DNA from: Desulfosporosinus youngiae DSM 17734
Lineage (GTDB): Bacteria; Bacillota; Desulfitobacteriia; Desulfitobacteriales; Desulfitobacteriaceae
Length of the DNA stretch: 64,000 nt
Assembly: GCF_000244895.1 (NCBI RefSeq)
Contig: NZ_CM001441.1
Coordinates: forward strand, 1 to 64,000
Direction of reading: 5' to 3'
In this document: one piece after another, positions 1-64,000 of the stretch
Layout of the letters: each line of letters begins with the position of its first letter
Position numbering within the stretch: the first letter of the stretch is position 1
The notes under the pieces: model-generated
Told to the model about the DNA's origin: nothing
The model's database searches: none
What the model saw: only the letters and a program-made list of their open reading frames with translations
Position numbers and translations under genes: made by a program

Positions 1-18
1 GGCCACATAATTGCGGCC

Positions 19-153
19 TTAAACTGATAACTTCTTCCGACCCTTTAAACGACGGCGCTTTATAACATTTCGCCCCGTTGGCGTACTCATCCGACTTAAA
101 AAACCGTGAACACGCTTATGACGCCGATTCTTCGGTTGGTAGGTTCTCTTCAA
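19..153 (-). CDS. rpmH: 50S ribosomal protein L34
   Basis: A 44-residue, very basic protein that starts [14 protein letters not shown] and ends [11 protein letters not shown], the hallmark L34 sequence. L34 is part of the large ribosomal subunit. It starts at a TTG codon (151-153 on the minus strand) preceded by a good AAAGGAGGTG ribosome binding site. It points away from dnaA, the usual arrangement at clostridial and bacillar origins; rnpA would be expected next, just outside the window on the left. The gene is too short for most ORF cut-offs but the identification is firm. Confidence 0.97.
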
Positions 154-268
154 TTTAACGACACCTCCTTTATTTCAAACGAAAAGACATTCAATATCAA
201 TCAACAACATTACTTAGAGATTATACTCTAACGAATTTTGATCTGTCAAGCAAAGGACTTTGACATAG

Positions 269-464
269 TGTGGATAACTCTTCCGCCAAAAAGTTATCCA
301 CGTGTGAATAATTTTCTAAACCGACTATATTCCTGTTGATAACCCCAAGAAAACTTGATATTATAATTTTACAGTACCCGACGACGCAACAATTCGTGTT
401 TTCTTTTATTCACAACACGTAATTTGTTTAAGTTATCCACAAATGTGTATAAGTTTGTGTATAA
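269..464. other. oriC, upstream DnaA-box cluster
   Basis: The rpmH-dnaA intergenic region holds at least eight 9-mers close to the DnaA-box consensus TTATCCACA, on both strands. They are at 269-277 (minus, perfect), 294-302, 303-311 (minus), 334-342 (minus), 406-414, 433-441 (perfect), 444-452 (minus) and 456-464 (minus). The stretch is AT-rich. With the second cluster after dnaA it forms a bipartite origin like that of Bacillus subtilis. These boxes may also let DnaA repress its own promoter. A TATAAT at 362-367 could be a -10 box for dnaA, but I see no convincing -35. Confidence 0.88.
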
Positions 465-513
465 CTTTTTTATTGTCATTATTTTTTCATTTTTAGACAA
501 GGGAGGTCCGTCA

Positions 514-1875
514 ATGCCACCACAGCCGAACTCACTCCATTTATTGTGGCAGGAAACGCTGGGAAAACTAAAAAGTGAACTTTCTAAGCCAAGCTTTGAA
601 ACTTGGTTGAGTTCTACGCGACTTCTTAGTATTGATGGAGATACACTTGTCATTAGCGTTCCCAATGAATTTGCTAAGGATTGGTTGGAAAGTCGTTATG
701 CACCTATGATTCGTTCCTCTGTTCAATCTGTTTTAGGCCATTCGGTCAGTCTTCGTTTTATTTTACCCCCTGCGAGTGGTACTTATGGTGAGGATATCAT
801 TCAATCTGAGCTTATTCCTCCTTCAATACCTAAGCAAATTGAACCTATTTCAAATTTCCTGAATAACAAATATACCTTCGATACCTTTGTCATAGGTAAT
901 AGTAATCGTTTCGCACACGCAGCTTCATTGGCTGTAGCAGAATCCCCTGCTAAATCTTACAATCCTCTTTTTATTTATGGCGGGGTTGGTTTAGGAAAAA
1001 CTCATCTCATGCATGCTATAGGTCATCATGTCCTGCAAAGGTCGCCCAATACTAAAGTTATTTATGTTTCCAGCGAGAAGTTTACCAACGAATTAATTGA
1101 TTCAATCCGGGATGAGAACCCCGAAGAATTCCGCAATCATTACCGAAATGTTGATATTCTTCTGATCGATGATATTCAATTTTTAGCTGGCAAAGAGCGG
1201 ACTCAGGAAGAGTTTTTCCATACATTTAATGCACTTCATGAAGCTAATAAACAAATCATTATTTCTTCAGACCGCCCACCAAAAGAAATTCCAACCTTAG
1301 AAGACCGTTTACGTTCCCGTTTTGAATGGGGTTTAATCACTGATATTCAAGCACCTGATTTTGAAACCAGAATAGCCATTCTGCGCAAAAAGGCGAAAAT
1401 GGAAAATCTGCAAGTTCCTAATGAAGTGATGGTTTATATTGCTGACAAAATCCGTTCCAATATACGTGAACTTGAAGGAGCACTTATCCGGGTCATGGCC
1501 TTTGCCTCACTTAGTTCAATCCCTATAACCGCTGAAGTTGCCGTAGAAGCATTAAAAGATATTATTCCTGTTAATACTACTAAACAGATAACCATTGATA
1601 TAATCCAAGAATCTGTCGCAAGATTTTTTAACTTATCCCCTAATGATTTTAAAGCTAAAAAAAGAACCCGCGCCGTAGCATTCCCAAGACAAATTGCTAT
1701 GTACCTTTCCCGCCAGCTTACTGATTTCTCTTTACCTAAAATCGGAGAAGAATTTGGTGGCAGAGATCATACTACGGTTATGCATGCACACGATAAAATC
1801 ACACAGGCTTTGATTAACGATCCATTACTAGAGAAAAAAGTCAATGAAATCATTCAAAAGATTCAATCGGATTAG
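514..1875 (+). CDS. dnaA: chromosomal replication initiator DnaA
   Basis: 453-residue AAA+ ATPase that binds DnaA boxes and opens the origin. Visible parts: N-terminal domain I ([14 protein letters not shown]), a variable linker, Walker [10 protein letters not shown] near residues 156-164, Walker [10 protein letters not shown], sensor/arginine-finger region ([13 protein letters not shown]), and a C-terminal helix-turn-helix with the signature [11 protein letters not shown]. The ATG at 514 is preceded by GGGAGG at 501-506; an in-frame start 30 codons further up would run through DnaA boxes and gives a non-homologous leader, so it is rejected. Both flanks carry DnaA boxes. Length is normal for Firmicutes. 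Confidence 0.98.
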
Positions 1876-1896
1876 AAGTATTTAATGTTAATAACT

Positions 1897-2060
1897 TGTT
1901 GATAAAAGCTTAAAAAAATTTGTATGTGGACACGTGGATAATATCATCCGTTTGTCCACAACTTTTTCAACATCTCTTTTATCAGCAGTTTAGTTATGTC
2001 TATAGACTTATGCACATATTGACAAGCAATACTACTACAACTACTATCTATTATCTTATT
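1897..2060. other. oriC, downstream DnaA boxes and DNA-unwinding region
   Basis: The 235-bp dnaA-dnaN gap contains DnaA-box-like 9-mers at 1897-1905 (minus), 1933-1941 (minus), 1952-1960 and 2008-2016. About 15 bp after the last box lies a run of CTA triplets (CTA CTA CAA CTA CTA, then T and CTA, 2032-2050), followed by a very AT-rich stretch. Read 3'-5' on the other strand these are GAT triplets, the pattern described as the DnaA-trio that guides single-strand loading of DnaA in Bacillus subtilis. A 64-codon open frame here is dismissed as chance. Confidence 0.75.
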
Positions 2061-2110
2061 AATGATAATCCCAGTTTAGAACAAGGAGATCAAAGGAAGG
2101 GAAGCTTATT

Positions 2111-3214
2111 ATGAAAATCTTTTGCTCAAAAGATGCACTGCTTTCTGGTGTAAATGCTGTTCAAAGGGCCGTATCTAACAAAAATCCATTACCTGTACTT
2201 CAAGGAATTTTAATTCAGGCTGAAAACCAGTCTTTACAATTTGCGGCTACTGATCTTGAAATAGGAATCCGTTGTGACGTTCCGGCTCAAGTTACTGAAG
2301 AGGGAACAATGATTGTTCCTGCTAAACTTTTTACGGAAGTTGTTCGTAAATTACCCGATACGACCATTTCATTAGAAGAACGGGATCAGGCAATTACAAT
2401 TTGTTATCACCAGTCAAAAATTGTCCTAAACGGCTATGACCCTGAAGAATTCCCCTTGCTTCCGGATCTTATAGAACCTTTATCATTTTCCTTGCCCACA
2501 ATGATCTTCAAAAATATGATCAGACAGACTATCTTCTCTTGTGCTGCTGAAGAAAACAGACCAGTTTTTAATGGCATACTTTTGCAGATTGAGAACTCAA
2601 CGATTCGCTTAGTAGCTACGGATACACATCGATTAGCTTATATTATTTCAGAAATAACAAATTCCGAAGAAACCAAATTCAGTGGAATTATTCCTTCTAA
2701 AACTCTATCAGAAATCTATCGCTTACTAAGAGACGAAGATGAAGACTTAATGATCAGTTATAGTAATAATCAAGTAGTGTTTCAATTTGGGTCTATATAT
2801 TTAGTTTCACGGCTAATTGAAGGCCAATTTCCCAACTATAAACAAGTAATTCCTCAAACATGTGAAACAAAAGTATATTTAGCTGTAAGAGAATTTCTTG
2901 ACGCTGTAGAAAGAGCTTCCTTGTTGTCCCGTGATAAGAGCAGTGCTAATATTGTAAGGATAAATGTCGAAAATAATGAGTTGAGAATTGATCAAACAAC
3001 TGAGTTAGGCAAAATATCTGAGCAGATTAGCGTAGAAATGGAAGGTAAAGATGTAAGAATCGCTTTTAATGCTAAATTCCTGATTGACGCTTTAAAAGTT
3101 ATAGATAGTGAACGCATTTTATTTGAATTATCCGGACCATTTAGCCCAGGAGTAATGCGTCCTTCAGATAATCCAAATTATATTTATCTTGTGCTGCCTG
3201 TAAGAACGTCCTAA
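2111..3214 (+). CDS. dnaN: DNA polymerase III beta subunit (sliding clamp)
   Basis: 367 residues, normal length for a beta clamp. The N-terminus MKIFCSKDALLSGVNAVQRA and motifs such as NPLPVLQGILI, LVATDTHRLA and the C-terminal LPVRTS are typical. The clamp is a ring-shaped dimer that tethers DNA polymerase to DNA and recruits partners. The ATG at 2111 follows a GGAAGGG ribosome binding site. It sits just downstream of the origin and 8 bp before recF, so the two are likely co-transcribed. Confidence 0.97.
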   Translation: MKIFCSKDALLSGVNAVQRAVSNKNPLPVLQGILIQAENQSLQFAATDLEIGIRCDVPAQVTEEGTMIVPAKLFTEVVRKLPDTTISLEERDQAITICYHQSKIVLNGYDPEEFPLLPDLIEPLSFSLPTMIFKNMIRQTIFSCAAEENRPVFNGILLQIENSTIRLVATDTHRLAYIISEITNSEETKFSGIIPSKTLSEIYRLLRDEDEDLMISYSNNQVVFQFGSIYLVSRLIEGQFPNYKQVIPQTCETKVYLAVREFLDAVERASLLSRDKSSANIVRINVENNELRIDQTTELGKISEQISVEMEGKDVRIAFNAKFLIDALKVIDSERILFELSGPFSPGVMRPSDNPNYIYLVLPVRTS

Positions 3215-3222
3215 CTGAAACT

Positions 3223-4317
3223 ATGATGATAAATAATATTAGCCTGCAAAATTTTCGTAATTATGTAGACGAATCTATCCAATTTATGCCTGGGACAAAT
3301 ATATTAATAGGAGATAATGGCCAGGGGAAAACAAATATTATTGAAGGCATCTATTATCTTTTAACAGGTAAATCTTACAGAGTTCACCGAGAACAAGAAC
3401 TCTTGCGTTGGGAGCAAAATGAGTTTCATCTTTATGGAGAATTTATCCTGAATAAAAACAAAGTATATTTAGAAAGTCATTATAAAAACAGGAAAAAAAT
3501 GGTTAGAATCAATCAAGTATCATGTCAGCGCTTGTCAGATTTTGTAGGTACGATTAACGTAATCTTCTTTTCTCCGGATGACCTTGTTATGATTAAAGGA
3601 GGGCCTTCGGAAAGAAGAAGATTTTTAGACTTACATATTGCCCAAATGCGTCCGGGACATGTAAGCCTTCTTAATGCTTATAATAAAGTGATTCAACAGA
3701 AAGGTGCTTTACTAAAGTCATATACAGAAAAACACTTTAAATACTCTCAGATACAACTTTGGAATGAACAAATTATTGAGTTAGGCAAAAAAATTATTTT
3801 GAACAGAGCAGACTTGACACAACGTTTACAGGATGCAGCGAACCCTATTTATAAAAGCCTGACATCAAACAAAGAAAAATTACAGGTTCATTATAATGCT
3901 TTAGGCAAGAAAACTGCGGCTGAGGCTATCTCCGAATTTTCAAAATTGATGGATGAAAAGCTGGAACAAGAAATAGACCGGCAACTAATTCTTGTCGGAC
4001 CCCATCGTGATGATCTTCAAATCCTTCTTGATGGTAAGCCGGGACGACTTTATGCATCACAAGGGCAGCAGCGTTCCTTAGTCCTAAGTTTAAAACTAGC
4101 GGAGTTAGAACTGATACAACAAGAAAAAGGGGAATATCCCCTTCTTTTACTCGATGATGTGTTGTCTGAATTGGATCGTTTTAGGAGAGACTACTTAATA
4201 AGGTTTATTGAATCTTCCCGAATACAAACTCTCATCACTATGACAAGTGCAGATAATCACCTGGACTCAGGAACCCTTTACAGTGTTAAACAAGGCCATA
4301 TAAGGAGGGAAACTTAA
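3223..4317 (+). CDS. recF: DNA replication and repair protein RecF
   Basis: 364-residue SMC-like ATPase that helps load RecA at gaps and aids fork recovery. Walker A is GDNGQGKTN near residues 30-38, the signature motif is YASQGQQRSLVLSLKLAE, and Walker B is LLLLDDVLSELD. The start ATG at 3223 is followed at once by a second ATG (3226); neither has a clear ribosome binding site, so translation may be coupled to dnaN, which stops 8 bp upstream. In many Firmicutes a small S4-domain gene (yaaA) lies between dnaN and recF; it is absent here. Confidence 0.96.
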   Translation: MMINNISLQNFRNYVDESIQFMPGTNILIGDNGQGKTNIIEGIYYLLTGKSYRVHREQELLRWEQNEFHLYGEFILNKNKVYLESHYKNRKKMVRINQVSCQRLSDFVGTINVIFFSPDDLVMIKGGPSERRRFLDLHIAQMRPGHVSLLNAYNKVIQQKGALLKSYTEKHFKYSQIQLWNEQIIELGKKIILNRADLTQRLQDAANPIYKSLTSNKEKLQVHYNALGKKTAAEAISEFSKLMDEKLEQEIDRQLILVGPHRDDLQILLDGKPGRLYASQGQQRSLVLSLKLAELELIQQEKGEYPLLLLDDVLSELDRFRRDYLIRFIESSRIQTLITMTSADNHLDSGTLYSVKQGHIRRET

Positions 4318-4578
4318 TTGTATATCCATCTTGGCGGAGATGTCTTAATAAAAAAGGATAACATCGTTGCCATAATCGATTTAGAGATGGCAAAGGTAGG
4401 GCAAATAAACCAAATATTTTTAGATAACATGAAAAAGCATTATAAAAATATCCGTTATATATCTGAAAAAGGAAGAGAAAAGACGTTGATTGTGACAACT
4501 AATGATTTGTTTTTTTCTCCGATTTCTTCGGTAACTTTATATAAACGTTCATTTATAGGAATTGGAAATGATACCTAA
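4318..4578 (+). CDS. remB: RemB/YaaB-type DUF370 regulator
   Basis: 86 residues beginning MYIHLGGDVLIKKDNIVAI, which matches the DUF370 family (YaaB/RemB), small regulators linked in Bacillus subtilis to biofilm-matrix genes. The gene starts with TTG directly after the recF stop codon, with AGGAGG about ten bases upstream inside recF, so translation is tightly coupled. Position between recF and gyrB is the conserved one. Its exact targets in clostridia are not known. Confidence 0.87.
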   Translation: MYIHLGGDVLIKKDNIVAIIDLEMAKVGQINQIFLDNMKKHYKNIRYISEKGREKTLIVTTNDLFFSPISSVTLYKRSFIGIGNDT

Positions 4579-4602
4579 GTCTTGAGATGAATTTGTTATA
4601 AA

Positions 4603-4631
4603 TTGATCCGTTTAAAGATTTAGTGTACAAT
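4603..4631 (+). promoter_or_regulatory. candidate gyrB promoter
   Basis: TTGATC (4603-4608), a 17-bp spacer and TACAAT (4626-4631) fit a sigma-A promoter. It would give a leader of about 235 nt before gyrB that contains the hairpins described at 4768-4853. Confidence 0.5.
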
Positions 4632-4767
4632 AATAAGGTTGAAGGTATTTTTTGGTACAAGTCATAATGTATAAATAACACTAATCAGGATGAAGGATTT
4701 CTTATTTGAGTCATGCTGATTAATGACCAACGTTTAAATGTAACTATGGTAATTGCCAGTCAAATTC

Positions 4768-4853
4768 GGCCATCATGGTGTCTTGTTATCATGATACTTT
4801 TCTAAACTCGGACATCTCTGTTCGAGTTATGGCCATCTCTTGGCTTTAACCAA
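4768..4853 (+). promoter_or_regulatory. hairpin-rich gyrB leader
   Basis: The gyrB leader holds an 8-bp hairpin (CTCGGACA / TGTTCGAG, 4807-4826, loop TCTC). It is framed by GGCCAT (4768-4773) and ATGGCC (4829-4834), which can pair with each other, and is followed by a second hairpin (CTTGG / CCAAG, 4838-4853) just before the AGGAGG ribosome binding site. A similar hairpin with the same flanking ATGnCCATC occurs at 35569-35600. The function is unknown; a regulatory leader or a dispersed small repeat are both possible. Confidence 0.4.
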
Positions 4854-4862
4854 GTTCTATAG

Positions 4863-6809
<1,947 letters not shown>

Positions 6810-6823
6810 AGGAGTGCTCATTC

Positions 6824-9304
6824 ATGGCAGATGAACTAACGGGGGGGAAAGTCCTTCCTATCGAAATTGCGGAAGAAATGCGAAAATCATTTATCGATTA
6901 TTCGATGAGTGTTATCGTTAGCCGTGCTTTGCCTGATGTCAGAGACGGGCTCAAACCGGTGCATCGCAGAATACTATATACTCTTCATGAGTTGGGTCTG
7001 ACTCCTAACAAACCATATAGTAAGTCCGCACGTCTTGTTGGGGATTGCATGGGGAAATTTCACCCCCATGGGGATTCTTCGATTTATGATGCGGTTGTGC
7101 GTCTGGCGCAGGATTTTGCCAGCCGCTATCCACTGGTTGACGGCCATGGAAACTTTGGTTCAATTGATGGAGACTCTGCCGCGGCTATGCGTTACACTGA
7201 GTTGCGTATGGCCAAATTGGCGACCTATATGCTGGCCGATATCGATAAAGATACTGTGGATTTTGACCTCAACTATGATGAGAAACAAGAAGAACCTACC
7301 GTATTGCCCTCTAAATTTCCAAATTTGCTTGTGAACGGTTCATCTGGAATTGCCGTTGGCATGGCCACGAATATTCCGCCTCATAACTTATCGGAAGTTA
7401 TCGAAGCTACAATTGCTTTGATGACCAATCCTGAGTTATCAATTGATGAGCTGATGAACTATGTAAAAGGTCCGGATTTTCCGACAGGCGGAACGATCAT
7501 GGGACACGAAGGAATTATATCTGCTTATAAAACCGGCAGAGGTTCGATAAAAATACGATCCAAAACTCAGATTGAACCCATGGAGAAGTCTGGTAAAAAC
7601 CGTATTATCGTCACAGAAATTCCTTTTATGGTCAATAAAGCTCGTATGATAGAAAAAATAGCCGACCTTGTCCGTGACAAGAAACTTGATGGAATTACCG
7701 ACCTAAGGGACGAATCTGACCGATCAGGAATGCGTATAGTCATCGAGTTAAGACGTGATGTAAATCCAAAGATTATTTTAAATCAGCTTTATAAACATAC
7801 CCAGTTAGAAGATACCTTTGGCGTAAATATGCTGGCTTTAGTCAATGGCCAGCCGAGAACCCTCACCCTTAAGGATATGATTCATTATTTTATTGAACAT
7901 CAAAAGGATGTTATTGTCCGAAGAACTAAATTTGAACTCAATAAAGCGGAAGCTGAAGCCCATATTATCGAGGGACTAAGGATTGCGCTGGATCATATTG
8001 ATGAAGTTATCGAGACGATTCGTTCTTCAAAGGATGAATCCACGGCCAGGGAAAACCTCATAAGCCGGTTTGGCTTAAGTGAAAAACAGGCCCAAGCTAT
8101 TGTTGATATGAGGTTAAAGCGCCTGACCGGCTTAGAACGGGAAAAACTGGAAAATCAATATCAGGAATTAATGAATACGATTGCTTATCTGAAATCAGTT
8201 CTGGCTTCGGAAGCTATGGTTATTGGGATTGTTAAGACCGAACTGGAAGAGATTAATCGCAAATTTGGAGATGCCCGTAGGACAATGGTCACGATCGATG
8301 TCAGTAGAATGGACGTTGAAGATCTTATTGCCGTAGAGGATGTCGTTGTTACTGTAACACATTATGGATATATTAAGCGATTGCCTCTAAATACCTATAA
8401 GAGCCAGAATCGGGGAGGCAAAGGGGTTCATGGGATGGCTACCAAAGAACAAGACTTTGTAGAACATCTCTTTACTACGACAACCCATCACTACATTCTT
8501 TTCTTCACATCACAGGGAAAAGTGTATCGATTAAAAGCCTATGAAATTCCCGAAGCCAGTCGTACAGGTAAGGGAACTGCTGTCATAAACCTTTTAAATT
8601 TAGGTGAGCACGAAATGATTACGGCAGTCATGGCAATTAAAGATTATAGTCCTGATTTCTTCCTTATAACCGCTACTAAAAGAGGAATTATGAAGAAGAC
8701 AGCATTGCAGGAATATGATTCATCCCGAAAAGATGGTTTAATTGCTCTGACCCTGGATGAAGGAGATGAGCTTATCGGTGTGAAGCTAACCCAAGGGTTA
8801 GATGATATTCTTCTGGCAACAAAACATGGAATAGCTATTCGTTTTCCGGAGTCTGATGTGCGTTATATGGGACGCACAGCTCGTGGAGTGAAAGGAATAA
8901 AGCTTGAAGAAAATGATGTTGTTGTCGGTATGGACGTCATTGGTAATGAAGGAGAACTCTTAACAATGAGTGAAAACGGATTTGCCAAGCGCACAGATTT
9001 AAAGGAATTCCGTGTTCAAGGACGTGGCGGCAGAGGGGTCATTGTCATGAAATTGAATGCCAAAACGGGAACCTTAGTTGGAATTAAAGTTGTACAAGTT
9101 GAAGATGAGTTGATGGTGATAACGAATAATGGAATTATGCTTCGTATTCCCGTTTCGAGCATTTCAAATCAAGGACGTTCTGCACAAGGGGTTTTAGCTA
9201 TGCGCACCAATGATAATAGCAGTGTTGTGGCAATTGCTAAGGTTCTGATGAGTGATGAAGAAATTATTGGAGAAGGTGATAATCCTGAGAATCTAGAAGA
9301 ATAG
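6824..9304 (+). CDS. gyrA: DNA gyrase subunit A
   Basis: 826-residue breakage-reunion subunit of gyrase. The active-site tyrosine lies in [11 protein letters not shown]. The quinolone-resistance region reads [17 protein letters not shown], that is, the usual serine and aspartate are present, as in a drug-sensitive enzyme. The C-terminal beta-pinwheel carries the GyrA box QGRGGRGVI plus several repeats of the same kind. ATG at 6824 has an AAAGGAGTG ribosome binding site. Together with gyrB it forms an A2B2 enzyme. Confidence 0.97.
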
Positions 9305-9312
9305 TACTAAAA

Positions 9313-9341
9313 TTGACAAATTTCGCGCAAGGTGTTACCAT
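9313..9341 (+). promoter_or_regulatory. candidate pdxST promoter
   Basis: TTGACA (9313-9318), 17-bp spacer and TACCAT (9336-9341), with a TG dinucleotide at the extended -10 position, in the 91-bp gap between gyrA and pdxS. Confidence 0.6.
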
Positions 9342-9395
9342 ACTGGAATTAGAAAACATTACATCGAACTAACAAATTTTTAGGAGGAACTATTA

Positions 9396-10280
9396 ATGAC
9401 TGATATTGGCTCATTTAAAGTAAAATCAGGACTTGCCGAAATGTTAAAAGGCGGCGTTATTATGGATGTAACGACCCCTGAGCAGGCTATTATTGCAGAA
9501 GAGGCTGGAGCATGTGCAGTAATGGCTCTGGAGCGTGTTCCTTCTGATATACGTGCTGAAGGTGGAGTAGCGAGAATGGCTGATCCATCGATCATTCAGA
9601 ATATAATGGCTGTGGTTTCTATTCCTGTTATGGCAAAAGCTCGTATAGGACATTTTGTTGAAGCAAGAATTTTAGAAGCTCTAGGTGCGGATTATATTGA
9701 TGAATCTGAAGTATTGACACCTGCAGATGATGCTTATCATATTAATAAACATGACTTTAAAGTACCCTTTGTTTGCGGCTGCCGCAATCTGGGTGAAGCA
9801 TTGCGCCGGATCGGAGAAGGGGCTGCTATGATCCGTACCAAAGGGGAACCTGGGACAGGTAATGTTGTTGAAGCGGTTCGGCATATGCGTACAGTAATGA
9901 GCGAGATTCGTGCTTTAACGTTAATGCCTAAAGAGGAACTTATGACAGCTGCCAAAGATATGGGTGCTCCTTATGATTTGGTTCTTTATGTGGCAGAGCA
10001 TGGAAAACTGCCCGTTGTAAACTTCGCTGCAGGAGGTATTGCTACTCCGGCTGATGCAGCTTTGATGATGCAGCTAGGCGTAGATGGTATTTTTGTCGGT
10101 TCGGGAATCTTTAAATCAGGGGATCCCAAAGCACGGGCGAAGGCGATTGTTATGGCAACAACTCACTATAAAGATGCAAAATTACTTGCGGAAATTTCCA
10201 AAGATTTAGGACAACCTATGTCAGGAATTGAAATTTCGACATTGGCCGAATCCCAGCGTATGCAAGAACGGGGTTGGTAA
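9396..10280 (+). CDS. pdxS: pyridoxal 5'-phosphate synthase subunit PdxS
   Basis: 294 residues, the standard length. PdxS builds pyridoxal phosphate from ribose 5-phosphate, glyceraldehyde 3-phosphate and ammonia. The sequence shows the highly conserved core: [44 protein letters not shown] and the phosphate-binding [16 protein letters not shown] and [10 protein letters not shown]. It forms a 12-mer that docks with the glutaminase PdxT encoded immediately downstream. A clear AGGAGG site precedes the ATG. Confidence 0.98.
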
Positions 10281-10282
10281 GA

Positions 10283-10861
10283 ATGAAAAAGCGTGTTGGC
10301 GTATTGGCACTGCAAGGTGCTTTTCGCGAGCACCGGCAGGTTCTGGAACAATTGGGTTGCGAAGTTGTAGAAGTGCGTAAAACAAGTGATCTTGATGGAA
10401 TACAGGGTCTTATTATTCCGGGTGGGGAAAGTACAACCATTGGTAAACTCCTGAGAATAGATGAGATGGGTGAAAAAATTAAGGAGCTTGGCGCTAAGGA
10501 TATGCCTATTTTCGGAACTTGCGCAGGTATGATATTACTTAGTAAAACTATTGTGAATAGTGAACAGTATTGTTTAAACCTTATGGATACAGTAGTAGAA
10601 CGAAATGCATTCGGAAGACAGGTAGCAAGTTTTGAAACGGATCTTTCAGTACCTGCTTTAGGTCATAAACCCTTACGTGCCGTTTTTATCCGGGCACCAT
10701 ACCTTAGGGAAGTCGCGCCGAATGTGGGTATATTGGCAGAATATGATGGCAAAATTGTCTTTGTGAGACAAGGAAATTTATTGGCCAGTGCGTTTCATCC
10801 GGAACTTACTCCGGATCATAGAGTTCATCAGTATTTTTTGAACATGATCGATGAACATTAA
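10283..10861 (+). CDS. pdxT: pyridoxal 5'-phosphate synthase glutaminase PdxT
   Basis: 192-residue class I glutamine amidotransferase that supplies ammonia to PdxS. The nucleophile cysteine is in FGTCAGM, the oxyanion region is [10 protein letters not shown], and the catalytic His/Glu lie in [12 protein letters not shown]. The ATG at 10283 ([12 protein letters not shown]) is preferred over an upstream in-frame GTG that overlaps pdxS. It begins 2 bp after the pdxS stop codon, so the two are translated together. Confidence 0.97.
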
Positions 10862-10902
10862 GCAAAAACAGAACATGTTCTAGACATGGGAGGGTTTTTA
10901 GT

Positions 10903-12168
10903 ATGTTGGATATCAAGTTTGTTCGTAATAATCCTCAAGTGATTAAGGAAGCATTAGAAAAGCGTCATGTTTCCATTAGCCTTGATCACTTCTTGAAACA
11001 AGAAGAAGAAAGGCGAAAACTTCTTTTTGAAGTTGAGACTTTAAAAGCCCGTCGTAATTCAGTTTCTGAGGAAGTTGGGCATCTCAAGAAAAAAGGAAAG
11101 GATGCCGAAAGTCTCGTTTTAGAAATGAGAGAAGTCGGTCAAGCCATTAAAAACTTAGAGGAAAAAACAGCTAACGTCGTACGAGAAATGGAAAAAGTAC
11201 TTTATGAAATTCCAAACATACCTCACACTTCTGTGCCGGTAGGTTCAGACGAGAATGCCAATGTTCAAGTTCGCAGTTGGGGAACTCCCCGTGTTTTTGA
11301 GTTTGAGCCGAAAGCTCACTATGAGGTTGGCGAAAAACTGGATATTTTTGATTTTGTCAGAGCCGGTAAAGTAACCGGCACTCGTTTTACCTTTTATAAA
11401 GGGTTAGGTGCTAAGCTGGAACGGTCTCTTATTTCTTTTATGCTTGATCGTCACACAGCTAACGGATATACGGAAATTCTCCCTCCTTATATGGTTAATC
11501 GTGCCTCTATGATGGGAACAGGCCAACTGCCAAAATTTGAAGATGATGCCTTTAAGATTGTCGGAACAGACTATTTCTTAATTCCTACGGCAGAGGTTCC
11601 TGTAACGAATCTCTATCGTGAAGAAATATTAGATGGCAGTCGATTGCCGATTCATCATTGCGCATACAGTTCATGTTTTCGTTCGGAGGCCGGTTCAGCA
11701 GGAAGGGATACGCGGGGACTAATTCGCCAACACCAATTCAATAAAGTAGAACTGGTAAAGTTCTCGCTTCCTGAGAATTCCTATGAGGAACTTGAGTCAC
11801 TGACAAGGGATGCCGAAAGCATTCTTCAGGAGCTGGAACTACCCTATAGGGTTATGGCATTATCGACGGGAGATCTCGGCTTTTCATCTGCTAAAACCTA
11901 TGATCTGGAAGTATGGCTGCCCAGCTTTAATACATATAGGGAAATCTCTTCCTGCAGTAACTTTGAAGATTTCCAAGCACGTCGGGCAAACATTCGTTTT
12001 CGCAGAGGACCTAAGGGTAAACCGGAGTTTATTCATACATTGAATGGCAGCGGTTTAGCAATCGGACGCACAGTTGCGGCTATTATGGAAAATTACCAGG
12101 AAAAAGACGGTAGGGTACGTGTTCCTAAAGCATTGCTCCCATATATGGGCGTGGAATATATCGGATAA
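10903..12168 (+). CDS. serS: seryl-tRNA synthetase
   Basis: 421-residue class II synthetase that charges tRNA-Ser. The N-terminal coiled-coil arm (about residues 25-105, rich in E/K/R) contacts the long variable arm of tRNA-Ser. The catalytic domain carries motif 2 ([21 protein letters not shown]) and motif 3 ([18 protein letters not shown]). The start has a GGGAGG site. No T-box leader fits in the 41-bp gap after pdxT, so it is probably transcribed with pdxST. tRNA-Ser genes lie directly downstream. Confidence 0.97.
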
Positions 12169-12237
12169 GCTCAGCTATGTGCCCGGTGTTTTATAGTTAA
12201 TAAATAAAGAATGTTAAAAAATAGTAGGCAATAATAG

Positions 12238-12266
12238 TTGAATTTTCCGAGTGTATGTGTTATGCT
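12238..12266 (+). promoter_or_regulatory. candidate tRNA promoter
   Basis: TTGAAT (12238-12243), 17-bp spacer, TATGCT (12261-12266), ending about 20 bp before the tRNA-Ser(TGA) gene. Confidence 0.55.
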
Positions 12267-12285
12267 TTTATTCGGTCATTTACTT

Positions 12286-12375
12286 GGAGGGGTGTTCGAG
12301 TGGTTTATGGACCCGGTCTTGAAAACCGGTGACTTCGCAAGGGGTCCGTGGGTTCGAATCCCACCCCCTCCGCCA
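12286..12375 (+). tRNA. tRNA-Ser (anticodon TGA)
   Basis: 90-nt class II tRNA with a long variable arm. Acceptor stem GGAGGGG pairs with CCCCTCC, the discriminator is G, and CCA is encoded. The anticodon loop CTTGAAA has anticodon TGA. The T arm contains GGGTTCGAATCCC. Confidence 0.95.
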
Positions 12376-12396
12376 TAAGTGATAGGTAACCATTGT

Positions 12397-12473
12397 GCGC
12401 TTGTAGTTCAGCTGGATAGAGCGTCAGACTTCGAATCTGAATGTCGGGGGTTCGAATCCCTCCGAGCGCACCA
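12397..12473 (+). tRNA. tRNA-Arg (anticodon TCG)
   Basis: 77-nt tRNA. Acceptor GCGCTTG pairs with CGAGCGC, discriminator A and encoded CCA. Anticodon stem-loop TCAGA-CTTCGAA-TCTGA gives anticodon TCG. It lies 21 bp after tRNA-Ser and is likely in the same transcript. Confidence 0.95.
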
Positions 12474-12515
12474 ATTAAAATATCACATTTAGCCACAGTA
12501 AATAAGTTTAAATTA

Positions 12516-12539
12516 TACTTCAGATGCATATCTGAAGTA
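12516..12539 (+). terminator. hairpin after the tRNA pair
   Basis: Ten-bp inverted repeat TACTTCAGAT / ATCTGAAGTA with a GCAT loop, 43 bp after tRNA-Arg(TCG). There is only a short T-rich tail, so it could be a weak terminator or a processing signal. Confidence 0.4.
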
Positions 12540-12562
12540 AGTTTCCTTATGAACGCTAATAA

Positions 12563-12640
12563 GGCCTCGTAGCTCAGTGGATAGAGCGGGGGTTTCCTAA
12601 ACCCTGTCTTGCGGAGGTTCGACTCCTCCCGGGGTCACCA
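12563..12640 (+). tRNA. tRNA-Arg (anticodon CCT)
   Basis: 78-nt tRNA. Acceptor GGCCTCG pairs with CGGGGTC (two G-T pairs), discriminator A, CCA encoded. Loop TTCCTAA has anticodon CCT. T arm GAGGTTCGACTCCTC. Confidence 0.92.
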
Positions 12641-12654
12641 AAATTGAGGTAATT

Positions 12655-13107
12655 ATGCTTCATCAAGATTGGATGCGAATGGCGCTTAGACAAGCTCAAA
12701 TGGCCTTTGAACAAGGAGAAGTTCCAATTGGAGCAGTGATTGTTTACGATGGACGAATAATTGCTGAAGCGCATAATGAAAAAGAACAGAGGAACGATCC
12801 GACAGCACATGCTGAAATCTTAGTCATTCAAAAGGCTGCCGAAGTACTAGATTCCTGGCGATTAACGGATGCTGCTCTATACGTTACTTTAGAACCTTGC
12901 CCAATGTGTGCCGGAGCTATCATTCAGTCCCGTTTAAAGCAGCTTGTTTACGGGGCAGCGGATCTAAAGGGCGGAGCCACAGGTTCAGTCATGAATGTGC
13001 TGGACTACACGCTATGGAACCATCGGGTTGACATAGTTGCTGGAATATTAGAAGAAGAATGCTCTTCTATTTTAAAAAGGTTTTTTAGAGGATTGCGCGG
13101 TTTTTAA
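12655..13107 (+). CDS. tadA: tRNA adenosine(34) deaminase TadA
   Basis: 150-residue zinc deaminase that converts A34 to inosine in tRNA-Arg(ACG). The catalytic zinc site is HAEI (His and the proton-shuttling Glu) plus PCMCAGA. The N-terminus MLHQDWMRMALRQAQMAFEQ and GEVPIGAVIV are typical of TadA and not of free-cytosine deaminases. It starts 14 bp after tRNA-Arg(CCT) and is followed by tRNA-Ser(CGA), so it is embedded in a tRNA cluster. Confidence 0.95.
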   Translation: MLHQDWMRMALRQAQMAFEQGEVPIGAVIVYDGRIIAEAHNEKEQRNDPTAHAEILVIQKAAEVLDSWRLTDAALYVTLEPCPMCAGAIIQSRLKQLVYGAADLKGGATGSVMNVLDYTLWNHRVDIVAGILEEECSSILKRFFRGLRGF

Positions 13108-13121
13108 GCGTTATCATATAC

Positions 13122-13212
13122 GGAGGAGTATCGAAGTGGTCATAACGAGAGCGACTCGAAATCGTTTGACGGTGTAAGCCGTCCGTGGGTTCGAATCCCA
13201 CCTCCTCCGCCA
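13122..13212 (+). tRNA. tRNA-Ser (anticodon CGA)
   Basis: 91-nt class II tRNA. Acceptor GGAGGAG pairs with CTCCTCC, discriminator G, CCA encoded. Loop CTCGAAA gives anticodon CGA. Its 3' half (13154-13212) is duplicated at 14496-14554, which marks it as the integration site of a small island. Confidence 0.95.
13154..13212 (+). repeat. att-like repeat, copy 1 (inside tRNA-Ser)
   Basis: The last 59 bp of tRNA-Ser(CGA), from the anticodon loop to CCA. It matches 14496-14554 at 57 of 59 positions. As the intact tRNA end it would be the proximal attachment site of the island. Confidence 0.85.
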
Positions 13213-13226
13213 TACATAATATACTT

Positions 13227-13259
13227 AGGGTCTTCGCAATTAAAGCGAAGACCCTTTTT
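13227..13259 (+). terminator. rho-independent terminator
   Basis: Eleven-bp stem AGGGTCTTCGC / GCGAAGACCCT, loop AATTAAA, then TTTTT. It ends the tRNA-Ser(CGA) transcript. Confidence 0.9.
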
Positions 13260-13318
13260 GTCTACTGATAGTTTAAATCAAAAAGGAACAATTGATCTCA
13301 TTTTTTTATGAGAATGGC

Positions 13319-13348
13319 TTGTATATTATTCCGATATTATGTTATAAT
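13319..13348 (+). promoter_or_regulatory. candidate fic promoter
   Basis: TTGTAT (13319-13324), 18-bp spacer, TATAAT (13343-13348). A small hairpin (TCTCAT / ATGAGA, about 13294-13311) lies just upstream. Confidence 0.5.
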
Positions 13349-13393
13349 TAAATAATTGGAAAAACATGTAATTTTATTATGAGGTATAGCGGT

Positions 13394-14317
13394 ATGGAAT
13401 ATATTAAAGTCAAAGAAGCCGCTGAAAAATGGGGGCTTACTGATCGGCGCGTGCGTATCTTGTGCGAACAGGAACGGATTAACGGCGTTATAAAAAAAGG
13501 CCGTTCCTATTTGATTCCTGCAGATACTGAAAAGCCCATAGACGGCAGAAAACTGCGGGGTAAAGCAGTGCCGGTACAGTACCGTTCGCTGTTTACGCGA
13601 ATTGATTTAAAAAAAGAGAAACTTGATGCCTGCAGGCCTCTGACGCCGGGTGAGACGGCCCGTTTACGCGATGAATTTATGATTGAGTTTACTTATAACT
13701 CGAATGCAATTGAGGGTAATACCCTTACGCTCCAGGAGACAGCTTTGGTTTTAGAGGGCATTACCATTGACCAGAAACCACTGAAAGACCATTTGGAGGC
13801 TGTAGGGCATCGGGATGCTTTTGTATATGTGCAGCAGCTTGTAAGCAATAGAGTTCCTTTGGAAGAAAGGACTATAAAAGAAATACATTCTCTTGTACTG
13901 ATAGACCGGCCTGAAGATAAGGGAGTGTATCGTCGTATTCCGGTTCGCATCATGGGGGCAGCCCATGAGCCACCGCAGCCTTATATTATTCCGAAGAAGA
14001 TGGAGCAGTTGATTGAGGATTGTAACAAAAAAAGAGGAACAATGCATCCCCTGGAGAGAATCGCATGGTTCCATCTTGTTTTTGAAGGGATCCATCCTTT
14101 TATTGATGGCAATGGACGAACAGGCAGGCTGATTATGAATTTTGACTTGATGCAAAACGGCTATCTACCGGTTAATATTAAATTTACAGACCGAAAACGG
14201 TATTACGATGCGTTCGATGACTACTACCGGGATGGAGGCGTAGATTCAATGGTGATGATGATCAGCCAATATGTAGAGGAACGACTGGATCGCTACCTGG
14301 AAGTATTATATGAATAG
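13394..14317 (+). CDS. Fic-domain protein with N-terminal DNA-binding domain
   Basis: 307 residues. The N-terminus (about 1-50, YIKVKEAAEKWGLTDRRVR) is an excisionase/MerR-like helix-turn-helix. The Fic core has the full catalytic motif HPFIDGNGRTGR near residues 234-245, so an active nucleotidyl-transferase (typically AMPylation of a protein hydroxyl) is expected. An inhibitory-helix motif SNAIEGN lies near residues 103-109, before the Fic core, as in the class II Fic proteins that hold themselves inactive. The ATG at 13394 has GAGG nine bases upstream, better than an ATG five codons earlier. It is the only gene in the tRNA-bounded island. The target is unknown. Confidence 0.9.
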   Translation: MEYIKVKEAAEKWGLTDRRVRILCEQERINGVIKKGRSYLIPADTEKPIDGRKLRGKAVPVQYRSLFTRIDLKKEKLDACRPLTPGETARLRDEFMIEFTYNSNAIEGNTLTLQETALVLEGITIDQKPLKDHLEAVGHRDAFVYVQQLVSNRVPLEERTIKEIHSLVLIDRPEDKGVYRRIPVRIMGAAHEPPQPYIIPKKMEQLIEDCNKKRGTMHPLERIAWFHLVFEGIHPFIDGNGRTGRLIMNFDLMQNGYLPVNIKFTDRKRYYDAFDDYYRDGGVDSMVMMISQYVEERLDRYLEVLYE

Positions 14318-14495
14318 TGGAAGTTAAAGTAATTTATTGCGGAGTATTAGGGCAGGGACTTATAAGATGTCATTCCTTCTAAAAAAGCATTTTGGCGGTT
14401 TCTTTTGGATACAGACAATTCCATGACCCGTCTTTATTGCCGCACTATTCCAATAACTTCGCTTGAATTCTTTTTATTTCCGATAAATCCGCAAC

Positions 14496-14554
14496 ACTCG
14501 AAATCGTTTGACGGTATAAGCCGTCCGTGGGTTCGAGTCCCACCTCCTCCGCCA
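14496..14554 (+). repeat. att-like repeat, copy 2 (orphan tRNA-Ser 3' half)
   Basis: 59 bp matching the 3' half of tRNA-Ser(CGA) with two A/G changes. The 5' half of a tRNA is absent, so this is not a functional tRNA gene. It marks the distal end of the island. Confidence 0.88.
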
Positions 14555-14644
14555 AGGGGGTGTATTTTTTTCTTGATAAAGCGTGGTATAATAGATTAAG
14601 GCTATTACATTATATGTAAATACGAATCTATTGAGGAGACAAAT

Positions 14645-15190
14645 GTGTATAGAAGTGTAATCCATATCTATGGTGCCTCAGGTTCGGGGACAACTACCTT
14701 AGGCAAATTTATATCAGAACAGCTGGGATATACTTTTATGGATACAGATGATTATTTCTGGCTTCCAACAAATCCAAAATACATAGAAAAAAGGGAAAAA
14801 GCAGAGCGGCTTAAAATGATGGAGAAAGATATCTTGGAATCAGATAAGGTCATTATTTCCGGTTCGCTTGTGGATTGGGGAGATGACTTGATTCCATATT
14901 TCACATTGGCAGTTCGGGTAATAACGGCTAGTAAGATTCGTATTAAGCGACTGAAAGAAAGAGAGCAGCAATGCTTTGGTTCACGCATAGAGTTTGGTGG
15001 AGATATGTACCAGAATCATTTGGAGTTTATTGAGTGGGCAGCAGCTTATGACACTGGAAATACTTCAATGAGAAGCAAAGCAAAACACGATGATTGGCAA
15101 AAGTTATTAAAGTGCAAGCAAATTATTGTAAACGGTGAAGATCATTTGACCTATAATTTGGCACTTATAAAAGATAGCCTTTTTCTATAA
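14645..15190 (+). CDS. P-loop kinase-like protein (adenylate-kinase-like fold)
   Basis: 181 residues starting YRSVIHIYGASGSGTTTLG, a Walker A (GASGSGTTT) in which the usual lysine is replaced by threonine; it is followed by a DTDDYFW motif like those of nucleotide and shikimate-type kinases. KRLKEREQQ fits a lid-type arginine-rich segment. The start is GTG at 14645 with GAGGAG seven bases upstream. A TATAAT preceded by TG lies at 14587-14592. It sits right after the island's distal repeat. The substrate is unknown, and the non-lysine P-loop raises the question of whether it binds ATP in the normal way. Confidence 0.65.
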   Translation: MYRSVIHIYGASGSGTTTLGKFISEQLGYTFMDTDDYFWLPTNPKYIEKREKAERLKMMEKDILESDKVIISGSLVDWGDDLIPYFTLAVRVITASKIRIKRLKEREQQCFGSRIEFGGDMYQNHLEFIEWAAAYDTGNTSMRSKAKHDDWQKLLKCKQIIVNGEDHLTYNLALIKDSLFL

Positions 15191-15242
15191 ATCCAGATTA
15201 AGCTCAAAAATCTTTTTTCAACTGTTATCACATAATTGTCTA

Positions 15243-15274
15243 AAACCCGCTGTGTATGCGGATTTGTTTTTTTT
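15243..15274 (+). terminator. rho-independent terminator
   Basis: Stem AAACCCGC / GCGGATTT (one mismatch), loop TGTGTAT, followed by a run of T after one G. It follows the P-loop gene by about 50 bp. Confidence 0.7.
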
Positions 15275-15299
15275 AAGCAGGGATATTTCCTGCTTTTTC
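15275..15299 (+). terminator. second rho-independent terminator
   Basis: Seven-bp stem AAGCAGG / CCTGCTT, loop GATATTT, then TTTT. It lies directly after the previous terminator. Confidence 0.65.
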
Positions 15300-15392
15300 T
15301 TGTTTCTTCCGGAGTTCCCGCAAGCAAGTCCGCACCTTCCTAAACTTGGGTGCGTATTGTATAGAAAGCAACCAGGAAGGATTGATGCGCGA

Positions 15393-16445
15393 ATGACTCC
15401 CACAGCGGAACGCACCCCGCGGATTATCGCGGATGAAATAAACACAATCAACCATCAGACTGGAAGGACTCTGCTGGCTAATGCCATTGAGATCGGAGGG
15501 CGCCTGAAGGAAGCCAAGGCCCTGGTCCGGCACGGGGAATGGGGCCAATGGCTGGCGAAGTCCGTCCGTTATTCTCAACGATCAGCCGGGCGGCTGATTC
15601 AGCTTTATGAAGCCTATGGCGCTTCCCCTGACCTTGAAGCCGATCCAAATTGGTCAGCGCTGTCTAATTTGACCTATACCAACGCCCTCATCCTTCTTGA
15701 CGTCCCGGAAGCACTACGGGCGGACTTTATGGCTCACAACGATGTCGGGAACCTCTCTTCCCGCGAGCTTAAGCGGGCCGTGGGAGTTGCCGGGGCTGAC
15801 GAAGACGAGGAGCACACCTCATCTTTGCAAAAACTCGATCAGGCCCTGAGGAAGATCGATGATCTGGAAAAGGCATTGAACACCATGGTCCTTAAAATCA
15901 GCGACCTTGCCGACCAGGTCCGGAGCCTGGAGCAGCGGGTGGAAGAGGCAACGTCAAAATTCCGGGCAGGACGGAGGAGATCCGTTGAGAAAGAGGCGAA
16001 TTCGGATAAGAGCCTAAAAGAAGAAGCGCCGGCAGCCGCTCAAAGCCTCCAAACTGAGAGTATCTCTATACCCGCTGCAGGCGCTGAATCCCCTAAATCC
16101 CCCCAGACCTCCGAAACGGCATTCGCCAAAGCTCGCTCCGCCCGCACGCGCTCTTCTGCTCCCGTGCTCGTCGCCTCCGGTTTCACAGTTCCCGAATTTC
16201 CCAAGTTTACGGCCTCCGGATTTGAAAACCCTGATCCCGAATACTATACCCGGCAGGCCGAATCCCTGTTTGAATTTCACCGCAGCAATATTCACCGCTC
16301 CTTTGAACAGCTCACGTTGCTGCTGACCGTGCTGACCAGGAAGGATAAGGAGATGAAGGAAAGACTGCGCAAGCAGCTCAAATCCTTCCTGGAGAACATG
16401 ACCAAGATTATAAGTCGGTGGCCTCCCGCCATTAAAATGACTTAA
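15393..16445 (+). CDS. DUF3102-family protein
   Basis: 350 residues. The N-terminal part (IIADEINTINHQTGRTLL, EIGGRLKEAKALVRHGEW, AKSVRYSQRSAGRLIQLYEAYG) matches the DUF3102 family, which is often seen on mobile elements and near partition genes. A coiled coil follows at about residues 145-195, then a Ser/Ala/Pro-rich linker, then a conserved-looking C-terminal helix block. The ATG at 15393 has AGGAAGG twelve bases upstream. Base composition is clearly more GC-rich than neighbouring genes, suggesting transfer. No function is established. Confidence 0.75.
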   Translation: MTPTAERTPRIIADEINTINHQTGRTLLANAIEIGGRLKEAKALVRHGEWGQWLAKSVRYSQRSAGRLIQLYEAYGASPDLEADPNWSALSNLTYTNALILLDVPEALRADFMAHNDVGNLSSRELKRAVGVAGADEDEEHTSSLQKLDQALRKIDDLEKALNTMVLKISDLADQVRSLEQRVEEATSKFRAGRRRSVEKEANSDKSLKEEAPAAAQSLQTESISIPAAGAESPKSPQTSETAFAKARSARTRSSAPVLVASGFTVPEFPKFTASGFENPDPEYYTRQAESLFEFHRSNIHRSFEQLTLLLTVLTRKDKEMKERLRKQLKSFLENMTKIISRWPPAIKMT

Positions 16446-16496
16446 ACATCTTTTAGCTTAATCATTTTACTCTATTATCAAATCACCTATCTAAAC

Positions 16497-17690
16497 TTAA
16501 TAATTTAACTTTTTTGCCCACTTTAATGTTTCTAAATATAGCTTCATAAACTCATTTTTCATCGGATATTGATCGGCAATTTTTTCCCAGTGTGCCTTTT
16601 CCCAATTCAGAACAAAATTTAGCAATCTTCGCTGCTCATTATCCTTACCCAATAAAGCGTTTTTAACATTTATAGATAAGGGTAGCCCTTTTAAAACCTG
16701 CTCTATCTGGCTGTTTAATAAAACTTCAATAGAAGAAAATATTCCTGTAAAATAGAACTCGGAATTCTCCCCATTAGGATACAGTTCGGAAGCAAGAAGT
16801 TCCATAAGCTTTCCTCTGATGAGCGATTGTTTAATCAGTTCGGCATTTTCAACATTCTGCATATCCTTCAGCATCATAAGTGAAATCCACTGGTACATTT
16901 CATTAATGCCTATATAGGACAAAGCGTGAGGAATCGATTTGATCTTACTTCTTGCGCCTATATAAACTGAATTGGCAAGCTTCAGAAGCTTATACGAAAG
17001 TCCCAGGTCTCTTTCAATAATAGTGGCGATAATCTCATAGCTTGGTTCGGGAGAGTTCAGCTCTTCAAGTATACTAAATAGGTTGGTGTTAAGCATTGCG
17101 ACTTCTTTAGACCTGACAATAGACGGCTTGCTGAAAAAATACCCTTGAAACAGGTCATAGCCCATTTCGGACGCCTGTATATACTCTTCTCTAGTTTCAA
17201 TTTTTTCCGCCAGGAATTTTACGTTTGTTCTGTATCTCTGGATAAGGCTGTTTTGATCATATCTGCTTACAGCCGGAAATTCTATCTTGATAATATCCGC
17301 CATCTCGATTAAAGGCAGATTGTCTTGATTGAATACAAAGTCGTCAAGAGCCAGCCTGTATCCCATCGCTTTAATCCTTTTGCAGGCATCTACCGTAGCC
17401 GGAGTTACTTTTTCCCGTTCGAGAACTTCCACAACAATGTTCTGCTTAGGCAGCAAAAAAGGGACATCGCTGTCAATGAGCTCTTTGGAGAAATTAATAA
17501 AGGCGTTGGCCCCATCCGTTAAGTCCTGAAGCCCCATGACAAGAAAAGCATTGTAAATCAATTCGGCTGTGGCCTGATCGTCATCAATGCCGGTGAAATA
17601 ATTATTCCCGCTTTGCCTGTACAATAGTTCATACCCGTAAATATTCATACTCTTGTCGAAAATAGGCTGTCTGGCAATAAAAGCATCCAT
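16497..17690 (-). CDS. EAL-HDOD signalling protein (YuxH-like)
   Basis: 397 residues. It starts MDAFIARQPIFDKSMNIYGYELLYR, typical of EAL-HDOD proteins. The EAL signature is degenerate (ELLYR in place of an EAL loop), so c-di-GMP hydrolysis is unlikely and binding or scaffolding is more likely. The C-terminal HDOD half includes DLGLSYKLLKLANSVYIG and IPHALSYIG. The start at 17690 has GGTGG upstream; a start ten codons earlier is weaker. It lies downstream of a small Cys-rich gene on the same strand, with GGDEF and chemoreceptor genes beyond it. Confidence 0.9.
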   Translation of the reverse strand: MDAFIARQPIFDKSMNIYGYELLYRQSGNNYFTGIDDDQATAELIYNAFLVMGLQDLTDGANAFINFSKELIDSDVPFLLPKQNIVVEVLEREKVTPATVDACKRIKAMGYRLALDDFVFNQDNLPLIEMADIIKIEFPAVSRYDQNSLIQRYRTNVKFLAEKIETREEYIQASEMGYDLFQGYFFSKPSIVRSKEVAMLNTNLFSILEELNSPEPSYEIIATIIERDLGLSYKLLKLANSVYIGARSKIKSIPHALSYIGINEMYQWISLMMLKDMQNVENAELIKQSLIRGKLMELLASELYPNGENSEFYFTGIFSSIEVLLNSQIEQVLKGLPLSINVKNALLGKDNEQRRLLNFVLNWEKAHWEKIADQYPMKNEFMKLYLETLKWAKKLNY

Positions 17691-17748
17691 TTCCACACCA
17701 CCTTGAAGTTTTCCTATCATGGACTGTCCCTATGAAGGCATTGGCAGC

Positions 17749-17973
17749 TCATCCCTTTTTCACCGAGGCAATTATAGTTTCGGCAATATCCAGCATATTA
17801 GGGTAAAGATTGGCAGGGACAAAACGTTCGCCCGCTTCGCAAATTACTTTATACCTTGCACAAAGGTGATGGTCCCCTTTACAATACTTTTTTTTATAGA
17901 TTGACCCAATCCCATGGTCCATAGGCATCCTGTCATTATAAAAAGGACAACCTGGCAATTTCACACAATCCAT
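17749..17973 (-). CDS. small cysteine-rich protein
   Basis: 74 residues with a clear metal-binding look: Cys3, Cys9, then KKYCKGDHHLCARY and a further Cys. It has an AAAGGA ribosome binding site and lies 58 bp upstream of the EAL-HDOD gene on the same strand, so the two may be one operon. Proteins with the pattern C-x5-C ... YCxGxxxxCARY are familiar as short uncharacterised clostridial proteins, but I cannot give a function. An iron-sulfur or zinc site is a guess. Confidence 0.65.
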   Translation of the reverse strand: MDCVKLPGCPFYNDRMPMDHGIGSIYKKKYCKGDHHLCARYKVICEAGERFVPANLYPNMLDIAETIIASVKKG

Positions 17974-18055
17974 AGCGATTAATCCTTTCTTTACTAATTT
18001 TTTGAGAGTAACAAATTCTATTTATAGTAATACTAATCCCTGCACCTGGTCCCAT

Positions 18056-18077
18056 ATTACGATGGCTCCATCGTAAT
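18056..18077. repeat. perfect 22-bp palindrome
   Basis: ATTACGATGG / CCATCGTAAT separated by CT, 42 bp after the stop codon of the shortened GGDEF gene. It lacks a T-run on the minus strand, so it is not a classic terminator for that gene. Confidence 0.5.
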
Positions 18078-18118
18078 AAAGCTTTTCCAGGGCGGGTTTA
18101 TCTGATCTATAGCAAGTA

Positions 18119-19519
18119 TTAAACCTGCGGCTGACAATAAACGGTCAGCTCTTTCCGTTCCTGAGTGCGGTATAAGCTGTTGGACCGTATCATGTTCTGC
18201 CGAACTTCATCCCTTATATTCTCAGTGTATAAGACATATCGGTTCTTACCTTTGGCCTTGGCTTTGTACATGGCGATATCGGCACTTTGGGTTAATGTTC
18301 CCGCGTTCTCACCGTCCGCCGGATAAATGGCGACACCTGCACTGCCCGTAATAAAGAATTCTTGTCCCGATAAATTAAAGGGGCTTTCGAACAATGCCAT
18401 GATGCCTCCGGCGATTCTGGCAATGTCTTTAGCCTCCGGGATGTCATTAATCATAATCAGGAATTCATCACCGCCAAAACGGGCAACCGTATCCGTTTTT
18501 CGCAAACGCTGTACTAAACGCTGCGCCACTTCCTTAATCAGCATATCTCCGCCATTATGCCCCATAGTATCATTCACCGTCTTAAAACTGTCCAGGTCGA
18601 TGAACATGACGCCGACAAACCTTCCGGACCGTTTGGCCAGATAAATAGCTTGGCTGAGCCTGTCCGCAAACAAGGTCCGGTTAGGAAGGCCGGTCAGATG
18701 GTCGTAATAAGCCAGAAATTCGATCTCTTTTTCAGCTTTGATTTTTATAAGACCGTCGGCCAGCAGATTAGCCAAGATTTTGAGCAGTTTAATATGGTCG
18801 GCAGACCATTTCCTAAACGACATGACCGTATCGACTCCGAGAAAACCCTGGACATTCTCGTTCCCCGCAATAGGAATTGAAACCAGGGATTTAACCTTTT
18901 GCCGGTTAAACTGTTCCTTTTCTGTGCCGGCCTCAGCGGGCAGTTGGCTTACATCCTCAATGCAAACCAATTTGTTGTTCTTTAACTGCTCTATCCACCA
19001 GGGAAACATGCTGAGGGGCACATCTTGGACTTTATCTATTTCTGGTTCTATTCCTTGATTACACCATTCGTGTGTATAGGTCATTGTATTATTTTCATGA
19101 TTAAACAAGAACACATAGGTGTGGTCTACTTGAAAAAATTGGCCCATTGTGCTGAGAAGATGGTTGGCTTTCTCAGGAAAGTTTGCTTGGCTGACGCTCA
19201 CAAAATCAAATGACAGTTCTGAGATCATTTTTTCCTGGTGGATCAAGCCATAACGCTTAATTGAATGATAAATCGCCAGGATTGGGATTAACGTAAATAC
19301 TGCGGAAACTCTTATCCAGAATAAGCAGATCTCTGGATTTGAAGCAGAGTTAGCTATGGAAAATCCAAAAGACCATAGGCACAAAGAAATACAAACAGTC
19401 AGAAATGACTTGTTTAAGCTCGCTTTAGAATTCAAATGCATGATATATATTCCGAAAAACAGATAAACGGCAAATACAATAAAAAACAACAATGAAACTA
19501 TTAATGGCCCATATTCCAT
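18119..19519 (-). CDS. GAF-GGDEF diguanylate cyclase, truncated before EAL
   Basis: 466 residues: three or so membrane helices at 5-90, a GAF domain near 110-260 (SLVSIPIAGNENVQGFLG), then a GGDEF domain with an intact active site ARFGGDEFLIM near residue 350. After GGDEF the protein continues with the linker and first strand of an EAL domain (ELTVYCQPQV) and stops exactly there. In GGDEF-EAL proteins this segment is followed by the whole EAL domain. None is coded in the 145 bp downstream, so the phosphodiesterase half was lost. The start at 19519 has GGAGGAG six bases upstream. The chemoreceptor gene lies 45 bp upstream, probably co-transcribed. Confidence 0.9.
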   Translation of the reverse strand: MEYGPLIVSLLFFIVFAVYLFFGIYIMHLNSKASLNKSFLTVCISLCLWSFGFSIANSASNPEICLFWIRVSAVFTLIPILAIYHSIKRYGLIHQEKMISELSFDFVSVSQANFPEKANHLLSTMGQFFQVDHTYVFLFNHENNTMTYTHEWCNQGIEPEIDKVQDVPLSMFPWWIEQLKNNKLVCIEDVSQLPAEAGTEKEQFNRQKVKSLVSIPIAGNENVQGFLGVDTVMSFRKWSADHIKLLKILANLLADGLIKIKAEKEIEFLAYYDHLTGLPNRTLFADRLSQAIYLAKRSGRFVGVMFIDLDSFKTVNDTMGHNGGDMLIKEVAQRLVQRLRKTDTVARFGGDEFLIMINDIPEAKDIARIAGGIMALFESPFNLSGQEFFITGSAGVAIYPADGENAGTLTQSADIAMYKAKAKGKNRYVLYTENIRDEVRQNMIRSNSLYRTQERKELTVYCQPQV

Positions 19520-19564
19520 GAAATACTCCTCCAAAGGATTTGAATCATTGATAAACTAAAATTT

Positions 19565-21568
19565 TTATACTTTAAATGTCTTAACCAGGTTTTGAAGATT
19601 GTCGGCGCTTTCTTTGACATTGTCCGTTTCCATTTTGATTTCGTCGGCCTTATTCTTTATCTTCGATACTTTGTCGGCAATATGATTCGTTCCCTCGGAA
19701 CCGGTTCCCGTTGCCCTAGCTATTTCGGCAATCCCATCCGATATTATTTTTATTGAAGCGAGAAGCTCTTGGGAAGTCGCGCTTAATTCCGTGGCCCAAT
19801 TATTAATGGATTGAGCGTCTTGATCATAGTTTTCACCAACACGGACGGATTCCTTATAGCTGTCCACCACTTTTGTCTCGATATATTCCAGGGTTTGCCT
19901 GGAGCTGTCAGCCAAGTTATCGACAGCTTCAAACATAGTACCCAGTGTATTTTGAATGTCCTTTACTGTGTCTTTGGAGTTTTCAGCCAACTTTCGTATT
20001 TCCTCGGCAACGACGGAAAACCCCTTTCCGGCTTCTCCGGCTCTGGCAGATTCGATAGCCGCATTTAAAGCCAGCAGGTTAGTTTGCGCGGATATTTGCA
20101 AAATGACCTCGGACAAGGCCTTTATTCTATCCACCTCTTTGGTTTTTTCCAGGGCTTCATCCATCATTTTTTTAATGGTTAAACGGGTTTGGTCAGCCTC
20201 GGTCTGAAGTTCAAGTGAACTGCTCCTTAAGGAGACAGCTTTTTGGCTGATTTCATTAGCGGATAAGGCTCCTTCCTGAGCCTTTACCGCAACAGTTTCC
20301 ACTGCATTTGCAATCTCATTGGAAGTAGCGGTAATTTCTTCGGTCGAAGCAGCGGTTTCCTCCATCCCTGCCGACAATTCCTGCACAGTCGCCGCTGCGT
20401 CTTCCAACTCGTCCGTGAGCAACCCAATATTTTGGTGAGTCTCAATGATTGCTGTATTAACTTTATTGGTTTCTGAAATGATTTTCTTCACCATTTGATG
20501 AATACTTTCAATAAATAGGTTGAAATAGCTGGACATCTCCCCAATTTCATCTTTGCCGGAGACGGCTACCCGTTTGGTCAAATCGCCGTTTCCCTCGGCG
20601 ATGTCCCTCAACATGCCGGTAATGGTTTGGATCTTGCGTATAATCATAATTCGGAACATCAAAACCACGCAAATACCGATGATGATTCCTAAAACAGCCA
20701 TAATAGCACCTTGATTGATGATTAGTTTTTGAGTAAGCTCTGTTACGACATCAAATCTTTGACCGATGAAAAGCATGCCGCTGCTTTTCCCCGTAACATC
20801 AATAATTGGCGTATAGGTAGTGAAATACGTTTCCCCGTTTATGGTTGCTTCACCATAATAGGCTTCCCCATTATTTAACACTGTGTCGATAATCTCCTGA
20901 TTTTCCATTTTTGAGCCGGTAAGGCGGCTGCCATTTTCATCTTCAATTGTCGTAGCGATTCTTTCATCACCTGAAAATACAGTCACATCACAATTGAAAA
21001 TATTTTTTTGTTTATCAACAAATTCGTTGTTGGAAAGGACATAGCCCAAGGACACGGCGCCGATAATCTGTCCGTCTTTATCTTTCAGCGGCGTGCCGGC
21101 CCGAATTGAATATTTTACGACGGCTCCTTCTTCGATTCCCACCGATTGTTCCCCTTGCAAAGCCTTCTGAATGTTAATTTGCTTAGCAATACTGTCGCCA
21201 TATTTGTCGGCTTCATGGGCGCGGATAAATACATTTCCCTCTTTGTCGGTAATCACAAGATAATCCATTTCAAAGGACGTAAGCGCCAATTGTCCAAGCT
21301 CCAGCAATCCCTGGCGGTCCTGGTTTTGGAGCGCACTTATCAGTCTGGGCGAACCTTCCAGCCATTTTGAAGCATTTAACGCTTTTTGCTTCATGCTTTC
21401 AATATCGCTGTTCAGAACAAGTGATTTGTTTTTAAGTTCATTTTCTATGCTTTGACTGATAACACCATCTACAGTTGAAGAAATAATAATAAGAACTGTA
21501 ACCATAAAGAGTAATACAAATCCTACCATCAATCCTGATATTTTGCTTGTTAAACTATTAATCTTCAT
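19565..21568 (-). CDS. methyl-accepting chemotaxis protein
   Basis: 667 residues with a normal chemoreceptor layout. TM1 is at about 12-33, followed by an extracellular Cache-type sensor (about 35-285; [33 protein letters not shown]), TM2 near 288-312, HAMP, and the long cytoplasmic signalling coiled coil. The hairpin tip reads [20 protein letters not shown] and [30 protein letters not shown] precedes the ATG. The bound signal is unknown. It probably shares an mRNA with the downstream GGDEF gene. Confidence 0.96.
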
Positions 21569-21670
21569 TGCCGACCTCTCCCTTTATTTAGTGAGTTCCT
21601 TAAGTTCTATTCATCTGAATCTATCTCTTTTGTAGGGATATGATATTTTTATTGCTAATATCTATTTGAT

Positions 21671-22186
21671 TTAGATGGCCACGACATGAAACCTGCATGT
21701 CCAATCCCCGGTTGACCAGCAGTCCGTTTCCCGGACGATGAATTGCTTGCCTGTATACTGTTCCAGAATTCCCATGATCAGGCCTTCGTCATAATTGCAC
21801 ACTGTTTCGCCGGTTTCTGGCAGACCCGAGCAGTCAAGGTCTTCGGATACCGTCAGAATAAAGATCATATTCTCAAAGTCCGCATGTTCAACCTCAAGAA
21901 GCCCTATCCCCAGTACAGCCATTTTCTGTTTGAGTAAATGAAAAAAGTCCTGCGGCGGCAGCTTGGGGTTAAGTTCATGCCGGCAGAATTCTTTTCCCGC
22001 TGCCCGGCCGGCTTCTACCAAAATATGTTTGACTGCCTCTTTCCCGTAGCTTTTCTCCAGGACGCCGCGGAGAGAATAGTGAAACATCCTGTAAACAGCC
22101 ACATGCATTTTCTCCCCCATAGCAGGCCTGCCACGTTCAATATCACCGATATCCTTCCACTTAAAGCTCCGAAAGGGGCTTTTCAT
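21671..22186 (-). CDS. V4R-domain protein
   Basis: 171 residues. The C-terminal half (IGLLEVEHADFENMIFILTV, CNYDEGLIMGILEQYTGK, RETDCWSTGDWTCRFHVV) matches the V4R (4-vinyl reductase) small-molecule-binding domain, including its typical Cys residues. These domains sense small ligands such as hydrocarbons and often regulate signalling proteins. The ATG at 22186 is preferred over a TTG twelve codons upstream. It is on the same strand as the chemoreceptor, 102 bp upstream of it, and divergent from the hybrid kinase. Confidence 0.82.
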   Translation of the reverse strand: MKSPFRSFKWKDIGDIERGRPAMGEKMHVAVYRMFHYSLRGVLEKSYGKEAVKHILVEAGRAAGKEFCRHELNPKLPPQDFFHLLKQKMAVLGIGLLEVEHADFENMIFILTVSEDLDCSGLPETGETVCNYDEGLIMGILEQYTGKQFIVRETDCWSTGDWTCRFHVVAI

Positions 22187-22304
22187 TTTATATCCGTTCC
22201 TTTCGCTTCGCTCAAGACACAAAATACGCTGAAATACATTTGGCTTTGAGCAGTTTTTTATGGAATCTTATAGCTATTGAGCACAGTTATCTACAAATCA
22301 CACG

Positions 22305-22340
22305 AGGACGATGGGTCATACTGCCTAGGCGAAAGGTCCT
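22305..22340. promoter_or_regulatory. structured element between V4R gene and hybrid kinase
   Basis: AGGAC (22305-22309) pairs with GTCCT (22336-22340) around a core holding the palindrome GCCTAGGC (22323-22330) and a GCGAAAGG loop. It lies in the 295-bp divergent gap, 140 bp before the kinase start. I cannot match it to a riboswitch class. Outside it the gap holds nothing that I recognise. Confidence 0.3.
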
Positions 22341-22481
22341 AAAAGTCGTTATTATAGTAACAATGAACTCTGAACATTTTCTGGACATTTTCCCGAAAAG
22401 ACCTATAAACTGTCTGTTAAAATTTCTCATCTTGAAGTAAAATATAGCAATAGGCCTAATTATTTGGAAGGGTTCTTTGTT

Positions 22482-25400
22482 ATGAATAATATGAAAGTAC
22501 AAAAATACTTTTTTTATAGTATGTTAATGATCATGACCGTAAGTATTATCATCCCGGGTATCCGTCTGCTGTCTTCAAAATCGCCTGAAGCTGTCAACGG
22601 TACGCTGGATCTGTCAAATTATGATCCAGGCAAAGACAAAACGGTAAAATTGAACGGAGAATGGGAATTTTATTATGGACAGCTTCTCACTCCTGATGAT
22701 TTTATGAGCAATCAGCCTGCAGGAAGAACTATTCAAAAGGTTCCTTCAACTTGGAGTTCCTATCAAATCCAGGGCAAAAATTTACCCTCCTATGGAACCG
22801 CCACCTATCGTCTTAAACTATTGCTTCCCGAAAAAGGTCAGAGTTATGGGATAAAAATATTATGTATAGCTGCATCGGCCAGAATTTTCGTTGATGACCG
22901 GCAAGTGCTGACCTGCGGAGTTCCCGGATACTCACCTGAAACAACCGAACCGAGATATTATGCAGATACCGGTTACTTTAGTACCAACAAAGATGAGGTT
23001 GATATCCTTATTCAAGTGTCTAATTTCACTTATGCTAAAAGCGGTATCTTTTACGGGATAGATTTTGGCAGTCAACAATCTATTACTGCATTACGGATGT
23101 ATAATTTCTTTATCGATACATCCTTGATTTCCGGTATGTTTATCATATCAATTTACTTTTTCGGATTAGGTTTGCAGAGAAAAAACCATCGTGAGGCAAT
23201 GTTTTTTGCTTCTTATTGCTTATTTGCGGCTATTCATGCCGGCACATACTCTGAATCAATTTTAAATTATGCTTTTCCAATTTTAACATACGGTGCTGCA
23301 GCAAAAATTTTAGCTCTTTCTTTGATATTAAGCCTATATTCTTTATACAAGTCTATATATCTTACGTTTAATGTGTCTTATAGTCGCAGAGTCACTATGA
23401 TCAATGACGGAATTGCAGTAAGTCTTATTCTTTCGACTTGTTTTACTGATTTTTATTTATCAAAGTATTCTCCCCTGATTAATTTATTGGGTAATGCTTA
23501 TGTAGTTATTGTAGTTCTCCATATGCTCATTAAGCAGCATATCCATAAAAAGGTTCAAGGTGAATATTATATTTATACTGCGATGATCAGTGCTGCTGTT
23601 CTTTTAATAATAAGTCTTTTCATTATTATACTGCCATTGGAACCAAATCTTTTTGTTCCAGTATTTCAGCCGATTTTTATTCTGTCTCTGGCGTTGTACA
23701 TGTCCGAGAAATATGAAAATTCCTATCAAACCATTGAAGAACTCAGTGGAAGGCTATCTATTTTAGATAAGCTTAAGGATGATTTTTTGGCTAAAACCTC
23801 CCATGAATTGAAAACGCCGTTAAACGGCATTATCAATATTTCCCAGTCCCTTCTGGACGGTGCGGGCGGCAGTTTAAATGCGGCGCAGGCCGAAGACATC
23901 CGGTTGATCACAAGTATAGGGAAACGGCTTTCCACTTTGGTTTATGATATTCTGGACTATTCCAAATTGAAAGTCATGGATATCAAATTAAATATCATCT
24001 GCCTGGACGTGCATCAGGTAGTGGAGTCTACCCTGGAAATTTTTCGTTATCTGATCAAAGGGAAGTCCCTTACCCTTGAAAATAAAATACCGCCCAATCA
24101 ATACATGATCATGGCGGATGAAAACAGACTAAAGCAGATTATAACCAATTTGCTGGATAATAGTATCAAATTCACAGCACAAGGGAGCATTTCCCTTGAT
24201 TGCTATCAGGATGGAGATTTTCTTTGGATTGAAGTCAGAGATACAGGCATAGGTATCCCTGAAATCAAGCTAAAAGATATTTTCACCTCCTATGAACAGC
24301 TTGAGGAACAACCGGCCGATGTGAGTGGTACGGGCCTGGGCTTGGCGACAGCGAAACAACTCGTTGAGCTTCATCAAGGGCGGATTTTTGCACAATCGGA
24401 ACCGGGACAAGGGGCTTGCTTTACATTCTCAATGCCTCTTGTCAAAGACAATAGGCTTTTGGAAGCATTACCGGGAAACTATGAGAGGTATGACTTATCC
24501 CCGTCTTTGACCTATGAAAAGCTGCCGCACACGGTCAATGTTGGAAGCAAGTTTTCTATCCTTGCCGTGGACGATGAATACTCTAATTTGAAGGCCCTCT
24601 TAAATATGCTGACGGTCTGCCAATACAATGTTACCGTTGCCGGGAATGCAAAATCCGCTTTGCTGCTCCTCAAAGGTGCTTTACAATACGATCTTTGCAT
24701 CCTTGACGTCATGATGCCGGGTATGGACGGCTATGAAGCCTGCCGTAAAATCAGGGAAGTTTATTCCCCCCTTGAGCTTCCGATCCTTTTGCTGACCGCC
24801 AAAGCTTTGCCTGATGAGCTGGAGGCCGGCTTTAGGGCGGGGGCTAATGATTTTATCGCCAAGCCCTTTGAAGCCCGGGAACTTAAATCCCGGGTTAATA
24901 CGCTTGTTCAGTTGAAAAGTTCCATGGACTTGCTTCTGGAAAAAGAAACAGCTTTTCTGCAGGCGCAAATCAGGCCTCATTTTATATTCAATGCTTTAAA
25001 TACGATCAGCTCTTTTTGTTATACCAATCCTGCCAAGGCGGGAGAGCTGCTTTCAGAATTTGGGGTTTTTTTAAGAAACAGTTTCGATTTCTCCAGCACT
25101 TATTCTTCTATCACGATCGAACAAGAGATCAGGCTGGTTAAGGCCTATGTAGCAATAGAACAGGCCAGGTTTGGCAAACGGCTTGAGGCAGAATACAATA
25201 TTGATTTTTCTGTCTTAGATTATTGCATTCTGCCTCTCATGATCCAGCCGATTGTCGAAAATTCCATCCGGCATGGTTTGATGAAACGAAACCAGGGAGG
25301 AAAGGTTACATTAAACCTGGCGAAATGTGAGAATCGGATCAATATTCAGGTCATAGACAATGGTCTCGGTATTGCTGCTAATATACTGGACGATTTGACG

Positions 25401-25544
25401 AATTCGAAACTTGAAGGCCGGGGCGTCGGTTTGACGAATATTAAACGCAGGCTATTAAGCTTCTATGGTGTGGATTTAGATATTTCAAGTGCAGAAGACC
25501 GTGGAACAGCAATATCGTTCAATATACCGGCAAAGTATTGCTAA
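22482..25544 (+). CDS. hybrid sensor kinase with two kinase modules
   Basis: 1020 residues. Order: TM helix (about 10-30); extracellular jelly-roll domain of 7TMR-DISM type (about 40-200; LNGEWEFYYG, VPSTWSSY, GTATYRLKL); seven-helix membrane domain (about 205-405); HisKA with FLAKTSHELKTPLNGI (phospho-His near 441) and HATPase (GTGLGLATAK); receiver with ILAVDDE and phospho-Asp in CILDVMMPGMDGY (near 742); then a second, LytS-like His-kinase domain (QIRPHFIFNALNT, His near 833) with its own ATPase (QPIVENSIRHGL, VGLTNIKRR). The ATG at 22482 has GGAAGGG nine bases upstream. The response-regulator gene follows after 59 bp. The ligand is unknown. Confidence 0.93.
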   Translation: MNNMKVQKYFFYSMLMIMTVSIIIPGIRLLSSKSPEAVNGTLDLSNYDPGKDKTVKLNGEWEFYYGQLLTPDDFMSNQPAGRTIQKVPSTWSSYQIQGKNLPSYGTATYRLKLLLPEKGQSYGIKILCIAASARIFVDDRQVLTCGVPGYSPETTEPRYYADTGYFSTNKDEVDILIQVSNFTYAKSGIFYGIDFGSQQSITALRMYNFFIDTSLISGMFIISIYFFGLGLQRKNHREAMFFASYCLFAAIHAGTYSESILNYAFPILTYGAAAKILALSLILSLYSLYKSIYLTFNVSYSRRVTMINDGIAVSLILSTCFTDFYLSKYSPLINLLGNAYVVIVVLHMLIKQHIHKKVQGEYYIYTAMISAAVLLIISLFIIILPLEPNLFVPVFQPIFILSLALYMSEKYENSYQTIEELSGRLSILDKLKDDFLAKTSHELKTPLNGIINISQSLLDGAGGSLNAAQAEDIRLITSIGKRLSTLVYDILDYSKLKVMDIKLNIICLDVHQVVESTLEIFRYLIKGKSLTLENKIPPNQYMIMADENRLKQIITNLLDNSIKFTAQGSISLDCYQDGDFLWIEVRDTGIGIPEIKLKDIFTSYEQLEEQPADVSGTGLGLATAKQLVELHQGRIFAQSEPGQGACFTFSMPLVKDNRLLEALPGNYERYDLSPSLTYEKLPHTVNVGSKFSILAVDDEYSNLKALLNMLTVCQYNVTVAGNAKSALLLLKGALQYDLCILDVMMPGMDGYEACRKIREVYSPLELPILLLTAKALPDELEAGFRAGANDFIAKPFEARELKSRVNTLVQLKSSMDLLLEKETAFLQAQIRPHFIFNALNTISSFCYTNPAKAGELLSEFGVFLRNSFDFSSTYSSITIEQEIRLVKAYVAIEQARFGKRLEAEYNIDFSVLDYCILPLMIQPIVENSIRHGLMKRNQGGKVTLNLAKCENRINIQVIDNGLGIAANILDDLTNSKLEGRGVGLTNIKRRLLSFYGVDLDISSAEDRGTAISFNIPAKYC

Positions 25545-25603
25545 TACACTTTATAACATAGCCAATTCTCATAATAATCTATTTCAGGAGGTAAAAGTGC
25601 ATT

Positions 25604-26725
25604 ATGTTAAAAGCAATTATTGTAGATAATGAGGAACCGGCGATCAATGTCCTGAAGCTATTGCTTGAAAGAACCGGACAGGTAACGGTTATTGACAGCT
25701 TTCTCAGTGCGGCGGATGCCTTAGCCAGCTTAAAAAGGGTAAAGCCGGATGTTGCTTTTCTGGATATTGAAATGCCGGAAACAAACGGTCTGGAGTTAGC
25801 TGAAAATATTCTGGCAATCATCAGTGATGTTGAAATTATTTTTGTAACCGCTTATGATCAATATGCTTTGAATGCCTTCCGGGTTAACGCGTTAGATTAT
25901 TTATTAAAACCACTAACCTTTGAAGATATCGAGCAAACAGTGGCCCGCCTGATCAAACGAAAGGGTCTGTCAGCGGGCTCTGAGCATAAGCCTCCAGATA
26001 ATGGGCGAATTTGTTGCTTCGGTAAATTCCTGGTATACGGAGCTGCAAGTAAGCGTCCCGTTAAATGGCGCACTTCCAAGGCGGAAGAACTTTTTGCCTA
26101 TATGCTGCAAAATCTGGATAGGGAAGTTCCTAAATGGAGAATCTGTGAAGCCCTCTGGCCGGAATATAATGCGGAAAAGGTGGATATTCAATTACATACA
26201 ACCATCTATAAGATGAAAAAGGTTTTATCGTCAGCCAATATCAAGTTTGATTTCAGTTTTATCAATGGCTGCTATTGGCTGAGTCTTCCCCAAGTAGGTA
26301 TTGATACGGTTGAGTTTGAGTCCTATGCATCTTCCTCTCTGCCTGTTGAGGAGGGTACAGTAGAAACCTATGAAAAAGCGCTTTTATTATATAAGGGCGA
26401 TTACCTGGAGGATAACGGCTATTTGTGGTCTTTGCCTCAAAAATCAGCATATGCTCAAAAATATTATAAACTGGCATTTTCCATGGCAAGATACTACATG
26501 ACGAAAAATGATTATGCCGCAGCCGAAAGAATCCTTCAAAATATCCTGGAAAAGTTCCCTTTTAGCGAAGTTGCCCATGAACTGCTATTAAAATGTTACT
26601 TTGTTCAAAAGAACCAGGTTACCTTTGTCACCCATTATCAGGCTGTACGGGAATTATTTAAAACTGAATTGGGAATCGAACCGAGCAAGTCAATACAGGC
26701 CCTGTACAATGGTATTCATAGGTAG
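25604..26725 (+). CDS. response regulator with SARP-like (BTAD) output
   Basis: 373 residues. The N-terminal receiver domain has phospho-Asp54 in AFLDIEMPETNG and the switch Lys in DYLLKPL. The middle is an OmpR-like winged helix (GRICCFGKFLVYG, LFAYMLQNLDREVPKWRICEALWPEYNAEK). The C-terminus is a TPR-like BTAD domain (FKTELGIEPSKSIQALYNGI). AGGAGG precedes the ATG. It is almost surely the partner of the dual-kinase sensor upstream. Target genes are not evident; the V4R and chemoreceptor genes next to the kinase are candidates by proximity only. Confidence 0.92.
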   Translation: MLKAIIVDNEEPAINVLKLLLERTGQVTVIDSFLSAADALASLKRVKPDVAFLDIEMPETNGLELAENILAIISDVEIIFVTAYDQYALNAFRVNALDYLLKPLTFEDIEQTVARLIKRKGLSAGSEHKPPDNGRICCFGKFLVYGAASKRPVKWRTSKAEELFAYMLQNLDREVPKWRICEALWPEYNAEKVDIQLHTTIYKMKKVLSSANIKFDFSFINGCYWLSLPQVGIDTVEFESYASSSLPVEEGTVETYEKALLLYKGDYLEDNGYLWSLPQKSAYAQKYYKLAFSMARYYMTKNDYAAAERILQNILEKFPFSEVAHELLLKCYFVQKNQVTFVTHYQAVRELFKTELGIEPSKSIQALYNGIHR

Positions 26726-26939
26726 AAACCATTGTGATGCCATAAAAAGCAGCGATTACTTTTTGCAATATTGACGAATTCTTATGTTTCAAAAGCCTAT
26801 ATACTGGAAAGATCATTAATATAGCTGTAATTGAAGAAGCAAATACAATCCTAATGCTTTCTGTGGTACCATACACTGTTATAGTATTAAAGGTAAGAAT
26901 GCAAATGAAAATTAAGATATTATAATAAAAATCAACCAT
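26658..26939 (-). CDS. possible small membrane protein (doubtful)
   Basis: A 93-codon frame on the minus strand whose N-terminal part is strongly hydrophobic (YYNILIFICILTFNTITVYG, then a second helix). Its last 68 bp overlap the end of the response-regulator gene in antisense, and I see no ribosome binding site. It may be a decayed or chance frame. The rest of the gap 26726-27069 shows no other gene. Confidence 0.25.
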   Translation of the reverse strand: MVDFYYNILIFICILTFNTITVYGTTESIRIVFASSITAILMIFPVYRLLKHKNSSILQKVIAAFYGITMVSTYEYHCTGPVLTCSVRFPIQF

Positions 26940-27069
26940 GCGGAGTGTAAAAGGCCCTTTGACATGCCGGCGATGGTTTCTCTAGCATAATTTGGAGGTA
27001 ATATATAATGTAACTTATGGAAAAACTAACTAACGTATTAAAGATACAGATATGAGAGGTGAAACTACA

Positions 27070-27585
27070 TTGAAGAAGATTACGGACAGATTTTGGTTAG
27101 GTGCCATATCTGGTTTGGGAGGTAATCTTGCGAAAATTACGGTGGAACAGATTTCTAACAAAATAGGTTTTTCTAAAAGTAATGGTTACTCAACGGCCGC
27201 GGGGATTTTTCTGAAAAAATCGGATATGGCATCGCCCTATGGAAAAGCAGTAGGTATAATTGCCGATAATATGATCGCTATGGGATTGGGTGTTACCTGT
27301 ATATATTGGCTTACTCTTATGGGTAAAGATAAGAGTGTCCTGAAAGGGGCCGGATTAGGTGCTGCTGAATGGGCGGTTTTATATGGAGTTTCATCCAGGA
27401 TTGGTGCCACTTCCATTTTCCCTGTCAAACCTAAAGATGCTCTAGCTACCTTTTTATCTCACATTGTATTTGGAGTCGTAAAAATAACTCTAGCGATTAA
27501 GTTAGGAGATAGCCGTTTATTTAAACCGGATAATTTGGCATTAGAAATTAAAGATCCTCAGAATTTACATATTAAAAAATCCTAG
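27070..27585 (+). CDS. hypothetical membrane-associated protein
   Basis: About 171 residues. Hydrophobic Gly/Ala-rich segments suggest three or four membrane helices (LGAISGLGGNLAKI, IIADNMIAMGLGVTCIYWLT, GLGAAEWAVLYGV, FLSHIVFGVVKITLAI). The TTG at 27070 has GAGAGGTG seven bases upstream; the ATG at 27052 would place the ribosome binding site inside the gene. I do not recognise the family with confidence; it resembles small clostridial membrane proteins of unknown role. It may stand alone. Confidence 0.7.
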   Translation: MKKITDRFWLGAISGLGGNLAKITVEQISNKIGFSKSNGYSTAAGIFLKKSDMASPYGKAVGIIADNMIAMGLGVTCIYWLTLMGKDKSVLKGAGLGAAEWAVLYGVSSRIGATSIFPVKPKDALATFLSHIVFGVVKITLAIKLGDSRLFKPDNLALEIKDPQNLHIKKS

Positions 27586-27681
27586 TTTCGCCATTTCATT
27601 TGTCAAACGTTGCTTAATTTGCTTCTTTTCATTTGGTGAAAGTTCATTTTTGGCAGTGTCAAATAGATAATAATTATCCAT
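27565..27681 (-). CDS. possible 38-residue protein (doubtful)
   Basis: A short minus-strand frame reading MDNYYLFDTAKNELSPNEKK and on to LGFFNM, hydrophilic and helix-prone. An in-frame ATG four codons upstream would give 42 residues. No good ribosome binding site is seen and the 3' end overlaps the plus-strand gene by 21 bp. Amino-acid make-up looks protein-like, which is the only argument for it. Confidence 0.3.
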   Translation of the reverse strand: MDNYYLFDTAKNELSPNEKKQIKQRLTNEMAKLGFFNM

Positions 27682-27783
27682 GATAAAAAGCATACTGTAG
27701 GATATTTAAGGAGAAAATAGTCAATGATCAGCTAATTTAAGCAAAGAAATTCAACGATACATATATTTACAGCCCTTTAACCA

Positions 27784-27812
27784 TTGACGTGCGTGTTTAT
27801 TTGCGATATAAT
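27784..27812 (+). promoter_or_regulatory. promoter of tRNA-Ser(GGA)
   Basis: TTGACG (27784-27789), 17-bp spacer, perfect TATAAT (27807-27812), about 58 bp before the tRNA. Confidence 0.75.
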
Positions 27813-27870
27813 CTCTCTTGTTCACTAAATTAGTCAAAAACAATATTGTTTTGTTGTTTGGAGAACACTT

Positions 27871-27962
27871 GGAGAGGTGGCTGAGTGGTCGAAGGCGCCC
27901 GCCTGGAAAGCGGGTACATTGGGTAACCGGTGTCGAGGGTTCAAATCCCTCTCTCTCCGCCA
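27871..27962 (+). tRNA. tRNA-Ser (anticodon GGA)
   Basis: 92-nt class II tRNA. Acceptor GGAGAGG pairs with CTCTCC plus one wobble position, discriminator G, CCA encoded. Loop CTGGAAA gives anticodon GGA. D arm with GGCTGAGTGG, T arm GAGGGTTCAAATCCCTC. Confidence 0.96.
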
Positions 27963-27976
27963 TTTTAGATGGTTTC

Positions 27977-28005
27977 GAGCCAAAGTATTTAACTTCGGCT
28001 CTTTT
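27977..28005 (+). terminator. terminator after tRNA-Ser(GGA)
   Basis: Stem GAGCC / GGCTC extended by AAGT / ACTT, followed by TTTT. Confidence 0.7.
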
Positions 28006-28040
28006 AAAACTATGGCATGCATCCATGGCGGTTCTGATCT

Positions 28041-28061
28041 CGTGCGAAGACAGTGTCTTCG
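28041..28061. repeat. 21-bp palindromic repeat, copy A
   Basis: CGTGCGAAGACAGTGTCTTCG, containing 9-bp arms (GCGAAGACA / TGTCTTCGC) when one more base is included. The same 21-mer with one change is at 45870-45890. It lies between tRNA-Ser(GGA) and the SRP RNA gene. Confidence 0.6.
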
Positions 28062-28091
28062 CGGGCGCTGGCCAAGTTTCCTGGAGTTTGA

Positions 28092-28097
28092 TATAAT
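28092..28097 (+). promoter_or_regulatory. -10 box of the SRP RNA gene
   Basis: A perfect TATAAT nine bases before the predicted RNA start at 28106. The matching -35 (near 28069) is poor. Confidence 0.6.
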
Positions 28098-28105
28098 TGA
28101 TTTTA

Positions 28106-28372
28106 GCCGTACTAGACGGGGAGGTAGCGGTTCCCTGTAACTTGCAGCCCGCTCTAGCAAGGTGGAATTCCCAAGAAAGGTCCACACCTGTGAAGCTGTC
28201 CTTGTAAGGCAGCAATGAGATTTGGGTCTTACGCAACAGAACACTTCGAACCGTGTCAGATCTTGACGGAAGCAGCACTAAGGAGAGCGTTTTGTGTGCC
28301 GTAAGGTTGCCTGAATCGAGTTGCCGATCAAGGTAACGTTCGGAGGTGATGGTTCGATCAAGGGTGTACGGC
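28106..28372 (+). ncRNA. ffs: signal recognition particle RNA (large Firmicute type)
   Basis: About 267 nt. The ends pair (GCCGTAC at 28106-28112 with GTACGGC at 28366-28372), defining the long rod. The SRP54/Ffh-binding domain is visible as GTGTCAG ... GACGGAAGCAGCAC, with the conserved asymmetric loop AGCAGCA and a GGAA-type tetraloop region near 28253-28280. The 5' part has room for an Alu-like domain, as in Bacillus scRNA. Location directly upstream of dnaX-ybaB-recR is conserved in Firmicutes. It targets ribosomes that make membrane proteins. The exact ends are inferred from pairing. Confidence 0.92.
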
Positions 28373-28389
28373 TATTTAATAAAGAGATA

Positions 28390-28414
28390 AAGGTGGTCAA
28401 GTACCATCTTTTTT
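28390..28414 (+). terminator. terminator of SRP RNA
   Basis: Stem AAGGTGGT / ACCATCTT (one G-T pair), loop CAAGT, then TTTT; 18 bp after the RNA end. Confidence 0.8.
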
Positions 28415-28422
28415 GTACTATC

Positions 28423-28453
28423 AGAAAGTATAAACTTGCGTTATATACTTTCT
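28423..28453. repeat. inverted repeat before dnaX
   Basis: Perfect 10-bp arms AGAAAGTATA / TATACTTTCT around an 11-nt loop in the gap between SRP RNA and dnaX. There is no T-run. It could be an operator or part of a dnaX leader. The remaining bases up to 28562 show only a weak GGCT / AGCC hairpin followed by TTTTC. Confidence 0.4.
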
Positions 28454-28562
28454 AAGCATAAGGGCAACCAACGGTTCGCCTCAATCGAAAGTATGCGTTT
28501 AAGGCTCGGCGAAGCCGGGTTTTCTTTATATATGATACACTCTATTTATCGAGGGTGAAAGC

Positions 28563-30215
28563 ATGGCTTATTTAGCGCTTTATCGTGAATGGCGTCCGAA
28601 GTTGTTTAAAGACATTGTTGGTCAAGAGCATATTACCAAAACCTTGATGAATGCCCTAAAGCAGGACAGGATTGCCCATGCCTATCTATTCAGCGGTCCG
28701 AGAGGTACCGGTAAAACGACGGCTGCTAAGATTCTGGCTAAGACCTTAAATTGCGAGCAACGAAATGGTCAAGAACCCTGTAATCATTGCTCTTCCTGTG
28801 TCAGTATTGACCATGGTTCAGCAATAGAAGTTTTTGAAATCGATGCAGCTTCAAATCGCGGTATCAATGAAATACGGGATTTACGGGAAACTATAAAATT
28901 AAGCTCGATACAAGGGAAACATAAGGTTTATATTATTGATGAAGTACATATGTTGACTACAGAGGCTTTTAATGCTTTGCTTAAGACGTTAGAGGAACCT
29001 CCTCCTCAAGTTGTTTTTATTTTAGCTACGACGGAAGTTCAAAAAATACCTTTAACAATTCTTTCACGCGTACAACGCTTTGAATTCCATCGAATTCCGG
29101 TTATAGATATCCAAAAGCGTCTGGCCGATGTGTGTTCGTCATTAAAGCGGCAGGTAGATTCGGGTGCTTTAACAGTGATTGCCCAAAAGTCGGAAGGAGG
29201 ACTTCGGGATGCCCTGAGTATCTTAGATCAATGCCTTTTACAGGATGATCCAATCGGGGTTGAAGAGGTGTATCTGGTCCTGGGTATGGTCGGTGAGACC
29301 TATAGTTCCCAGTTAATAGATACAATTTCGTCATCGGATTATTCTGAATGTTTGGGTTTATTATCTGAGGGCATCCAGCAAGGAAGAGACCCCCGGCAGA
29401 TCATTCGAGAACTATTAGATTACCTGCGTCAAATGCTTCTGACGGTTGCAACGGGAGAGACGCCTGCGGCAGCACCCCATATTCAAGATCGCCTGATTGG
29501 ACAAAGCCGGCAAATTGGAATTTCTCGTATTTTGCGCTGGATAACCATCTTATTGCAAGGTGAAGGTCAGCTTAAATATGCGTCAAATGCCCGACTGGCA
29601 GCAGAACTTTTGCTGGTTCAGACGATTCATGGAAGTCAGCCGGCAAACACTAATGATCAGGAAGAAATCCTAAGACGGCTGTCCGTACTTGAACAACAGA
29701 TTCAAGATGCAGCGGCCGTCCCCAAGAAGGTTCCTGAGAGTAAGCCTCTCATTAGTGCCAAAACGGGCCGGACGAATATACCAAATAATATAGTGAAAAC
29801 AGTGAATTCAAAGGACGACATACGTTTAGAGAACATTGCCTCAGAAAACAAGCCTGATATAAGCATAGAAGTTATCCAGGCACGCTGGAATGAGGTTATG
29901 GAACAAGTAAAAAAACGCAAAAAATCCACTCAAGCCTTTTTAATGGAAGGAAAGCCGGCCCAGCTTAAAGGAAATACGTTAACCATTCTTTTTCGGGAAG
30001 GGTGTTCCTTTCATAAGGATAAAGTCAATCAAGCTGAAAATCGGCAGACGGTTGAAGAGGTTCTCAAACAATTGTTTGGCACTTCTCTGACCTTACAAAA
30101 TTTCATGGAAAATGAATTTGAACCTAATCCAGAGACTCAAAACTTGGAAGAACAGGACCTAATTAATAAAACCAAAGACATATTTGGCGCGGATCTTGTG
30201 GTGGTAAGAGACTAA
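28563..30215 (+). CDS. dnaX: DNA polymerase III gamma/tau subunit
   Basis: 550-residue clamp-loader ATPase. Walker A GPRGTGKTTAAK near residues 43-54, four-Cys zinc site (CEQRNGQEPCNHCSSC), Walker B IIDEVHML, and sensor/SRC motif LTILSRVQRFEF. The C-terminal third is poorly conserved, charged and probably binds the polymerase. GAGGGTGA precedes the ATG. A poly-A stretch (7 A near 29908-29914, another run just after) could allow ribosomal slippage to a shorter form, as known in some bacteria, but this is not shown. ybaB and recR follow. Confidence 0.95.
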   Translation: MAYLALYREWRPKLFKDIVGQEHITKTLMNALKQDRIAHAYLFSGPRGTGKTTAAKILAKTLNCEQRNGQEPCNHCSSCVSIDHGSAIEVFEIDAASNRGINEIRDLRETIKLSSIQGKHKVYIIDEVHMLTTEAFNALLKTLEEPPPQVVFILATTEVQKIPLTILSRVQRFEFHRIPVIDIQKRLADVCSSLKRQVDSGALTVIAQKSEGGLRDALSILDQCLLQDDPIGVEEVYLVLGMVGETYSSQLIDTISSSDYSECLGLLSEGIQQGRDPRQIIRELLDYLRQMLLTVATGETPAAAPHIQDRLIGQSRQIGISRILRWITILLQGEGQLKYASNARLAAELLLVQTIHGSQPANTNDQEEILRRLSVLEQQIQDAAAVPKKVPESKPLISAKTGRTNIPNNIVKTVNSKDDIRLENIASENKPDISIEVIQARWNEVMEQVKKRKKSTQAFLMEGKPAQLKGNTLTILFREGCSFHKDKVNQAENRQTVEEVLKQLFGTSLTLQNFMENEFEPNPETQNLEEQDLINKTKDIFGADLVVVRD

Positions 30216-30318
30216 AACTGTCTGCGCGTTCAGACTAACTGAGTTTTCAGAAGCAGATAATTCTGATGAGTTTATAAACTCAGAGTGAATAAATACAAGA
30301 GATAGGAAGTGTTTGAAA

Positions 30319-30663
30319 ATGGCTGGTTTCAAAGGAATGGGTGGCGGTATGGGCGGTAATATGAGCCAGATGCTAAAACAGGCCCAGAAAATGCAGGAAG
30401 ATATGGCTAAAATGCAAGCGGAACTACAAACCAAAACCGTGGATGCTTCTTCCGGTGGAGGAATGGTAACTGTTGTTGTCAGCGGAAAAATGGAATTGGT
30501 CGAGTTAAAGATCAAGCCTGAGGCTGTCGACCCGGAGGATGTAGAAATGCTCGAGGATATGATTAAAGCAGCCTTAAACGAAGGCTTAAGGAAGGCTCAG
30601 GAAATGACCAGCAATGAAATGGGTAAACTGACTGGCGGTTTAAAAATCCCCGGATTGTTCTAG
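30319..30663 (+). CDS. YbaB/EbfC nucleoid-associated protein
   Basis: 114 residues. The Gly/Met-rich start (MAGFKGMGGGMGGNMSQML) and the helix KQAQKMQEDMAKMQAEL, then GGGMVTVVVSGKMELVELKI, are typical of the YbaB/EbfC family. The protein forms tweezer-like DNA-binding dimers. The ATG at 30319 has AGGAAG ten bases upstream. It sits between dnaX and recR, as in nearly all Firmicutes. Confidence 0.94.
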   Translation: MAGFKGMGGGMGGNMSQMLKQAQKMQEDMAKMQAELQTKTVDASSGGGMVTVVVSGKMELVELKIKPEAVDPEDVEMLEDMIKAALNEGLRKAQEMTSNEMGKLTGGLKIPGLF

Positions 30664-30670
30664 GTGATTT

Positions 30671-31267
30671 ATGGACTTTTTGAAATACCCACAGCCTTTA
30701 GGAGATCTCATCAGCAGCTTGGCCCGCTTACCTGGTATTGGGCCTAAAACAGCAGGTCGTCTAGCCTTCTATCTGCTTCAACAACCTCAAGTTTCCGAGG
30801 ATTTAGCAAAGGCTATTGTAGTGGCTAATCGGGATATCAGGAAGTGTTCGATTTGTTCAAACTTTACAGATCAAGACCCTTGCGCTATTTGCCAAAATAC
30901 CTTAAGAGATCAGACTGCTCTTTGCGTTGTTGAGCATCCCAGAGATGTAATATCTCTGGAGAAGACCAGGGAATTTAAAGGAGTATATCATGTTCTGCAT
31001 GGTGTTCTCTCGCCAATGGATGGTATTGGCCCTGAGCAATTGACCATTAATCAGCTTTTAAAAAGGTTAGATGGAATAAAAGAAGTTGTTATGGCGATGA
31101 ACCCTACTGTTGAGGGAGAAGCAACCGCTTTATATTTAGCCCGGTTACTTAAGCCTATGGGAATAAGGGTATCCCGAATAGCGCATGGATTGCCTGTAGG
31201 CGGAGATTTAGAATATGCTGATGAGATTACGATTGCACGAGCGTTGGAAGGACGAAGAGATTTATAA
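30671..31267 (+). CDS. recR: recombination mediator protein RecR
   Basis: 198 residues, the usual length. It has an N-terminal helix-hairpin-helix ([17 protein letters not shown]), a four-Cys zinc finger ([16 protein letters not shown]), a TOPRIM domain ([17 protein letters not shown]) and a C-terminal Walker-B-like tail. RecR works with RecF and RecO to load RecA on gapped DNA. It starts 7 bp after ybaB. Confidence 0.97.
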
Positions 31268-31275
31268 GAGAACCT

Positions 31276-31313
31276 AACTTCAGATGGAGATGAACCTCCG
31301 TCTGAAGTTTTAG
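31276..31313 (+). terminator. terminator of the dnaX operon
   Basis: Fourteen-bp stem AACTTCAGATGGAG / CTCCGTCTGAAGTT (one G-T pair) with loop ATGAAC, then TTAG. The T-run is short. Confidence 0.75.
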
Positions 31314-31377
31314 TCTAAATTTAGGGTTTATTTTTATAGAAGTCCCTATTTGTGAAAAACTAAACTTGTCAGATATA

Positions 31378-31406
31378 TTGACCAGTATATTAATTGAAGT
31401 TATACT
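31378..31406 (+). promoter_or_regulatory. PFOR promoter
   Basis: TTGACC (31378-31383), 17-bp spacer, TATACT (31401-31406). Gives a leader of about 195 nt. Confidence 0.75.
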
Positions 31407-31414
31407 GTGTCAAA

Positions 31415-31452
31415 GGGGGACTATTCAGGCAAGACCTGAATACGTTCCCTCA
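31415..31452 (+). promoter_or_regulatory. 5' hairpin in the PFOR leader
   Basis: TATTCAGG / CCTGAATA (8 bp, loop CAAGA), extended by GGGGA / TTCCC after a small bulge. It lies at the very 5' end of the predicted transcript, where such stems often protect mRNA. No riboswitch class is recognised in the rest of the leader. Confidence 0.5.
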
Positions 31453-31607
31453 GCATGTTTTTGTACCAGTTTCGTAAAAATTCAATCTTTTAATGCCTGA
31501 TTTTCTCTTCCTTAAGTGGAATTGAAACAGGGATCGTTGGTTTAAGTAGACCCTTAACTATGAAGTCCTAAAATTAAATTAATCACATGATTAGGAGGAA
31601 AAAATTA

Positions 31608-34600
31608 ATGGCAAAAATGAAAACCATGGATGGGAATGAGGCGGCCGCTCACGCTTCATATGCGTTTACGGAAGTCGCTACTATTTTCCCTATCACTCCA
31701 TCCTCTACAATGGCCGAATTAGTTGACGAATGGGCTGCCCATGGACGTAAAAACATCTTTGGGCAAACAGTTAAGGTTGTCGAGATGCAATCTGAGGCTG
31801 GAGCTGCTGGAGCAGTACATGGTTCCCTGCAGGCTGGGGCTTTAACAACCACTTATACCGCTTCTCAAGGCTTACTGCTAATGATCCCTAATATGTATAA
31901 AATTGCCGGCGAACTTTTGCCTTGCGTATTCCATGTCAGCGCTCGTGCCTTGGCAACCCATGCCTTATCAATTTTTGGGGATCATCAAGACGTTATGTCA
32001 GTACGTGCCACAGGATTTGCAGAGCTTTCTTCTCATAATGTTCAAGAAGCCTTAGATTTAGGCTTTATTGCGCATTTGGCTACGGTTAAATCCAGAGTAC
32101 CTTTCCTTCATTTCTTTGACGGATTCCGCACCTCTCATGAAATTCAAAAAATCGAAGTTCCGGAATATGAAGAAATTGGCAAGCTTTTAGATATGGATGC
32201 AGTACAGGCTTTCCGCGACAAAGCTTTAAATCCCGAACATCCGGTTCTACGTGGAACAGCTCAAAATCCGGACGTTTACTTCCAAGGCCGGGAAGCTTCT
32301 AATCGTTTTTATGATGCTATTCCAGACATTGTCGAACACTATATGCAGGAATACAAAAAACTCACTGGCCGTGAATATCATCCTTTCCAATACTATGGTG
32401 CGGAGGATGCAGAGTACGTTATCGTTGCCATGGGCTCTATTTGTGATACGATCGAGGAAACAGTTGACTACCTCGTAGCAAAAGGGGAAAAAGTCGGGGT
32501 TGTTAAGGTTCACTTATATCGCCCCTTTTCCAGCGATTACTTCTTTAAAGTATTACCGAAAACAGTTAAGAGTATTGCAGTTCTTGATCGTACCAAAGAA
32601 CCTGGTGCTACGGGCGAACCTCTTTATCTGGATATTAAGGATATTTTCTATACAAGCGATATCAAACCATTGGTTGTTGGCGGCCGTTATGGCTTAGGAT
32701 CCAAAGATACAACCCCATCCCAAGTATTAGCGGTCTATAAGAATCTTAAATCTGAAAACCCAGTCGATAGTTTTACCATTGGAATTATCGATGATGTTAC
32801 TAATAAATCCTTAGCAGAAGATGAAATCATTGACACTGCTCCCGAAGGAACCATATCCTGTAAGTTCTGGGGTCTAGGTGCTGATGGAACAGTCGGTGCT
32901 AATAAACAAGCCATTAAGATCATTGGGGATCACACCCCGCTTTATGCTCAAGCCTATTTCCAATACGACAGTAAGAAATCAGGCGGAATCACGGTTTCCC
33001 ATCTTCGTTTTGGCAAAAAGCAAATTAAGTCCCCTTATTATGTAACCGGCGCGAATTATATTGCTTGTCATAATCAGACCTATGTCAATCAATATGACCT
33101 CTTAAAAGGACTCAAGCAAGGTGGAAATTTTGTCTTGAATTGTCAGTGGACGCCAGAAGAATTGGATGAAAAACTTCCGGCTTCTATGAAGCAAGCTCTT
33201 GCCAAATCCAAAGCTAACTTCTACATCATTGATGCCGTTTCCATTGCTCGTAAAATCGGTCTTGGTTCCCGCATCAACATGATTATGCAAGCAGCCTTCT
33301 TTAAGCTCGCTAACGTGATTCCTGTGGAAGAAGCTGTTGATTATCTAAAAGCTTCCGTTGTAAAAACCTATGGTAAAAAGGGTCAAAACATCGTTGATAT
33401 GAATATTGCGGCTATCGATATGGGTGTATCTTCCCTGGTCAAAGTAGAAGTTCCGGCTGTTTGGGAAAATGCGGACAACGCTCAGGCTCAGGCTGCTGCG
33501 GCTGTCGAAGAACCGGATTTCATTAAGAACATTCTTCGTCCGATGAATGCTCTTGAAGGGGACAGTCTCCCGGTAAGCACGTTCTTAGGACGTGAAGATG
33601 GAACATTCCCCGTCGGAACGGCTGCTTTTGAAAAACGTGGTATTGGTGTTATCGTGCCTGAATGGCAGATCGATAATTGTATCCAATGTAATCAATGTTC
33701 GTATGTTTGCCCGCATGCAGCAATTCGTCCATTCTTAATGAACGAAGAAGAGGCCAAAAATGCTCCTGAGTCCTTCGTGGGTAAGAAAGCCATTGGTAAA
33801 GAAGCTGCAGGGCTGCAATTCCGTATGCAAGTGAGTACCTTGGATTGTACAGGATGCGGAAACTGTGCTGAAGTATGCCCGGCCAAGGTTAAAGCTCTGG
33901 TTATGAAACCAGCCGCTGAACAAATGGAACAACAAATTGCCAATTGGGAGTATGCTGTAACCCTCAAAAATAAGAGTAATCTCTTCGATGTGACAACCGT
34001 TAAGGGCAGTCAGTTTGCTCAGCCTTTACTCGAGTTTAACGGTGCATGCCCAGGCTGTGGAGAAACTGCTTACGTTAAACTCATAACCCAGTTATTCGGC
34101 GATCGAATGATGATTGCCAATGCTACCGGCTGCAGCTCGATCTGGGGCGGCAGTGCGCCATCCGTACCTTATACTACGAATCAGGAAGGTAAAGGACCCA
34201 GTTGGGCAAATTCCTTGTTTGAAGACAACGCTGAGTTCGGTTATGGTATGTATTTGGGCGTTCGCCAACAGCGGGAAAAACTGTTTAAATTAATGACAGA
34301 AGCCTTGGAAATGGATATTAGTGCTGATCTGAAAGAAGCTTTCCAGGAATGGCTCAAAGGATGGGATGACGCTGATGCCTCTAAAGCCGCAGCAGCTAAA
34401 ATCCTTGCCGGACTAAATGGATATGCTGGAGACAATAAGGTTCTGACAGAAATCCTGACTAAGAAAGATCATCTCATCAAGAAATCACAATGGATTCTTG
34501 GCGGAGACGGCTGGGCTTATGATATTGGATTCGGCGGCTTAGACCATGTCTTAGCTTCCGGAGATGATGTAAATATCTTTGTTATGGATACCGAGGTTTA

Positions 34601-35138
34601 CTCCAATACAGGCGGACAGTCCTCCAAGTCCACTCCCAGAGCAGCCGTTGCTAAATTTGCCGCTGCCGGTAAGAAAATCCGCAAGAAGGACCTGGGTATG
34701 ATTGCTATGAGCTATGGATATGTATACGTTGCACAGATCGCTTTAGGTGCTAACATGGCTCAAACAATCAAAGTCTTGAAAGAGGCAGAAGCCTATAAAG
34801 GACCTTCCTTGGTTATCGCTTATGCTCCTTGCATCAATCATGGTCTTAAAGCCGGCATGACCAAGAGTGTTCAGGAAGCGAAGAAAGCAGTTGAGGCTGG
34901 TTATTGGCATCTATATCACTTCAATCCAGATCTTATTGATGAAGGTAAGAATCCATTTAGCTTAGATTCCAAAGAGCCAAGTGCATCCTTCCGTGATTTC
35001 ATCATGGGTGAAGTTCGTTATTCCTCCTTATTAAATACCTTCCCGGAAAGTGCGGAGGAACTCTTTGCGGGTGCTGAGAAATATGCAAAAGTACGCTATG
35101 ACTCATACAAGCGTCTTGCTGAGCAAAAGTGGGACTAA
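31608..35138 (+). CDS. nifJ: pyruvate:ferredoxin (flavodoxin) oxidoreductase
   Basis: 1176-residue single-chain PFOR: pyruvate + CoA + oxidised ferredoxin gives acetyl-CoA + CO2 + reduced ferredoxin. It contains all fused domains. The N-terminal part has FPITPSSTMAELVDEWAAHG. A ferredoxin-like insert has two 4Fe-4S motifs, CIQCNQCSYVCP and CTGCGNCAEVCP. The C-terminal thiamine-diphosphate domain has GDGWAYDIGFGGLDHVL and TEVYSNTGGQSSKSTP, and the proximal cluster cysteines are in CPGCGE, TGCSS and PCINHG. The ATG at 31608 has AGGAGG; an earlier start is not supported. It is monocistronic with its own promoter and terminator. Confidence 0.97.
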   Translation: MAKMKTMDGNEAAAHASYAFTEVATIFPITPSSTMAELVDEWAAHGRKNIFGQTVKVVEMQSEAGAAGAVHGSLQAGALTTTYTASQGLLLMIPNMYKIAGELLPCVFHVSARALATHALSIFGDHQDVMSVRATGFAELSSHNVQEALDLGFIAHLATVKSRVPFLHFFDGFRTSHEIQKIEVPEYEEIGKLLDMDAVQAFRDKALNPEHPVLRGTAQNPDVYFQGREASNRFYDAIPDIVEHYMQEYKKLTGREYHPFQYYGAEDAEYVIVAMGSICDTIEETVDYLVAKGEKVGVVKVHLYRPFSSDYFFKVLPKTVKSIAVLDRTKEPGATGEPLYLDIKDIFYTSDIKPLVVGGRYGLGSKDTTPSQVLAVYKNLKSENPVDSFTIGIIDDVTNKSLAEDEIIDTAPEGTISCKFWGLGADGTVGANKQAIKIIGDHTPLYAQAYFQYDSKKSGGITVSHLRFGKKQIKSPYYVTGANYIACHNQTYVNQYDLLKGLKQGGNFVLNCQWTPEELDEKLPASMKQALAKSKANFYIIDAVSIARKIGLGSRINMIMQAAFFKLANVIPVEEAVDYLKASVVKTYGKKGQNIVDMNIAAIDMGVSSLVKVEVPAVWENADNAQAQAAAAVEEPDFIKNILRPMNALEGDSLPVSTFLGREDGTFPVGTAAFEKRGIGVIVPEWQIDNCIQCNQCSYVCPHAAIRPFLMNEEEAKNAPESFVGKKAIGKEAAGLQFRMQVSTLDCTGCGNCAEVCPAKVKALVMKPAAEQMEQQIANWEYAVTLKNKSNLFDVTTVKGSQFAQPLLEFNGACPGCGETAYVKLITQLFGDRMMIANATGCSSIWGGSAPSVPYTTNQEGKGPSWANSLFEDNAEFGYGMYLGVRQQREKLFKLMTEALEMDISADLKEAFQEWLKGWDDADASKAAAAKILAGLNGYAGDNKVLTEILTKKDHLIKKSQWILGGDGWAYDIGFGGLDHVLASGDDVNIFVMDTEVYSNTGGQSSKSTPRAAVAKFAAAGKKIRKKDLGMIAMSYGYVYVAQIALGANMAQTIKVLKEAEAYKGPSLVIAYAPCINHGLKAGMTKSVQEAKKAVEAGYWHLYHFNPDLIDEGKNPFSLDSKEPSASFRDFIMGEVRYSSLLNTFPESAEELFAGAEKYAKVRYDSYKRLAEQKWD

Positions 35139-35162
35139 AATTGTAAAATAGCTATATAGATC

Positions 35163-35192
35163 AGAGAGCAGGTTAGCCTGCTCTCTTTTTTT
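35163..35192 (+). terminator. terminator of nifJ
   Basis: Perfect 10-bp stem AGAGAGCAGG / CCTGCTCTCT, loop TTAG, then six T. Confidence 0.95.
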
Positions 35193-35273
35193 ACTACAAA
35201 GGCCCCGGCAATTAGTTCTACTTTGTCCATACGCGCATATGATGTACTACGCAATAGGCAAAGGAGGATTTCC

Positions 35274-35528
35274 ATGACCTTTGTTTTTTTAGGACTATTC
35301 CTGATTTTATTGGGATTAATAGTTCGCTCGTCACTAGGACAACCCCGAGTATTTCTTAAGGTTTTAATACATATTCTAGGCGGAATTGTTGGACTATGGC
35401 TTTTCAACATACTATTAAGTGTTATAGGCTTTGATATTCCAATTAATCTATTTACAATTGTACTTGTAGGATTGTTAGGATTTCCCGGAGTTTTAGCCCT
35501 ATCTGTATTACAACTGCTAGGAATTTAG
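35274..35528 (+). CDS. bofA: BofA-family pro-sigma-K processing inhibitor
   Basis: 84 residues and almost wholly hydrophobic, with two to three membrane helices; the end GLLGFPGVLALSVLQLLGI is the BofA signature. In Bacillus, BofA holds the SpoIVFB protease inactive until a forespore signal arrives. The ATG at 35274 has AGGAGG seven bases upstream. In B. subtilis bofA lies downstream of recR; here nifJ sits between them. The gene alone does not prove that the sigma-K checkpoint works the same way. Confidence 0.88.
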   Translation: MTFVFLGLFLILLGLIVRSSLGQPRVFLKVLIHILGGIVGLWLFNILLSVIGFDIPINLFTIVLVGLLGFPGVLALSVLQLLGI

Positions 35529-35568
35529 ACGATGTCAGGAACCTATACCATCCGTGGTGGTGTCTAAT

Positions 35569-35587
35569 CTCGAACGTCCTGTCCGAG
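35569..35587 (+). repeat. hairpin resembling the gyrB-leader element
   Basis: CTCGAAC / GTCCGAG with one A-C mismatch and loop GTCCT, followed by CATGACCATC. Compare CTCGGAC ... TATGGCCATC at 4807-4837. TGGTGGT upstream can pair with ACCATCA downstream. It lies 40 bp after bofA. Confidence 0.35.
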
Positions 35588-35667
35588 CCATGACCATCAT
35601 CCGCGATTTGATGCCGGCAAAGTTTTCAATAAAATAGTCTAAAGATAAGTATACAGAAAGTGTGCAT

Positions 35668-35706
35668 GGGGAACTATTTAACAGTAGTTCCCCAAATTTT
35701 GTTTTT
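35668..35706 (+). terminator. terminator of bofA
   Basis: Nine-bp stem GGGGAACTA / TAGTTCCCC, then AAATTTTGTTTTT. Confidence 0.8.
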
Positions 35707-35747
35707 GCGTAGCCAAATACTTTAGAAATCAACAAAGAGGTGAGACC

Positions 35748-36419
35748 CTGAGACGGATTGTTGAAGCATATGTGGGAGAATATGCGAGCGGAAAAAGTGA
35801 ATGTGCGGTGAATAGAGCGCTGGAATTGTTACATAGTTCAGAGGTTCAAAAGCCAATTACTTTGGCAGATTTAGATACCGTTGAACCCACCTATACCTTA
35901 CGTCCAATTCGTGATGAACTCATGCGGCTCGGGCTTGATGTTGTGGCTTGGGCGACCTCAGAAACCATGGGATTAGGAGAAGCCGGTTCAGTTATCCGCC
36001 CGGACATGAGGTGGGTACTCAAGCGCCCCGGGAGCATTATCATAGATATCGGGTATGGGGTGCAAGGATCAAAGACTCTGAATATTATTGAAGGAGCTTG
36101 GGAGGACCCGGACCTCATGGTTCTGTTAGTGCTTAATCTTGGCCGTCCATTAACGGGTACCTATCAGGATATGCTGGACTATGCACGTGAACTGGGACCG
36201 GTACACGGATTGATTAATAATTCTCACTTAGGAGAGGAAACGTCCCTTTCCTTCATACAAGAAGGGGCGTTGATAGTGTCTAAAGTGGGTGAAGCGTTAA
36301 ACATTCCTGTCGTTGCGACGACTGCGGATGAGCAGTTTCGTGCACAATTAGGCTTAAGTGATGGGTTAGGGCACCCTGTTCGTTATCTTAAACGGTTTAT
36401 GCCCCACGCCTTTTGGTAA
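35748..36419 (+). CDS. P-loop ATP/GTP-binding protein upstream of kor genes
   Basis: About 223 residues. The N-terminus reads RRIVEAYVGEYASGKSECAV, a clear Walker A (GEYASGKSE) on a first beta strand. The rest has MinD/ParA/CobQ-like features (IIIDIGYG, VLNLGRPLT, GLINNSHLGEETSL, IPVVATT). No ATG, GTG or TTG suits this frame ahead of the beta strand. A CTG at 35748 has GAGGTG five bases upstream and is the likely start; the first canonical start is a GTG at 35772, which would remove the strand. It lies 69 bp upstream of korA and may support the oxidoreductase, but the role is unknown. Confidence 0.8.
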   Translation: MRRIVEAYVGEYASGKSECAVNRALELLHSSEVQKPITLADLDTVEPTYTLRPIRDELMRLGLDVVAWATSETMGLGEAGSVIRPDMRWVLKRPGSIIIDIGYGVQGSKTLNIIEGAWEDPDLMVLLVLNLGRPLTGTYQDMLDYARELGPVHGLINNSHLGEETSLSFIQEGALIVSKVGEALNIPVVATTADEQFRAQLGLSDGLGHPVRYLKRFMPHAFW

Positions 36420-36488
36420 TCTTCATCCTATTTCAGAAGATTATTGTTCATAGAGCTTCTTTCGGAATTTTTGGAGGTGCAAATTACT

Positions 36489-37577
36489 ATGGAAGTAAAA
36501 AAACCAATTGAGGGAGAAAAAAGAGCGTTTATGACGGGTAATGAAGTTTGTGCATGGGCTGCGCTGGCTGCCCAGGCGGATATCATGTACGGCTATCCTA
36601 TTACCCCTCAAAACGAAGTTATGCACTATTGGACACGTTTAGCTCCGAAGTTTGATAAAAAGTTTTTACAAACAGAGGATGAACTCTCCGCAGGTTTCAC
36701 CACGTTGGGAGGAGTATTATCGGGAGCCAAAGCCTTTACTGCAACAGGCGGACCTGGAAACGTTCTAATGCAAGAACCAATTTCCATGGCGGAGGCCATG
36801 AGAATTCCGACGGTTATGGTAATTCAACAACGTGGAGGACCGTCAACCGCGACGGTTATTTACTCCCAACAAGAGGTTAACTTAACAACTTATGGCGGTA
36901 ATGGAGAAGGACACCGCATTGTCTACTCTACAGCAACACATCAGGACCTCTTTGATTATACGATCAAAGCGTTTAACATGGCCTGGAAATATCGTTTTCC
37001 AACGTTTGTGTTAGGGGACGGTTATCAGGCTAAAATGCGGGAGTCCTTAATGATTTATGATCCGGAGTCCCGGGGAATCAAAATGGTTCAGCCGGAACCT
37101 TTAGTCGGACAACCTGGTATGCCTGGAGTTGACCGTGATCCCTCACTCCTGCGCAATACCTATAATACTGAAGAAGAACTATATGAGGTGATCAAGCAGT
37201 ATCAGCAAGACTATGATGAAATGACGCCTCAAATTACCGAACATGAAGAATTTGATTGCGGAGATGCCGAGATTATCGTCCTTACGCATGGTATTGTCAG
37301 CCGGTCTGCAAAAGTTGCGGTGCGGGAATTGCGTGCAGAGGGAATTAAAGCAGGGTATTTCCGACCGGTTACGCTGCGTCCATTTCCCGTTCAGGCGCTT
37401 CAGAAGGCTTTAGACGGGGCAAAACGTATCTTTTTAGCAGAGTCTGCGGAGGGACAGTTCTACCGCCTTGTAACCCAAAGCATCTATGGTCAGACTGTGC
37501 CGATTGAGACATTATTCAAACCCGGAGTGGGAATTACGAGCGAAGAAATTGTCGAGAAACTTAAAACCACTGTTTAG
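36489..37577 (+). CDS. korA: 2-oxoacid:ferredoxin oxidoreductase, alpha subunit
   Basis: 362 residues. EKRAFMTGNEVCAWAAL, MYGYPITPQNEVMHYW and TGGPGNVLMQEP are typical of the alpha chain of 2-oxoglutarate / branched-chain 2-oxoacid oxidoreductases. The subunit binds substrate with thiamine diphosphate held at its interface with beta. ATG at 36489 has GGAGGTG upstream. It is first in an alpha-beta-gamma-delta operon. Whether the substrate is 2-oxoglutarate or a branched 2-oxoacid cannot be told from sequence alone. Confidence 0.92.
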   Translation: MEVKKPIEGEKRAFMTGNEVCAWAALAAQADIMYGYPITPQNEVMHYWTRLAPKFDKKFLQTEDELSAGFTTLGGVLSGAKAFTATGGPGNVLMQEPISMAEAMRIPTVMVIQQRGGPSTATVIYSQQEVNLTTYGGNGEGHRIVYSTATHQDLFDYTIKAFNMAWKYRFPTFVLGDGYQAKMRESLMIYDPESRGIKMVQPEPLVGQPGMPGVDRDPSLLRNTYNTEEELYEVIKQYQQDYDEMTPQITEHEEFDCGDAEIIVLTHGIVSRSAKVAVRELRAEGIKAGYFRPVTLRPFPVQALQKALDGAKRIFLAESAEGQFYRLVTQSIYGQTVPIETLFKPGVGITSEEIVEKLKTTV

Positions 37578-37601
37578 TTTGTACGGGAGGAGGTATTTAT
37601 T

Positions 37602-38351
37602 ATGACGGTCGAATTAAATATGCCGAAATCATGGAGGCAAGAAACAAAACCTCATAAGTTTTGCCCCGGTTGTGGTCATGGATTAGTCTTGAAAGGTCTT
37701 GGGCAAGCAATTGACGAACTTGGAATTCAAGACAAAGTAGTTTTTGGCTGCGATATTGGTTGTTCGCTCCTTACATGGGACTTCTTTAACTGTGATACCG
37801 TTCAAACCCATCATGGCCGGACAGGACCGGTTATTACCGGAATCAAACGTGCCCGCCCGGATCGGATCGGGATTGCCTATATGGGGGATGGCGGCGGTTA
37901 TGCCATTGGATCCCAGCACTTAGTTAATGCTGCTATGAGAAATGAACGAATTACCGTTATTGTCGTCAATAACGCTAACTATGGAATGACGGGCGGTCAA
38001 ATGGCACCGACCACATTGCCTGGCATGAAAACAGAGACATCTCCCTATGGGCGTGATATTGATAAAACCGGCTATCCAATGCAAGGACCGGAAATGGTGG
38101 CCGCCATAGTTCGTGAAGGGGCCTATGTCGCTCGTGGAACAATGGCTAATGTCCGTCAGCTTAAGACCTTCATTAAGCGTGCCCTGGAGAATCAAATAGC
38201 AGGCAATGGCTTCTCGTTCGTGGAGATTCTCTCCTCTTGTCCAACCAACTGGAGCACGAATGCTAAGGATACCTGGAATTTCGTAGAGCAGGAAATGCCT
38301 AAATTCTTTAAAGTCGGAGAACTTAAGGTTCCCACGAAGAAGGAGGAGTAG
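37602..38351 (+). CDS. korB: 2-oxoacid:ferredoxin oxidoreductase, beta subunit
   Basis: 249 residues. It binds thiamine diphosphate and an iron-sulfur cluster: FCPGCGHGLVLK, FGCDIGCSLLTW, and the diphosphate motif GDGGGYAIGSQHLVNAAMRN with NNANYGMTGGQ. GGGAGGAGG precedes the ATG. It is 24 bp downstream of korA. Confidence 0.94.
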   Translation: MTVELNMPKSWRQETKPHKFCPGCGHGLVLKGLGQAIDELGIQDKVVFGCDIGCSLLTWDFFNCDTVQTHHGRTGPVITGIKRARPDRIGIAYMGDGGGYAIGSQHLVNAAMRNERITVIVVNNANYGMTGGQMAPTTLPGMKTETSPYGRDIDKTGYPMQGPEMVAAIVREGAYVARGTMANVRQLKTFIKRALENQIAGNGFSFVEILSSCPTNWSTNAKDTWNFVEQEMPKFFKVGELKVPTKKEE

Positions 38352-38356
38352 GTAAC

Positions 38357-38932
38357 GTGGCAAAAGTCATTAAAATTGCTTTAGCAGGTGAAGGTGGTCA
38401 AGGGGTTCAATCCGTAGCCCAAATTATGACGAATGCTGCTAATGATGCAGGAAAAGAGGCTCTCTACATTCCTAACTTTGGAGTAGAGCAACGGGGTGGA
38501 GTTTCCATAGCATTTTGTCAGATCTCGGAGGATAAAATAGGTGCGCCAAAGTTCGAAAAAGGAGACATTGTCATTGCTTTAAGTGAGCGTGCTGTTGTTC
38601 GCTGTCAACAGTATGTCGGCCGGGAGACAATCTTTGTTTATGAGGCTTCCATTGAAGGGGCTGATGAATATCTGCCTCAGAATGCAAAGCGGGTTTTGGC
38701 AATTCCCGCTTTAAAAACAGCGAATGAAGAGCTTCATCCCCGGGTTTTTAATGTTATCATTTTAGGTGCTACCCTCAAGGCGACAGGTATCCTAAGCTTA
38801 GAAGATGCCCGAAAGGCATTAGAGTCAAAACTGGGGTATAAGTTTGAGCAAAATCCAAAGCTTCGGGAATTGAATTTCAAAGCACTCGAACGCGGTGCTG
38901 AGATTATCGAAGAACTCTTAGTAAGTAATTAA
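38357..38932 (+). CDS. korC: 2-oxoacid:ferredoxin oxidoreductase, gamma subunit
   Basis: 191 residues, starting with GTG. KIALAGEGGQGVQSVAQIM and NFGVEQRGGVS are the gamma-chain signatures (CoA-side domain). It starts 5 bp after the korB stop codon, with AGGAGGAG overlapping the end of korB. Confidence 0.94.
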   Translation: MAKVIKIALAGEGGQGVQSVAQIMTNAANDAGKEALYIPNFGVEQRGGVSIAFCQISEDKIGAPKFEKGDIVIALSERAVVRCQQYVGRETIFVYEASIEGADEYLPQNAKRVLAIPALKTANEELHPRVFNVIILGATLKATGILSLEDARKALESKLGYKFEQNPKLRELNFKALERGAEIIEELLVSN

Positions 38933-38975
38933 GATATTCCACCGCGAGATGCCACTGAGAAAGGAGGGACCTCCT

Positions 38976-39233
38976 GTGTCCTTAAAGGATAACGCCATCA
39001 CCATAGACGGACCAAAAGCCCAATGGACAATCTTCCCTCACCTCTGCAAAGGTTGTGGCTTATGCATCGAAAAATGCCCGGTCAAAACCTTGGAATGGTC
39101 AGATAAGCTAGGTGTCTATGGAACCCCTGCACCCCATGTGAAAGAAGAAATTCCTTGTATTGGTTGTAATATGTGTGAACTCGTATGCCCGGATGCTGCA
39201 ATTAAGGTTTATAAAAAAAGCGTTCGAAAATAG
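38976..39233 (+). CDS. korD: 2-oxoacid:ferredoxin oxidoreductase, delta (ferredoxin) subunit
   Basis: 85 residues with two 4Fe-4S motifs, CKGCGLCIEKCP and CIGCNMCELVCP. It passes electrons from the catalytic subunits to free ferredoxin. The GTG at 38976 has AAGGAGG nine bases upstream, better than the ATG at 38949, which precedes that site. It closes the operon and is followed by a terminator. Confidence 0.93.
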   Translation: MSLKDNAITIDGPKAQWTIFPHLCKGCGLCIEKCPVKTLEWSDKLGVYGTPAPHVKEEIPCIGCNMCELVCPDAAIKVYKKSVRK

Positions 39234-39259
39234 CGATAAGACGTTTGAATAGCTTACAG

Positions 39260-39292
39260 AAAGAGGACTACTATTCGAGATAGTCCTCTTTT
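39260..39292 (+). terminator. terminator of the kor operon
   Basis: Stem AAAGAGGACTA / TAGTCCTCTTT with a second small stem in the loop; T-rich tail. Confidence 0.8.
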
Positions 39293-39385
39293 ATGTTACC
39301 AAATGGATGCCATGATCGTTGGAACTCTTACGCAATTAATTTCTGGTCTTATAAATTAATCAAAATTAAAATTTGGAGAGTACAT

Positions 39386-40237
39386 ATGAACTCGGATTTT
39401 TGGACGAATACAATATGGTATGTAATATTAGGTCTTATAACGGTCTTAGAAATAGTTTATTTTATGTCTAAGTCAGAAAATCGCAGTCTTACATTGGCCT
39501 TTTACCTGACTATCTTGGGAATCACTCTTAACTTTGAAACTATAATTCTTATTTTTCTGGAAGGGTATACTTATTATCCAAAACTGCTTCAGAATCCGCC
39601 AATTCAATTTCATGATGTCCTTGCGGGCAATCTTTTTTCTCAGTTTTCTGTATCGGCGACTATAGTCTTGGCTACGGTTCTTAATTTAAGGTATTATTGG
39701 TATTTTATACTTGCCGGGATCTATGGACTTATTGAAACACTTTTTTTGGCACTAGGAATCTACAGCCATAATTGGTATCAAACATGGATGACCGTAGTTC
39801 TGCTGACCTTGTCGTTCTGGTTAGCTAAAATAATATACCTTAAGATTATTAAAGGCGTAAAGCCTATTTATTATTATGGATATATTTATTTGGGATTATT
39901 TCCGCTTGATAATATCACTCTAAATTGGGGTTTGATGTTAACAAGGCATATTGATTATAGTACAACTCTTTTTAGTGATCCCATTCACAGCCGGTTTTTT
40001 ATAGTATGGTTTCTATTCAACTTATTAGCCTTTTCTTGTATAGTGATTCATTTTTTAAGGCTGAATAAAATTTATAAGTTTTTGATGATTGCCATGCTGT
40101 ATTTTGTTTATTATATTGGGTATCGTTTAAATCTGATTTGGATCAAAGAAGGCTGGTTCCTATTGCTTTCAACGGCATCAATCCTTTGGATGTATTTATC
40201 GGTTGTCATCATGGATCAATTATATAAATCCAGGTAA
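39386..40237 (+). CDS. polytopic membrane protein
   Basis: 283 residues with about eight hydrophobic helices and many aromatic residues; no catalytic motif. It loosely resembles the CBO0543-type membrane proteins of spore-forming Firmicutes, but I am not sure. The ATG at 39386 (MNSDFWTNTIWYVILG) has GGAGAG upstream. It stands alone between the kor terminator and a second terminator. Sporulation use is a guess from the neighbouring germination genes. Confidence 0.75.
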   Translation: MNSDFWTNTIWYVILGLITVLEIVYFMSKSENRSLTLAFYLTILGITLNFETIILIFLEGYTYYPKLLQNPPIQFHDVLAGNLFSQFSVSATIVLATVLNLRYYWYFILAGIYGLIETLFLALGIYSHNWYQTWMTVVLLTLSFWLAKIIYLKIIKGVKPIYYYGYIYLGLFPLDNITLNWGLMLTRHIDYSTTLFSDPIHSRFFIVWFLFNLLAFSCIVIHFLRLNKIYKFLMIAMLYFVYYIGYRLNLIWIKEGWFLLLSTASILWMYLSVVIMDQLYKSR

Positions 40238-40324
40238 GCAGAGTATGGAGTCCCGCTTGTAAATGCGGGAAGCTTGAAGAGTAAATCCAATCGGATGGCA
40301 GAGTAAATCAAAAGGTTACAGGAT

Positions 40325-40368
40325 GACTCTTACCTTAGAATTAGTATAAGGTAAGAGTCTTATTTTTT
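40325..40368 (+). terminator. strong terminator
   Basis: Thirteen-bp perfect stem GACTCTTACCTTA / TAAGGTAAGAGTC, then TTATTTTTT. A second hairpin without a T-run (TCCCGC / GCGGGA, 40251-40270) lies just before it. Confidence 0.9.
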
Positions 40369-40511
40369 GAAAGTAATATCAGATAGGTATTTTTAAGATC
40401 AAAGAAGGTAGGGGCTGGGCTTTGAGGACTGCTGGCAATGGATCGATTGCCCTTACCGGAGAATAAACGACTCATAGTCGGACAAAATAAGTTAGATTGG
40501 AGGGAGACAAT

Positions 40512-42083
40512 ATGAAGCGTTGGATGAACATGTTCAAAGAGCTCACCGTACGTCCAAAGGGAGAACGTAAGATACGTAAATCCCCCTCGTATGCATTTGA
40601 CGAAGATCTGAATAAGCCTTTATCCGGACAAAAGGTAAAGGAAATTCTATCGAAAAGCAGCGATATGGTGTTCCGGGAGTTTTCCCTTCAAGGAAAAGAA
40701 CGAATTCCCTGTATGTTAGTAGTGGTTGATGGACTTATTAATAAAGAAATAATCAACGACTTTGTACTTAAGCCTCTTATGGGTGATTTGTCCAATAATC
40801 GGGAATTGTCCCAAGTAACCTTAGCCAATGTTGTCGATACAACAATGCAAAGCTTAATCCCAGGAATAGAACTAAGAAAAATATCTAAGATGAGTGAGGC
40901 CATAGATAGCATTTTATCCGGGGACTCCGTTATTTTTTTTGGAGACTTGACTGAGGCAGTTGTGATTGGTGCCAGGGGATGGCCGAATCGTGGTGTAAAT
41001 GAACCAATCGCCGAGTCGATTGTCAAAGGACCTCATGAGGGGTTTTCGGAAACTCTTCGTATTAATACCTCCCTTTTAAGACGCAAGATCAAACACCCCG
41101 CCTTAAGGATAATATCGTTGAAACTGGGCGACATGACAAATACGGAGCTTGTGGTTACGTATATTGAAAAAATAGCGAGTCCGGATATTATCTCCGAAGT
41201 CTTGATAAGATTAAGTAAAATCAAGATGGATAGTGTCATTGACGTTGGATATATTGAGGAAATGATTGAGGATAACCCCTATTCTCCCTTTCCGCAAATT
41301 GCTTATACCGAGCGGCCGGATGTTCTGGCAGGAAAGCTTTTGGAAGGAAAAGTGGGCATTATGCTTGATGGAACCCCCATAGTGCTATTGCTGCCCGCAG
41401 TCTTGACTCAGTTTTTAAGTGTCAATGAAGACTATTATCAAAGGGCCATGACGGCAATCCTTTCCCGCTTTGTGAGGTATGTAGGCGCATTTGTAGCTGT
41501 TGTAGCTCCGAGCACTTATATTGCAGTGACCACGTTTCACCAGGAAATTATACCCACAGATCTTCTGATGAGCATTGCGGCAGGGCGGGAAGGGGTACCT
41601 TTTCCGGCGTTATTAGAGGCGCTGACCATGACAATTGTTTTAGAAATATTGCAGGAAGCGGGGCTTCGTTTACCAAAGCCAATTGGGCAGACGATTGGAA
41701 TTGTCGGGGCACTTATTATCGGCGATGCAGCTGTGACCGCCGGTTTAGTCAGCCCGCTGATGGTTATCATTATTGGACTGACTGCCGTAGCCAGTTATGC
41801 TATTCCCTATTATGATTTGAGCCTTGCAGTTCGGCTGATTCGATTTCCGCTTATGATTTTGGCGGGTATTCTTGGCTTTTTTGGAGTGGCTGTGGGAATT
41901 TATGCTATCATTATCCATTTGCTGAGCCTTCGTTCTTTTGGGGTGCCTTACACTAGTCCTATAGCCCCGCTGCGTATCCGGGCCTTTCTGCAGGATACCT
42001 TCGTCCGGGCTCCATGGTGGGCGCTGAAGCGTCGTCCCCATCTGATCGACGTAAAAGAACCCCGGTCAAATGGAAAGAGGTAA
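40512..42083 (+). CDS. spore germinant receptor subunit A (GerA family)
   Basis: 523 residues. The first half is hydrophilic (NTD) with SKSSDMVFREFSLQGKERIP and GDSVIFFGDLTEAVVIGARGWPNRGVNEP. The second half has four to five membrane helices (LLLPAVLTQFLSVNEDYY, GLVSPLMVIIIGLTAVASYA, PLMILAGILGFFGVAVG). This is the standard GerAA/GerKA layout in the inner spore membrane. The ATG at 40512 has GGAGGG seven bases upstream. It opens an A-B-B-C operon. The germinant cannot be predicted. Confidence 0.95.
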   Translation: MKRWMNMFKELTVRPKGERKIRKSPSYAFDEDLNKPLSGQKVKEILSKSSDMVFREFSLQGKERIPCMLVVVDGLINKEIINDFVLKPLMGDLSNNRELSQVTLANVVDTTMQSLIPGIELRKISKMSEAIDSILSGDSVIFFGDLTEAVVIGARGWPNRGVNEPIAESIVKGPHEGFSETLRINTSLLRRKIKHPALRIISLKLGDMTNTELVVTYIEKIASPDIISEVLIRLSKIKMDSVIDVGYIEEMIEDNPYSPFPQIAYTERPDVLAGKLLEGKVGIMLDGTPIVLLLPAVLTQFLSVNEDYYQRAMTAILSRFVRYVGAFVAVVAPSTYIAVTTFHQEIIPTDLLMSIAAGREGVPFPALLEALTMTIVLEILQEAGLRLPKPIGQTIGIVGALIIGDAAVTAGLVSPLMVIIIGLTAVASYAIPYYDLSLAVRLIRFPLMILAGILGFFGVAVGIYAIIIHLLSLRSFGVPYTSPIAPLRIRAFLQDTFVRAPWWALKRRPHLIDVKEPRSNGKR

Positions 42084-42085
42084 CC

Positions 42086-43186
42086 ATGGAAAGAATTTCT
42101 CAACATCAATTTGTAACCTTAGGAGCGGCCGTACTTATGGGTACTACGTTTCTCCCGGTAGCATCAATAGTCACTTTAGCCGGCAGCCGGGATGGCTGGA
42201 TGAGTGTCTTACCTGGATTTGCAGTGGGAGTTCCTTACGGTCTTATGGTACTTTCCCTTTCGGAACAGTATCCGCGCCAAAATCTATTACAGATTTCGGA
42301 AATGCTCTTGGGTAAATGGATCGGAAAACTGGTAGGTTCCGTATTCATTTTAGTCACTGTTTATCTGGGAAGCTTGTTACTTGGGCAGGTGGGGGATGTT
42401 TATCAGGCATCGATTATGCCGTTAACCCCGCTCTGGCTGTTCTACCTGGGGGGCATTTTACTCGTTCTCCTTCTGATACAGTCCGGAATCGAAGTATTTG
42501 CTCGCTTTTCCGAACTGGTCTTTCCACTGATCGTAATTGCTTTACTTCAAAGTATAGTTTTCTCTATTCCTCGAATCGAGCGAGGGGAGCTTATGCCGAT
42601 TATGAGCGAGGGGGTTAAACCAATTTTTCTTGGAGCATTCAAGGTAATGCCCTTTGTAATGACTTATATGCTCTTCTTAGCCGTACTTATTGCTTTTGTG
42701 CCGGTTGGGAAGCGAGAGTTTGGTCAATTAAGGCGGGGGATTTGGAAAGTAGTTTTCATGGTGGGTATTCTCGACATGTTGGTTGTCTTAATCCAACTCC
42801 TTGTGTTTGGACCAACGGAAACCATTCGTTTGGTCTATGGGTTACTTGTCTTAGGGAAGATGGTGGAAATAAGCCGGACGGTTGCCGGAGTTGAATCCTT
42901 ATTTATGGGGGTTTGGTTTGGTGCCGCTGTAATAAAAATTGGGTCTCTCTTTTTCGCGGCGATTTGGGGTTTAGAAACTATTTTTGGCTTGAAGGGATCA
43001 AAATGGAGAGCAGTTATGTGTGTCGTATTTTTAGGAATAGCCTTCATGTATGAAAGAGGACCTTCTTTAATTATAGAAATTGGATTTGTCGACGAGTATC
43101 TGATAATGCCTTTTGTATCTGTTTGGATACCGGTTCTTTGGGGTGTGTCACGCTGGAAGAAAGCCCAATCAGGAGGGAAAGGGTAA
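42086..43186 (+). CDS. spore germination permease (GerAB type), first copy
   Basis: 366 residues, ten predicted membrane helices, amino-acid-permease-like fold of the B subunit that binds the germinant. It starts MERISQHQFVTLGAAVLMGT two bp after the A subunit. Signature stretches: EQYPRQNLLQISEMLLGKW and GIEVFARFSELVFPLIV. It is closely related to the next gene (both share MERIS-HQF, GIEVFARFSE, TIRLVYGLLVLGKMVE, SRTVAGVESLF), so the two arose by tandem duplication. Confidence 0.93.
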   Translation: MERISQHQFVTLGAAVLMGTTFLPVASIVTLAGSRDGWMSVLPGFAVGVPYGLMVLSLSEQYPRQNLLQISEMLLGKWIGKLVGSVFILVTVYLGSLLLGQVGDVYQASIMPLTPLWLFYLGGILLVLLLIQSGIEVFARFSELVFPLIVIALLQSIVFSIPRIERGELMPIMSEGVKPIFLGAFKVMPFVMTYMLFLAVLIAFVPVGKREFGQLRRGIWKVVFMVGILDMLVVLIQLLVFGPTETIRLVYGLLVLGKMVEISRTVAGVESLFMGVWFGAAVIKIGSLFFAAIWGLETIFGLKGSKWRAVMCVVFLGIAFMYERGPSLIIEIGFVDEYLIMPFVSVWIPVLWGVSRWKKAQSGGKG

Positions 43187-43188
43187 CA

Positions 43189-44280
43189 ATGGAAAGAATC
43201 TCGTCACATCAATTTATGATTACAGGGGCAGCGGTCCTTATGGGTACAACCTTTCTCCCCGCTGCATCCATCGTGACTAATGTTGCCGGCCGGGATAGCT
43301 GGATGAGTATTTTGCCTGGCATGGCTGTGGGAATTCCTTACGGCTTAATGGTAATTTTGCTTATGGAACAGTATCCGGGCCAAAATTTATTGCAGGTTAC
43401 TGAAATACTTTTTGGAAAATGGATTAGTAAAATCATCGGCATACTATATATTTCAATTACGGGTTATTTTGGAGGGTTGCTCTTGGCCCAAGTAGGGAAT
43501 ATTTATCAGTCTGTGATTATGCCACTTGTCCCTATTGGAATGTTCTATCTTGGAGGACTGCTGATCGTTTTTTACTTGGTTAGTTCGGGGATCGAAGTAT
43601 TTGCTCGTTTTTCAGAAGTGATTTTTCCACTGATTGTGGTCGCATTAATTTTGAATATTGTGCTCTCCATACCGCGCATTGAACCAGGAGAAGCGCTGCC
43701 TATTTTAGGTGAAGGAATAAAGCCGCTTTTTTTAGGGGGGTTTAAAGCAATGCCCTTTGCTATGGAATACATTCTTTTTGCAGCAGGAATTCTTACGTTT
43801 CTGCCTACCGGTAAGCAGGAACTTACACAATTGAAAAAAGGAGTTTGGCGGGCCGTTTTATTAGTAGGATTTCTAAATATGTTGGTCGTCTTAATCCAGA
43901 TGTTGGTATTTGGACCGCTGGAAACCATCCGTCTAGTCTACGGATTACTTGTCTTAGGAAAGATGGTGGAAGTAAGCCGCACGGTGGCCGGAGTTGAATC
44001 TTTATTTTTGGGAGCTTGGTTAGGGGCTTTGATTATAAAGATTAGCGCCTTCTTTTTTACAGTAACTTGGGGCTTGGAAACTGTCTTTAAGTTGAAAGGG
44101 TTAAAATGGAACCTCGCAGTGGGAGCCATATTTATGGGGATTGCTTTCAGGTTTGAAAAAGGACCTTCATTAGTTACGGAAATTGGACTTGTCGATGATT
44201 ATCTCATCTTACCGTTTGCATCCATTTGGATACTTGCCCTTTGGGGATTCTCACGCTGGAAGAAAGGAGCGGGTATTTAA
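43189..44280 (+). CDS. spore germination permease (GerAB type), second copy
   Basis: 363 residues, a paralogue of the gene just upstream. Differences cluster in some helices and loops (for example PGEALPILGEGIKP versus RGELMPIMSEGVKP), which could change the bound germinant. The ATG at 43189 lies 2 bp after the upstream stop codon, with GGAGGGAAAGGG before it. The stop codon overlaps the start of the next gene (TAATG). Two B genes in one operon are known in some receptors, but only one B is usual. Confidence 0.93.
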   Translation: MERISSHQFMITGAAVLMGTTFLPAASIVTNVAGRDSWMSILPGMAVGIPYGLMVILLMEQYPGQNLLQVTEILFGKWISKIIGILYISITGYFGGLLLAQVGNIYQSVIMPLVPIGMFYLGGLLIVFYLVSSGIEVFARFSEVIFPLIVVALILNIVLSIPRIEPGEALPILGEGIKPLFLGGFKAMPFAMEYILFAAGILTFLPTGKQELTQLKKGVWRAVLLVGFLNMLVVLIQMLVFGPLETIRLVYGLLVLGKMVEVSRTVAGVESLFLGAWLGALIIKISAFFFTVTWGLETVFKLKGLKWNLAVGAIFMGIAFRFEKGPSLVTEIGLVDDYLILPFASIWILALWGFSRWKKGAGI

Positions 44281-45503
44281 TGAAAAGAGGCAAAGGACGC
44301 AGGACAGGACTTATAGTGATCCTGATTACCGGCCTTTTGTTGTTGCCGGGGTGTTGGGGTAAGCGGGAAGTTGAGCAGTTGGCACCTTTATTAGCAGTAG
44401 GGTTTGATCTTGGGCAAGAACCGGATTCTTTTCTCATTACGGCACAATATGCAAGGGTAAAAAAAACTGGAGGAAATAGTGCAGAGATTATGGACCGGAC
44501 ATTTAGTGTGGAAGCTAAAAGTGCCAGGGATGCTTTTGATAAAATTGCCAAAGTTACCTATCGGACCCCTTTTATAGGTTCACTGAAGGTGATACTAATT
44601 GGCGAGAGTGTGGCAAAAAACGGAGGCTTTAATGATATATTGGATTTCACACAGCGCTTTTCTGAATTTCGCCGATCAATGTACTTAGTTTTAGTTAAAG
44701 GGAAAGCTCAGGATATTTTAAACTTAAAATTACGCGCGGGATTATTGCCTGGGATTGCTATTAAAAATAACATTGAAGGCGGAGATGAAATATCGAGTTT
44801 CCCAACGGTACGCTTGGGGCATTATCTTACCATTCAGGGCAGAAAAAGTACGGCGCCAATTTTTCCGGTCGTTGAAAGTGTAAAATCAGGAGAGGGCATT
44901 GAATATAGTGCAGAAGGCCAAGGTGAGGCCGGAGAGATGAGAATAGATGGCGCTGGGGTTATGAGCGGGGATCGCTTAGGGAGTTTTCTGACCGATCAAG
45001 AAACCAAAGGGTATATGTGGCTGGAGGATAATATTATAAATCGTTTAATAGACTCAGCGGATCTTGAAGAAAACGGTGTAAGGTTTGGAGGGCAAGTTAT
45101 AAAATCCAGTACAAAGTACAAAGTCAAAGCAAGCAACGAAAAAATGGAATTGCGGTACGAGATTAATGCAAGTGTTGCCATCGATGAAATTCTGGGATTA
45201 AAGAAACAACTATCGGGGCCGGAATGGGTAGAATTAGTCAAAGAGTCAGAAAGGAGCTTTGCCAGGGTTATTGAGCAAGAATGTGAGGCTGCGATTAAAA
45301 AGCAGCGAGAATTAGGGCTTGATTTTTTGGGCATAGGGCGGCATATTGAACAGAAAAATGCAGCCTATTGGAAGACAATTAAAGATCAATGGCAAGAGAT
45401 GATAGCGGATTTTCCAGTTGCTTTAGACATTAAAGTCACAGTTCATCATTCTGGAATGTCGAGCAGCAGCGCGACTAATTCTGCGGGAGAGGGGCAAGAC
45501 TAG
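44280..45503 (+). CDS. spore germinant receptor lipoprotein (GerAC type)
   Basis: 407 residues. It has a signal peptide ending in a lipobox, GLLLLPGCWGKREVEQ, so the mature protein is lipid-anchored at Cys25 or so. The N-terminal WGKREVEQLAPLLAVGFDL and later FTQRFSEFRRSMYLVLVKG are GerAC hallmarks. It completes the A-B-B-C receptor. Start overlaps the stop of the second permease by one base, implying coupled translation. The C-terminal tail is Ser-rich and low-complexity. Confidence 0.94.
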   Translation: MKRGKGRRTGLIVILITGLLLLPGCWGKREVEQLAPLLAVGFDLGQEPDSFLITAQYARVKKTGGNSAEIMDRTFSVEAKSARDAFDKIAKVTYRTPFIGSLKVILIGESVAKNGGFNDILDFTQRFSEFRRSMYLVLVKGKAQDILNLKLRAGLLPGIAIKNNIEGGDEISSFPTVRLGHYLTIQGRKSTAPIFPVVESVKSGEGIEYSAEGQGEAGEMRIDGAGVMSGDRLGSFLTDQETKGYMWLEDNIINRLIDSADLEENGVRFGGQVIKSSTKYKVKASNEKMELRYEINASVAIDEILGLKKQLSGPEWVELVKESERSFARVIEQECEAAIKKQRELGLDFLGIGRHIEQKNAAYWKTIKDQWQEMIADFPVALDIKVTVHHSGMSSSSATNSAGEGQD

Positions 45504-45541
45504 AGGTAGAAGTTAATTGCCCCTACAAGGAGGATCAAATT

Positions 45542-45775
45542 ATGATGGAGATCATTAAAGAGAAGGTTGAAGGCAAGATAAATACTTCACACGAAGGAAA
45601 GGTCCTTCCCGTGTGTTATCGTTGTGCACAGGTCCCGAAAAAGGGTCTGTATGATGGATTTAGAGTACAAGGGATGTTTTTCTGCTCAGATTGCCAAGAA
45701 GAGCTGTTTACAGCAGAGCAGGGTTCGCCGGAATATCAGGAATTTATGTTTTTAATTAAAGGAATTTTTTATTAG
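45542..45775 (+). CDS. sigma-G inhibitor Gin (CsfB family)
   Basis: 77 residues with two CxxC pairs (VCYRCAQVP and FFCSDCQEEL), the zinc site of the Gin/CsfB family. Gin keeps sigma-G inactive at the wrong time in Bacillus sporulation. AAGGAGG lies before the start; the second Met is an alternative start. In B. subtilis csfB also lies upstream of yaaO, which supports the call. The gene is followed by 900 bp of non-coding, structured DNA. Confidence 0.82.
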   Translation: MMEIIKEKVEGKINTSHEGKVLPVCYRCAQVPKKGLYDGFRVQGMFFCSDCQEELFTAEQGSPEYQEFMFLIKGIFY

Positions 45776-45839
45776 TTTTTACCCACTCTGAAAAAAGCCT
45801 CTTGGGTTAGACAGGAGGTCGGTTCTACTGCCTGGCTCT

Positions 45840-46060
45840 GGGGCGGAGCGCTTTTCAGCTTTGTTAACCCGTGCGAAGACGGTGTCTTCGGTCTGCACGC
45901 GTCTGCGAGTTCCGCCGCTGGCTCGCTGGACGGTTCGCGAGCGCGTCCGAACCTCTGGGTATTTCTGCATGTGAACCTGCGGCGCGCTACGGGGACGCGA
46001 ACCGTCTGCGCTCGCCTTAGCGCGGCTCCACTGACGCATCCGCTTAGCAGACAAGCGCTC
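45840..46060. other. GC-rich structured non-coding block
   Basis: No credible gene. Inverted repeats include an 11-bp perfect pair GACGGTTCGCG (45929-45939) / CGCGAACCGTC (45996-46006) and a 7-bp pair CGCGCTA (45983-45989) / TAGCGCG (46018-46024) that crosses it. As RNA the two would be a pseudoknot or alternatives to each other. It also holds copy B of the 21-bp palindrome. GC content is well above the flanking genes. It may be part of one large RNA with 46233-46415 or a decayed mobile element. Confidence 0.5.
45870..45890. repeat. 21-bp palindromic repeat, copy B
   Basis: CGTGCGAAGACGGTGTCTTCG; 20 of 21 positions match 28041-28061. Arms CGAAGAC / GTCTTCG. Confidence 0.6.
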
Positions 46061-46232
46061 CTTCAGCCAGTTTGTTGGGAATGTAAGCAGAACTTTGGGG
46101 GAGGCTGGTAAGGCTTCGTGGAATCTTTTTCATCTTCTGATGGTGCTGCGGCAGCAGCATAGGCGTCTACTCTGAAAAATTACAGACCAAAGACCCTAAA
46201 GACATGCAGAAAAATCCCTAGACCCGCAAGCA

Positions 46233-46415
46233 GGGCAGCTTCGTCCACAGAAGCGAACCCATTGTATGGAGAGGCGGTAAAAGCCCACAAGACGGTGCGG
46301 GGAAACGGAGCCACGGGTTCACATCAGGTATTACCCTGAGGTTTGGCGAAGTCCCGCACCGGCGAGTGGGCGAGCCTCGGAATGTTGCGGTGAGCGGATG
46401 TGGACGAAGCTGCCC
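46233..46415. ncRNA. candidate structured RNA with 17-bp closing helix
   Basis: GGGCAGCTTCGTCCACA (46233-46249) is the exact reverse complement of TGTGGACGAAGCTGCCC (46399-46415), 149 bp apart. Inside, helices are nested in order: GAGGC (46271-46275) / GCCTC (46374-46378); GCCCAC (46283-46288) / GTGGGC (46366-46371); CGGTGCGGG (46293-46301) / CCCGCACCG (46353-46361); and the hairpin TCAGG / CCTGA (46324-46339). This makes a 183-nt rod with a large internal loop (21 x 20 nt). The strand is uncertain because the pairing is symmetric; plus is co-directional with its neighbours. I do not recognise the class. The overall shape recalls 6S RNA, but no 6S sequence signature was verified. Confidence 0.6.
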
Positions 46416-46498
46416 GACTCCGGATGCTCTCGTTTCCATCCTTTGATGTGCAGCCTTAGCGGCATGAACAGCTACTCTGATAAGCTTGCGGCATCGGC

Positions 46499-46510
46499 AA
46501 TTCATGAATT
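46499..46510. repeat. palindrome AATTCATGAATT, copy 1
   Basis: Perfect 12-bp palindrome; an identical copy is at 46622-46633. Confidence 0.5.
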
Positions 46511-46621
46511 CTCCCCAGCGGACTCCAGTGCTCTATTGCCTATTTACACCTTATTCATTAAAGATGAAATATTTTCTAATTCGTGTTAAAATATAAGGAA
46601 TACCGTAAATTTAGCAGGAAT

Positions 46622-46633
46622 AATTCATGAATT
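46622..46633. repeat. palindrome AATTCATGAATT, copy 2
   Basis: Identical to 46499-46510. It lies 44 bp before the start of the decarboxylase gene, where a repressor operator could act. Confidence 0.5.
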
Positions 46634-46676
46634 GTCTTGCTTAGACTAGTTAGATAAATGGAGGGTTTATTGTTCA

Positions 46677-48098
46677 GTGGGTGATCTTGGAGAAGGATTG
46701 AGCCGTTACCATAAACAAGGATTTTGCTCTTTCCATACTCCTGGCCATAAAGGACGGCAGGAGTTTTTTAATGGCTCCGATTTTCCAGGCTTCGACTTAA
46801 CCGAGCTTCCCGGGTTGGATATGCTTCATTCCCCCAGCGGAATTATTGCAAAAGCACTGAAACAAGCAGCCGATATTTTCGGAGCAGAGGAAACCTTTTT
46901 CCTTATCAATGGAGGGACAGTTGGCAATCAGGCCATGTTTCTGGCCTTAGGAGATACGGATGACAAACGAGTGATAGTAGAAAGAAGCTCTCATCGTTCT
47001 GTTATGTCCGGTCTGGTTTTAAGTGGATTGAAACCAGACTATGCAATGCCTGTAATTCATCCGGATTTTAATCTTCCGTTGGGATTTAATGCAGCAAACC
47101 AAAGAATATCCTGGCAAGAAGCAGCTGCCTGTCATGTTACCTATCCCAGTTATTATGGAACTGTCTTTGACTTAGGCGGATTAGTAGAAAAGGCGCAAAT
47201 GGATTTTAGCATACCTGTGCTTGTGGATCAGGCACATGGTTCACATTATCTTAGCCCTCTATTTCCACCGAGTGCTTTAAAGCTCGGAGCGGACCTTGTC
47301 CTGCATAGTTCTCATAAGACTTTAAGTGCCTTAACTCAGTCGGCAATGTTACATGTCCAGGGAGCTAGGGTCTCGCGTACCCGTTTGAGACAAGGGCTGG
47401 AACTTTTACAGTCCTCAAGCCCAAGCTATTTGCTTCTGTCTTCGTTGGAACGGGCCGGGGAATTTGCTTTGGATTTATGGCGCTGGGAGTGTCTTAAAGA
47501 AGCAGTCGATGATCTTCATCGGAAGGTGGGAATGGATTTTCGTATTCTCTCACCAGCGGATGCCGGGACGTTTGGCATTCATGGGGTGGATTGGTCAAAA
47601 GTACTTATTAATACATCTCCGCTGGGAGTTCCGGCTCCCCGCTGTGTAGAATATCTCAGAGAAGGTTTTGGAATAGAACCGGAATTATGGGATGAGGAAA
47701 ACATTCTTTGCCTGTTAGGCATTGGAAATACGCCGGAGGATGTGCAAAGGCTGATAAAAGGACTCGAGAGTTTAAGAGATTCCTCATCCTCAATGCGATC
47801 GACTGTCTTGGAAAATCGCCAGGGGAGACCCGGCGGATTAAATCTTCCGCTGCCTCACCCGGTTCTCTCTCCGCGTGAAGCATTCTTTGCCCGCAAACGA
47901 AAAATCCCCCTTAAGGAGAGTCTAGGCCATATCGTTGGGGAGACGATCTCTCCCTATCCGCCTGGAATTCCGTTTGTTGTAATGGGTGAAGAAATGACCT
48001 ATGAAGTGCTGAATATGCTGCTCACCGCTGAAGAAGGACGCTGGCAAGGGTGGGAAGGTTTTCAAAGCCGTACAATTTCGATCATTGAGGTGGTATAG
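46677..48098 (+). CDS. Orn/Lys/Arg decarboxylase-family protein (YaaO-like)
   Basis: 473-residue PLP enzyme of fold type I. The N-terminus CSFHTPGHKGRQEF and the PLP lysine in LVLHSSHKTLSALTQSAMLH mark the family; the C-terminal domain follows (PYPPGIPFVVMGEEMT). It should decarboxylate a basic amino acid to a polyamine precursor; which one is not clear. The start is GTG at 46677 with GGAGGG at 46660-46665. Location upstream of holB and ricT matches yaaO of B. subtilis, but tmk, yaaQ and yaaR, which separate them there, are missing. Confidence 0.9.
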   Translation: MGDLGEGLSRYHKQGFCSFHTPGHKGRQEFFNGSDFPGFDLTELPGLDMLHSPSGIIAKALKQAADIFGAEETFFLINGGTVGNQAMFLALGDTDDKRVIVERSSHRSVMSGLVLSGLKPDYAMPVIHPDFNLPLGFNAANQRISWQEAAACHVTYPSYYGTVFDLGGLVEKAQMDFSIPVLVDQAHGSHYLSPLFPPSALKLGADLVLHSSHKTLSALTQSAMLHVQGARVSRTRLRQGLELLQSSSPSYLLLSSLERAGEFALDLWRWECLKEAVDDLHRKVGMDFRILSPADAGTFGIHGVDWSKVLINTSPLGVPAPRCVEYLREGFGIEPELWDEENILCLLGIGNTPEDVQRLIKGLESLRDSSSSMRSTVLENRQGRPGGLNLPLPHPVLSPREAFFARKRKIPLKESLGHIVGETISPYPPGIPFVVMGEEMTYEVLNMLLTAEEGRWQGWEGFQSRTISIIEVV

Positions 48099-48100
48099 AG

Positions 48101-48949
48101 ATGAGGTTAGCACTTTTAGAAAAAGCAGCACGTGAAAGCCGATTGGCTCATCTCTTGCTGTTTCATGGAGGAAGTGCACTTCATCAACGAGAGGTGGCTC
48201 TTCGCCTGGCACAGTTTTTAAACTGCTCTTATACTACAGCAGAGGGGCCATGCCAAGAGTGTGCTGTATGCCGTAAAATTCTAAGTGGAAATCACCCGGA
48301 GGTATCATGGCTGAAACCTCTTAAAACGAGCATCGGAATCGAACAGGTCCTTGCCTGGCAAGAGAAGTTGTACCTTAAACATTATGAAGGAAATTATAAA
48401 GTTTCTGTTGTCGAACAAGCGGATCTCTTAACCTTGCCCGCTGCCAATTCATTGTTAAAAGTCATTGAAGAACCGCCCGACCGGACTATAATCATCTTAT
48501 GTGCCGAGAATGCAGAAGCTATTTTACCAACGATTCAGAGTCGCGCCCAGCTGGTCTACTTTCCCGATCTTACTGAAGAAACCTGGTTAAGGGGATTAGG
48601 TGAGGTGAATGATCAAGAAGCTTCTCTGGCCTTTCGCCTTAGTGGTAAAAACCAGAAATTAGCTGAAGATATTCTTAAGCATGGCGTATTACTAGTGCAA
48701 GAATGGGTAGGAACCATAAGAACTGCTATAGCAGAAAGGGATTTTCTAAAACTCTTTGCACTCTTCCCGATCGAAAAGAACCAAGCCCTTCTTTATTTGC
48801 AGGTAATGGCTGTTCAAGCGTCCTATCCTTTTGAGTTTTTGGCTATCGGAAAAGCGATCGATGAACTGCGACAACAAGCTAATCCGAGATTAGTGATTGA
48901 AGTGTTAGCATTAGAATTATTTCAACGAGGAGGAAGTCGCTGTGATTGA
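48101..48949 (+). CDS. holB: DNA polymerase III delta' subunit
   Basis: 282 residues, a clamp-loader subunit of AAA+ fold. The Walker A is degenerate (FHGGSALHQREV), so it does not bind ATP, as is common for delta'. A four-Cys zinc module is CSYTTAEGPCQECAVC. The rest is SVVEQADLLTLPAANSLLK and VIEEPPDRTIIILC, typical delta'. It starts 2 bp after yaaO and overlaps ricT by 8 bp. Confidence 0.9.
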   Translation: MRLALLEKAARESRLAHLLLFHGGSALHQREVALRLAQFLNCSYTTAEGPCQECAVCRKILSGNHPEVSWLKPLKTSIGIEQVLAWQEKLYLKHYEGNYKVSVVEQADLLTLPAANSLLKVIEEPPDRTIIILCAENAEAILPTIQSRAQLVYFPDLTEETWLRGLGEVNDQEASLAFRLSGKNQKLAEDILKHGVLLVQEWVGTIRTAIAERDFLKLFALFPIEKNQALLYLQVMAVQASYPFEFLAIGKAIDELRQQANPRLVIEVLALELFQRGGSRCD

Positions 48950-49751
48950 AGTCGTAGGCGTTCGCTTTAAACACGCAGGGAAAATCTATTATTTTTCCCC
49001 TGGTGATCTGGAACTTGCTGTATCAGATAAAGTAATTGTTGAGACAGCCAGGGGTATCGAATTTGGGGAATTGGTAATTCCAGCTCGTCAAGTTGCTGAC
49101 GAAGAAGTGGTGCTGCCGCTGAAACAGGTAATGCGTAAGGCAACCATGGCGGATGAACTATTTGTTGAACAGAATCGGATTAAAGAAAAAGATGCTTTCC
49201 AAATTTGTTTAAAGAAGATTTCAGAACATCATCTGCCCATGAAATTGGTGGATGTTGAATATACCTTTGATGGCAATAAAATTATTTTCTCCTTTACGGC
49301 AGAAGGACGAGTGGATTTCAGAGAATTAGTCAAAGACTTAGCGGCGATCTTTCGGACTCGTATAGAGCTCCGGCAAATTGGGGTGCGGGATGAAGCAAAA
49401 ATGCTCGGTGGAGTTGGTTCTTGCGGGCGGATTCTCTGCTGTACGTCCTTTTTGGGAGATTTTGAGCCGGTTTCGATTCGCATGGCTAAAGATCAGAAGC
49501 TCTCTTTAAATCCCACCAAAATTTCTGGAATTTGCGGACGCCTCATGTGTTGTTTAAAATATGAAAATGGGTGCTATAAATCCGAGGATAAAGAGCAGTG
49601 CCGTCACAACTCTCAAGCGGGGCATAAAGTAATTGAAATCCCGGATGACCAGAATTCCCGTGCAGAAAGTGTCTTTGCCGCCAAACCTGAGGGGAAGCCT
49701 CAACGTAATAAGAAAGGGGAAAAGTCCAAAGAAAAGAGTGAGAAAGTATGA
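48942..49751 (+). CDS. ricT: PSP1-domain protein RicT (YaaT)
   Basis: 269 residues. PSP1 domain with the conserved cysteines in CGRILCCTSFLGDF and ICGRLMCCLKYE, plus a lysine-rich low-complexity tail. In Bacillus, RicT with RicA and RicF binds iron-sulfur clusters, supports RNase Y processing of mRNA and affects Spo0A phosphorylation. GTG start at 48942 with GAGGAAG inside holB; overlaps yabA by 4 bp. Confidence 0.92.
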   Translation: MIEVVGVRFKHAGKIYYFSPGDLELAVSDKVIVETARGIEFGELVIPARQVADEEVVLPLKQVMRKATMADELFVEQNRIKEKDAFQICLKKISEHHLPMKLVDVEYTFDGNKIIFSFTAEGRVDFRELVKDLAAIFRTRIELRQIGVRDEAKMLGGVGSCGRILCCTSFLGDFEPVSIRMAKDQKLSLNPTKISGICGRLMCCLKYENGCYKSEDKEQCRHNSQAGHKVIEIPDDQNSRAESVFAAKPEGKPQRNKKGEKSKEKSEKV

Positions 49752-50053
49752 GCCAATTGACGCAGGCCCTTACGGAAGTGGAAGAGAAGTTGCGTTCCTT
49801 ATTAGAAGAAGTAAGTCGATTAAAACCCTATGTTCAAGCGTTAGAGGATGAAAATACAAAGTTAAGGCGGGAGTGTACGTTTCCGGAAAAAGAAACTAAA
49901 CGTGTTATTGCCAATGCTGAGCACATTCAAGGAGTCGCCCATGATAATCTTGTCCGTCTATACCAGGAAGGCTTCCATGTCTGTCATCTTCATTTTGGCC
50001 AGCCGTTAGAAGGGGACTGCCTGTTTTGTATGGGTTTTTTGAGAAAGGACTAA
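49748..50053 (+). CDS. yabA: replication initiation control protein YabA
   Basis: 101 residues. N-terminal coiled coil (TEVEEKLRSLLEEVSRLKP) followed by the zinc-binding C-terminus FHVCHLHFGQPLEGDCLFC. In Bacillus YabA binds DnaA and the beta clamp to limit re-initiation. Short ATGA overlap with ricT. Its partners dnaA and dnaN lie at the start of this window. Confidence 0.93.
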   Translation: MSQLTQALTEVEEKLRSLLEEVSRLKPYVQALEDENTKLRRECTFPEKETKRVIANAEHIQGVAHDNLVRLYQEGFHVCHLHFGQPLEGDCLFCMGFLRKD

Positions 50054-50102
50054 AATAATCCTGGGAAATACCCGGGGTATTGGCCTACAAGGAGTAGAAG
50101 GC

Positions 50103-50957
50103 ATGCTGGCTAAAGGTACATTATATGTATGTGCGACCCCTATCGGCAATTTAGGCGATATTACCTTGCGAGTATTGGATACCTTGCGGGAAGCGGACCT
50201 GATTGCTGCGGAGGATACACGTCATTCAAGAAAGCTATTGCAACACTATCAGATTAAGACACGAATGATAAGTTATCATGAACATAATGAAAAGAAAAAG
50301 TCCTTGGAATTGGTAGAAAAGCTTAAATCCGGTCAAGCGATTGCACTGATTTCTGATGCAGGTCTGCCTGGAATTTCGGATCCGGGAACTGAGGTTATAC
50401 GTCTTTGTCTCGCCGAGAATATTCCGGTTGATGTCTTACCCGGACCTAATGCTGCTCTCACAGCTCTGGTCTTATCCGGGATGCCCGCGGATCATTTTGC
50501 TTTCCACGGTTTTTTGCCTTCCTCATCAAAAGCGAGGAAACGAAGCCTGGAGCAGTTTGCTAATCTCCCCCAGACCCAGATATTCTATGAAGCCCCTCAC
50601 CGGTTGCTGGCAACTCTACAAGGAATGTCAGAGTACTTTGCTGATCGTTCGGCTGCTGTCGTGCGCGAGTTGACAAAGCTTCATCAGCAGGTGCATAGAG
50701 GAACCGTTCTGGAGTTGATCGAGTCCTTTGAGAAATCTGAGCCCCGTGGAGAATGCTGTATTATCCTGGCGCCATACGTCCCTGTTAAACCTGTAGGAGG
50801 CCCAAAAGAGTGGTGTTCAGAGGTTAAGGAAATAGTAGACTCGGGCGTATGCAAGAAAGAGGCCATGAAAGAAGTGGCAAAACGTTATGGTATAAAAAAA
50901 TCCGAGGTCTATCAAGCCTTGCTTAGCAGCGAACAAGAGCCGGATGATGAACATTAA
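50103..50957 (+). CDS. rsmI: 16S rRNA (cytidine(1402)-2'-O)-methyltransferase
   Basis: 284-residue SAM enzyme of the tetrapyrrole-methylase fold. TLYVCATPIGNLGDITLRVL, AAEDTRHSRKLLQHYQI, ISDAGLPGISDPG and PGPNAALTALVLSG are all RsmI signatures. It 2'-O-methylates C1402 in the ribosomal P site. AAGGAG precedes the ATG. It is last before the convergent abrB gene. Confidence 0.96.
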   Translation: MLAKGTLYVCATPIGNLGDITLRVLDTLREADLIAAEDTRHSRKLLQHYQIKTRMISYHEHNEKKKSLELVEKLKSGQAIALISDAGLPGISDPGTEVIRLCLAENIPVDVLPGPNAALTALVLSGMPADHFAFHGFLPSSSKARKRSLEQFANLPQTQIFYEAPHRLLATLQGMSEYFADRSAAVVRELTKLHQQVHRGTVLELIESFEKSEPRGECCIILAPYVPVKPVGGPKEWCSEVKEIVDSGVCKKEAMKEVAKRYGIKKSEVYQALLSSEQEPDDEH

Positions 50958-50980
50958 AAAAAGAAGGCCTCAAGGCCTTC
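50956..50980 (-). terminator. terminator of abrB
   Basis: Stem GAAGGCCT / AGGCCTTC with a 2-nt centre; on the minus strand it is followed by seven T (seen as A on plus at 50956-50962). It overlaps the stop codon of rsmI on the other strand. Confidence 0.85.
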
Positions 50981-51014
50981 AAAGGTACTGGTTTAAACTT
51001 CTATGTACTTAAAA

Positions 51015-51287
51015 TTATACAGCTTTTGAATCACTGGCAGCAACATTTTCTCCCATAGCAACGGCACATTCCCGGCAAACGTTCTTACCGTGAAAAAGTT
51101 GAATATCGCTGGCATTACCACAAAATACACAAGCAGGCTCATACTTTTTGAGAATGATTTTTTCTTGGTCCACATAAATTTCCAGAGCATCTTTTTCGTC
51201 AATACCTAAAGTACGTCGAAGTTCTATCGGTAAAACGATACGACCAAGTTCATCTACTTTTCTCACGATTCCAGTTGATTTCATCAT
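51015..51287 (-). CDS. abrB: AbrB/SpoVT-type transcription regulator with C-terminal zinc motif
   Basis: 90 residues. Swapped-hairpin AbrB DNA-binding domain MKSTGIVRKVDELGRIVLP with LRRTLGIDEKDALEIYVDQ. The C-terminal half has CVFCGN and CRECAV, a probable zinc site typical of clostridial homologues. AbrB is a transition-state regulator that represses stationary-phase genes. Two adjacent ATGs (51287 and 51284) are both possible; GTGGGG lies just upstream. Next to metG, as in B. subtilis. Confidence 0.93.
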   Translation of the reverse strand: MMKSTGIVRKVDELGRIVLPIELRRTLGIDEKDALEIYVDQEKIILKKYEPACVFCGNASDIQLFHGKNVCRECAVAMGENVAASDSKAV

Positions 51288-51337
51288 TTTTTTCCCCACT
51301 CCCCTTACAACAACTTTCGACAGAAAACTACAGACTT

Positions 51338-51366
51338 ATGATACCAATCGTTCCATATAAAGTCAA
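51338..51366 (-). promoter_or_regulatory. abrB promoter
   Basis: On the minus strand TTGACT (51366-51361), 17-bp spacer, TATCAT (51343-51338). Confidence 0.8.
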
Positions 51367-51463
51367 CCCATTTTTTTTGAGTTTTTATGGTATTATTAAC
51401 CTAATTAAAGAACCTAATCCAGTAAAGCCCTTCCTACATAGAAATCATTAATTATGGATATAC

Positions 51464-51493
51464 TTGACAGATATGAATTTCCATTAATTAACT
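51464..51493 (+). promoter_or_regulatory. candidate metG promoter
   Basis: TTGACA (51464-51469), 18-bp spacer, TTAACT (51488-51493). No T-box or S-box leader fits before the start at 51527. Confidence 0.45.
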
Positions 51494-51526
51494 TAGTTAA
51501 AAAAGATATTGAGAGGAAGACCTGAC

Positions 51527-53470
51527 GTGAAATATTACATAACAACTCCAATTTTCTATCCCAACTCAAGCCCGCATATTGGAACAGCCTATACTACGGT
51601 TGCAGCAGATGCACTTGCTCGTTATCATAGATTGCTGGGTGATCAAGTTCATTTTCTCACTGGAACCGATGAAAACGCGCAGAAAATTGTTCGTACCGCA
51701 GAAGCGAACCAGACCGATCCTAAGATTTATGTGGATGGTGTTGTTGAGCGCTTTAAAGATTTATGGCGTGCCTTAGATATTTCTAATGATGACTTTATTC
51801 GAACAACAGAGGAGCGGCATCAAAAGGTTGTACAAAGGATTTTTACTAAGCTCTATGAGCAAGGAGATATTTATAAGTCGGAGTATTCAGGCTGGTATTG
51901 TACTCCTTGTGAAACCTTCTGGATGGAAAACAAATTGGTTGAGGGAAAATGCCCTAACCCGGATTGTGGCCGCGAAGTAGAACTATTGAAGGAAGAAAGT
52001 TACTTTTTTCGTCTTTCCAAGTACCAGGATGCGTTGCTAAGCTTTATTAAAGATCATCCGGAATTCATTCAGCCAATTTCACGACGTAACGAAATGATTC
52101 GCTTTATTGAAAGTGGCTTAGAGGATCTCTGTGTTTCCCGTACCACCTTTCAATGGGGGATTAAAGTACCGTTTGATCCCAAACATGTGGTGTATGTCTG
52201 GCTGGACGCGTTGATTAATTATATTTCTGCGCTGGGTTACCCTGATGGAGAAAATTATAAACGCTATTGGCCGGCTGATGTTCATATTATGGGAAAAGAT
52301 ATTGTACGTTTTCATGCCATAATTTGGCCGATTATTCTAATGGCCTTGGATATTCCTCTCCCGAAGGTTATCTACGGGCATGGCTGGTATTTGGCAAAGG
52401 ATGGGGGAAAAATCTCTAAATCACGGGGAAATGTGCAGGATTCGTTCGCCTTAATCCAACGATATGGTTCGGATGCCATCCGTTATTTTTTGTTGCGTGA
52501 GATGCAAGTAGGCACAGACGGCACTTATTCTGAGGACAATGTAGTTGAACGTCTAAACAGTGATTTGGCCAATGACTTTGGGAATTTTATCTCTCGGAGT
52601 TTGGCAATGATTGTCAAGTATCGGGAGGGAATGATTCCTTGTCCCGGACAGGATGGAGAGCTGGAGCTGGAATTAAAGGCTCTGAGTGCGGAGGTTAAAA
52701 AAGCAGTTGATAAACGTTTAGGTGCCTGCGACCCTGCCGGCGCACTTGAAGAAATATGGCGTTTTGTGGCAAGGTGTAATAAATATGTCGATGAAACTGC
52801 TCCTTGGGCTTTAGCTAAACAAGAAGACCAGAGAGAACGCCTGAACACGGTTCTCTACACCTTCGCGGAGTGTATTCGGATTATGGCGATTTTAACAGCT
52901 CCGTTTATGCCCGGATTACCAGCCAAAATTTGTACGCTCCTTGGCAAGGATGAGAAGCTTATCCAATGGGAAGAGGCAGATCGCTGGGGTATCCTGGAAT
53001 CCGGTGTCAAAGTTCAAAAAGGAGAACCGCTCTTTCCAAGAATTGATATATCAAAATTATTAATGGAAGAGGAGACAAAACCAGTGGATCAAAAGGAAAC
53101 CATAGAAAATGGTCAGCCCCCGATACTTGAGTTTGAGCCGATCAAAGATGAAATCAGCATTGAGGATTTTGCCAAGATTGATTTGCGTGTCGGCAAGATA
53201 TTAAGCGCGGAAAAAGTAGAAAAAACAGATAAATTAATGAAGTTAGAAGTGGAAATTTCAGGTGAAGTACGTACGATTGTTTCCGGGATTGCCAAACATT
53301 ATTCATCAGAAGATCTTATCAATCAATCCGTTGTTGTAGTTGCCAATTTGAAACCTGCCAAACTAAGAGGAATTCCCTCTCAAGGTATGATATTAGCTGC
53401 CTCGCTGGGAGATGAGTTGGAAGTTCTTACAATTAACAAGGAACTTCCCGGAGGGGCACGAGTTAAATGA
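51527..53470 (+). CDS. metG: methionyl-tRNA synthetase
   Basis: 647-residue class I synthetase. The HIGH motif is SPHIGTAYT (near residue 14), the zinc knuckle WYCTPCETFW ... GKCPNPDCGRE, and the KMSKS motif GGKISKSRGN. The C-terminal ~100 residues form a tRNA-binding OB fold (SIEDFAKIDLRVGKILSAEK, GIPSQGMILAA). The start is GTG at 51527 with GAGAGGAAG seven bases upstream. It overlaps tatD by four bases. Confidence 0.96.
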   Translation: MKYYITTPIFYPNSSPHIGTAYTTVAADALARYHRLLGDQVHFLTGTDENAQKIVRTAEANQTDPKIYVDGVVERFKDLWRALDISNDDFIRTTEERHQKVVQRIFTKLYEQGDIYKSEYSGWYCTPCETFWMENKLVEGKCPNPDCGREVELLKEESYFFRLSKYQDALLSFIKDHPEFIQPISRRNEMIRFIESGLEDLCVSRTTFQWGIKVPFDPKHVVYVWLDALINYISALGYPDGENYKRYWPADVHIMGKDIVRFHAIIWPIILMALDIPLPKVIYGHGWYLAKDGGKISKSRGNVQDSFALIQRYGSDAIRYFLLREMQVGTDGTYSEDNVVERLNSDLANDFGNFISRSLAMIVKYREGMIPCPGQDGELELELKALSAEVKKAVDKRLGACDPAGALEEIWRFVARCNKYVDETAPWALAKQEDQRERLNTVLYTFAECIRIMAILTAPFMPGLPAKICTLLGKDEKLIQWEEADRWGILESGVKVQKGEPLFPRIDISKLLMEEETKPVDQKETIENGQPPILEFEPIKDEISIEDFAKIDLRVGKILSAEKVEKTDKLMKLEVEISGEVRTIVSGIAKHYSSEDLINQSVVVVANLKPAKLRGIPSQGMILAASLGDELEVLTINKELPGGARVK

Positions 53471-54231
53471 TTTGGGATACACATGCACACATCGATGATC
53501 CCAGTTTTGCGGGAGAGTTTGAGGATGTTCTGGCTAGAATGAAGTCGGCGGGGATTTCGCGAGTGACGAATGTAGGGTATGATCTCCCTTCCTCCCGGCG
53601 TTCGGTGGAATTAGCGCAAAAATACGATTTCATCTATGCCGCAATAGGTATTCATCCACACAATGCGGAAGGGGTCACAGAACAAACCTGGAATGAACTT
53701 TTAACCTTAGCTAAGCAACCAAAGGTATTAGCTTGGGGCGAAATTGGTCTGGATTATTACCGGGACCTGTCTCCTCGTCCGATTCAGAAAGAGATATTTA
53801 TTCAACAGATCAAATTAGCCAATCAAGTTGGATTACCAATTGTTATTCACAATCGTGATGCCCATCAGGATGTCTTGGAGATTGTGAAGGCACATCCGCC
53901 CCTTTATGGAGGGGTATTCCATTGTTTTTCGGGATCCTGGGAAATGGCGGAGATTCTTCTCAAGCCGGGATTTTATCTGTCCTTTGCTGGTCCGGTAACC
54001 TATAAGAATGCCCGGCATACCGTTGAAGTAGCCAAGCGTGCCCCAATCGATCGAATCCTTGTGGAGACAGATTCGCCCTATTTAAGTCCTGAGCCGCGAC
54101 GGGGGAAGCGTAATGAACCCGCTTATGTTCTGGAAATAGTCAAGAAACTCGCTGAACTAAAAACCTTAAGCGTTGAAGATGCGGCATTACAAACCATGCA
54201 GAATGCAGAACGCGCTTTTAGACTTGTTTAA
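53467..54231 (+). CDS. tatD: TatD-family metal-dependent DNase
   Basis: 254 residues, TIM-barrel hydrolase. Metal ligands are visible in WDTHAHIDD, GEIGLDYYRD, PIVIHNRDAH, FHCFSG and ETDSPYLSPEPRRGKRNEP. TatD/YabD proteins have 3'-5' DNase activity. ATG start overlaps the metG stop codon. Order metG-tatD is common in Firmicutes. Confidence 0.95.
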   Translation: MIWDTHAHIDDPSFAGEFEDVLARMKSAGISRVTNVGYDLPSSRRSVELAQKYDFIYAAIGIHPHNAEGVTEQTWNELLTLAKQPKVLAWGEIGLDYYRDLSPRPIQKEIFIQQIKLANQVGLPIVIHNRDAHQDVLEIVKAHPPLYGGVFHCFSGSWEMAEILLKPGFYLSFAGPVTYKNARHTVEVAKRAPIDRILVETDSPYLSPEPRRGKRNEPAYVLEIVKKLAELKTLSVEDAALQTMQNAERAFRLV

Positions 54232-54262
54232 AGGACCTTCATTATGGAGGGTTCTTTTTTTT
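54231..54262 (+). terminator. terminator of metG-tatD
   Basis: Stem AAGGACC / GGTTCTT (one G-T pair) followed by a T-run of about eight. Confidence 0.8.
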
Positions 54263-54298
54263 TAGGTGATGTCATAGGTTTTGATAAGGAGGGATAAA

Positions 54299-55213
54299 AT
54301 GTATTCTTTGCCGATTACTACGTATTCCGATTATTGGCGGAGAACTAAAGTATGGAGTGCATATTTTGGAAGTTTAGCGATTTTAGTCGCCGGAACGAGA
54401 TATTCCGCTTCAGACCAACAATACCTTGAAAAAGCCGTGCCGCCGTCACCTAAGTTACACTCTTTAAGTATAGAAAATGTAAGAATGGAAGAGCTGATAG
54501 ATGGCTCATTTATAAGAGTAGCGAGCAGCCGGGGGTTAAATAGGCAAGGGCTAACCCGGCAGGGGCAAATCAGCCGGGGATTAGTAAGTACGAATGCAGA
54601 TCAAATAGCCCCAAGCAGTGAACAGGTGACAAGGGTAATGAGTAAAATCGAAACCGTTGAGCAGCAGCTCCCCTATGGCACCGAATACATTGAGTCAGAT
54701 AAGCTCCCCCCAGGTACGAGTGAAATACAGGTAAAAGGGGAGAAAGGAATCGAACGTAAAGTCGTAAAAACATTTGAGGCTGATGGACAACCTATCGGAC
54801 AACAAGTACTATCCTCATTTGAACTTATAAGTCCAAAGAAAGAAGTCATTATTCGCAACACAAAACCTATTCCCAAGAAAAAGGTCGTTATTCAAAACCC
54901 TCAATCAAAACCTGCCGAAGATGTCGATTTAGCTAACTTGAATATCAGTAAAACCTTGAAGGTTGAAGCTACGGCTTATACGTATACAGGAAATAATACT
55001 GCAACTGGTGTCAAGCCAAGAGAGGGCTTGATTGCTGTAGATCCTAAAGTGATTGCTTTGGGAAGCAAGGTTTATGTTGAAGGATATGGATATGCTATAG
55101 CGGCAGATACTGGCGGAAGTATCCGGGGACAAAAAATTGATGTGTTTTTCTCTACCCTTCGTCAATGCATTGACTGGGGAAGAAAGTCTGTTCGCGTTCA
55201 TGTATTAAATTAG
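54299..55213 (+). CDS. G5 and 3D-domain cell-wall protein
   Basis: 304 residues. A membrane anchor or signal segment lies near 18-35 (VWSAYFGSLAILVAGTRY), then a G5 domain near 125-190 (GTSEIQVKGEKGIERKVVKT) and a C-terminal 3D domain (VEATAYTYTGNNTATG, ALGSKVYVEGYGYAIAADTGG, RGQKIDVFF) with the three aspartates. The 3D fold is that of lytic transglycosylase-like resuscitation factors such as Sps/YabE, so it likely acts on peptidoglycan. The ATG at 54299 has AAGGAGGG. A second 3D protein follows. Confidence 0.88.
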   Translation: MYSLPITTYSDYWRRTKVWSAYFGSLAILVAGTRYSASDQQYLEKAVPPSPKLHSLSIENVRMEELIDGSFIRVASSRGLNRQGLTRQGQISRGLVSTNADQIAPSSEQVTRVMSKIETVEQQLPYGTEYIESDKLPPGTSEIQVKGEKGIERKVVKTFEADGQPIGQQVLSSFELISPKKEVIIRNTKPIPKKKVVIQNPQSKPAEDVDLANLNISKTLKVEATAYTYTGNNTATGVKPREGLIAVDPKVIALGSKVYVEGYGYAIAADTGGSIRGQKIDVFFSTLRQCIDWGRKSVRVHVLN

Positions 55214-55239
55214 ATAATAACCATAAAATGTAAAAAACT

Positions 55240-55268
55240 TTGACAACTGACTACTTTTAACTTAAAAT
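55240..55268 (+). promoter_or_regulatory. yabE promoter
   Basis: Perfect TTGACA (55240-55245), 17-bp spacer, TAAAAT (55263-55268), a strong sigma-A-like promoter. Confidence 0.8.
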
Positions 55269-55298
55269 GAAGTTGTTATCAGGGTTTGGAGGGATTTA

Positions 55299-56474
55299 AT
55301 GTTTCAGTTGACTCGAACTCAGGCATTGAACCTAGTTCGGACATCACGTATTGTCCAAATATCCGGTGTTGTATTTACTATTTTTCTGATTTCCGCCATA
55401 GCAGTTTTGTACAATCTAAAAACCATTAATGCCAATATCGATGGAAACCCGGTGCGTATTACGACGATCTATGGGACTGTGGGTCAGGCGCTAGAGCATT
55501 CATCTAAGCTTGAATTCTATCCGGAAGATATCGTAAGTCCTTCAAGAGATACACCAGTTACGGATGAGATGACCATTGATGTTGCAACTAGTGTACCGGT
55601 TCAGCTCTCAGTCGATGGGCAACTGTTCAACACACGAACGGCAAAAGAAACGGTCGGAGAAGCTTTGAGCGAGATATCAGCAAGGTATGCCCTGGAGATT
55701 AAAGATGTGGATGAAGTCAATGTAGAGCGTTCAGATTCTGTGACGGATAGTATGGATATTGAAGTACGAAGGTCGATCCCCATCCAAGTTAGTGCAGATG
55801 GTAACAAGTATGAGACGTATCTGGCACCGCGTACGGTTGGCGAAGCACTTAAAAAGCTTGGAATCGCTTTAGGTACTATGGATAAGGTTTCATTGGCCCT
55901 TGACCATATCTTAGAACCAAATGACCAATTGAACGTGGTACGGGTTGCCTACAAAGTAGAGACGATAAAAAGTGAGATTCCTTTTCAGACGGTTGCTCAG
56001 GCTGCCGACTATCCGGTAGGGTTACCGGACAGAATTGTCAGCCGTGGCTCTCAGGGTCTTCAAGAACAGACGGTCAGACTAACCTTAGAGGATGGAAAAG
56101 AGGTTGACCGGGTAGTAATCGGTCAACGAGTGGTTACTCCCCCAACCAATCAAGTTGTTTCGCGTGGTACTCAAACCTCAATTTCGCGGGGTGGGAATAC
56201 GATTAATTTTAAGCGGGCGTATGTTATGAAAGCAACTGCCTATTGTATACCTGGTGGGAGAACTGCAACAGGGGCTTCGGTCCGCAGTGGAATAATTGCA
56301 GTTGATCCCAGGATTATTCCTTTAGGTAAAAAAGTATATGTCGAGGGGTATGGTTCTGCCAGCGCTTTAGATACAGGAGGAGCGATCAAAGGCAATCGTA
56401 TCGACCTTTACATGAATTCTCAACAGGAAGCACTATCATGGGGAGTTCGTACTGTGACAGTTTATGTCCAATAA
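55299..56474 (+). CDS. yabE: YabE-like DUF348-G5-3D protein
   Basis: 391 residues. Membrane anchor near 20-42 (ISGVVFTIFLISAIAVLYNL), three DUF348 repeats (about 45-220; each has a GTVGQAL / ETVGEAL / RTVGEAL core), a G5 domain (IPFQTVAQAADYPVGLPDRI) and a C-terminal 3D domain (MKATAYCIPGGRTATG, VEGYGSASALDTGGAIKGN). It is a predicted cell-wall hydrolase. In B. subtilis yabE lies at the same place between yabD (tatD) and rnmV. Confidence 0.93.
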   Translation: MFQLTRTQALNLVRTSRIVQISGVVFTIFLISAIAVLYNLKTINANIDGNPVRITTIYGTVGQALEHSSKLEFYPEDIVSPSRDTPVTDEMTIDVATSVPVQLSVDGQLFNTRTAKETVGEALSEISARYALEIKDVDEVNVERSDSVTDSMDIEVRRSIPIQVSADGNKYETYLAPRTVGEALKKLGIALGTMDKVSLALDHILEPNDQLNVVRVAYKVETIKSEIPFQTVAQAADYPVGLPDRIVSRGSQGLQEQTVRLTLEDGKEVDRVVIGQRVVTPPTNQVVSRGTQTSISRGGNTINFKRAYVMKATAYCIPGGRTATGASVRSGIIAVDPRIIPLGKKVYVEGYGSASALDTGGAIKGNRIDLYMNSQQEALSWGVRTVTVYVQ

Positions 56475-56502
56475 ATGAAACTCGTTCACTATAGATCAAA
56501 CA

Positions 56503-56542
56503 AGAGAGCCTTGGCATTTTTGATGCGGGGGCTCTCTCTTTT
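56503..56542 (+). terminator. terminator of yabE
   Basis: Stem AGAGAGCC / GGCTCTCT, 19-nt loop, then CTTTTT. Confidence 0.85.
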
Positions 56543-56616
56543 TGGCGGCCTGAAAGTATAAGTTTATTTGTTGACACATACTCATATAAGAGAATCGCGA
56601 AACGGGGGAGTGCTGA

Positions 56617-57324
56617 ATGCGATGGCCAAAGGTAATCATAGGGACGAGATTTGCCATAATACTTGTCATTGGGGTTATGGGGAGCCTGGTACTCTCCGTA
56701 TTCTGGCAGGGTTCAACCGCTGTAGTAAGTCAACTTGAAAACCGATATGTGGTGATGCTTGATCCCGGACATGGGGGATATGATCCGGGAGCGGTTACCC
56801 CTCAGGGTGTTTATGAAAAGGCCATTAATCTTCAAATTGCCCAGATCGTCAAGGAAATGCTGCTGCCTAGCGGGATTCAAGTTTTTCTTACCCGTGAAGA
56901 AGATCTGGATTATGTTCCAAATGGAGTAAAGGGGAAATCGACAAAGAAGCAACTTGATTTAAATCATCGCATTGAAATGGCTGACCAAGAGCATGCGGAT
57001 ATTTTTGTCAGTTTGCATGTAAATGCAACTGCGACCGGTCAAAATTCGGGTGCGGAAACATTTTACCATTATAAATCTGAATCTGGAAAAAGGTTAGCAG
57101 AATTAATTCAGCAAGAACTGATAAAAATATCCGGGATGAATCGTAGGATTGCAAAACCTGGCGATTTTTACATTATTAAAAATACCAGCATGCCTTCTGT
57201 AATTGTCGAAGTAGGATATTTGTCCAGTGTAAAAGAACAAAAAAAACTACAGCAAACTTGGTACCAGGAACAGCTGGCCAGAGCAATTGCCAAAGGAATT
57301 GCCAATTATTTTGAACTTCCATAA
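56617..57324 (+). CDS. N-acetylmuramoyl-L-alanine amidase (CwlD-like)
   Basis: 235 residues: membrane anchor near 10-30, then an amidase_3 domain. Zinc ligands and catalytic residues are seen in LDPGHGGYDPGA, the Glu in YEKAINLQIAQ, SLHVNA and the final VEVGYLSS. CwlD-type enzymes strip peptides from muramic acid so that spore cortex lactam can form, making the cortex degradable on germination. GGGGGAG lies before the ATG. The spore role is inferred from family and neighbourhood. Confidence 0.88.
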   Translation: MRWPKVIIGTRFAIILVIGVMGSLVLSVFWQGSTAVVSQLENRYVVMLDPGHGGYDPGAVTPQGVYEKAINLQIAQIVKEMLLPSGIQVFLTREEDLDYVPNGVKGKSTKKQLDLNHRIEMADQEHADIFVSLHVNATATGQNSGAETFYHYKSESGKRLAELIQQELIKISGMNRRIAKPGDFYIIKNTSMPSVIVEVGYLSSVKEQKKLQQTWYQEQLARAIAKGIANYFELP

Positions 57325-57431
57325 TTAGCTTAAATAGGATATTAACGCTTTAGGCTTAGATACATAACCTTTTTTTTAGAGGGGAAGATAAAGTCAGTTA
57401 CCGAATCTAGATTAAGGAGTTGAAGTGCAGT

Positions 57432-58601
57432 ATGAAACGGTTTCTGACTTTATTGGCGAGTAGTGCCTTGATTTTTGGCCTTACCTTAACAGGGTGTAAC
57501 AATGTACAGCCACCAGCTGCTCCCGATGCACCACCGGAGCAAACGGCACAACTGCCGGAAGCTGAGGCAGGGTCAACGCGTGATTCCGTGTTAGGTCCGG
57601 AGAAGCGAGTTGTCATGGGATTTTATACTGATCAGGAGGGACCTGTACCAAGCTCAAAAGAAACAACCTTAAAAAATGCCAAATTATTAGATGAAGTAGC
57701 GTTTTTCTGGTACTCTTTTGATACCAACGGAAAGGTTATCACAACCGGCGACGTTGATTTAAAAATTAAAGATCAGGTTCAAAAAAATGGATCTAAAGCC
57801 TATGCCCTGATCCATAACATGAAGCTAAAAGGAACGGTTGGCTTTGATGAGAACCTGGCCCATGCTGTGTTATCTAACCCTGGGAAACGATCCAACTTAG
57901 TAAACAACTTAGTTAACCTGACGACCAAAGATAATTGGGACGGAATTTCGATTGACATTGAAAAAACCCCTCCCGGAGACCGGGAAAATTTTTCAGCCTT
58001 CGTTGCAGAGCTTAAGAAAGGGTTACAAGCAAAAGATAAAGTCTTAAATATTTCTATCCCTGCCAAGTTCGTGGATTATCCATCAGATCTATGGTCAGGT
58101 GCTTATGATTATGCGGCGATTGGAAAATCAGCTGACCAAATTATTCTGATGACCTATGATGAACATGGCTTAGGAACTACCCAAGGACCAATCGCCTCTG
58201 AGGGATGGGTCGATAGGGTTATCAAATTTGCGGTTGGAAAAATACCTAAGGAAAAAATCGTTATGGGTCTCCCTGTCTATTCATTTGACTGGGGAACCAA
58301 TAAACCGACTATGCCGGATTATCTGTCCTATGCTCAAACTGTTGAGCGTGCGAAAAAACATGGTGTTGAAATAGTTACCGATCCTAATGCGAAAGTTCCA
58401 CAGTTTACCTACACGGCCAATGGAGTACGTCACGAAGTTTACTTTGAGAACATCGCTAGTTTAAGAGCAAAAATGGATGATGCACTGAAACACAAGTTAC
58501 ACGGTGTGGCCATTTGGCGTTTAGGGATGGAAGATCCCCAGATCTGGGAACAGCTCATAAAAACCTATGGAACAAATAAGGAAACAAGGGAAAAGAAATA
58601 A
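57432..58601 (+). CDS. GH18-family lipoprotein (spore-type glycosidase)
   Basis: 389 residues. Signal peptide with lipobox LTLTGCNN, then a Pro/Ala/Glu-rich linker and a GH18 barrel. The catalytic motif DGxDxDxE appears as WDGISIDIEKTP, with the catalytic Glu kept. Substrate-side residues MTYDEHG and FYTDQEG fit the YaaH/YdhD-like branch linked to spore cortex or coat, but LysM repeats found in YaaH are absent. The ATG at 57432 has AAGGAG twelve bases upstream. It lies directly after the CwlD-like gene. Confidence 0.85.
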   Translation: MKRFLTLLASSALIFGLTLTGCNNVQPPAAPDAPPEQTAQLPEAEAGSTRDSVLGPEKRVVMGFYTDQEGPVPSSKETTLKNAKLLDEVAFFWYSFDTNGKVITTGDVDLKIKDQVQKNGSKAYALIHNMKLKGTVGFDENLAHAVLSNPGKRSNLVNNLVNLTTKDNWDGISIDIEKTPPGDRENFSAFVAELKKGLQAKDKVLNISIPAKFVDYPSDLWSGAYDYAAIGKSADQIILMTYDEHGLGTTQGPIASEGWVDRVIKFAVGKIPKEKIVMGLPVYSFDWGTNKPTMPDYLSYAQTVERAKKHGVEIVTDPNAKVPQFTYTANGVRHEVYFENIASLRAKMDDALKHKLHGVAIWRLGMEDPQIWEQLIKTYGTNKETREKK

Positions 58602-58613
58602 CGTAATATACTG

Positions 58614-58653
58614 ATAACGAGGGCGAAGGAAACTAATCTTTCGCTCTCGTTAT
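58614..58653 (+). terminator. terminator of the GH18 gene
   Basis: Stem ATAACGAGGGCGAA / TTTCGCTCTCGTTAT with a small bulge, then CCTTT; a short T tail. Confidence 0.65.
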
Positions 58654-58749
58654 CCTTTAATGAGTGGTACTCCGTACTTTGCTCTGCCGAAAATTTGAGT
58701 ATTTGGACATTCTCGGTTAAGATATAAGAGTTAAACGGAGGAATCTAAA

Positions 58750-59301
58750 ATGATAAAGGAACTAATCGTTGTAGAAGGAAAAAATGATGCGCATGCAGTG
58801 CGCCTCGCCCTTGGAGAAGTTGATGTAATTTGGACGGATGGGTATGGATTAACAAAGAAGACGTTGGAATACATTTCGGAAATGGCCAAGCGACAGGGGG
58901 TTATCGTTTTTACAGATCCGGATACTGTGGGCGAGCAGATTCGCAATCGTATCCGAACTTATGTCCCTCAAGCGAAGCATGTTTATCTAACGAGAAAAGC
59001 AGCAACCAAAAAGGGAGATATCGGAGTCGAAAATGCCGCTCTGCAAGAAATTCGTAATGCTTTTGCCCATATTAAACAAGATCAGGGAACGTCTGGTGAA
59101 GAGTTTACCATCGAGGATTTAGTGCTGATGGGTCTGGCGGGATCCGCTAAGGCCAGTGAATATAGGGTAACTCTTGGACGCAAGTTAGGTATCGGAGATT
59201 CTAATGCTAAACAATTTTTGCATCGATTAAATCGTTTTGGAATCACTCGGCAGGAGTTTCTTCAAGCGATAGAGGAGGTGCAGTGTGGAGAACGCAGCTG
59301 A
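58750..59301 (+). CDS. rnmV: ribonuclease M5
   Basis: 183 residues. TOPRIM catalytic domain (ELIVVEGKNDAHAVRLAL, VIVFTDPDTVGEQIRNRI) and the C-terminal RNase M5 domain (SGEEFTIEDLVLMGLAG). It matures 5S rRNA from its precursor. GGAGGAA precedes the ATG. It overlaps rsmA by 17 bp, as in other Firmicutes. Confidence 0.95.
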   Translation: MIKELIVVEGKNDAHAVRLALGEVDVIWTDGYGLTKKTLEYISEMAKRQGVIVFTDPDTVGEQIRNRIRTYVPQAKHVYLTRKAATKKGDIGVENAALQEIRNAFAHIKQDQGTSGEEFTIEDLVLMGLAGSAKASEYRVTLGRKLGIGDSNAKQFLHRLNRFGITRQEFLQAIEEVQCGERS

Positions 59302-60109
59302 ATACACACGACGTCTCGTAAAACATGGGGCACGTGCTCATAAATCCTTGGGTCAGAATTTTTTGATCAGTGACGAAGTGATTGAACATATTATCTCAGC
59401 CAGTACATTACAACCAGATGTCCCTCTGGTAGAAATCGGTCCTGGCCTTGGAGTCTTAACCCGGGTTCTTGCTCCTCAGGTAGAGAAAATGTGGGCAGTC
59501 GAGTTAGACGACCATAAGATCAGCATTTTAAATAAAGAGCTAAAAGGGCATCCCATAGAGCTTATTCATCAAGATGCCTTAAAGCTGGACCTTAAAGATC
59601 TATGGGGAGAGAAGATGGGTTATCTGATAGGAAATTTGCCTTACTATATCACTAGCCCCCTAATTATGCACTTTCTGGAACAGGAAAAGCAGCTAAGGGG
59701 AATGACAATCATGGTTCAAAAAGAAGTCGCGGATCGAATCGCTGCATCACCAGGGAGTAAAACCTATGGAATCTTATCGATCGCGGTTCAAATCTCTGCC
59801 AGGGTTACGAAAGTAATGGATGTTTTGCCAAGTGCTTTTTGGCCGGCGCCAAAGGTCACATCTGCTGTGATCAGGCTGGACCTTTGCTCTTACCCAGGAT
59901 TTGATATGAATAGAAAGGACTTCTTCCGGGTAGTGAAAGCTGCCTTCAGTCAACGTCGAAAGACGCTGGGAAATTCCCTGGCCGGTGGTTTAGGGATAAA
60001 AAAAGATGATGTGATAGAACGTATGCAGAGCGTGGGCATCTCTGCCAGCCGGCGAGCGGAATCGCTAAGTATCGAGGAATTTCAGGTGCTATCGAAAGCT
60101 TTTCTATGA
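59285..60109 (+). CDS. rsmA: 16S rRNA dimethyladenosine transferase
   Basis: 274 residues. SAM motif VEIGPGLGVLTRVLA, the catalytic motif NLPYYITSPL, and the N-terminal KSLGQNFL are KsgA/RsmA hallmarks. It dimethylates A1518 and A1519 of 16S rRNA. GTG start at 59285 inside the end of rnmV, with GGAGG upstream (gene pair rnmV-rsmA). Confidence 0.96.
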   Translation: MENAAEYTRRLVKHGARAHKSLGQNFLISDEVIEHIISASTLQPDVPLVEIGPGLGVLTRVLAPQVEKMWAVELDDHKISILNKELKGHPIELIHQDALKLDLKDLWGEKMGYLIGNLPYYITSPLIMHFLEQEKQLRGMTIMVQKEVADRIAASPGSKTYGILSIAVQISARVTKVMDVLPSAFWPAPKVTSAVIRLDLCSYPGFDMNRKDFFRVVKAAFSQRRKTLGNSLAGGLGIKKDDVIERMQSVGISASRRAESLSIEEFQVLSKAFL

Positions 60110-60134
60110 ATATAGGTTTCAATCCAAGCCTTAA

Positions 60135-60196
60135 GACGGGGGGACGGGGTTGTTGACACACACGAATGTGTGTGTCAACAACCCCGTCCCCCCGTC
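60135..60196. repeat. 62-bp perfect inverted repeat
   Basis: Two 29-bp arms, perfectly complementary, around GAAT. The left arm runs GACGGGGGGACGGGG then TTGTTGACACACAC. It starts 25 bp after the rsmA stop codon. As RNA it would be an extremely stable hairpin without a T tail. GGGGACGG-bearing palindromes are a known class of dispersed clostridial repeats; a related hairpin is at 62774-62820. Confidence 0.9.
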
Positions 60197-60350
60197 GCAC
60201 CCCCTCGTTTTCCTGACAACATTTGAACCTAAGTGAGCATAAAAGACAGAAAATAGCCAAACTATAAAAGGGCCTGAAATTTGCTGCTCGAAGCACGCTT
60301 GAGGTTCTAAATTTAGATAAACGTTGAAGATAATGGAGGGTGAACAGGGG

Positions 60351-60947
60351 TTGGGAAAGGGTATTAAACATGGAGCAAAAAAATGGTCGACGATTATTGC
60401 AACGACAGCAACATCTGTGCTTGCCATTACGGCATTGATTACGGTCTATTTAACGGTTGCCGCCTGGAAAGTTCAACAGGAGACCACACGTCCTTTTTTT
60501 GTCTTGAAAGAATCTCCAAAGGTAGAGTTGGGCAATGAGCTTAGTTTAGAGTTAAGATTTAATAACGTAGGAGTACATCCAGCCGTTAATCTTTCCAGTG
60601 AGACTGTCGTCTTTGATGAACAATTATCTGCTGAGCCGGTTTATCTTGATGAAGCATCCATTGTCAATGAGATTCCTAAAGATGCGTCCTCAAGCCTGGT
60701 TTTAGTTATACCCGGCGAGGAGATTTATCCTAAACAGTTTAATATTGATGGGCATTACGTGGTTGTGGACTTACAATATACTGATCCTATCTTAAATAAA
60801 TCCTATAATCAGACGATTTACATGAAGTGGAGTGGTGTACGAGAGGGAAAATTGCAACCGATTGTGCATGTGCAAGTTGACGAAAAGGATAAGATCAGCC
60901 AATACTTTCAGGAGCATAATATTGATCCGAAATTAAGAAGTCAGTAG
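60351..60947 (+). CDS. single-pass membrane protein of unknown function
   Basis: 198 residues. A short basic N-terminus and one TM helix near 17-40 (ATSVLAITALITVYLTVAAW) precede a soluble, beta-rich domain (about 45-198) with features such as LRFNNVGVHPAVNLSS that suggest an Ig-like extracytoplasmic fold. The start is TTG at 60351 with GGAGGG ten bases upstream. It ends directly against the convergent glycosyltransferase gene. No family is recognised. Confidence 0.72.
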   Translation: MGKGIKHGAKKWSTIIATTATSVLAITALITVYLTVAAWKVQQETTRPFFVLKESPKVELGNELSLELRFNNVGVHPAVNLSSETVVFDEQLSAEPVYLDEASIVNEIPKDASSSLVLVIPGEEIYPKQFNIDGHYVVVDLQYTDPILNKSYNQTIYMKWSGVREGKLQPIVHVQVDEKDKISQYFQEHNIDPKLRSQ

Positions 60948-61823
60948 TTATAGATCCGACAAATGATCGCCGGGATTTGAAATAGAGGAGGATGATCCTG
61001 GTACAATGATATGCTGTTCATAAAATGTTCCTCGAGATTCAAGGGAGTGCTCCCAATACTGGAGGAGATCAAAACGTCGTTCCGGGTGGTAGCCAAGCAA
61101 TTTGTGTTTGCCCAGTGAGCGGGACATAGGTTTGCCTTGAACTAAAGATAATCCCATTAGGCAATCTCCAATGATTGTTTCGGCAATCAGACGGGCATGA
61201 CGACGGTGTTTCCGGGGAGAGTGCAGTGCTACATGAGGGATGGATGTGGCTACCTTAATCGATAAATTGTTTTTCTTAGCCCAGTATAAGGTGAGCGGGG
61301 GAATGGCAATGGCTTCAAGAGGGAGAAGCTGTAAGGCTCTTTCAGAAAGGGCATGAGGTCCATGAGTAGGGGTTGCGAGGCCAAGACGTTTAAATAAATC
61401 CAGTTCCCGATTAAGCTTCGCTCTAAATCTAAGGACGACATTAGCGAGTTTTTGACGATGGGGAATGTAGGGATAACAATTTGTGAGAGCAACATCAATT
61501 CCTGATTCTATAGACGTAAGAAGGTGAACAAGATTCTCGTAAATATCCCCGGACATATCCCCATCGACAAAGAGGGCTCCCTTAACGCCTAAAGAACGTG
61601 CATAAAGTGCACCAATCGCCCTCGGTATATCAATTCCTAGTGGTTCTGAAAAATAGAGAATATGAATACGAGTATCAGGAATTGAGCGGACAAGTTCAAA
61701 TGTCCGGTCCGTGCAGCCGTTAAGAACTAAAATGATGTGGCTGATAGGAAGTCGTAGAATGGTGGTCAAAGCTGCCAAGATGCTCTTCTCTTCATTTTTA
61801 GCGGGAATAATCGTTGCGAACAT
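60948..61823 (-). CDS. family 2 glycosyltransferase
   Basis: 291 residues. GT-A fold: TIIPAKNEEKSILAAL, HIILVLNGCTDRT, then the metal-binding FVDGDMSGD (DxD-like). C-terminal acceptor-side region is basic. No membrane helix, so a cytoplasmic or peripheral enzyme. The stop codon abuts that of the neighbouring plus-strand gene. The sugar donor and acceptor are unknown; spore-surface or envelope glycosylation is possible given yabG next door. Confidence 0.87.
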   Translation of the reverse strand: MFATIIPAKNEEKSILAALTTILRLPISHIILVLNGCTDRTFELVRSIPDTRIHILYFSEPLGIDIPRAIGALYARSLGVKGALFVDGDMSGDIYENLVHLLTSIESGIDVALTNCYPYIPHRQKLANVVLRFRAKLNRELDLFKRLGLATPTHGPHALSERALQLLPLEAIAIPPLTLYWAKKNNLSIKVATSIPHVALHSPRKHRRHARLIAETIIGDCLMGLSLVQGKPMSRSLGKHKLLGYHPERRFDLLQYWEHSLESRGTFYEQHIIVPGSSSSISNPGDHLSDL

Positions 61824-61881
61824 CGTTTGACCCCCTCTTAAGTTAAACTTGCTATAATATATGCCGTTCTGTTTTATTCGA

Positions 61882-61890
61882 CATAGTATA
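61882..61890 (+). promoter_or_regulatory. possible sigma-K -10 box before yabG
   Basis: CATAGTATA fits the sigma-K -10 consensus CATANNNTA, 32 bp before the yabG start. The expected AC-type -35 is not clear. YabG is sigma-K-dependent in B. subtilis. Confidence 0.35.
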
Positions 61891-61921
61891 TAGCAACAAA
61901 AAGGAAGAGGAGGATTTGGTT

Positions 61922-62758
61922 ATGGTTCAGGTTGGAGATATTGTCGCACGTCTATCCCATCAACAGGATATCTTTTTTCACGTTGATCGGATACAGGGAA
62001 ATTCAAGAGGTAAATATTCCGCAATTCTCAAAGGGCTTAATCTAAGACTGCTTGCGGATGCTCCTATCTCTGACCTTGTACTGAAGAGTCCTATTGAGGT
62101 TGCTAATTATCAGCGTGAAGATCATAAAATGATTTATCAAAGGTTAAACAAATTGACCAGTCAGCGCAAAGTGGAACTAGATGATCAGAGAGAATTTTTT
62201 GAGATACCGGGACGGGTGCTGCAGCTTGATGGAGACCAGGAATATTTGCAGCAATGTATCAAGACCTATAAACAAATGGGAATTGATGCTAAAGGGATTT
62301 GCAAATCTGAAATTGAACAGCCCAGAGTCATACGTAAGATTTTGCAAGAAAACCCAGCTGATATTCTGGTATTGACAGGTCATGACGGGTTGATTTCCGG
62401 AAAAAAGGATTTTCATAGTATGGATAGCTATCGCAGTTCCCGCTATTTTGTGGAATCTGTCTTAGAAGCCAGACGATTTCAACATAATAGGGATGCGTTG
62501 GTAATTTTTGCAGGCGCCTGCCAATCCAACTACGAAGCCATCCTTGCGGCAGGCGCAAATTTTGCCTCATCACCGAAGCGTATGCTCATCCATGCCTTTG
62601 ATCCTGTCTTTATAGTTGAGCGAATTGCTTTTACCCCGACCGATCAAGTTGTGTGTGTCAAGGATATTTTGACCCACACAATTACAGGTACGGATGGAGT
62701 CGGGGGAGTTGAAACCCGGGGACAGATGAGGCGGGGATATCCCAGGAGCCCTTATTAA
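61922..62758 (+). CDS. yabG: sporulation-specific protease YabG
   Basis: 278 residues. MVQVGDIVARLSH at the N-terminus and the paired catalytic-type motifs LTGHDG and FAGACQSNYEAILAAGANFASSP are YabG hallmarks (cysteine-type peptidase). It processes spore coat proteins, and in Clostridioides also cortex-lytic factors. The ATG at 61922 has AGAGGAGG eight bases upstream and is better than the TTG two codons earlier. yabG after rsmA is a conserved order; here two genes are inserted between. Confidence 0.95.
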   Translation: MVQVGDIVARLSHQQDIFFHVDRIQGNSRGKYSAILKGLNLRLLADAPISDLVLKSPIEVANYQREDHKMIYQRLNKLTSQRKVELDDQREFFEIPGRVLQLDGDQEYLQQCIKTYKQMGIDAKGICKSEIEQPRVIRKILQENPADILVLTGHDGLISGKKDFHSMDSYRSSRYFVESVLEARRFQHNRDALVIFAGACQSNYEAILAAGANFASSPKRMLIHAFDPVFIVERIAFTPTDQVVCVKDILTHTITGTDGVGGVETRGQMRRGYPRSPY

Positions 62759-62773
62759 GCCTAAGTAAAGAGC

Positions 62774-62820
62774 GAGAGACAAGAGACAAGGGGACGGTGC
62801 CCTTGTCTTCTTGTCTTCTC
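62774..62820. terminator. large hairpin between convergent genes
   Basis: GAGAGACAAGAGACAAGGG pairs with CCCTTGTCTTCTTGTCTTCTC, with two single-base bulges, around GACGGTG. It contains GGGGACGG like the 60135-60196 palindrome. It sits between the ends of yabG and the minus-strand L,D-transpeptidase gene and could stop transcription from both sides. Confidence 0.55.
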
Positions 62821-62822
62821 AA

Positions 62823-63161
62823 CTATGCCTGAATAGTGACGTAGGTTCCTATTTCGACAAGCCGATATAGATTTTCAACGTCGTGGTTATGCATACGAAT
62901 GCAGCCTTTGGAAACTGCCTGCCCTATACTTGAAGGGTTATTTGTACCATGAATGCCATAATGAGGGATAGATAGCCCCAGCCAACAGCTGCCAAAAACT
63001 CCGCCGGGGTGCATTACTTTCGTGGCAATGGTGTAATTGCCGGGGGGAGTAGGAGTCGATGGTTTGCCTACTGCGATAGGATAAGAACAAATTCTCTGGT
63101 TCCCATCATAAAGTTCAAGCAATCTATGCGAGGGATAAATAACAATTCTTCGGTAGGGCAT
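62823..63161 (-). CDS. L,D-transpeptidase (YkuD)
   Basis: 112 residues, a minimal YkuD domain without LysM or signal peptide. The catalytic motif HGTNN ... SKGCIRMHNHD has the His, Ser, Cys and Arg expected. These enzymes make 3-3 cross-links in peptidoglycan. AAAGGAG lies twelve bases before the ATG. The short length and lack of export signal resemble the spore-associated YkuD proteins, which are synthesised inside the mother cell; this use is inferred. Confidence 0.9.
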   Translation of the reverse strand: MPYRRIVIYPSHRLLELYDGNQRICSYPIAVGKPSTPTPPGNYTIATKVMHPGGVFGSCWLGLSIPHYGIHGTNNPSSIGQAVSKGCIRMHNHDVENLYRLVEIGTYVTIQA

Positions 63162-63331
63162 AGATCAGACGCTCCTTTCTATAGGTAATTAGATTCTATC
63201 TCATGGTATGTCGTCAATTTCTGAATGTTCGTTGCATAATTAAACCTATTCCAGGCGGAGACTATAGGGAGTTTAGTTCCGATGGTTTTTCCATTGGAAG
63301 TTTGCAGCTTATTGGACTGGAGGGATTAGTT

Positions 63332-64000
63332 TTGGCGGAACATGTAGAAGGAAAACTGCTCATTATTGGCGGAGCAGAAGATAAAAAAAACGAGTGCAAA
63401 ATTCTTAAGCAGTTTATTCAGGAGTCAGGCGGCCGGGAGAGTCGTATTACGGTGCTGACAGCAGCCACAGAATACCCGCTTCAGGTAGGGACAGAGTATC
63501 ATGCTTTGTTTCTGGAACTAGGGGCTAAGGAAGTTCAAGTTCTCGATGTTTCTGACCGAACTCAAGCGAACAGGCCAGGTATTGAAAAGGAATTTGCCAA
63601 CTCGACAGGGATCTTTTTTACAGGGGGTGATCAATTGCGGATTACAGGATTATTGGGAGGAACCCTGCTTGGCCGAAAGCTCCAGCAGATGTATAAACAA
63701 GGAATCATCATTGCGGGGACCAGTGCAGGCGCATCCGTTATGTCGGATACCATGATTGTCGGCGGGGAAGCGGGAACAGCTAAAAAAGATACTATAACGA
63801 TGGCGCCGGGACTTGGGTTACTTCGTTCTGTGGTTGTTGATCAGCATTTTGCTCAGCGTGGGCGTACAGGCAGACTTTTATCAGCAATTTCTCAGAATCC
63901 CTATGTTCTTGGGGTGGGGATTGATGAAGATACAGCTATTTTAGTGCAGTCAGATGCAAGCTTCTCGGTCATCGGCAGCAATACAGTGACAGTCATCGAT
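63332..64000 (+). CDS. cphB: cyanophycinase (partial, cut by window end)
   Basis: 223 codons are present and the frame is open at the window end. The TTG at 63332 has GGAGGG seven bases upstream. The sequence GKLLIIGGAEDKKNE, the nucleophile motif AGTSAGASVMSD (catalytic Ser) and VVVDQHFAQRGRTGRL match cyanophycinase, a serine-type exopeptidase that cleaves cyanophycin (poly-Asp-Arg) to dipeptides. The frame stays open upstream to an ATG at 63203, but those residues are not like the family and lack a ribosome binding site. A cyanophycin synthetase would be expected close by outside the window. Confidence 0.9.
   Translation, partial: MAEHVEGKLLIIGGAEDKKNECKILKQFIQESGGRESRITVLTAATEYPLQVGTEYHALFLELGAKEVQVLDVSDRTQANRPGIEKEFANSTGIFFTGGDQLRITGLLGGTLLGRKLQQMYKQGIIIAGTSAGASVMSDTMIVGGEAGTAKKDTITMAPGLGLLRSVVVDQHFAQRGRTGRLLSAISQNPYVLGVGIDEDTAILVQSDASFSVIGSNTVTVID

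What the first reader, a model, noticed from the sequence alone, without database searches (positions are those of the whole stretch)
46233..46415. Unrecognised 183-nt structured RNA candidate with a perfect 17-bp closing helix
Two 17-mers 149 bp apart are exact reverse complements, and between them at least four more helices nest in order (5, 6, 9 and 5 bp). Chance cannot easily give such ordered nesting. No gene overlaps it, and the stretch is GC-rich in an AT-rich genome. The rod with one large internal loop is 6S-like in shape, but I could not match any known class. Alternatively the 17-mers could be terminal repeats of a small MITE, although the inner nesting argues for RNA.
Basis: partly seen in the sequence, partly recalled or inferred. 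Interest (0 to 1): 0.75.

Follow-up and report, generated by a model that had tools for sequence, protein, structure and literature searches.

The report
Dispersed mobile repeat with conserved fold
The stretch is one of about a hundred scattered copies of a small, apparently mobile DNA repeat whose folded shape has been kept across several bacterial families while its sequence changed; it matches no family in the RNA library searched, and what moves it and what the fold does are not known.

Summary
In detail: 46233-46415 has a perfect 17-bp closing helix and folds far better than shuffled sequence. The reading as a single RNA gene is not. The same fold has 112 model matches in this genome. At this locus no core was found in the stretches read from 28 other genomes of the genus, and a second locus shows the same in 17. 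The copy lies in a block of two units (about 45785-46483), each ending in a 52-nt tail and the word CTACTCTGA. So it is a dispersed, apparently mobile, non-coding repeat. The 17-mers are not its ends: the unit extends past both arms, and in two heliobacterium-like genomes the arms differ between copies while pairing within each. The fold is nevertheless a conserved feature: 36 of 45 pairs show double changes across 29 sequences, and no Rfam family matches. A covariance model found it in 12 of 398 genomes sampled from the phylum (own included), in 11 of them more than once. No gene for moving it was found. Best reading: a non-autonomous element moved in trans and recognised through its folded strand, like REP, MITE and bcr repeats but longer and wider in range. 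Whether the fold acts as RNA or as single-stranded DNA is open.

The parts
46233..46415 (+). structured core, 183 nt; full-length match to covariance model R1
   Evidence: 184.5 bits, E 6.2e-49; the window copy is itself in the seed alignment
46233..46249 (+). 5' arm of closing helix P1
46399..46415 (+). 3' arm of closing helix P1
46306..46351 (+). apical domain, the stretch best matched in other genera by plain DNA search (GGUUCACAUCAGGUAUUACCCUGAGGUUUGGC)
46174..46478 (+). module B: inferred mobile unit, GAAAAA ... core ... tail ... CTACTCT
   Evidence: size agrees with the excess at a second locus; exact ends inferred
46433..46483 (+). tail of module B, degenerate, ends CTACTCTGATAA
   Evidence: weak DNA fold, z -1.2
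45785..46178 (+). module A: second repeated unit, 13 long copies in the genome, this one included
45890..46053 (-). diverged core inside module A, on the opposite strand
   Evidence: 64 bits, E 1.2e-14
46127..46178 (+). tail of module A and junction to B, ends CTACTCTGAAAA
   Evidence: DNA fold z -2.4
45542..45775 (+). Gin gene upstream (context only)
   Evidence: Pfam PF10764, 28.3 bits, cut-off 27
46677..48098 (+). Orn/Lys/Arg decarboxylase gene downstream (context only)
   Evidence: Pfam PF01276, 165 bits

Best explanation
The stretch is the folded core of a small non-coding mobile repeat of about 300 bp that spreads without a gene of its own. Shown: it is repeated about a hundred times, is absent at two orthologous sites in relatives, and its fold is kept by paired changes across families. 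Inferred: a protein made elsewhere recognises the folded + strand (as single-stranded DNA or as RNA) and inserts the unit 3' of a short word close to CTAYNCT, which the unit's own right end (CTACTCT) resembles, so that units line up in tandem as in this window. A single-strand (Y1/HUH, IS200/IS605 or RAYT-type) transposase is my leading candidate for the enzyme, at about 0.3; that step is a guess from anatomy. Once in place, copies would be passively transcribed in leaders, trailers or operon gaps.
For: 112 matches of the model in this genome (150 of 805 candidates scored) and 48 by plain DNA search (40 of 111 candidates scored). Gap Gin-decarboxylase 904 bp here, 142-311 bp in the 27 of 28 relatives where both anchors were found, and no model match in any of the 28 fetched stretches. 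Second locus (nth-like gene to the next, named by eye): 337 nt here, 37-56 nt in 13 and 157-234 nt in 4 of the 17 relatives read, no core in any of the 17; the excess of about 290 nt is the size of the unit. Left word: of 23 own copies without a tail on their left, 13 have CTAYNCTGAAAA within one mismatch and 18 within two, against 1 and 54 of 2450 shuffles; at the second locus that word (TTC TAT TCT GAA) is codon-aligned with the relatives' gene end, so there it looks like target. Tails and cores go together: 56 of 100 listed tails lie 14-122 nt 3' of a core on the same strand. Fold. G-U exceeds A-C mispairs, 30 to 9 in inner stem pairs of A1, as expected if the + strand folds. Orientation to co-directional neighbours 19 sense, 15 antisense, which argues against a cis-regulator.
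Against: No transposase was found with these ends: the three Y1 matches of the genome have no tail or left end within about 1.5 kb, and of ten orphan tails I read nine, with ORFs listed for six, and recognised no element gene by eye. No target duplication or single-base junction could be read. Five of the 23 copies without a left tail lack the left word. In two heliobacterium-like genomes 13 of 20 loci are shared in place, so there the element is not hopping and may have a kept function. The tail scores above its shuffles next to 4 of 5 own cores tested, 3 of 13 from the genus, 0 of 33 heliobacterial and 0 of 12 distant ones, so the composite unit is a local form and the core may move by other means elsewhere. 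Some heliobacterial copies have lost part of the apical motif. The tails of this window fold weakly as DNA.
Confidence: 0.75

Rival explanations
1. A functional RNA family: the core is made as RNA and works in trans or as a processed leader or trailer element; copies multiplied because they are useful or because the RNA itself is part of the mobility machine.
For: Fold conserved across families with 36 of 45 pairs doubly changed; invariant unpaired motifs in the apical domain and inner loops; G-U over A-C excess; 13 of 20 heliobacterial loci kept in place with 28 double, 20 single and 34 broken pair changes, 670 unchanged.
Against: About a hundred copies, absent at two orthologous sites in the genus; no strand preference to neighbours; no shared neighbour gene seen at ten distant loci (by eye). 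No promoter scan was run.
Confidence: 0.15
2. The pairing is kept by a mutation process rather than by selection: template switching during replication copies one arm onto the other, so that inert palindromes look like conserved RNA.
For: Arms differ between copies of one genome yet stay complementary; template switching is reported to create and maintain perfect stems (PMC8794818, abstract and start of the introduction read).
Against: Apical and inner-loop positions outside the helices are among the most conserved, and the strand bias of mispairs is not expected from correction alone; but that bias is small and in the heliobacterial subset only 7 to 4. It may well act together with selection.
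Confidence: 0.1
3. A classical MITE whose 17-mers are the terminal inverted repeats of a cut-and-paste transposon.
For: Dispersed, short, non-coding, perfect inverted repeat.
Against: The repeated unit continues about 60 nt beyond each arm, and arm sequence is not constant between copies in other genomes.
Confidence: 0.03

Closest known systems
bcr1-bcr18 repeats of the Bacillus cereus group
   Same: Short intergenic repeats, some MITE-like, some with conserved secondary structure, 40-51% of copies found within transcripts (PMC3446304, passages read)
   Different: bcr repeats are described from one species group; here one fold spans several families and reaches 112 matches in a genome. Sequence relation was not tested.
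REP/REPIN repeats and RAYT (TnpA-REP) transposases
   Same: Hairpin with GTAG (here CTAC on the other strand) near its foot, high copy, intergenic, moved in trans (PMC6006769, passages read)
   Different: REPs are 21-65 nt; this unit is about 300 bp with a 183-nt core. No Y1 gene flanked by the repeat was found.
IS200/IS605-derived non-autonomous elements
   Same: Folded regions near both ends and insertion 3' of a short fixed word (that family's features: PMC6006769, passages)
   Different: No related transposase ends found; the ends of this unit are inferred only
Omega RNAs of IscB/TnpB and bridge RNAs of IS110 (recalled)
   Same: Structured RNA of about this length linked to mobile elements
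   Different: No Rfam hit to any family, and no nuclease or recombinase gene recognised beside ten distant copies (by eye)
Small dispersed repeats of cyanobacteria (recalled)
   Same: Nested small palindromic inserts in loops of larger repeats
   Different: Size and fold; no sequence comparison made

Membership tests
MITE (cut-and-paste) | terminal inverted repeats shared by the copies | tested here: not met
   unit extends beyond the arms; arms vary between copies
MITE (cut-and-paste) | target-site duplication | tested here: inconclusive
   left and right junctions not identical by eye; relatives too diverged for an exact empty site
MITE (cut-and-paste) | dispersed, multi-copy, non-coding, absent at orthologous sites | tested here: met
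REP/RAYT | GTAG word at the foot of a short hairpin | tested here: inconclusive
   my consensus tail has CTAC just outside the extended + strand RNA stem; the two tails of this window fold weakly as DNA
REP/RAYT | associated tyrosine transposase gene flanked by the repeat | tested here: not met
   three Y1 matches in this genome, no tail or left end nearby; other genomes not tested
any Rfam 15 family | match at the curated score | tested here: not met
   Searches (permissive, window; gathering, nine loci with distant or related copies): none
conserved structured RNA | paired changes in excess of controls | tested here: met
   92.2% of cells paired, 74.4% shuffled, 33-41% slid; 245 cells changed on both sides, 77.5 shuffled
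conserved structured RNA | transcript | not testable with these tools
   no expression data
IS110 bridge RNA or IscB/TnpB omega RNA | adjacent recombinase or nuclease gene | tested here: inconclusive
   none recognised among ORFs beside ten distant copies, by eye only; no family search made on them

The most novel reading that the evidence does not exclude
The core is a working RNA of a new kind of mobile element: a folded RNA, conserved over several bacterial families and free to change its closing helix, that takes part in recognition or movement of the element (as omega or bridge RNAs do in theirs) and is supplied in trans by one or a few active copies.
Probability: 0.13. Interest if true: 0.85.

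Novelty: new variant of a known kind. Interest (0 to 1): 0.52.

Why it matters
One fold of about 180 nt, unmatched in Rfam 15, makes up tens of copies per genome in Desulfosporosinus and related genera and recurs in heliobacterium-like and more distant genomes. It would explain many unannotated G+C-rich gaps, is a clean case for separating selection on RNA from template-switch maintenance of stems, and points to an unknown mobility enzyme. A covariance model that finds it across families was built here.

Tried and rejected
Stand-alone RNA gene at this locus: rejected by copy number and empty sites. 17-mers as transposon ends: rejected. Autonomous partner: Y1 genes checked for the ends, none; nine of ten orphan tails read, no element gene recognised; several are remnants of truncated cores. 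Phage or plasmid carriage: no match by blastn, no exact match to two core patterns in viral contigs. Composite unit conserved across genera: I first thought so; one search shows the tail mostly in this genome and a few others. Pseudoknot between the 5' loop (GYGAAC) and the apical GUUCAC: attractive in the genus, but many heliobacterial copies lack the apical half, so not claimed. Extra apical helix P7 (GCCA/UGGC and longer variants): seen, but my test picks the longest stem and mismatched controls are also high (mean 5.8 against 7.3; 199 of 200 with 4 or more), so only suggestive. Cis-regulation: no orientation bias; a first count took a spurious ORF inside module A as neighbour of the window copy, so I repeated it leaving out ORFs over module matches (19 sense, 15 antisense, 5 divergent, 3 convergent, 7 of 49 incomplete). 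Group II intron at L344: seen by eye, no Rfam hit. Paper searches whose listings showed no title on this repeat; word searches of two papers on palindromic and stem-loop repeat families found neither 'desulf' nor 'heliobact'.

Rows dropped: the seed of A1 came from 93 core hits, of which 72 had a closing helix in my fold and 31 were left after removing near-copies; I dropped two of these (L031, L117) and trimmed two. One search was given 33 of the 40 heliobacterial stretches; G147 has 21 matches and G376 25, of which 20 regions each were fetched.

Full report
Observation. The inverted repeat is exact and in place. The stretch folds at -99.2 kcal/mol, z -7.7, with no shuffle of 200 as good. Rfam 15, searched permissively over 45400-47200, shows three hits with E 0.2-2, none on 46233-46415.

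It is a repeat. A DNA search of the genome (5,660,978 bases, one contig) with 46180-46480 gave 48 matches with 40 of 111 candidates scored; 41 of them, the window copy included, are long (over 300 bits), the other 40 at 86-96% identity. A second unit, 45785-46178, has 13 long copies, this one included. The two lie head to tail in the window. Both end in a stretch of about 52 nt that can form a hairpin, with CTACTCTGA; a pattern for this tail, three mismatches allowed, occurs 106 times in the genome against 0 for the reversed pattern. Of 100 listed tails, 56 lie 14-122 nt 3' of a core on the same strand, 11 lie 3' of a core on the other strand, 23 lie 5' of a core (19 same strand, 4 opposite) and 10 are orphans. 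The window's own last tail is too degenerate for that pattern. The unit begins at about GAAAAA and ends at CTACTCT; when another unit follows, its GAAAAA comes next, and otherwise the flank is mostly unrelated (by eye). Of 23 copies with no tail on their left, 13 carry CTAYNCTGAAAA within one mismatch and 18 within two; 5 do not; shuffled flanks give 1 and 54 of 2450.

It moved in. Between the same two genes the gap is 904 bp here and 142-311 bp in 27 of 28 other genomes of the genus (the largest contains a run of N); in the 28th no Gin gene was recognised in the fetched stretch. The model finds no core in any of the 28 stretches. One of these gaps, L204, holds a lone reversed tail-like hairpin (by eye). 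At a second site, between an nth-like gene (named by eye) and the next gene, the distance is 337 nt here, 37-56 nt in 13 and 157-234 nt in 4 of the 17 relatives read, with no core in any. There the word before the insertion, TTC TAT TCT GAA, is in frame with the gene end of relatives, so it was probably there before. I could not fix the junction to the base.

The fold is conserved. In 29 sequences from several genera (A1), RNAalifold gives 45 pairs, 36 of them with at least one double change. 92.2% of cells pair, 74.4% after shuffling, 33-41% when the 3' side is slid by 1-3 columns; 245 cells have both sides changed against 77.5. The structure was derived from this same alignment and the seed copies had been chosen for having a closing helix, so the slid control flatters it and P1 in particular is partly selected for. 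A model built from it (R1) has 112 matches in this genome, 73 in G435, 21 in G147, 25 in G376, 12 in G264, 5 in G134 and 1 in G105. It finds 12 of 398 genomes of the phylum and 25 of 41 of the order, own genome included in both; both searches used stricter filters, so these are lower bounds. A scan of named genomes for an exact core word gave 70 stretches, from Desulfosporosinus, Paradesulfitobacterium, Gracilibacter and one unnamed Clostridiales assembly. Nine loci with copies from other genera gave no Rfam match at gathering scores.

Arms are free to vary. In the two heliobacterium-like genomes the arms differ between copies of one genome and yet pair within each copy, though about half share a common arm word (by eye). 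Thirteen of 20 fetched G147 loci have a partner in G376 by flank similarity; in these pairs 670 stem pairs are unchanged, 20 changed on one side, 28 on both sides and 34 broken (stems from the fold of one partner). Paired change alone does not prove selection, because template switching can copy one arm onto the other (PMC8794818; abstract and start of the introduction read). Two things speak for selection on a folded strand: apical and inner-loop positions outside the helices are among the most conserved, and G-U mispairs exceed A-C, 30 to 9 among inner stem pairs of A1 (40 to 18 in the model-fitted A2, where the fitting favours G-U, and 7 to 4 in its heliobacterial part).

Function. Of 49 own copies, 42 had both neighbours called: 19 sense and 15 antisense in co-directional gaps, 5 divergent, 3 convergent (crude ORF calls of 100 aa or more, leaving out ORFs over a module match, so 'between genes' is partly by construction; two loci had an ORF of 200-219 aa over a module match). 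This is what a passive insertion would show. No mobility gene with these ends was found. The unit's anatomy (folded region inside the left end, hairpin-like tail at the right end, insertion after a short fixed word that the right end repeats, no evident duplication) resembles single-strand transposons and REP elements moved in trans, and I name a Y1-type enzyme as the leading candidate, as an inference only. Precedent for passive transcription of such repeats exists for the bcr repeats, 84 of 165 and 62 of 155 copies in mRNAs of two strains (PMC3446304, passages read).

Verdict. Not an RNA gene of this locus, but a family of structured, apparently mobile repeats, wide in range and unmatched in Rfam; I found no description of it in the paper searches listed under Tried and rejected, which cover open papers only. 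What it works like (a trans-moved hairpin repeat) is better supported than any formal membership: MITE is contradicted by the ends, and REP/RAYT lacks its partner gene here.

Noticed in passing
L067-L069, L031 (3' inner loop); L024, L106, L110 (apical loop): Smaller palindromic sequences sit inside loops of some cores, at recurring positions (ACGAAGACACTGTCTTCGC... and ACGAAAGTGTCCGG...), as if a second level of mobile hairpins targets the loops of the first.
   Followed up: partly
L344, about G000:C1:2061 kb: A stretch that looks by eye like a group II intron domain V abuts the 3' half of a tail; Rfam gave no hit.
   Followed up: partly
window 45890-46053, - strand: Module A carries a diverged core in the opposite orientation to its tail, so core orientation within a unit is not fixed.
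   Followed up: partly
L297-L336 (G147, G376): Many heliobacterial copies share arms GGGTGTATTGGC/GCCAATACACCC, some with a further palindromic extension (GGTAARYC ... GRYTTACC) just outside (by eye).
   Followed up: no
L102, L042, L044, L049: Left part of the apical motif replaced by another module with words like CCAAGGATGG...GGAGCGAC, a mosaic seen in several genomes (by eye).
   Followed up: no
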